Of a stretch of 19,861 nucleotides of DNA, positions 1-19,861 are shown in pieces (position 1 is the first letter of the stretch; every line of letters starts with the position of its first letter). Made by a program: the position numbers and the translations under genes. The notes below the pieces were generated by a model, which was not told where the DNA came from, ran no database searches, and was given only the letters and a program-made list of their open reading frames with translations. Origin of the DNA: Sulfurovum sp. (GTDB taxonomy: Bacteria; Campylobacterota; Campylobacteria; Campylobacterales; Sulfurovaceae); contig JALVGO010000276.1 in the NCBI GenBank assembly GCA_027029065.1, positions 1 to 19,861 of the forward strand, written 5' to 3'.

Positions 1-16
1 ACATTAAAAAAGTTAA

Positions 17-44
17 CGGAGTACCAAAGCGGCGAAGCGCTCCG
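17..44 (-). terminator. Possible terminator of tig
   Basis: Just downstream of the tig stop, CGGAG (17-21) and CTCCG (40-44) are complementary, with a second short pairing (AGCG/CGCT) inside the loop. Read on the minus strand, the outer stem is followed by a T-rich run (positions 10 down to 5). The stem is only 5 bp and the U-run is offset by several bases, so it is a weak intrinsic terminator at best. Part of it resembles the repeat element at 4453-4512. Confidence 0.4.
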
Positions 45-52
45 GTATAGAA

Positions 53-1345
53 TTATTTTTCGTCAAGTCCAAGCAGTTTGCCAAAGAGTTTGTCTTCGAT
101 CATTCCCATTTTCACAGCCGGGAGCAGATTGTTCTCCTGATAGTACTTGATCACTGCCTGAGGATCCTGTCCACTCATCAGCGCTTCATAGTAGATTGCC
201 TGTGAAACTTCCTGATCATCCACAGTCACTTCTTTGGCTTTTGCCAGTGCATCAACAATGAAAGTTGCCTTGACAGAGTTTTCAGCCTCTTCTCTCACCT
301 CTTCGCGCAGTGCTTCTACTTTTTCGGGATTCTCTTTGTATTCGTTGAGTTCCTCTTCACTCATCTCTCTTGCTTTGGCATTGATCTTCGCATCGATCTC
401 CTGCTCTACAATATTGTTCGGCAGTGCAAAATCAAATGTTTCAACCAGTGCCTCAACCAGTTTCGGCTTCAGTTCTTCATTATACAGTTTGGAGAGTTTC
501 TCGTTAACTACCTGTTCTTTGAGTCTTGCCTTCAGATCATCAAGTGTCGCTTTCTCATCATTGAGCAGTTTCTGTGCCAGTTCGTCATTCAGTTCGGCAG
601 GTACCTGCTCCTGAATTTCGTGCAGCTTGACTTTGAACATTGCCTCTTTCCCTGCAAGATCTTTCGAACCGTAGTTTTCAGGGAATGTTACAGTGATCTC
701 TTTCTCTTCATCATACTTCATACCGATGATCTGGTCTTCAAATCCCGGAATGAACTGCCCTGATCCAATCTTGAGACTGAACTTTTCCGCTTTTCCGCCC
801 TCAAACGCTTCACCGTCGATAAATCCTTCAAAGTCGATCAGTACGGTATCGCCGTCTCTGACCATACGCTTACGCTTGATCTTCTGAAGGCTTCCCTGCT
901 GCTGTGCAACCTCTTCAAGCTTCGCTTCAACCTCTTCATCGGTCGCTTCAGGTTTTTCAAAAGAGGGGATCGCCTTTTCATAGCCTTCTACATTGACATT
1001 CGGTCTTAGAGAGATTTCAAGCTCTACCTCGATCTTGTCATCCTGCTTATCATATTTTTTGAAGATCGGCTCACCGAGAATATCTGCAGTGTTTACCTCT
1101 GCCTGTGCGATACCTGCATCGACAAGTGCTTTAAGTGCTTCCGACTCGGCATCCTGACGCAGTTTGTCACCATGCAGTTTTTTCACAACATGCGGAGGCA
1201 CTTTCCCTTTTCTAAAGCCGTCCACTTTCATCTGCTTTCCTGCCTCTTTGGCAAGTCTGTCGATATTTCTTTCGATTACACCGTTGTCGATCTCACCGCC
1301 AACAGCTACATTGGCATCATCCATTTTGTTTACTGTAACTTTCAC
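53..1345 (-). CDS. tig: Trigger factor (ribosome-associated chaperone and prolyl isomerase)
   Basis: This 430-aa protein has the usual trigger factor length and architecture. The N-terminal ribosome-binding domain carries the signature GFRKGKVP at about residues 43-50. An FKBP-like PPIase domain follows at about 150-235 (DGDTVLIDFEGFIDG, then SGQFIPGFEDQIIGM), and the rest is the helical chaperone domain. In the known family it docks at the ribosomal exit tunnel and shields nascent chains in the cytoplasm. The start is GTG at 1345-1343 (minus strand), with AAAGGA about six bases upstream. It lies 66 bp downstream of typA on the same strand; the gap holds an AT-rich stretch, so co-transcription is possible but not shown. 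Highly charged C-terminal helices are normal for the family. Identification is firm. Confidence 0.97.
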   Translation of the reverse strand: MKVTVNKMDDANVAVGGEIDNGVIERNIDRLAKEAGKQMKVDGFRKGKVPPHVVKKLHGDKLRQDAESEALKALVDAGIAQAEVNTADILGEPIFKKYDKQDDKIEVELEISLRPNVNVEGYEKAIPSFEKPEATDEEVEAKLEEVAQQQGSLQKIKRKRMVRDGDTVLIDFEGFIDGEAFEGGKAEKFSLKIGSGQFIPGFEDQIIGMKYDEEKEITVTFPENYGSKDLAGKEAMFKVKLHEIQEQVPAELNDELAQKLLNDEKATLDDLKARLKEQVVNEKLSKLYNEELKPKLVEALVETFDFALPNNIVEQEIDAKINAKAREMSEEELNEYKENPEKVEALREEVREEAENSVKATFIVDALAKAKEVTVDDQEVSQAIYYEALMSGQDPQAVIKYYQENNLLPAVKMGMIEDKLFGKLLGLDEK

Positions 1346-1411
1346 TACAATCCTTTACATTATAAATTGCGTGATTTTATCTAAAATTTAATAAAAAAGA
1401 GTAACCAAAAC

Positions 1412-3229
1412 CTATTTGGCGTTCTTCTTGTCACGCTGTACACGTTTTCGCATCGCCGGATCGAGGTGTTTTTTTCTGATACGAATACTCTCAGGAGTCA
1501 CTTCGATAAGCTCATCATCTTCGATCCACTCCATCGCAATCTCCAGAGACATCTCTCTTGGCGGTACCAGTTTAATGGCATCATCCGCACCGGAAGTACG
1601 CATGTTGGTCAGCTGTTTTCCTTTGAGCGGGTTGACTTCAAGGTCTCCCGGACGTGCCGATTCACCGATGACCATACCGTTGTAGACCTTGTCCTGCGGC
1701 TTGATAAAGAGCGTTCCACGCGCCTGAAGGTTGAAGATAGAGAAGGCAACCGCCTCTCCGTCATCCATAGAGATCAGTGCACCCGGTGTTCGGCTTACCA
1801 CTGTACCTGTATAAGGTCTGTACTCCAGGAACGAGTGGTTCATGATCCCCTCCCCTTTGGTATCGGTCAAAAACTCCGAACGGAATCCGATGAGACCTCG
1901 TGCAGGGATCTCGAACTCGATACGCACTGTACCGTCCGGCATCGGGGTAAGGCTTGTCATCTCCGCTTTACGCTTTCCAAGCTTCTCGATGGCAACCCCC
2001 TGAAACTCTTCGGGAACATCGACAACAAGGTGTTCGAACGGCTCCATCTTTACACCGTTTTCCTCTTTGACAACCACTTCGGGACGTGCCAGCAGGAACT
2101 CGAACCCTTCACGTCTCATATTCTCTGCCAAGATACCGATCTGAAGCTCGCCACGACCGGAAACTTTGAAAGAAGCATCTCCCATCGGTTCCATACGCAT
2201 GGCGATGTTGGTCTCCATCTCTTTTTCGAGACGCTCGCGTATCTTGTTGGAAGTCACATGCTTCCCTTCTGTTCCCGCCAAAGGACCGTCATTGACTGAC
2301 ATGATAACCGAGAGGGTCGGCTCTTCAACATGCATCGGATCAAGCGGTACCGGATTGGCAGGATCACAGATGGAGTCCCCAACATCGATATCGGAGAAAC
2401 CTGCAATCGCGACAATATCACCCGCTTCGGCCTCTTCGATCTCGATACGGTCAAGCCCTTTAAATCCGATCAGTTTGCTCACACGCGATTTGCTCTTCTC
2501 ACCGCTCGCTTTGACAAGCATATACTCATCACCCTTTTTGATCTTGCCGTTAAAGATACGGGTGATCCCGATACGTCCGACAAAGTTGTCACTGTCGAGG
2601 GTAAAGACCTGTGCCTGCGTATCATTCTCCGGTGATCCTTCCGGGTACGGTACCTTTTCCAAAATCGCTTCAAAGAGCGGTGTCATATCTTTGTTCTCAT
2701 CTTCAAGGTTCCACTTGGCATACCCGTCACGCGCAGCAGCATAGAGTACCGGGAATTCAAGCTGTTCCTCGTTTGCATCGAGTGCCACAAGCAGGTCAAA
2801 CATCTCGTCAAGCACACGGTCAGGCTCTGCACCGTCTTTGTCGATCTTGTTGATAACCACTACCGGTACGAGTCCAAGCTCAATCGCCTTTTTAAGTACG
2901 AACTTTGTCTGAGGCATAACACCTTCCTGTGCATCAACAAGCATCAGAACGCCGTCGACCATCTTCAGAACACGCTCTACCTCACCACCAAAGTCGGCGT
3001 GACCCGGAGTGTCGATAATATTGATCTTGTGGTCACCGTAGGTGATAGCGGTGTTTTTGGAGAGGATGGTAATCCCTCTTTCTTTTTCGATATCATTGCT
3101 GTCCATGACACGCTCATCCACCTGTTGGTGCGCGGCAAAGGTTCCCGACTGCTGAAGCAGTTCGTCTACGAGTGTGGTCTTGCCGTGGTCGACGTGTGCG
3201 ATAACAGCGATATTTTTGATTTTTTGCAT
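1412..3229 (-). CDS. typA: Ribosome-associated translational GTPase TypA/BipA
   Basis: This 605-aa protein is a translation-factor GTPase of the EF-G/LepA group. It shows G1 AHVDHGKTT (residues 11-19), switch I RGITI (51-55), G3 DTPGH (73-77) and G4 NKID (127-130), then beta-barrel, EF-G III/V-like domains and the BipA-specific C-terminal region containing [14 protein letters not shown]. The length is typical of TypA and it lacks EF-G domain IV, which separates it from FusA. Known family role: GTP-dependent ribosome binding in stress adaptation and ribosome assembly. The ATG start at 3229 is preceded by AGGAA about eight bases away. A sigma70-type -10 lies at 3277-3282 (minus strand) inside the gap to dgt, so it probably has its own promoter even though dgt precedes it on the same strand. 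Confidence 0.97.
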
Positions 3230-3249
3230 GAAAATTCCTATCGTTTCAA

Positions 3250-3261
3250 GGGCATTTGCCC
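3250..3261 (-). other. Short hairpin in the typA leader
   Basis: GGGCA and TGCCC form a perfect 5-bp inverted repeat with a 2-base loop, inside the predicted typA 5' leader and about 20 bases upstream of the start codon. It may stabilise the leader or gate translation. A two-base loop is tight, so the fold could be looser in practice. Confidence 0.35.
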
Positions 3262-3276
3262 CTCTAATTTTCGCGC

Positions 3277-3282
3277 ATTATA
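3277..3282 (-). promoter_or_regulatory. -10 element of the putative typA promoter
   Basis: A perfect TATAAT on the minus strand lies in the 67-bp dgt-typA gap, predicting a transcript start near 3270 and a leader of about 40 nt. No convincing -35 is visible, which is common in Campylobacterota housekeeping promoters. The start site is inferred. Confidence 0.55.
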
Positions 3283-3296
3283 TCGAAAAGTTACTA

Positions 3297-4400
3297 TTAT
3301 AGGGATAATCCGTAAATTTCATGGTAGGTTTTCATCGCATAACGGTCGGTCATAGCAGCAAGATAGTCGGCAATGACCCGGTGCGGGGAACGTACTTCAA
3401 AAAGGGCTTTCTGGTGGGTTGGAAGCAGGTCATGGTCATCGTTGAACGCCCGGTAGAGCCCCTTCATACACTGCTTGCCCGCATACATCTTTCGGGCGAT
3501 CTTCTCATGGGTGTAGAGTGTTTTGAAAAGCCGTTTTTTCAAGCGCTTGAGCTGGGTTGCCGTCTCTTTGGAAAATCCGACCGGAAGCGGTAAATCAGCA
3601 TCAAGTGTCGCTGAAATCGGCTGCTCTTTTCTATACTCCCCTGCTCCGGCTTTGGAGTAGGCGATGAAATCCTCTACCAGCAGTTTGATCATACCGGCGA
3701 CAAAACGGTGGCGGTAGAGCGGTTCCCCCTGCTCTACCCCCTCCTGACGCACCATCACATCGACACGCTGGCACAAAGGCTCCTGAAGCAGATCGTCAAA
3801 CGCTATCAACCCGTATTTGATCCCGTCATCGATATCGTGGGAGGTGTATGCGATCTCGTCGGCATGGTCTACCACCATCGCTTCAAGACTGGGGTGTTTG
3901 TCCAGGGCAAACCGGGCATCGAGATCATTCAGAAACGGTTTGTGGTACGGATAGGAGTGTTTAAGCACCCCTTCAAGGGTCGCAAATGTCAGGTTAAGCC
4001 CGTCAAAGTCTTTGTAGCGTTTTTCCAGTTTGGTCAAGACACGGAAAGACTGAAAGTTGTGTTCAAAGCCAAGCAGATGCCCGTCAGCCTTGAGCAGACG
4101 GTCGAGTTCATCACCGCCCACATGCCCAAAAGGGGTGTGTCCAAGATCATGCGAAAGGGCGATCACCTCGGCAAGCGTTTCATTCAATCCAAGCTGACGC
4201 GAAAGCGTTCTGGCGATCTGACTTACCTCCAGTGAATGGGTCAGACGCGTACGGAAGTAGTCCCCCTCGTGGTTCAGGAAAACCTGTGTCTTGTACTCCA
4301 GTCTGCGAAACGAACTGCAGTGGATCACCCTGTCACGGTCACGGGCATACGGGTCGCGAAAATCATCTTCAAAAGTGTGGAAACGTTCATAGGGTTGCAT
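3297..4400 (-). CDS. dgt: dGTPase-like deoxynucleotide triphosphohydrolase (HD superfamily)
   Basis: This 367-aa cytosolic protein has the Dgt signature: CSSFRRLEYKTQVF near the N-terminus, then H55 (TRLTHSLEVSQIART), H84-D85 (ALSHDLGHTPFGH) and D181 (DHADEIAYTSHDIDDG), the four HD-domain metal ligands. Members hydrolyse dGTP, or dNTPs more broadly, to the nucleoside plus triphosphate and so tune dNTP pools. The ATG at 4400 has a weak AAGGT ribosome site. It diverges from thyX, which makes dTMP, across a 205-bp region filled largely by a hairpin repeat. A TATATT-like -10 on the minus strand at about 4433-4428 abuts that repeat. Substrate range cannot be read from sequence, so dGTPase-like is the safe name. 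Confidence 0.9.
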   Translation of the reverse strand: MQPYERFHTFEDDFRDPYARDRDRVIHCSSFRRLEYKTQVFLNHEGDYFRTRLTHSLEVSQIARTLSRQLGLNETLAEVIALSHDLGHTPFGHVGGDELDRLLKADGHLLGFEHNFQSFRVLTKLEKRYKDFDGLNLTFATLEGVLKHSYPYHKPFLNDLDARFALDKHPSLEAMVVDHADEIAYTSHDIDDGIKYGLIAFDDLLQEPLCQRVDVMVRQEGVEQGEPLYRHRFVAGMIKLLVEDFIAYSKAGAGEYRKEQPISATLDADLPLPVGFSKETATQLKRLKKRLFKTLYTHEKIARKMYAGKQCMKGLYRAFNDDHDLLPTHQKALFEVRSPHRVIADYLAAMTDRYAMKTYHEIYGLSL

Positions 4401-4437
4401 GGATTACCTTAATTCATCCCTCCGAAAAAATATACGA

Positions 4438-4528
4438 TTCGTATTGGTCAGGTGGCGACAAAGGAGCACCAAACCCCTGAAAGGGGCGCTCGCGTTTGCG
4501 ACTGCCAGAGCTGCCTGACCAATACGAA
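4438..4528 (+). repeat. Hairpin repeat element, copy 1 (60-bp conserved core with self-complementary arms)
   Basis: The 15-bp arms TTCGTATTGGTCAGG (4438-4452) and their exact reverse complement (4514-4528) enclose a 60-bp core (4453-4512). The core holds a CCCC-TGAAA-GGGG hairpin and ends in CTGCCAGAGCT. A second core with 54 of 60 identical positions and no gaps lies at 7192-7251 on the other strand, but its arms have a different sequence that is again self-complementary. The element sits between the divergent dgt and thyX genes, upstream of the thyX -10. No ORF or transposase is associated. It could be a small non-autonomous mobile hairpin or a structured RNA; it is not a recognised family to me. 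Confidence 0.8.
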
Positions 4529-4561
4529 GGTTTTTCAGAAGGTTCGATTATTTTATTTTGC

Positions 4562-4567
4562 TATAAT
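4562..4567 (+). promoter_or_regulatory. -10 element of the putative thyX promoter
   Basis: A perfect TATAAT (in TTTTGCTATAATTG) lies 38 bases upstream of the thyX ATG, in a T-rich context and with no clear -35. It predicts a start near 4574 and a leader of about 30 nt. The in-frame TTG at 4567 overlaps this -10 and is therefore unlikely to be the thyX start. Confidence 0.65.
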
Positions 4568-4605
4568 TGTACCCAAAATCCTATAGAAGCAGTCGGAGTA
4601 TCATC

Positions 4606-5445
4606 ATGGAAACCGTTGAAAAATACCATATCACCTACACCAAACCGGAAGTGACCCTCCTGCAGGAGAGCGGTCTGGGCGTTGCCGAGATCGCCGCACG
4701 TACCTGCTACGACAGTTTCGAAAACTCCGAAAACGCGTGCATCAAAGCTGCTCCAAAGCAGCTCGATACCGATGCGATCAATGCCATTGAACGCTCCGAT
4801 CTGCTTGCCAACCTTGCATGGGTGCATCACCACCACTCCATCATTGAACACGCTACGCTCAGCTACCTCATCCGCGGTACCTCCAGAGGGGTATTGCAGG
4901 AGCATGCCCGCCACCGCATTCAGGCAATATCGGTACGCTCTACCCGCTATACGATGTCCTCAGTTATCAATGCGTTTGTCGCTTCGCTTGAAGCAGCAGA
5001 GGGATTTGACTTTTTCCTTGAAAAGCTGCTTGGACTCGATCTTTTTGTCATTGCCGATGAAGCCTACCTTGCCATCGAGATCCGTGCCATCTACGACAAA
5101 CTCCGTTTTCAGTATAAAAGAGATGCCGACTTCATCACCAATGCTGTTGCCAAATCTTCCCTGCCGCTGCTTGAAGCGCACAAAAACAACGCCCAGGCAC
5201 TCTACGAAGCACTGGAGTGCGGCAAAAAAAAGCGCAACGTCGGTGATGCCTTCAAACATATTGTCTCAGACAACTGGAAGGTTGATATGGTCGTTACGTT
5301 CAACATCCGCAGTCTCAAAAACTACTTCGACCTGCGAGACAGTGGTGCAGCATGGTTCCAGATACGCTGGCTTGCCGAAGCGATGAAAACAGTTACCCCT
5401 GTAAAGTATCTGCAGCTGATCGACAAACAGTACAAAACCCTATAA
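4606..5445 (+). CDS. thyX: Flavin-dependent thymidylate synthase ThyX
   Basis: This 279-aa protein carries the ThyX motif RHRX7S (R102 H103 R104 to S112, within ARHRIQAISVRSTRY), the FAD/dUMP-binding signature of the family. ThyX makes dTMP from dUMP with methylenetetrahydrofolate and reduced FAD, independently of ThyA and of dihydrofolate reductase recycling. The ATG at 4606 is chosen because CGGAG lies eight bases upstream and the longer frame would start inside the -10 box. It is somewhat longer than many ThyX proteins, in line with campylobacterial ones. The next gene starts 12 bp after its stop, so the two are probably one transcript. It diverges from dgt, so synthesis and breakdown of DNA precursors are encoded back to back. 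Confidence 0.95.
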   Translation: METVEKYHITYTKPEVTLLQESGLGVAEIAARTCYDSFENSENACIKAAPKQLDTDAINAIERSDLLANLAWVHHHHSIIEHATLSYLIRGTSRGVLQEHARHRIQAISVRSTRYTMSSVINAFVASLEAAEGFDFFLEKLLGLDLFVIADEAYLAIEIRAIYDKLRFQYKRDADFITNAVAKSSLPLLEAHKNNAQALYEALECGKKKRNVGDAFKHIVSDNWKVDMVVTFNIRSLKNYFDLRDSGAAWFQIRWLAEAMKTVTPVKYLQLIDKQYKTL

Positions 5446-5457
5446 GGACAGTCACTT

Positions 5458-7173
5458 TTGCGTACATTAAAACTTTTTCTATTTCTGCTTCTGCTGCAAC
5501 AGACGCTTTGGGCACAGCCCCTGACCATGGAGAGCATTACCGCCGACCTCAAACAGGCGATGCAGACAAAACTCAAAGGCAAAAATGCCCCGATTGTCAA
5601 AGAGATATACAGACTCAACGGCAACACACCGCTCTGGATCGGTGCACAAAACAGAGAAAAAATGAGTGCCCTGATACAGGCACTGGAAGATCCGCTCTAC
5701 AACTACAAACGCAAACCCTTTGATCAGAAATCGATCAAAAAACTGCTCTACTATCTTGACAATAACACCATCCCTGTCGAGAAAAGAGCACCTGTCTATG
5801 CAAGACTCGATCTGCTGCTGACAAACTCCTATGTCAGACTCGTACGTTTCATCGTTCAGGGGGATGTCGACTGGGCACTGGTTCAAAAGAAATTCAAAGC
5901 ACTCAAAGAGAGCAATGACATTCAGGCGACATGGGAGATGCACCAAAAACCCTTCCCTCCTCTCAAACCGATGGCAAATGCTGTCAAAGAGGGAAATATC
6001 AAAAGCTATCTGAATTCACTGATCCCTCTTGAGAGACGCTACCGAAAACTGATTGCCCTGCTCAAAAACCATGAACGTATGGAGAGATTTCCAAAGATCC
6101 CCTACAGCAATACCCCTTTGAAACCGGGAGACTACAGTGCAAGGGTACGTGAGGTTAAAAAACGGCTTCAGATATCAGGAGACTACCCAAAAAGTGCCCC
6201 TATAGACAAACGTTTTGACGAAACACTGCGCCGGGCTGTCATCACCTACCAGAAACGCTATCTGCTGAAAGTGACCGGAGAGGTGGACAAGACCATGACA
6301 TGGTATCTCAACCAGCCTGCGAGCAAAAATATCCAGGCGATCATCACCAACCTTGACAAAACGAAACTCTACCCAAAACATTTTGAAGATGAATATATTG
6401 AAGTAAATGTCCCCGATTTCAATCTGCGCTACTATATTGGCGGAGAGATGGTGATGAAAAAAGGTGTCGTGGTCGGGCGTATCGACAGACCAACCCCTAT
6501 CTTCGATGACAAAATGGAGTATGTGGTCATCAATCCGACATGGACCATTCCCGACAATCTCATCAAACGCGACCTTATTCACGTACTGAGGGAAAATCCA
6601 GACTATCTTACAGAACACAATATTCATGTCTTCAGAGGCAACAAAGAGGTGGAGATCACCCAGGCAGATCTTGATCCTTATGAACAGAGTGAGAAAAAGG
6701 TGCCGTGGCGTTTTGTACAGTTCCCAGGTGACAGCAATGCCCTTGGACGCATCAAGTTTATGTTCCCCAACAAATATGCCGTCTATCTGCACGATACCGA
6801 CAACAAAAGCCTGCTTGACCGCCGATACAAGGTCTACTCCTCAGGATGTATGCGTGTTGAACACCCTTTCGATCTTGCCGATATGGTACTTCGTCACGCA
6901 CGCAGACACTACAGCAGAGAGAAGATTGAAGAGATCATTGCAACGGACAAACCGACCACCATCCGTCTAAGAAAACCCATTCCGGTACACATTGTCTACT
7001 TTACCGTCTATGAAGAGAACGGACTGGCATACTTCAAACACGATATCTATCTTTATGACAAGATCATCGAAGAGTCGACTGCCGGCAACAGAAAAGAGAC
7101 CTTTACCGTACCCAAAAAACGCTTTATTACCATCAAAAAACAGAAAGCAAACCGTAAACCTCTGAGTAATTAA
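5458..7173 (+). CDS. Exported L,D-transpeptidase (YcbB-like, YkuD catalytic domain)
   Basis: The protein has 571 aa. A Sec signal peptide (RTLKLFLFLLLLQQTLWA, probable cleavage before QPL) directs it to the periplasm. A peptidoglycan-binding-like segment lies at about residues 224-290 (SARVREVKKRLQ ... KRYLLKVTGEVD). The YkuD domain follows, with GVVVGRIDRPTP, H445 (LHDTDN) and the catalytic loop SSGCMRVEHP with nucleophile C464. Known members cross-link peptidoglycan 3-3 or anchor proteins, using the Cys-His pair. The domain order and size resemble the YcbB/LdtD group. The start is TTG at 5458, supported by AAGGA overlapping the thyX stop and by the signal peptide beginning at once. Why it is paired with thyX is unclear. 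Its 3' end is followed by repeat copy 2 instead of an ordinary terminator. Confidence 0.9.
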   Translation: MRTLKLFLFLLLLQQTLWAQPLTMESITADLKQAMQTKLKGKNAPIVKEIYRLNGNTPLWIGAQNREKMSALIQALEDPLYNYKRKPFDQKSIKKLLYYLDNNTIPVEKRAPVYARLDLLLTNSYVRLVRFIVQGDVDWALVQKKFKALKESNDIQATWEMHQKPFPPLKPMANAVKEGNIKSYLNSLIPLERRYRKLIALLKNHERMERFPKIPYSNTPLKPGDYSARVREVKKRLQISGDYPKSAPIDKRFDETLRRAVITYQKRYLLKVTGEVDKTMTWYLNQPASKNIQAIITNLDKTKLYPKHFEDEYIEVNVPDFNLRYYIGGEMVMKKGVVVGRIDRPTPIFDDKMEYVVINPTWTIPDNLIKRDLIHVLRENPDYLTEHNIHVFRGNKEVEITQADLDPYEQSEKKVPWRFVQFPGDSNALGRIKFMFPNKYAVYLHDTDNKSLLDRRYKVYSSGCMRVEHPFDLADMVLRHARRHYSREKIEEIIATDKPTTIRLRKPIPVHIVYFTVYEENGLAYFKHDIYLYDKIIEESTAGNRKETFTVPKKRFITIKKQKANRKPLSN

Positions 7174-7178
7174 GTTCC

Positions 7179-7263
7179 GGTTTCACTCAATAGCTCTGGC
7201 AGTCGTGAACGCAAGCGCCCCTTTCAGGGGTTGGGCACTCCTTTGTCGCCATCGAGTGAAACC
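7179..7263 (-). repeat. Hairpin repeat element, copy 2 (opposite orientation)
   Basis: The perfect 10-bp arms GGTTTCACTC (7179-7188) and GAGTGAAACC (7254-7263) enclose the core at 7192-7251. Reversed and complemented, the core matches copy 1 at 54 of 60 positions without gaps. The arms share no sequence with those of copy 1. Read in core orientation, three further pairs (one G-U) extend the stem into the core. It lies between the convergent ends of the L,D-transpeptidase gene and ruvC and may also serve as a bidirectional transcription barrier, although no U-run follows either arm. Confidence 0.8.
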
Positions 7264-7284
7264 TCCATTAATAATGATGTAAAG

Positions 7285-7764
7285 TTATCCCTTTCTCATT
7301 TTCACACGCTGCAGGTGGGTCAGGGCAATCGCCATCGCATCGGTAATATCGAGCGGTTTGATCTCCTTTTTGATCTTCAAAAGCCTTTTAACCATAAAAG
7401 CCACCTGTTCCTTTGCCGCCTTGCCGTTCCCCGTTACCGCTTTTTTCACCTGAAGCGGGGTGTATTCGTAAAAATACCCAATCTCCTGCAAAATCTTCAA
7501 AGAGAGCGCTCCGCGAAACTGTGCCAGCTTCAGTACCGTTTTGGGATTGTAGGCGTAGAAGATATCTTCAATAGCCACCTCATCCACCGTATGGGACTTT
7601 AAAATCACATCTATCCCCTCCACAAGCTCTACGATCTGCTCCTGAAGCTCTTTGGTTTTGATCTTAAGCAAACCGGCTTCTACCAGTGAAACACTTTTCC
7701 CGTCCCAATGGAGAATACAATAGCCGAGATTACGGCTTCCGGGGTCTATTCCTAAAATATTCAT
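7285..7764 (-). CDS. ruvC: Holliday junction resolvase RuvC
   Basis: This 159-aa protein has the RuvC RNase H-like fold markers: D7 in [15 protein letters not shown]66 in [14 protein letters not shown], and D139/D142 in [15 protein letters not shown], corresponding to the four catalytic acids of E. coli RuvC. It cuts Holliday junctions symmetrically together with RuvAB. The ATG at 7764 is preceded by AAAGGTG on the minus strand. The start codon and ribosome site lie within the DnaA-box cluster, so DnaA binding could affect ruvC expression (inference). It diverges from dnaA. Confidence 0.95.
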
Positions 7765-7859
7765 TCACACCTTTGTTCACATAGTGAATAAAAAAGTTCA
7801 CTATCTCTTAGTAGCCGTATTTTAGCTTAACTTGGCTAAAATTGCACAAGTTATTCACA
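7761..7859. other. oriC: Upstream oriC module: cluster of DnaA boxes
   Basis: Boxes of the campylobacterial TTATTCACA/TCATTCACA type are TCATTCACA (7761-7769), TTGTTCACA (7773-7781), the complement of TTATTCACT (7783-7791), AAGTTCACT (7794-7802) and TTATTCACA (7851-7859). Two of them form an 8-bp inverted repeat (7781-7788 with 7797-7804). A box cluster next to dnaA is the classic bacterial origin signature. Box affinity is inferred from similarity to the H. pylori consensus. Confidence 0.75.
7819..7842. promoter_or_regulatory. Symmetric divergent -10 elements between ruvC and dnaA
   Basis: ATTTTAGC (7819-7826) and GCTAAAAT (7835-7842) form an 8-bp inverted repeat with an 8-base spacer. Each arm ends in TAAAAT reading outward, a plausible -10 for dnaA (plus strand, 7837-7842) and for ruvC (minus strand, 7824-7819). 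The predicted dnaA start, near 7849, would fall at the edge of the DnaA box at 7851-7859, which would suit autorepression. Start sites are inferred. Confidence 0.4.
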
Positions 7860-7909
7860 TTATGTTTTATGCCTGTAAATATATGTGAAAATCTTAACCG
7901 GGGCTGTGT

Positions 7910-9241
7910 ATGAACATCGGACAGAAAGTACTTTTCGAACTGAAAAAAGAGATCTCCCAGACAGAATATGAACGCTATATCAAAAAACTGGTCTACGATA
8001 CCAAAAACTCCCGAAGCAATATCGCCTACTTCAATGCCCCCAATATGCTTGTGGCAAAATGGGTCAAAACAAAGTATGCCGACAAAATAGCCCACCTGTT
8101 CGAACTTCAAAATGAGGTCAAACCAAAAATAGAGATACGCGTAGGAAAGGTAAAAAATACTCCGGTAGCGGCAGCACCGAAAGTGACTGCGGAAAAGAGC
8201 CATACAAAAAGTACCCACCTCAACCCCTCTTTGACCTTTGAAAGTTTTATTGTCGGTGACTCCAACCAGTTTGCCTACACTACTGCCAAATCAGTCGCCG
8301 AAAAACCGGGAAAACAGTACAATCCCCTCTTTATCTATGGCGGTGTCGGGCTTGGAAAGACACACCTCCTTCAGGCCATTGGAAACTACCGCATCGAGAT
8401 GGGAGATACCGTTATCTATACCACACTCGAGCAGTTCATGAACTCATTCACTTCACACCTGCGTTCACAGACCATGGACCGCTTCAGAGACAAGTTCAGG
8501 GAGTGTGACCTTCTTTTGATAGACGATATCCAGTTTCTCAGCAGAAAAGAGCAGACACAGGAGGAGTTTTTTCACACCTTCAACGAACTGCACAATGCCA
8601 ACAAACAGATCGTCATGACAGCCGACAGACCTCCCAAAAAGATCGCCGGACTGGTAGACAGACTGCGTACCCGCTTTGAGTGGGGACTCATGGCAGACAT
8701 CCAGCCTCCGGGTCTTGAAACCAAAATCGCCATCATCCAGAAAAAATGCGAACTTGACGGTATCCGTCTCGATCAGGAGATCATCCAGTTCATCGCAACC
8801 CATATGGGAGACAATATCCGTGAGATCGAAAGTGCCCTCATCCGTCTCAATGCCATGAGTTCCATGCTCAATCAGGAGATTACCCTCGATTTTGCACAAA
8901 ACGCCATCAAAGACCAGCTCAAAGAGAAAAAAGAGCACATTACCATCGATGATATCGTCAAGATCGTCTCAAGAGAACTCAATGTCAAACCCAGCGATAT
9001 CAAATCGAAAAAGCGTACCAAAAACGTGGTCAATGCAAGACGCACAGCCATCTATCTTGCCAGAAACCTCACACCAAACTCCATGCCTCAGATTGCACTC
9101 TATTTTGGCATGAAAGACCATACGGCAATCTCCCATGCCATGAAAAAGATCAATGAGATCATCGAAAATGACGAAAATTTCAAAGTGCTGCTTGAAGAGC
9201 TCTCAAACAAAATTCATACCGATACCCAACAAAGTGAATAA
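7910..9241 (+). CDS. dnaA: Chromosomal replication initiator DnaA
   Basis: This 443-aa protein has all four DnaA domains. Domain I is at about residues 1-80 and a short linker runs to about 105. The AAA+ domain III carries Walker A GGVGLGKT (144-151), Walker B LLIDDIQFLS, and the arginine-rich GLVDRLRTRFEWG segment. The C-terminal domain IV holds the signature DHTAISHAMKKI that reads DnaA boxes. It binds ATP and origin boxes and melts the DNA to load the helicase. Start: ATG at 7910, with only a weak purine-rich ribosome site (GGGG) before it. The final codons overlap a DnaA box (9233-9241), so the downstream origin module begins inside the gene. A terminator follows at 9341-9369. Confidence 0.98.
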   Translation: MNIGQKVLFELKKEISQTEYERYIKKLVYDTKNSRSNIAYFNAPNMLVAKWVKTKYADKIAHLFELQNEVKPKIEIRVGKVKNTPVAAAPKVTAEKSHTKSTHLNPSLTFESFIVGDSNQFAYTTAKSVAEKPGKQYNPLFIYGGVGLGKTHLLQAIGNYRIEMGDTVIYTTLEQFMNSFTSHLRSQTMDRFRDKFRECDLLLIDDIQFLSRKEQTQEEFFHTFNELHNANKQIVMTADRPPKKIAGLVDRLRTRFEWGLMADIQPPGLETKIAIIQKKCELDGIRLDQEIIQFIATHMGDNIREIESALIRLNAMSSMLNQEITLDFAQNAIKDQLKEKKEHITIDDIVKIVSRELNVKPSDIKSKKRTKNVVNARRTAIYLARNLTPNSMPQIALYFGMKDHTAISHAMKKINEIIENDENFKVLLEELSNKIHTDTQQSE

Positions 9242-9373
9242 AGCAAAAGGAGTACCACTAAAAACTTGAATAAAAAAAAGATATAATTATACAAGTGAAT
9301 AAAGGTGAACTTCCCAGGAAGTATCAAAACGGTAGAAATCACGTTCCAAAGGGCATTGGAGCGTTTTTTCACA
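9233..9373. other. oriC: Downstream oriC module between dnaA and dnaN
   Basis: Box-like sequences are the complement of TTATTCACT (9233-9241, repeated exactly at 9294-9302), of TTATTCAAG (9265-9273) and of AAGTTCACC (9304-9312), plus TTTTTCACA (9365-9373). The last is followed by a trio-like track and an AT-rich stretch up to the dnaN ribosome site. A perfect small inverted repeat, ACTTCC-CA-GGAAGT, lies at 9309-9322. Together with the upstream cluster this gives the bipartite layout known from H. pylori, in which the second module holds the unwinding site. Confidence 0.65.
9341..9369 (+). terminator. Intrinsic terminator of dnaA
   Basis: ACGTTCCAA (9341-9349) pairs with TTGGAGCGT (9356-9364) over nine positions including one G-T wobble, with the loop AGGGCA, followed at once by a T run (9364-9369). 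This is a standard Rho-independent layout, implying that dnaN is read mainly from its own promoter. Confidence 0.7.
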
Positions 9374-9386
9374 TTTTCATGCCAAA

Positions 9387-9404
9387 CTACTGCTAGATAC
9401 TAAT
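9387..9404 (+). other. DnaA-trio-like track / likely unwinding edge
   Basis: CTACTGCTAGATACTAAT, 13 bases after the TTTTTCACA box, resembles the repeated trinucleotides (CTA/CTN, i.e. complementary TAG/NAG) of bacterial DnaA-trios, which guide DnaA onto single strands. AT-rich DNA follows (9401-9416). The match is by eye and imperfect. Confidence 0.45.
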
Positions 9405-9427
9405 TTTATAAAAAATAAGGAGAGTCA

Positions 9428-10495
9428 ATGAAGATCAGAGCACAAAAACAGATTATCGAATCGATACTTATCAATCTGCAGCCGTTTCTCGAAAAGAAAG
9501 ATGCCAGTCAGATCACTTCCCATATTCTTTTTCAATCCCAGGGAGAGAAGTGTATCATCAAAGCAACGGACAATGAAATCGGTCTTAGTATTACAACAGA
9601 CCATATACTGATTGAATCGGAAGGAAGCTTTACTGCAAACGGAAAAAAACTTCTCGATATCATCCGCATTCTCAAAGATGATGAGATCGTACTCGAACTG
9701 CTTAACGATACACTGATTATCAAACAGAAACATTCCAAATTCAAACTGCCCGTTTTCGACCCTTCCGGATATCCACTCTTCCCAAATTCCGAAGACAAAC
9801 CAAAAATTTCACTGGACTCTCTAAGCCTTATTCAAAACCTTAAAAAAATATCACCTGCTATTGACACCAACAATCCGAAATTTGAACTTAACGGTGCTTT
9901 GATCAATATCAAAACGGATGCTACAGATCTGGTAGGTACCGATACACGCAGACTTGCCATTGCTACCATTCCCGGATCCAACACTGAAGCACTTTCTCTG
10001 ATCGTTCCCAAAAAAGCGATTCTTGAAATCCAGAAACTCTTCCTTGACCAGATCGATATCTATTTTGATGAAACCAATCTTATTATTGCCAATGAGAACT
10101 ACTTCTTCTTTACACGGCTTATCAACGGGAAATTCCCTGACTATCAGAGAATCATCCCCTCAAGTGTCAAACACAGTGTTACGCTTCCTAAAAAAGAGAT
10201 GGTGGATGCGATCAAAATGATCACAACCATTTCACAGGAGATCAAAATGACACTTTTGAGTGATGTTATCATCTTCAATTCACTCAGTGCAGACAATGTC
10301 GAAGCAAAAACAGAGATAGAACTCTCTACAGGACTCTCTGAAAAATTTGAAATCTCTTTCAACAGCAGATATATTCTCGATTTTATCTCTCAGATTGAAA
10401 AAAATGAATTCCTTATGGAATTTAACGAATCTACATTGCCATTTATCGTCAAAGACGAAAATTTTATCACGATCATTATGCCGATCGTGGCATAG
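9428..10495 (+). CDS. dnaN: DNA polymerase III beta subunit (sliding clamp)
   Basis: This 355-aa protein has the length of the campylobacterial beta clamp. Recognisable clamp features are the opening MKIRAQKQIIESILINLQPFLEKKD, the central TDATDLVGTDTRRLAIA and the C-terminal end FIVKDENFITIIMPIVA, close to the family's usual MP(V/M)R-type ending. Three repeated clamp folds are expected. The dimeric ring tethers polymerase III and binds many clamp-interacting proteins. ATG at 9428 with AAGGAG (9417-9422) upstream. It is followed 25 bp later by pyrG, not by gyrB or recF as often seen. Identification is firm. Confidence 0.95.
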   Translation: MKIRAQKQIIESILINLQPFLEKKDASQITSHILFQSQGEKCIIKATDNEIGLSITTDHILIESEGSFTANGKKLLDIIRILKDDEIVLELLNDTLIIKQKHSKFKLPVFDPSGYPLFPNSEDKPKISLDSLSLIQNLKKISPAIDTNNPKFELNGALINIKTDATDLVGTDTRRLAIATIPGSNTEALSLIVPKKAILEIQKLFLDQIDIYFDETNLIIANENYFFFTRLINGKFPDYQRIIPSSVKHSVTLPKKEMVDAIKMITTISQEIKMTLLSDVIIFNSLSADNVEAKTEIELSTGLSEKFEISFNSRYILDFISQIEKNEFLMEFNESTLPFIVKDENFITIIMPIVA

Positions 10496-10520
10496 TTCAT
10501 AAAAAGAGGACAGTATAACA

Positions 10521-12155
10521 ATGAATGAAAGCATGACAAAATATATTTTTGTTACAGGAGGGGTACTCAGTTCCCTCGGAAAAGGTATTACCGCTGCAAG
10601 TATCGGTACACTGCTTAAACATACGGGAGAGAGGGTAGGTGTCTTGAAACTCGACCCCTATATCAATGTCGACCCTGGAACCATGTCACCCCTTGAACAT
10701 GGGGAGGTTTTTGTTACCAAAGACGGCGCGGAAACTGACCTTGACCTTGGACACTATGAACGGTTTCTCGATACATCCCTGACACAAAACAACAACTTTA
10801 CAACCGGGCAGGTCTATAAAACTGTTATTGAAAACGAAAGAAAAGGGAAGTATCTTGGCAAGACCATTCAGGTCGTACCGCATATTGTCAACGAGATCAA
10901 AGAACGTATTGTCCGTGCAGGTGAGGGCAAGGATATTCTGATTGTAGAGCTTGGCGGTACAACAGGTGATATCGAAGGACTGCCGTTTCTTGAAACCATT
11001 CGTCAAATGAAACATGAACTTGGCAAAAACAGGGTAATGAATGTGCATGTCACACTGCTGCCCTATATTAAAGCTGCGGGTGAGTTGAAAACCAAACCGA
11101 CACAGCACTCTGTACAGGAGCTTCGCCGTATCGGTATTGCACCGCATATGCTGGTACTGCGTGCAGAAGTGCCTGTCAGCAGCGAGATAAAACGAAAGAT
11201 CGCCTACAGCTGTGATGTGGATGAAGAGTCTGTCATTGTTGCAGAAGATGCCGCGACCATCTATCAGGTACCGCTCAATTTCCTAAGACAGGATATTTTG
11301 ACACCTATCTGCAAACAGCTTGAACTGGAAGATTGTCAGCCAAAGATGGATGAGTGGACCGATCTGGTTCACAAGATCATTATGCCTCAGGATGAAGTCA
11401 AAATTGCATTTGTCGGAAAGTACCTTGATCTCAAAGAGTCCTACAAGTCGCTGACAGAAGCGCTGGTACATGCCGGTGCCCATCTTGACAGCCGTGTGAA
11501 CATTAAATGGGTCGATTCGGAAAAAGTAGAGGAAGAGGGGGCTGCAAAGTTCCTGAATGATGTGGACGGTGTACTGGTTGCCGGCGGTTTCGGTGAACGT
11601 GGGGTAGAGGGAAAAATTCTCTCTATCCAGTATGCAAGAGAGAACAACATCCCATTCCTTGGTATCTGTTTGGGTATGCAGCTGAGCATGGTTGAGTTTG
11701 CCAGAAATGTTCTGGGACTTAAAGAGGCGAACTCTGTTGAGTTCAATGAAAATACCCCTGATCCTATCATCTACCTGATCGATGAGTTTATCGATGCCAG
11801 CGGTTCAAGACAGGTGCGTACAATGACATCACCGATGGGTGGTACACTTAGACTGGGCGAGTATGAGTGTGAAACGAAAGAGGACTCCAACCTTAGAAAA
11901 GCCTATGACTCCAGTGTCATTTATGAAAGACACAGACACCGCTATGAGGCAAATCCTGCGTACCGTGAGCAGTTTGAAGCCAAGGGTATGGAGATTACAG
12001 GAGAGTCTCACGGACTGATAGAAGCAGTAGAGGTCAAAGACCATCCGTGGTTCCTCGGTGTACAGTTCCACCCTGAGTTTACTTCTCGTCTGCAAAACCC
12101 AAACCCTGCCATTTTGGCATTTGTCAAAGCAGCGGCAGCTTCCAAAAATGATTGA
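10521..12155 (+). CDS. pyrG: CTP synthase (glutamine-hydrolysing)
   Basis: This 544-aa cytosolic enzyme makes CTP from UTP, ATP and glutamine. The N-terminal amidoligase domain opens with [17 protein letters not shown] and contains [39 protein letters not shown]. The C-terminal class I glutamine amidotransferase domain has C383 (GICLGMQ) with H517 and E519 (QFHPEF). Length is typical. ATG at 10521 has GAGGA ten bases upstream; an internal ATG at 10533 (MTKYIF) is closer to the usual family start and remains possible. The gene overlaps recJ by 8 nt and sits 25 bp after dnaN, suggesting a dnaN-pyrG-recJ transcript. Confidence 0.96.
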
Positions 12156-13734
12156 ATATCTAACGCTTGAGGCGTTAGAAAATTTTCTTCAGGAGCGCTT
12201 TAAAGAGGGATTCCTCTCCCTCAAAGACCTGCCTCATCCCTCGACATTCAAAGATATGGATATCGCAACAGAGCGTATTGTCCATGCTCTCAAAAACCGT
12301 GAAAAGATCACAGTGGTCGGTGACTATGATGTTGACGGTGTTACTGCGACAACACTCATGAAGCTCTTTTTTAATGAAATAGACTATCCGGTAAGATGGA
12401 TTATCCCCAACCGTTTTAAAGACGGTTACGGACTCTCTTCCTCCATTGTTCCGCGTCTTGAGGGAACCGATCTTGCTATCACGGTCGATAACGGTATTGC
12501 AGCGGTGGATGCTGCGCAGATGTGTAAAGAAAAAGGTATCGACCTCATCATTACCGATCACCATCTGCTTCCCCCAGAACTGCCTGAAGCCTATGCGATC
12601 ATTGACCAAAAACAGCCTGAATGTACCTTTCCCTACGAAGAGGTCTGTGGTGCGCAGATTGCATGGTATCTGATCGCTTCGCTGAAAAATGCACTGGGGA
12701 TCAAAATAGATATGATGCCCTATATGGAACTTGCAGCAATTGCTATCATTGCCGATATGATGCCGCTTCGGCATATTAACCGTGCGATGGTCATTGCCGG
12801 ACTGCAATCGCTTTCCAAAAGCAGTAGACCTGCTGTCAGAGCCTACAGGGAATATACCCAAAAAGAGCATCTGACTGCCGAGGATATAGGCTTTTTTCTC
12901 GCTCCCCTGCTCAACAGTGCAGGGCGGATGGAAGATGCCTCCTATGCCGTTGAGTTTCTCACTTCCAAAAACATCTACGATGCCAGAGTACGTCTGCAGC
13001 GTCTGGTGGATTTCAATGAACAACGCAAAGAGACGGAGGCATCTATCACCAAAGAGGCACTCTCCTGTGCCGATGATACTTCTGTGACAGTTGTCAGCGG
13101 AGTCTCTTGGCATGAAGGGGTAGTGGGGATTGTCGCAGCACGGGTTGCACGTGTACGCAAACGACCCTGTATTGTACTGAGTGACAACGGTAACGGTACG
13201 CTTAAAGGAAGCGGCAGAAGTTTTGGCAATGTTGATCTTTTCGCTTTGGTTGACAAAACCCGTCCCCTGCTTGAAAAGTTTGGCGGTCATGCCGCTGCGG
13301 TGGGATTGAGCCTTTCCAAAGAGAATCTTGCAGTTTTTAAAGAAGAACTTGATGTTTTGGGAAGGGTAGCATGTGAAAAGAGTGGTGAATTTACCGATGA
13401 GGAGATTGTAGGTGAACTTCACTTTCGTGATATCAGCTTTGCATTGACGGCACTGCTTAAAAGATTTGAACCCTATGGACAGGGCAATCCAGTACCAAAA
13501 TTTATAACCAGAGGGGTACGCATACAGGCAGTATCGAGGATGGGAAAAGAGGGAAACCATCTGCGGTTTGTGTTTGAACAGGAGGGTATTACCCAACAGG
13601 GGGTGCAGTTTAAGACAGATGAAGTGTATCTGCCTGGTACTTTTGTAGATATTGTCTATACTGTCAATGAAAACACCTTTAGAGGCAATACCACATTACA
13701 GCTTTTGGTAGAAGAGATCATAACTGTGGTATAA
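12148..13734 (+). CDS. recJ: Single-stranded-DNA exonuclease RecJ
   Basis: This 528-aa protein belongs to the DHH phosphoesterase family. Motif I is VVGDYDVDG (56-64), motif II is TVDNG (112-116), the DHH triad is D137-H138-H139 in IITDHH, and the DHHA1 motif GGHAAAVG begins at G379. An OB-like C-terminal region follows. RecJ degrades single strands 5' to 3' in recombination and mismatch repair, using Mn2+ or Mg2+. The start at ATG 12148 is chosen because it opens with [10 protein letters not shown] in a typical position and its ATGATTGA overlap with the pyrG stop implies translational coupling; an upstream in-frame start (12058) would lie deep inside pyrG. A perfect hairpin falls in codons 4-11. 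Confidence 0.93.
12159..12179 (+). other. Hairpin at the pyrG-recJ junction
   Basis: TCTAACGC and GCGTTAGA form a perfect 8-bp stem with loop TTGAG, starting 3 bases after the pyrG stop and lying within the first recJ codons. AAATTTTCTT follows, so it looks like a weak terminator embedded in coding sequence. It could set how much recJ is made relative to pyrG. Confidence 0.5.
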
Positions 13735-13739
13735 AATTT

Positions 13740-13759
13740 GGATTTTTTTAAAAAAATCC
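13740..13759. terminator. Palindromic terminator after recJ
   Basis: GGATTTTTTT followed directly by AAAAAAATCC is a perfect 20-bp palindrome six bases after the recJ stop, with further A/T-rich sequence downstream. It probably ends the dnaN-pyrG-recJ transcript and separates it from the sulfide block. Confidence 0.55.
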
Positions 13760-13802
13760 TTATTTATTACAGAAAAATAGATGACTTTTATCATCTTTGC
13801 AG

Positions 13803-13823
13803 TATTATTATTTGTTAACAAAT
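13803..13823 (+). promoter_or_regulatory. Putative promoter and operator of the sqr-like gene
   Basis: TATTAT (13803-13808) is a plausible -10. The perfect 14-bp palindrome ATTTGTTAACAAAT (13810-13823) would cover the predicted start site and ends 5 bases before the ribosome site AAGGAG (13828-13833). A palindrome in this position looks like a repressor operator; no specific regulator can be named. A further 5- to 6-bp inverted repeat (GATGA/TCATC) lies at 13780-13795. Confidence 0.45.
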
Positions 13824-13838
13824 GTATAAGGAGATGTT

Positions 13839-15320
13839 TTGGATAAAAAAATTCAATCTAGCAAGATTGCATACGAGGCACTTACCTCAGAAACAGGTAT
13901 GAGCAGACGCGATGCATTGAAGGTGATGGGTTTGACAGGCGGTGCGGCAATGATGATGGGTGCACCAACATCTGCAGAGGCTGGACCAAGCAGTGATAAA
14001 AAGGCAAAAATCGTTATTGTCGGTGGCGGTGCCGGCGGTATTATGGCTGCTGCAAGACTGAGACGCGCTGCCTCAAATGCAGATATTACGATTATCGCAC
14101 CAAACGAGATACATCTCTATCAGCCAGGACAGGTGTTTATGGCAGCAGGTTTGTATACAGAAAGTGATATTCAGCACAATAATGCAGACTTTATCCCTGA
14201 TGGTGTCAATTGGGTTAAAGATGAAGTAACTGTATTTGATCCTGATAACAATAAAGTTACAACAGCAAAAAATGGTGATATCTCTTATGATTATCTTGTA
14301 GTTGCTACGGGACTTCAGTATGATTATGAAGCGATAGAAGGTATGAGTGAAGAACTTGTTGGTAAAAACGGTATATCTTCTGTCTATTTAAATGATCCTG
14401 TTGCCGGTACTGCAAAGGGTGGTGTTGCTACGGCACAATGGTTCAAGGATATGAGAAAAGCTGCAGAAGCTGCCTCTCCTGACAACCCTATTCAAGTAAT
14501 CTGTACACAACCTGATACGCCCATCAAGTGTGGTGGTGCGCCACAAAAGATCCTCTACCTAAGTGATGATAATCTTAGAGGAAACGGTCCTGATGGCGGG
14601 AAAGATGTAAGTAAAAATGCACAATTTAGTTTCTGCAAAAAAGGAACTACTCTCTTTGGCGTACCTGAATACAATAAAACTTTGGTTGAAGAAGTTACGC
14701 CAATGTATGGAAATATTACAGACAAGTTCAATCATATCTTGCGTAAGATAGATGCAGAAAACAAAACGGCAACTTTTGAAAAGATCGTACAAAAAAAAGG
14801 TGCTTATGATGAAGATTTAGAAGAGTATGAAATCATTACAACAACTGAAATGGTTGAAATGAAGTATGATTTCATCCATGTTGTACCACCAATGAAAGCG
14901 GTAGATGCTGTAGCGAATTCTCCTCTTGCTATTAAATCAGGAAGTGGGAAAGGATGGCTGGAATGCGACTTTGATACATTGCAGCATATTAGATATAACA
15001 ATGTATTTGGTATTGGTGATATTTTAGGGGTTCCCAAAGGTAAAACCGGCGGATCTGCAAGACACCATGGTCCTGTTCTGACAGAAAACCTGATTGCAGT
15101 CATGGAAGGGAAAGAACCTACTGCAAAATTTGACGGATATACCGTATGTCCTCTTAAGACCCAATATGGCGAGATTATGCTCGCAGAGTTTGATTATGAA
15201 GGGTTAGCTCCATCATTCCCGATACTGGATCCAAGCAGACCAAGATGGGTATGGTGGGCATTTGACCTGTATATGCTTAAACCGATGTATTGGTATTTGA
15301 TGATGAGAGGTTTGATGTAA
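13839..15320 (+). CDS. Tat-exported sulfide:quinone oxidoreductase-like flavoprotein (type II SQR relative)
   Basis: The protein has 493 aa. A twin-arginine signal lies at residues 21-48 (SRRDALKVMG, hydrophobic run, SAEA). The FAD Rossmann motif VGGGAGGI is at 61-68, YQPG at 94-97 and the redox-cysteine motif PIKCGGAPQKI at C231. LQHIRYNNVFGIGD and FDGYTVCPLKTQYGEIMLAEFDY follow, with a hydrophobic end, LKPMYWYLMMRG. These match the order in type II SQR, including mitochondrial SQOR. The expected second redox cysteine in GIGDC is isoleucine here (I394), while extra cysteines occur at 222, 266, 376 and 437. The likely role is oxidising sulfide or a related sulfur species in the periplasm and passing electrons to quinone; the substrate is uncertain. 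The TTG start is set by AAGGAG five bases upstream and by the position of the Tat signal. Its last base is shared with the next gene. Confidence 0.82.
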   Translation: MDKKIQSSKIAYEALTSETGMSRRDALKVMGLTGGAAMMMGAPTSAEAGPSSDKKAKIVIVGGGAGGIMAAARLRRAASNADITIIAPNEIHLYQPGQVFMAAGLYTESDIQHNNADFIPDGVNWVKDEVTVFDPDNNKVTTAKNGDISYDYLVVATGLQYDYEAIEGMSEELVGKNGISSVYLNDPVAGTAKGGVATAQWFKDMRKAAEAASPDNPIQVICTQPDTPIKCGGAPQKILYLSDDNLRGNGPDGGKDVSKNAQFSFCKKGTTLFGVPEYNKTLVEEVTPMYGNITDKFNHILRKIDAENKTATFEKIVQKKGAYDEDLEEYEIITTTEMVEMKYDFIHVVPPMKAVDAVANSPLAIKSGSGKGWLECDFDTLQHIRYNNVFGIGDILGVPKGKTGGSARHHGPVLTENLIAVMEGKEPTAKFDGYTVCPLKTQYGEIMLAEFDYEGLAPSFPILDPSRPRWVWWAFDLYMLKPMYWYLMMRGLM

Positions 15321-15538
15321 TGCATCTTTTTAGAGAGGCAAAGATTTTTTTTATTCTTTTCCTCTTTTTATCAATTGCCATGCATTTTAATGCATGGATA
15401 AACTATCCCATAAAACATATCATTAACATATCCAGTAGTTCACTGGGAGTATGGCACCCTTTTGTAATCACCTTTATTGTCTATATATGTATAGGTGCAG
15501 GAAGAGGTTTGATATATTTATGGAAAAAGTTAAATTAA
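15320..15538 (+). CDS. Small two-helix membrane protein coupled to the SQR-like gene
   Basis: This 72-aa protein of no family I recognise starts at an ATG that overlaps the SQR-like stop by one base (TAATG), with GAGAGG about nine bases upstream, so translation is probably coupled. Two hydrophobic helices are visible (IFFILFLFLSIAMHFNAW and HPFVITFIVYICIGAGRGLIYLW), joined by a short polar loop; the ends are positively charged. It may anchor the exported flavoprotein at the inner membrane or support quinone access; this is inference from position only. A longer reading frame starting at 15290 would lie within the upstream gene and is less likely. Confidence 0.75.
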   Translation: MHLFREAKIFFILFLFLSIAMHFNAWINYPIKHIINISSSSLGVWHPFVITFIVYICIGAGRGLIYLWKKLN

Positions 15539-15567
15539 AATAATATTACGTGAAAAAGGAAAAAATA

Positions 15568-16950
15568 ATGAAATTAATCAAATTGAGCACAGCTGCTATG
15601 TTGATGACATCCATTATGTATGCTGATACAATATCGGATCTGCAAAAAAAAGTGAATGATTTGCAAACAAATCTTTCGGAAATGCAGGAACAACTTGATA
15701 AAGTACAAGAGCATGATGCAAAAGACAATATTAAATTTACTATAGATTTCAGATCAGAGTATAACTATATTAATTATGATTATGATAAATATAGTTATAA
15801 AGGTGTTGATTTATCAGGTACCAGTGCAGGAAATGATGCACTGTTGGCAACAAGACTCTTTTTGAATATGAAGTCATCTCCTATGGATAAACTTACCTTT
15901 ACAGGGCAAATAGCAGCATATGGTGTTTGGGGTGGACATGCATATGGTTTTGAAGATCCAACACTAAAAGGGTGGAGTGTTTCTTCTAAAGCATCCGATA
16001 CATTGTTTAGGGTAAGACAGGCATATTTTGTATATTCTGATACATTTAGCAATGGATTGCCCTACTCATTTAGTATAGGAAGACGAGCATCTACAGATGG
16101 ATTCTTGGCTAATCATAGAGAAGGAAATGCAGAACCGGGATCACCTCTTGCCCATATTACCAATATGGAAGTAGATGCGGCTATGTTTAAACTGGATTTT
16201 GGTAAGTATGTAAAAGGATCTTATCTTAAAACAGTTGTAGGTAGAGCACATACAGGTAATGGTGTTGAAACTATTTATGATAAGGGAGGCTATAGACCTT
16301 ACGCGATAGAAGATGGTGATGTAAATGAAAATGTTGATTTTCTTGTTCTTTTAGGAAATCTTTATGATAATGGACAATATAAAGTAATGTTTGAACATGC
16401 ATCTATTTTTAATACAAAAGGTCGGAATACTGCAACTGATGCAGTATCTGCGGATGCCGGAACAGCTTATTTGGATGCTATTTCTTTCCAAATGACAGGT
16501 ATAGGCGATATGATTAATGATTTTTTGGATGAAACTGTATTTTTCCTTTCTTTGGCAAGAACACAATATAATCCGAATTCCGGACATACACTTTTAGGAA
16601 GCAGTGATGATGAAGATGGTTATTCTGTTTGGGCAGGATTCACTATTCCTGATATGATAACGGAAAAAGGTAAGTTTGGATTTGAATATAATCATGGTAC
16701 AAAATATTGGACCCCAATGACATGGGCAGAAGATAGTGTCATGGGTTCTAAAATAGCTGTACGTGGTGATGTTTATGAAGCATATTGGAACTTTAATCTT
16801 ATGGGTCTAAAAAATCTAACCGGACAAGTAAGATATACTTATGAACAACATGATTATACACCAAATATCAGATGTTCAGGATGGGTAAAACCAGAAGATG
16901 TAGATATAAAAGCAGAAAATTTAAGAGTTTTTGTACGATATCAATATTAA
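15568..16950 (+). CDS. DUF3373-type outer-membrane beta-barrel protein
   Basis: The protein has 460 aa. Features are a Sec signal (KLIKLSTAAMLMTSIMYA, probable cleavage before DTIS), a short coiled coil (SDLQKKVNDLQTNLSEMQEQLDKVQ, about 21-45), and then a long region rich in aromatic, glycine and acidic residues with alternating strands, ending in the aromatic VRYQY typical of outer-membrane barrels. The pattern fits the campylobacterial DUF3373 family; the transported substrate is unknown. ATG 15568 is preferred over GTG 15550 because AAAAAGGA lies seven bases upstream of it and the signal peptide then begins correctly. The gene is visibly more AT-rich than recJ or pyrG. It follows the small membrane protein by 29 bp, probably in the same transcript. 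Confidence 0.8.
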   Translation: MKLIKLSTAAMLMTSIMYADTISDLQKKVNDLQTNLSEMQEQLDKVQEHDAKDNIKFTIDFRSEYNYINYDYDKYSYKGVDLSGTSAGNDALLATRLFLNMKSSPMDKLTFTGQIAAYGVWGGHAYGFEDPTLKGWSVSSKASDTLFRVRQAYFVYSDTFSNGLPYSFSIGRRASTDGFLANHREGNAEPGSPLAHITNMEVDAAMFKLDFGKYVKGSYLKTVVGRAHTGNGVETIYDKGGYRPYAIEDGDVNENVDFLVLLGNLYDNGQYKVMFEHASIFNTKGRNTATDAVSADAGTAYLDAISFQMTGIGDMINDFLDETVFFLSLARTQYNPNSGHTLLGSSDDEDGYSVWAGFTIPDMITEKGKFGFEYNHGTKYWTPMTWAEDSVMGSKIAVRGDVYEAYWNFNLMGLKNLTGQVRYTYEQHDYTPNIRCSGWVKPEDVDIKAENLRVFVRYQY

Positions 16951-16971
16951 GAAAAAATAAATATACAATTT

Positions 16972-17000
16972 GTTAGACTTATATTTATTATAAGTCTGAC
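16972..17000 (+). terminator. Hairpin terminator after the outer-membrane protein gene
   Basis: GTTAGACTTATA (16972-16983) and TATAAGTCTGAC (16989-17000) pair over 12 positions with one T-G wobble and the loop TTTAT. It lies 21 bases after the stop. There is no T run behind it, so it may mainly stabilise the mRNA 3' end or act as a partial terminator. Confidence 0.5.
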
Positions 17001-17026
17001 TTCACAATGGGTTCACGATTTATATA

Positions 17027-17032
17027 TATAAT
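17027..17032 (+). promoter_or_regulatory. -10 element before the small cysteine protein gene
   Basis: TATAAT at the end of a TA-repeat lies 29 bases before the ATG at 17062, predicting a start near 17039. No good -35 is seen. Two TTCACRAT octamers, 11 bases apart (17001 and 17012), sit just upstream. Confidence 0.5.
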
Positions 17033-17061
17033 TTGGAACATTAAAACAAAAAGGATAAAAA

Positions 17062-17391
17062 ATGAAAAAAAGTACAACATTGGCATTGGCAGCACTACTC
17101 GGATTGACGTTAGTAACAACAACAGCAACTGCTGATTCGGCTAAAGGTAAAAGAGTTTACCAGAAATTCATGAAAGACGATTGTGGTAAAACAGGTGGTG
17201 TAGTTGCAGGTAAACATACACAAAAAGAGTGGAAAAAGCTTACAGGTGATGCTTTTAAAGCTGAACTTGAAAAAATTTGTCCAAACACAAAAGCATTTTT
17301 GAATAGTGCAAAATTCAAAAAACTTGAAAATCACCTTCATGACTTTATGTATGAATTTGGTAAAGGTAGTGGTAACATCCCCGCTTGCTAA
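17062..17391 (+). CDS. Small periplasmic three-cysteine protein without a heme motif
   Basis: This 109-aa protein has a Sec signal (KKSTTLALAALLGLTLVTTTATA, cleavage probably before DSAKG). The mature part is lysine-rich, with single cysteines at 41, 73 and 109 (the last residue) and histidines at 52, 91 and 93. It begins like a small c-type cytochrome (AKGKRVYQKFMKDDCG) but has no CXXCH, so covalent heme attachment is not supported. Similar campylobacterial proteins with HTQKEW and GNIPAC-like motifs are, as far as I recall, often labelled cytochrome c. ATG 17062 with AAAGGA upstream; own promoter likely. It may act in periplasmic redox or sulfur handling; the function is unknown. Confidence 0.7.
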   Translation: MKKSTTLALAALLGLTLVTTTATADSAKGKRVYQKFMKDDCGKTGGVVAGKHTQKEWKKLTGDAFKAELEKICPNTKAFLNSAKFKKLENHLHDFMYEFGKGSGNIPAC

Positions 17392-17402
17392 ATCTCATTA
17401 AG

Positions 17403-17422
17403 GAGAGCTTTTAAAAGCTCTC
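17403..17422. terminator. Bidirectional palindromic terminator
   Basis: GAGAGCTTTT followed by AAAAGCTCTC is a perfect 20-bp palindrome between the convergent ends of the small cysteine protein gene and the HI0933-type gene. No T run follows directly on either side. An eight-C homopolymer follows at 17441-17448. Confidence 0.55.
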
Positions 17423-17460
17423 TATACATGCTTTACTCTTCCCCCCCCATTATATTATTA

Positions 17461-18663
17461 CTAGAATGAAAAGGCTGCTCTCATAGCACTAACCCATGCG
17501 AAATGGAAGTTAAATCCGCCTCTATCACCATCTACATCAAGAATCTCCCCTGCAAAGTAAAGCCCCGGTACATGTTTTGATGCCATGGTTACAGGATCGA
17601 CCTCTGTCGTATCTACACCCCCTGCAGCCACTTCCGCATAGGCAAATCCACGGGTATCGCTGATGCTGAGCCTGAGATGTTTGATAGCATAAACCAGTTT
17701 GCCTATCTCTTTTCTGTTCAAAAACTTTTCCGTTTTTGCTTTGCATCCCGAGATATTGAGAATATGTGGGATGAGTTTTTTTGGCAGTATCCCTTGCAGC
17801 CAAAGCAAAAGGGATTTGTTACTCTCGGTATGGAGGTTTTTCAGCAGCAGATTGGTCAGCTTCTCTTTGCTGAAACCGGGCATGAGATCAAGCGAGAGTT
17901 CACAGTAGTCATACTGTGCCAGATGGTGTGCTGCCTGACGGCTGAGATCAAGTACGGCAAGTCCGCTGATACCGTAGCTGGTAAAAAGGATGTCTCCCTC
18001 TTTTTGTACAACTGTTTCACCATTGGCAAGCAGGGTAGCATGCCCTTTGATCTTTACACCGGCACACGCCTTGACCCACTGCTCTTCAGAACAGAGCTGC
18101 ACAAGAGAAGGATGGCGTGCTATCAGGGAGTGACCCATGTGGGTTGCAAAGGCATATCCCGCATCACTGCCGCCCAGTTTTGGTGCTGCTACAGAACCGG
18201 AGGCTATCAGTAGTTTTGTGGAGGTGAATACGCCTTGGGTGGTTTCTACACGAAATAGCTCTCCATGCTTCTCTATACGTTCGGCACGACAGTCACAAAT
18301 AATCTTGACACCTGCCTGCTGCGCTTCATAAAGCAGGATATCCACTACCGAGGATGCCTGCATGGACATGGGAAACATCTTTCCCTCTTTGCCTTCGATA
18401 AGCGGGAGCCCTATGCTGTGAAAAAAGGCTTCTACGGCTTTGAACCCATAGTCTTTAAGAAGCGTTTCTACAAAGTCCGGATTTTGTGAGTGGAACCGGT
18501 GGGGTGTGATGTGGCGGTTGGTAATGTTGCATTTTCCATTGCCTGACACCAGGATCTTTTTGCCCACTTTGCTGTTCTGTTCGAGCAGGGTGACATCTAC
18601 GCCTTTTCTGCCTGCGATAATGGCTGCACACAATCCCGCTGCGCCTCCGCCAATAATGATCAT
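17461..18663 (-). CDS. YhiN/HI0933-family flavoprotein (NAD(P)/FAD-dependent oxidoreductase)
   Basis: This 400-aa cytosolic protein opens with the dinucleotide-binding motif IIGGGAAGLCAAIIAGRKG, followed by the family hallmark GKKILVSGNGKCNITN (about 33-48) and a closing FAD motif, VPGLYFAGEILDVDGDRGGFNFHFAWVSA. This arrangement is specific for the HI0933/YhiN (BaiN-like) group of flavoproteins, whose substrates are mostly unknown. ATG at 18663, chosen because the Rossmann motif begins at once. A small lipoprotein gene ends 12 bp upstream on the same strand, so the two are probably co-transcribed from 18917. The family is sure; the reaction is not. Confidence 0.88.
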   Translation of the reverse strand: MIIIGGGAAGLCAAIIAGRKGVDVTLLEQNSKVGKKILVSGNGKCNITNRHITPHRFHSQNPDFVETLLKDYGFKAVEAFFHSIGLPLIEGKEGKMFPMSMQASSVVDILLYEAQQAGVKIICDCRAERIEKHGELFRVETTQGVFTSTKLLIASGSVAAPKLGGSDAGYAFATHMGHSLIARHPSLVQLCSEEQWVKACAGVKIKGHATLLANGETVVQKEGDILFTSYGISGLAVLDLSRQAAHHLAQYDYCELSLDLMPGFSKEKLTNLLLKNLHTESNKSLLLWLQGILPKKLIPHILNISGCKAKTEKFLNRKEIGKLVYAIKHLRLSISDTRGFAYAEVAAGGVDTTEVDPVTMASKHVPGLYFAGEILDVDGDRGGFNFHFAWVSAMRAAFSF

Positions 18664-18675
18664 ATGCCAACCCTT

Positions 18676-18885
18676 TTAAAAATGTTTTTCCATCACAATT
18701 TTGTCTCTTTTGAAATGTACATCGGTGTAGGGGAGTGTATCGAGTACCGGCAAAGAGAGATCTGATGTTGTTGTATTGAGCTCTTCTGTACTTCTGTGGA
18801 TGGGAACAAGTACACTGTCAAACTCATGGCATCCGGACAGAACAAAGGAACCGATGAGACAGACAAACACTATCTTTTGCTGCAT
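18676..18885 (-). CDS. Small putative lipoprotein
   Basis: This 69-aa protein has a lipoprotein signal: a charged start (MQQK), the hydrophobic run IVFVCLIGSFV and the lipobox LSGC, with the lipidated cysteine at 19. The mature part is about 50 residues with no domain I recognise. ATG at 18885 with GGAGA four to five bases upstream and a -10 (minus strand) at 18917-18912. The short length and unknown family leave some doubt, but lipobox, ribosome site and promoter agree. Confidence 0.65.
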   Translation of the reverse strand: MQQKIVFVCLIGSFVLSGCHEFDSVLVPIHRSTEELNTTTSDLSLPVLDTLPYTDVHFKRDKIVMEKHF

Positions 18886-18911
18886 ACTTCTCCAATACAG
18901 ATATTTATGAG

Positions 18912-18917
18912 ATTATA
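18912..18917 (-). promoter_or_regulatory. -10 element for the lipoprotein and YhiN-type genes
   Basis: A perfect TATAAT on the minus strand (GGTATAATC) lies 27 bases upstream of the lipoprotein ATG, predicting a leader of about 20 nt. The opposite strand has TATCAT at 18941-18946 as a weaker -10 towards the thiamine-binding-type gene, but that is very close to its ribosome site. Confidence 0.55.
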
Positions 18918-18965
18918 CCACTTTTGTAGCTCAAATCTGTTATCATCCCAAAAAAAGGAGTAGTG

Positions 18966-19280
18966 ATGAGTGCACTGGTAGAGTTCAGTATGTTTCCGAC
19001 AGAAAAGACCCAAAGCAAAAGTGCCTTTGTGGCAAGGGTGCTTGATATTGTAGACAGAAGCGGGCTGGCGTACCGGCTTACCCCTATGGGGACGATCATA
19101 GAGGCTGAAACGGTAAAAGAGGCGCTCGATGTGATCAATGCCGCCTATGAGGAGCTGCAAAAAGATTGCGGACGGGTCTACAGCTCTATCAAGATCGACT
19201 GGAGAGAGGGACCTGTGGGCAGGCTGGATAAGAAAGTGGGTTCTGTGGAAGCGAAGCTCGGACGCAAGTTAAACAGCTAA
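18966..19280 (+). CDS. MTH1187-family thiamine-binding-type protein
   Basis: This 104-aa single-domain cytosolic protein has the family pattern: SALVEFSMFPTE at the start, then SGLAYRLTPMGTIIEAE and a C-terminal SSIKIDWREGPVGRLDKKVGSVE. The fold is ferredoxin-like, and members such as the YkoF/MTH1187 group bind thiamine or related ligands in some cases. ATG 18966 is preferred to GTG 18963 because AAGGAG (18955-18960) is five bases from the ATG and only two from the GTG. It lies 40 bp upstream of a DUF2892 gene and then purM, whose product AIR is the precursor of the thiamine pyrimidine. Confidence 0.82.
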   Translation: MSALVEFSMFPTEKTQSKSAFVARVLDIVDRSGLAYRLTPMGTIIEAETVKEALDVINAAYEELQKDCGRVYSSIKIDWREGPVGRLDKKVGSVEAKLGRKLNS

Positions 19281-19287
19281 TTTTGGC

Positions 19288-19293
19288 TATAAT
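19288..19293 (+). promoter_or_regulatory. -10 element for the DUF2892-purM pair
   Basis: TATAAT (in TTTTGGCTATAATACC) lies 27 bases upstream of the ATG at 19321 and just after the preceding stop. It predicts a start near 19300 and a leader of about 20 nt. Confidence 0.6.
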
Positions 19294-19320
19294 ACCGTAA
19301 AATTGATACAAGGATGTCAG

Positions 19321-19536
19321 ATGTTATGTGCTGAAAGAATGCAGCGTATTGTTCAGGCAATTATTTTGGGGTTGATCATGGGACTGGCAGGCTCAAAGAT
19401 GTTCGCAGCTGCGTTTGTTGTGACCTTTGCCATGATGGCGATGCTTTTTATTGCCGGTTTGACCGGTTTTTGTCCGGGTCTGATGATCCTGAAAAAAATA
19501 TTTCCGCCGTGTAAGTGCGAAGAGAAGGGTGCATAA
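19321..19536 (+). CDS. DUF2892-type small inner-membrane protein
   Basis: This 71-aa protein has two hydrophobic helices (RIVQAIILGLIMGLAGSKMF and AAFVVTFAMMAMLFIAGLTG), an N-terminal ER-x-QR segment and a GFCPG motif, the layout of the DUF2892 membrane domain also found attached to rhodanese domains in YgaP. It ends with a cysteine-bearing tail (PPCKCEEKGA), which could bind a metal or a sulfur species; this is speculative. ATG 19321 is chosen because AGGA (19311-19314) is six bases upstream; a TTG at 19303 is in frame but lies before that ribosome site. Its TAA is directly followed by the purM ATG, so the two are probably co-translated. Confidence 0.75.
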   Translation: MLCAERMQRIVQAIILGLIMGLAGSKMFAAAFVVTFAMMAMLFIAGLTGFCPGLMILKKIFPPCKCEEKGA

Positions 19537-19861
19537 ATGTCCAATATATCCTATAAAGATGCCGGTGTCGATATCGATGCCGGAAACGAGTTTGTAGAGG
19601 CGATCAAAGCCGATGTCAAATCAACATTCGATGCCAATGTCATCGGCGGTATCGGTTCTTTTGCCGGTGCCTATGCACTGCCAAGCGGCTATAAAGAGCC
19701 CGTGATCCTCTCTGCGACCGACGGGGTAGGCACGAAGCTCAAGATCGCCATAGAGAGTGGGAAGCTTGACACCGTAGGGATCGACCTGGTCGCGATGTGT
19801 GTCAATGACCTCATCTGCAACAACGGCGTACCGATGTTCTTCCTCGACTACTACGCCACGG
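19537..19861 (+). CDS. purM: Phosphoribosylformylglycinamidine cyclo-ligase PurM (5' part)
   Basis: The first 108 codons are present; the gene runs off the window. The start [20 protein letters not shown] and the stretch [51 protein letters not shown] are the characteristic AIR synthetase N-terminus. PurM closes the imidazole ring, turning FGAM plus ATP into AIR in purine synthesis. The ATG abuts the stop of the DUF2892 gene (TAAATG), with a purine-rich ribosome site (AGAAGGG) inside that gene. Confidence 0.95.

Follow-up and report, generated by a model that had tools for sequence, protein, structure and literature searches.

A candidate MITE-like element of Sulfurovum and its relatives with a covarying hairpin as cargo

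The window analysed here, a whole stretch of 19,861 nucleotides from Sulfurovum sp., holds two hairpins with nearly the same core and with arms that pair within each copy, and the question it raises is what kind of element could keep its middle and its shape when its arms differ so much in sequence. An earlier note on this DNA had proposed either a small mobile hairpin that inserts into, or forms inside, palindromes, or a structured RNA family with a variable stem. The reading that we prefer, to which we give a probability of about 0.7, is that both copies are non-autonomous MITE-like elements of Sulfurovum and its relatives, whose hairpin cargo would be under selection as a folded strand; mobility and structure would both stand, and what finds no support is the derivation of the arms from a palindrome.

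Two hairpins and the family of their helices

The core of copy 1 (4453–4512, forward strand) and that of copy 2, in opposite orientation, agree without gaps at 54 of 60 positions, a count that was confirmed by a recount and by a repeat finder; the mismatches are at core positions 15, 16, 19, 39, 45 and 46, and this 60-nt pair of 90% identity is the longest among the window's listed inverted repeats. The arms of each copy do pair as first described, over 15 bp in copy 1, with 4513 as a single unpaired base, and over 10 bp in copy 2 (GGTTTCACTC, 7179–7188 with 7254–7263), where a few more pairs follow towards the core. The sense strand is computed to fold at −43.9 kcal/mol in copy 1 (z −5.1) and at −30.9 kcal/mol in copy 2 (z −3.4). 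The features are:

4411–4414, no strand: left 4-mer AATT, putative target duplication, three of its four bases equal to the GATT at 4546–4549
4415–4545, + (sense): full 131-bp unit of copy 1, core and both arms enclosed by the two terminal repeats, an architecture common to other units
4415–4430, +: left outer terminal repeat CATCCCTCCGAAAAAA, three mismatches to the consensus GARYCCTCTGAAWAH
4438–4452, +: 5′ arm of P1, partner 4514–4528; P1 covaries in the family
4455–4461, +: 5′ side of the internal loop, GCGACAA, near-constant, between two variable helices
4462–4468, +: 5′ strand of P2, AGGAGCA, with tandem G.A against 4497–4503
4474–4486, +: P3 hairpin CCCC-TGAAA-GGGG, read off the sequence and within the computed fold
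4487–4494, +: P4 hairpin, replaced by a module of about 80 nt in the long copies of other genomes
4497–4503, +: 3′ strand of P2, TGCGACT, opposite 4462–4468, tandem G.A
4504–4510, +: 3′ side of the internal loop, GCCAGAG, near-constant; GCCGGAG, GCAGGAG and others in diverged copies
4514–4528, +: 3′ arm of P1, partner 4438–4452
4530–4545, −: outer terminal repeat on the right, − strand sequence GAACCTTCTGAAAAAC, one mismatch to the consensus GARYCCTCTGAAWAH
4546–4549, no strand: right 4-mer GATT, putative target duplication, also present at the empty site of relative L002
7178–7264, − (sense): copy 2, arms and core, 103.1 bits with model R1
7192–7251, −: core of copy 2

Further copies, on which the idea of a family depended, were found in 33 of the 78 genomes in the genus of genome G002, at 1–28 places each. 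All of the first 10 genomes match, five of them having been picked since a locus already held a copy, and in a sample of the phylum, with at most 11 candidates scored per genome, at least 8 of 397 genomes match. DNA searches gave no match in a plasmid collection and only six short matches, of 20–27 bases, in a phage collection; one pattern scan of viral contigs gave none. At the gathering score, Rfam 15 has no match in the whole window or in nine loci, and at a permissive threshold only two plant-type miRNA models and a Dictyostelium model appeared, far under the cut-off. No description of the core was found in the consulted passages of the open-access literature.

The layout of the hairpin is a variable paired P1, the near-constant GCGACAA/GCCAGAG loop, a variable P2, and tip hairpins or the module of about 80 nt, which takes the place of P4 in 16 aligned long copies and thus nests in the tip. 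Alignment A1, of 68 rows, was reached from 243 motif pairs, 113 of them with some arm pairing and 83 with strong pairing (67 short copies and 16 long), to which copy 2 was added; its figure of 98% paired is biased upward by this arm filter. Two-sided changes occur in 17 of 21 pairs, in 169 cells as against 25 after shuffling, in this set preselected for paired arms. When the filter is left out, the arms of 101 among 115 core matches pair at 12 of 12 positions and those of 114 at 10 or more, one row (L033) being a likely chance match inside a gene; right arms exchanged against other left arms reach 12 of 12 in 5 of 575 cases, and 10 or more in 159 of 575 because the arm letters are partly common. 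The double change from CA/TG to TG/CA at core positions 15–16 and 45–46, which the earlier note had taken as compensatory, is real and falls in a helix that covaries family-wide. Arms and core changes alike covary in the multi-copy alignment, and the claim that structure is conserved above sequence holds for the family as it did for the pair. In the diverged copies P2 is replaced by quite different paired helices. The automated reading of the helices in that comparison put the 3′ loop of copy 1 in the wrong place and was in error for L189 and L223.

Outer ends, target duplication and a second cargo

The repeated unit of copy 1 extends past its arms to about 4415–4545, and many members of the family are likewise units of about 131 bp with imperfect terminal inverted repeats (GARCCCTCTGAAWAA) at a fixed distance. 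When one unit with its flanks was used as a BLAST query, seven places ended exactly at query positions 561 and 698, and others within a few bases of these. Identical 4-mers flank 25 of 52 units bounded by such repeats, as against 6.7 after shuffling (maximum 14 in 2000 shuffles), and duplication lengths of 2, 3 and 5–10 are near chance; the set had 53 units, one of which was dropped for unclear cargo, and the 27 that lack an exact 4-bp match include about 5 artefacts in which a copy already counted was paired a second time. In a rerun with 54 units, 27 had equal flanking 4-mers, 14 of them non-self-complementary, and among non-self-complementary pairs there were zero inverted copies, so that the flanks are direct repeats and not parts of longer inverted repeats. 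The duplications are of the types AATT/TATT/GATT, and locus L015 is flanked by CATT/GATT. A duplication of TA, at first suggested by TA in 9 left and 12 right flanks out of 30 each, was rejected in favour of the 4-bp one.

The comparison with orthologous empty sites, proposed in the earlier note, could be made: relative L002 is without the entire copy 1 segment, and further empty sites were found in G008 for locus L108 and in G004 for L111, in relatives at most about 90% identical, where the duplication is not cleanly visible. These observations, all made on sequence, point to a MITE-like element, short and dispersed, with terminal inverted repeats, a 4-bp target duplication and a covarying hairpin as cargo, of which copy 1 is a full unit directly upstream of the predicted thyX promoter. 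For copy 2 no clear outer repeats were found; it sits between ldt and ruvC, which face each other with their 3′ ends and whose aligned ends are only 6–16 nt apart at this site in relatives L001–L004, and it is probably an older copy that has lost its clear outer ends. By eye, terminal repeats are unrecognisable in the copies of G139, G010 and G006 and in those at fixed sites, and the copies of G139 have flanks of other sequence. A promoter at the left end and a terminator-like run of T at the right are in the consensus but vary among units, three loci of G315 (L205, L218 and L224) having AAAAA at their left end, so that this was no more than a guess and was put aside.

A transposase supplied in trans would act on the terminal repeats and generate the 4-bp duplication. 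No autonomous element with these ends was found in nine genomes, mostly draft assemblies, by the pattern of the terminal repeats with long-spaced pairs read by eye, and in a search over a few transposase families DDE_Tnp_1 was absent from 6 of the 9 (G008, G009 and G315 among them).

The same chassis carries a second cargo. Dimers resembling the CGTC type of REP, with the pair GTCATTCCGG...CCGGAATCC, were found in units of the same ends and length, and only this cargo resembles CGTC repeats. As a REP repeat mobilised by a RAYT the hairpin itself fits poorly: in alignment A1 it has no constant GTAG or CGTC tag beside it, and three of six genomes searched, the copy-rich G008 and G009 among them, are without a Y1 transposase. 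Such a common 131-bp chassis would be a concrete route by which CGTC-type REP dimers move, a question left open in the excerpted text of PMC3733652.

The folded strand and the arms at fixed sites

When no filter is placed on the arms, G-U occurs 26 times and A-C 5 times in 64 distinct arm pairs, and in the strictest set, of loci found otherwise than through the covariance model, 13 and 4 times (p 0.049); a previous count of 33:8 came from an arm filter that accepted G-U and punished A-C. This excess suggests that one strand of the hairpin is probably the folded one. The sense RNA is the stabler in 55 of the 68 short copies, and the energies of the long copies show no preference of strand (8 of 16 each way). 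P2 has tandem G.A in 55 of 68 copies, two standard pairs in 10 and neither in 3; a canonical kink-turn was considered and rejected, the letters not fitting one cleanly.

Strand asymmetry and tandem G.A fit RNA and single-stranded DNA alike, and the hairpin could be used as the latter if a Y1/HUH-type or tyrosine recombinase recognised one folded strand with the internal loop as its site. Y1 transposases in three of the six genomes searched agree with this. However, the other three, the copy-rich G008, G009 and G001, have none, and elements of the Y1 type are not expected to make a 4-bp target duplication such as the one observed, so that we consider this use of the hairpin unlikely.

The arms could also be complementary without any selection, through quasipalindrome correction, in which a template switch of the replication machinery rewrites one arm from the other. 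The arms in alignment A1 are indeed near-perfect and often differ at several bases together, as such copying would leave them; but it predicts G-U as frequent as A-C, against the 26 and 5 observed (13 and 4 in the strictest set), and the internal loop and tandem G.A, set between two perfect helices, would likely be lost under it, yet almost every aligned copy still has them. We regard it as quite improbable.

At orthologous intergenic sites of different species (batE/batD, gltX, hsp20, and response regulator/exporter, names read from translations) the arms differ and their pairing is kept; the arms thus change in place. This bears on the earlier proposal that a small hairpin inserts into existing palindromes, for example terminators, and takes its arms from the target. 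Arms that differ widely among copies, even within one genome (G010, G006), would be natural in that case, and REP dimers are reported inserted in palindromes of other bacteria (PMC3733652, in part). Against it, besides the arms varying in place, the duplicated unit includes the arms, the mobile unit's own terminal repeats enclosing them, and by eye no palindrome of the copy 1 arms is present at that site in L001–L005; as a source of the arms, insertion into or formation inside palindromes is very hard to maintain.

A multi-copy cis-acting leader or riboswitch, which a variable closing helix next to a conserved internal loop might recall, is scarcely conceivable and already contradicted by the placement of the copies: copy 1 is upstream of the thyX −10 (TATAAT at 4562), as the earlier note had argued against a thyX leader, copy 2 is between two 3′ gene ends, every orientation to neighbour genes is seen, and Rfam has no match. 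Among the 83 copies 38 could be scored for orientation (14, 9, 8 and 7), with no clear bias, and in operons the preference of strand is 14 to 7 (p 0.19).

We return to the MITE-like element with a cargo selected as a folded strand. In this repeat family, which occurs in sulfur-oxidizing sea-floor bacteria, evolution has kept the shape and let the arm letters vary, a sign that the strand may be active in its folded form. The cargo would be retained by selection because one strand folds when single-stranded, most likely as RNA, and the constant internal loop would be offered to a partner molecule with the helices as its scaffold. Some fixed copies without recognisable terminal repeats sit between the genes of operons, and this suggests that some copies at fixed sites were taken over by the host. 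A tentative and somewhat doubtful extension is that the core is a portable functional RNA, in which drifting helices hold a constant loop for recognition by a protein, either cellular or involved in transposition. The chassis would have spread this RNA, swapping it with the CGTC-REP dimers of the same length, and some copies of it would have become fixed as host RNA elements in operons.

Relation to known repeats

A close likeness in general form, as far as the excerpts of PMC3049150 describe them, is to BOX, RUP and SPRITE, short dispersed repeats with predicted RNA stem-loops that are regarded as parasitic elements; in Streptococcus pneumoniae both BOX and RUP end in terminal repeats and are flanked by target duplications, and BOX is modular, its boxB, absent or multiple, recalling the optional tip module of about 80 nt. 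Compared by description, the family studied here differs in its hosts, in helices that covary round a near-constant loop and in its unrelated second cargo. Integron attC sites have conserved ends recognised by the integron integrase; unlike these, the present hairpin has variable ends and a constant middle.

CGTC repeats, of which Sulfurovum NBC37-1 is named as a carrier, are apparently without a dedicated transposase in the account of PMC3733652 that was available. The second cargo is like their dimers, the covarying core itself having no CGTC tag, and the dimers of H. neapolitanus lie in palindromes with letters that are similar by eye (GAAAaACC...GGTaTTTC; same partial source); the CGTC-like dimers here lie within 131-bp units with terminal inverted repeats and 4-bp duplications. 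Correia/NEMIS, ERIC, CIR and other MITEs have in common with the present units their size, terminal repeats, duplication, intergenic position and folded transcripts, and for CIR a phylogenetically conserved RNA structure is reported (PMC2229807, PMC10969869, both in part). Most bacterial MITEs described in such excerpts have TA termini, in contrast to the 4-bp AATT/TATT/GATT duplication here, for which no source IS was found.

Intergenic repeats on Borrelia plasmids also keep their stem-loop pairing through compensatory changes, with another sequence and host, and neither transposon ends nor a target duplication are reported for them in the consulted part of PMC2674063. Because covarying bacterial repeats thus have a precedent, the advance is the combination of a putatively mobile chassis, an exchangeable cargo and a constant loop. 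Folding has been described for many bacterial MITEs; the broad covariation here, also in place at fixed sites, makes selection on a folded single strand testable.

YPAL/RU-2 of Yersinia likewise have internal inverted repeats and a mobility deduced from empty sites; unlike here, their duplications are of 3 to 26 bp and their targets span or adjoin a dyad symmetry (PMC2229807, excerpt). They are not A+T-rich, a property typical of MITEs though not required; in the family described here the G+C of 37 matches of arms plus core is 37–62%.

Distribution and insertion of the hairpin family

Hairpin elements of the window
4415-4545, + strand: full unit of copy 1 (core 4453-4512, upstream of thyX), flanked by AATT (left) and GATT (right)
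7192-7251, − strand: core of copy 2, between ldt and ruvC

The earlier note had described two hairpins with cores alike at 54 of 60 positions and with paired arms, and both features were reproduced in the window, where R1, a covariance model of arms and core, matches these two places only (the next match, elsewhere, has E 0.39). The core search in relatives that the same note had proposed brought further copies. A first search matched 10 of 10 genomes, five of them chosen because a locus already had a copy; a fairer count is that of R1, which at E <= 0.01 matches 33 of the 78 genomes of the genus of genome G002, in 1 to 28 places each, and leaves 45 without a match. Across an evenly drawn sample of the phylum, at least 8 of 397 genomes match at E <= 0.001, a lower bound, as at most 11 candidates were scored per genome. 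This patchiness and the large number of copies suggest that the repeat is mobile. Judged by a simple ORF rule, 38 of the 83 copies lie cleanly between two ORFs, antisense to both in 14 cases, between convergent ORFs in 9, between divergent ones in 8, and sense to both in 7.

The limits of the mobile unit were seen when copy L108 of genome G009 was compared by BLAST together with its flanks: seven places in G008, G009 and G315 have their ends exactly at query positions 561 and 698, further ones only a few bases away. The ends are imperfect inverted repeats with the consensus GARCCCTCTGAAWAA; both were recognised in 30 of 116 copies, at a nearly fixed distance from the core. Identical 4-mers flank 25 of 52 end-bounded units, against 6.7 in shuffles (maximum 14 of 2000), and at flank lengths of 2, 3 and 5 to 10 identity is near chance; in a rerun 27 of 54 units had equal 4-mers, 14 of them not self-complementary, and among these last no inverted copy occurred. 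Empty orthologous sites, also suggested in the note, were found for L108 (in G008), for copy L111 (in G004) and for copy 1, whose whole unit is missing from the relative L002, with GATT at the corresponding spot; with relatives this distant, the 4-bp duplication does not stand out cleanly. Locus L015 has the copy 1 unit, flanked by CATT and GATT.

Clear outer repeats were not found around copy 2. The window L,D-transpeptidase matches Sulfurovum records at up to 95%, as fits a Sulfurovum-like source of the window. The ldt-ruvC gap between aligned ends measures 6-16 nt in L001-L004, 103 nt without a core in L005, and 25 nt in L019. Because the relatives' gaps are short or core-less, copy 2 too would most simply be an insertion. 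The adjoining CTCAGAGG is part of the conserved end of ldt. The L019 gap carries a short CGGTTTCATTAACC at the position of copy 2, which may be a deletion scar of the hairpin. A dnaA-like gene starts at 7910 and is followed by a dnaN-like one (names read from translations); copy 2 is some 650 bp upstream of that start (7264-7910), and a replication origin may be located nearby.

A fold maintained through changing arms

For 68 aligned short copies the RNAalifold prediction is a single long hairpin, and 18 of its 22 pairs show compensated double changes; in a named 21-pair structure of the same copies the paired cells amount to 98.2% (82.6% in shuffles), and those with two-sided changes number 169 (25 in shuffles). 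Since these copies had been picked for paired arms, the test was redone on 115 matches selected by core letters alone, in which the arms pair at 12 of 12 positions in 101, at 11 in 12, at 10 in one and at 7 in one, the last being, in our reading, a chance match inside a gene. When the right arm was exchanged for that of a copy whose left arm is clearly different, 12 of 12 was reached in 5 of 575 draws and at least 10 in 159. The arms covary, a point that the note had proposed to check. In diverged copies the second helix, P2, changes yet stays paired, and both internal loop strands (GCGACAA/GCCAGAG) are nearly constant. A neutral arm-to-arm correction could also keep the arms complementary; the survival of an unpaired loop between two perfect helices speaks against it, as does the G-U excess given below.

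Intergenic sites of four kinds with the element at the same place and orientation in different genomes (gene names read from translations)
batE/batD: L182, L186, L187, L188 (placed by its flanks), L192
comEA-like/gltX: L185, L190, L193
response regulator/exporter: L191, L194
hsp20/hsp20: L211, L217

At these sites the arms differ among genomes and still pair (those of L186 and L187 are identical). Repeated replacement of the element would account for this less simply than a change of the arms in place, which the common place and orientation would favour.

A G-U pair corresponds to an A-C mismatch on the complementary strand. A first count over 70 distinct arm pairs gave 33 G-U and 8 A-C, in copies that had passed a filter accepting G-U; without an arm filter the figures were 26 versus 5 (64 distinct arm pairs), and, restricted to loci that protein or core BLAST had found, 13 versus 4 (p 0.049). 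Copy 1 has the favoured, or sense, strand on + and copy 2 on −, and there the fold of both is better than that of shuffled sequence. Among the 68 short copies the sense RNA has the higher stability in 55; of the 16 long copies, each strand is the more stable in 8. P2 contains a tandem G.A in 55 of the 68 short copies and two standard pairs in 10. The G-U excess, the energies and the tandem G.A fit RNA and single-stranded DNA alike.

One chassis and several cargos

The ends occur in G008, G009 and G315, with unchanged spacing, also around another, unrelated interior that contains two REP-like palindromes.

REP-cargo units of 130-132 bp in G008, G009 and G315 (copy 1 ends, CGTC-REP-like palindrome pair)
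L247, L248, L249, L250, L251, L254, L255
L256, L259, L260, L261, L262, L263, L264

The commonest length is 131 bp for both cargos (18 core units, 9 REP units), and exact 4-bp duplications flank 11 of 14 REP units (130-132 bp) versus 13 of 28 core units (125-132 bp). This REP cargo is similar to the CGTC repeats described in PMC3733652, a paper that lists Sulfurovum sp. NBC37-1 among their carriers and states that they apparently have no transposase dedicated to them. In 16 aligned long copies the tip hairpin, P4, is replaced by a module of about 80 nt with compensated pairs of its own; a sequence matching it at 75-76% also occurs away from the core in L089/L184 and L191/L194. In G139 the core is flanked by other repeats; in G311 and G004 its ends resemble, by eye, terminal repeats of the copy 1 type. 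Ends, core and tip module thus act in part as separate modules.

Downstream of ldt, L037 and L042 hold tandem arrays of units of about 75-80 nt resembling, by eye, the tip module (L037 unit: ..GCTCC..CCGGTTTCG..hairpin..TAACGGGTC). Two shortened units keep both ends, L252 (54 bp) with arm letters inside and L265 (70 bp) with a different small hairpin.

Affiliation of the family

Its size, ends, duplication and dispersal place the family among MITE-like elements, with a putative source transposase. It can be likened, by description, to the BOX element of pneumococcus, also modular and folded (PMC3049150), and compensatory changes in bacterial repeats were already reported for Borrelia (PMC2674063). 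No description of the core was found in the literature searched; what surprises is the breadth of the covariation and a chassis common to several cargos.

Among the matches in nine genomes no long-spaced pair of unit ends was seen by eye; DDE_Tnp_1 was absent from six of nine genomes, including G008, G009 and G315, and Y1 from G008, G009 and G001 among six searched. The 2,101,285-bp contig of G139, the genome with the differently flanked cores, carries seven Y1 transposase genes of equal score and two weaker ones.
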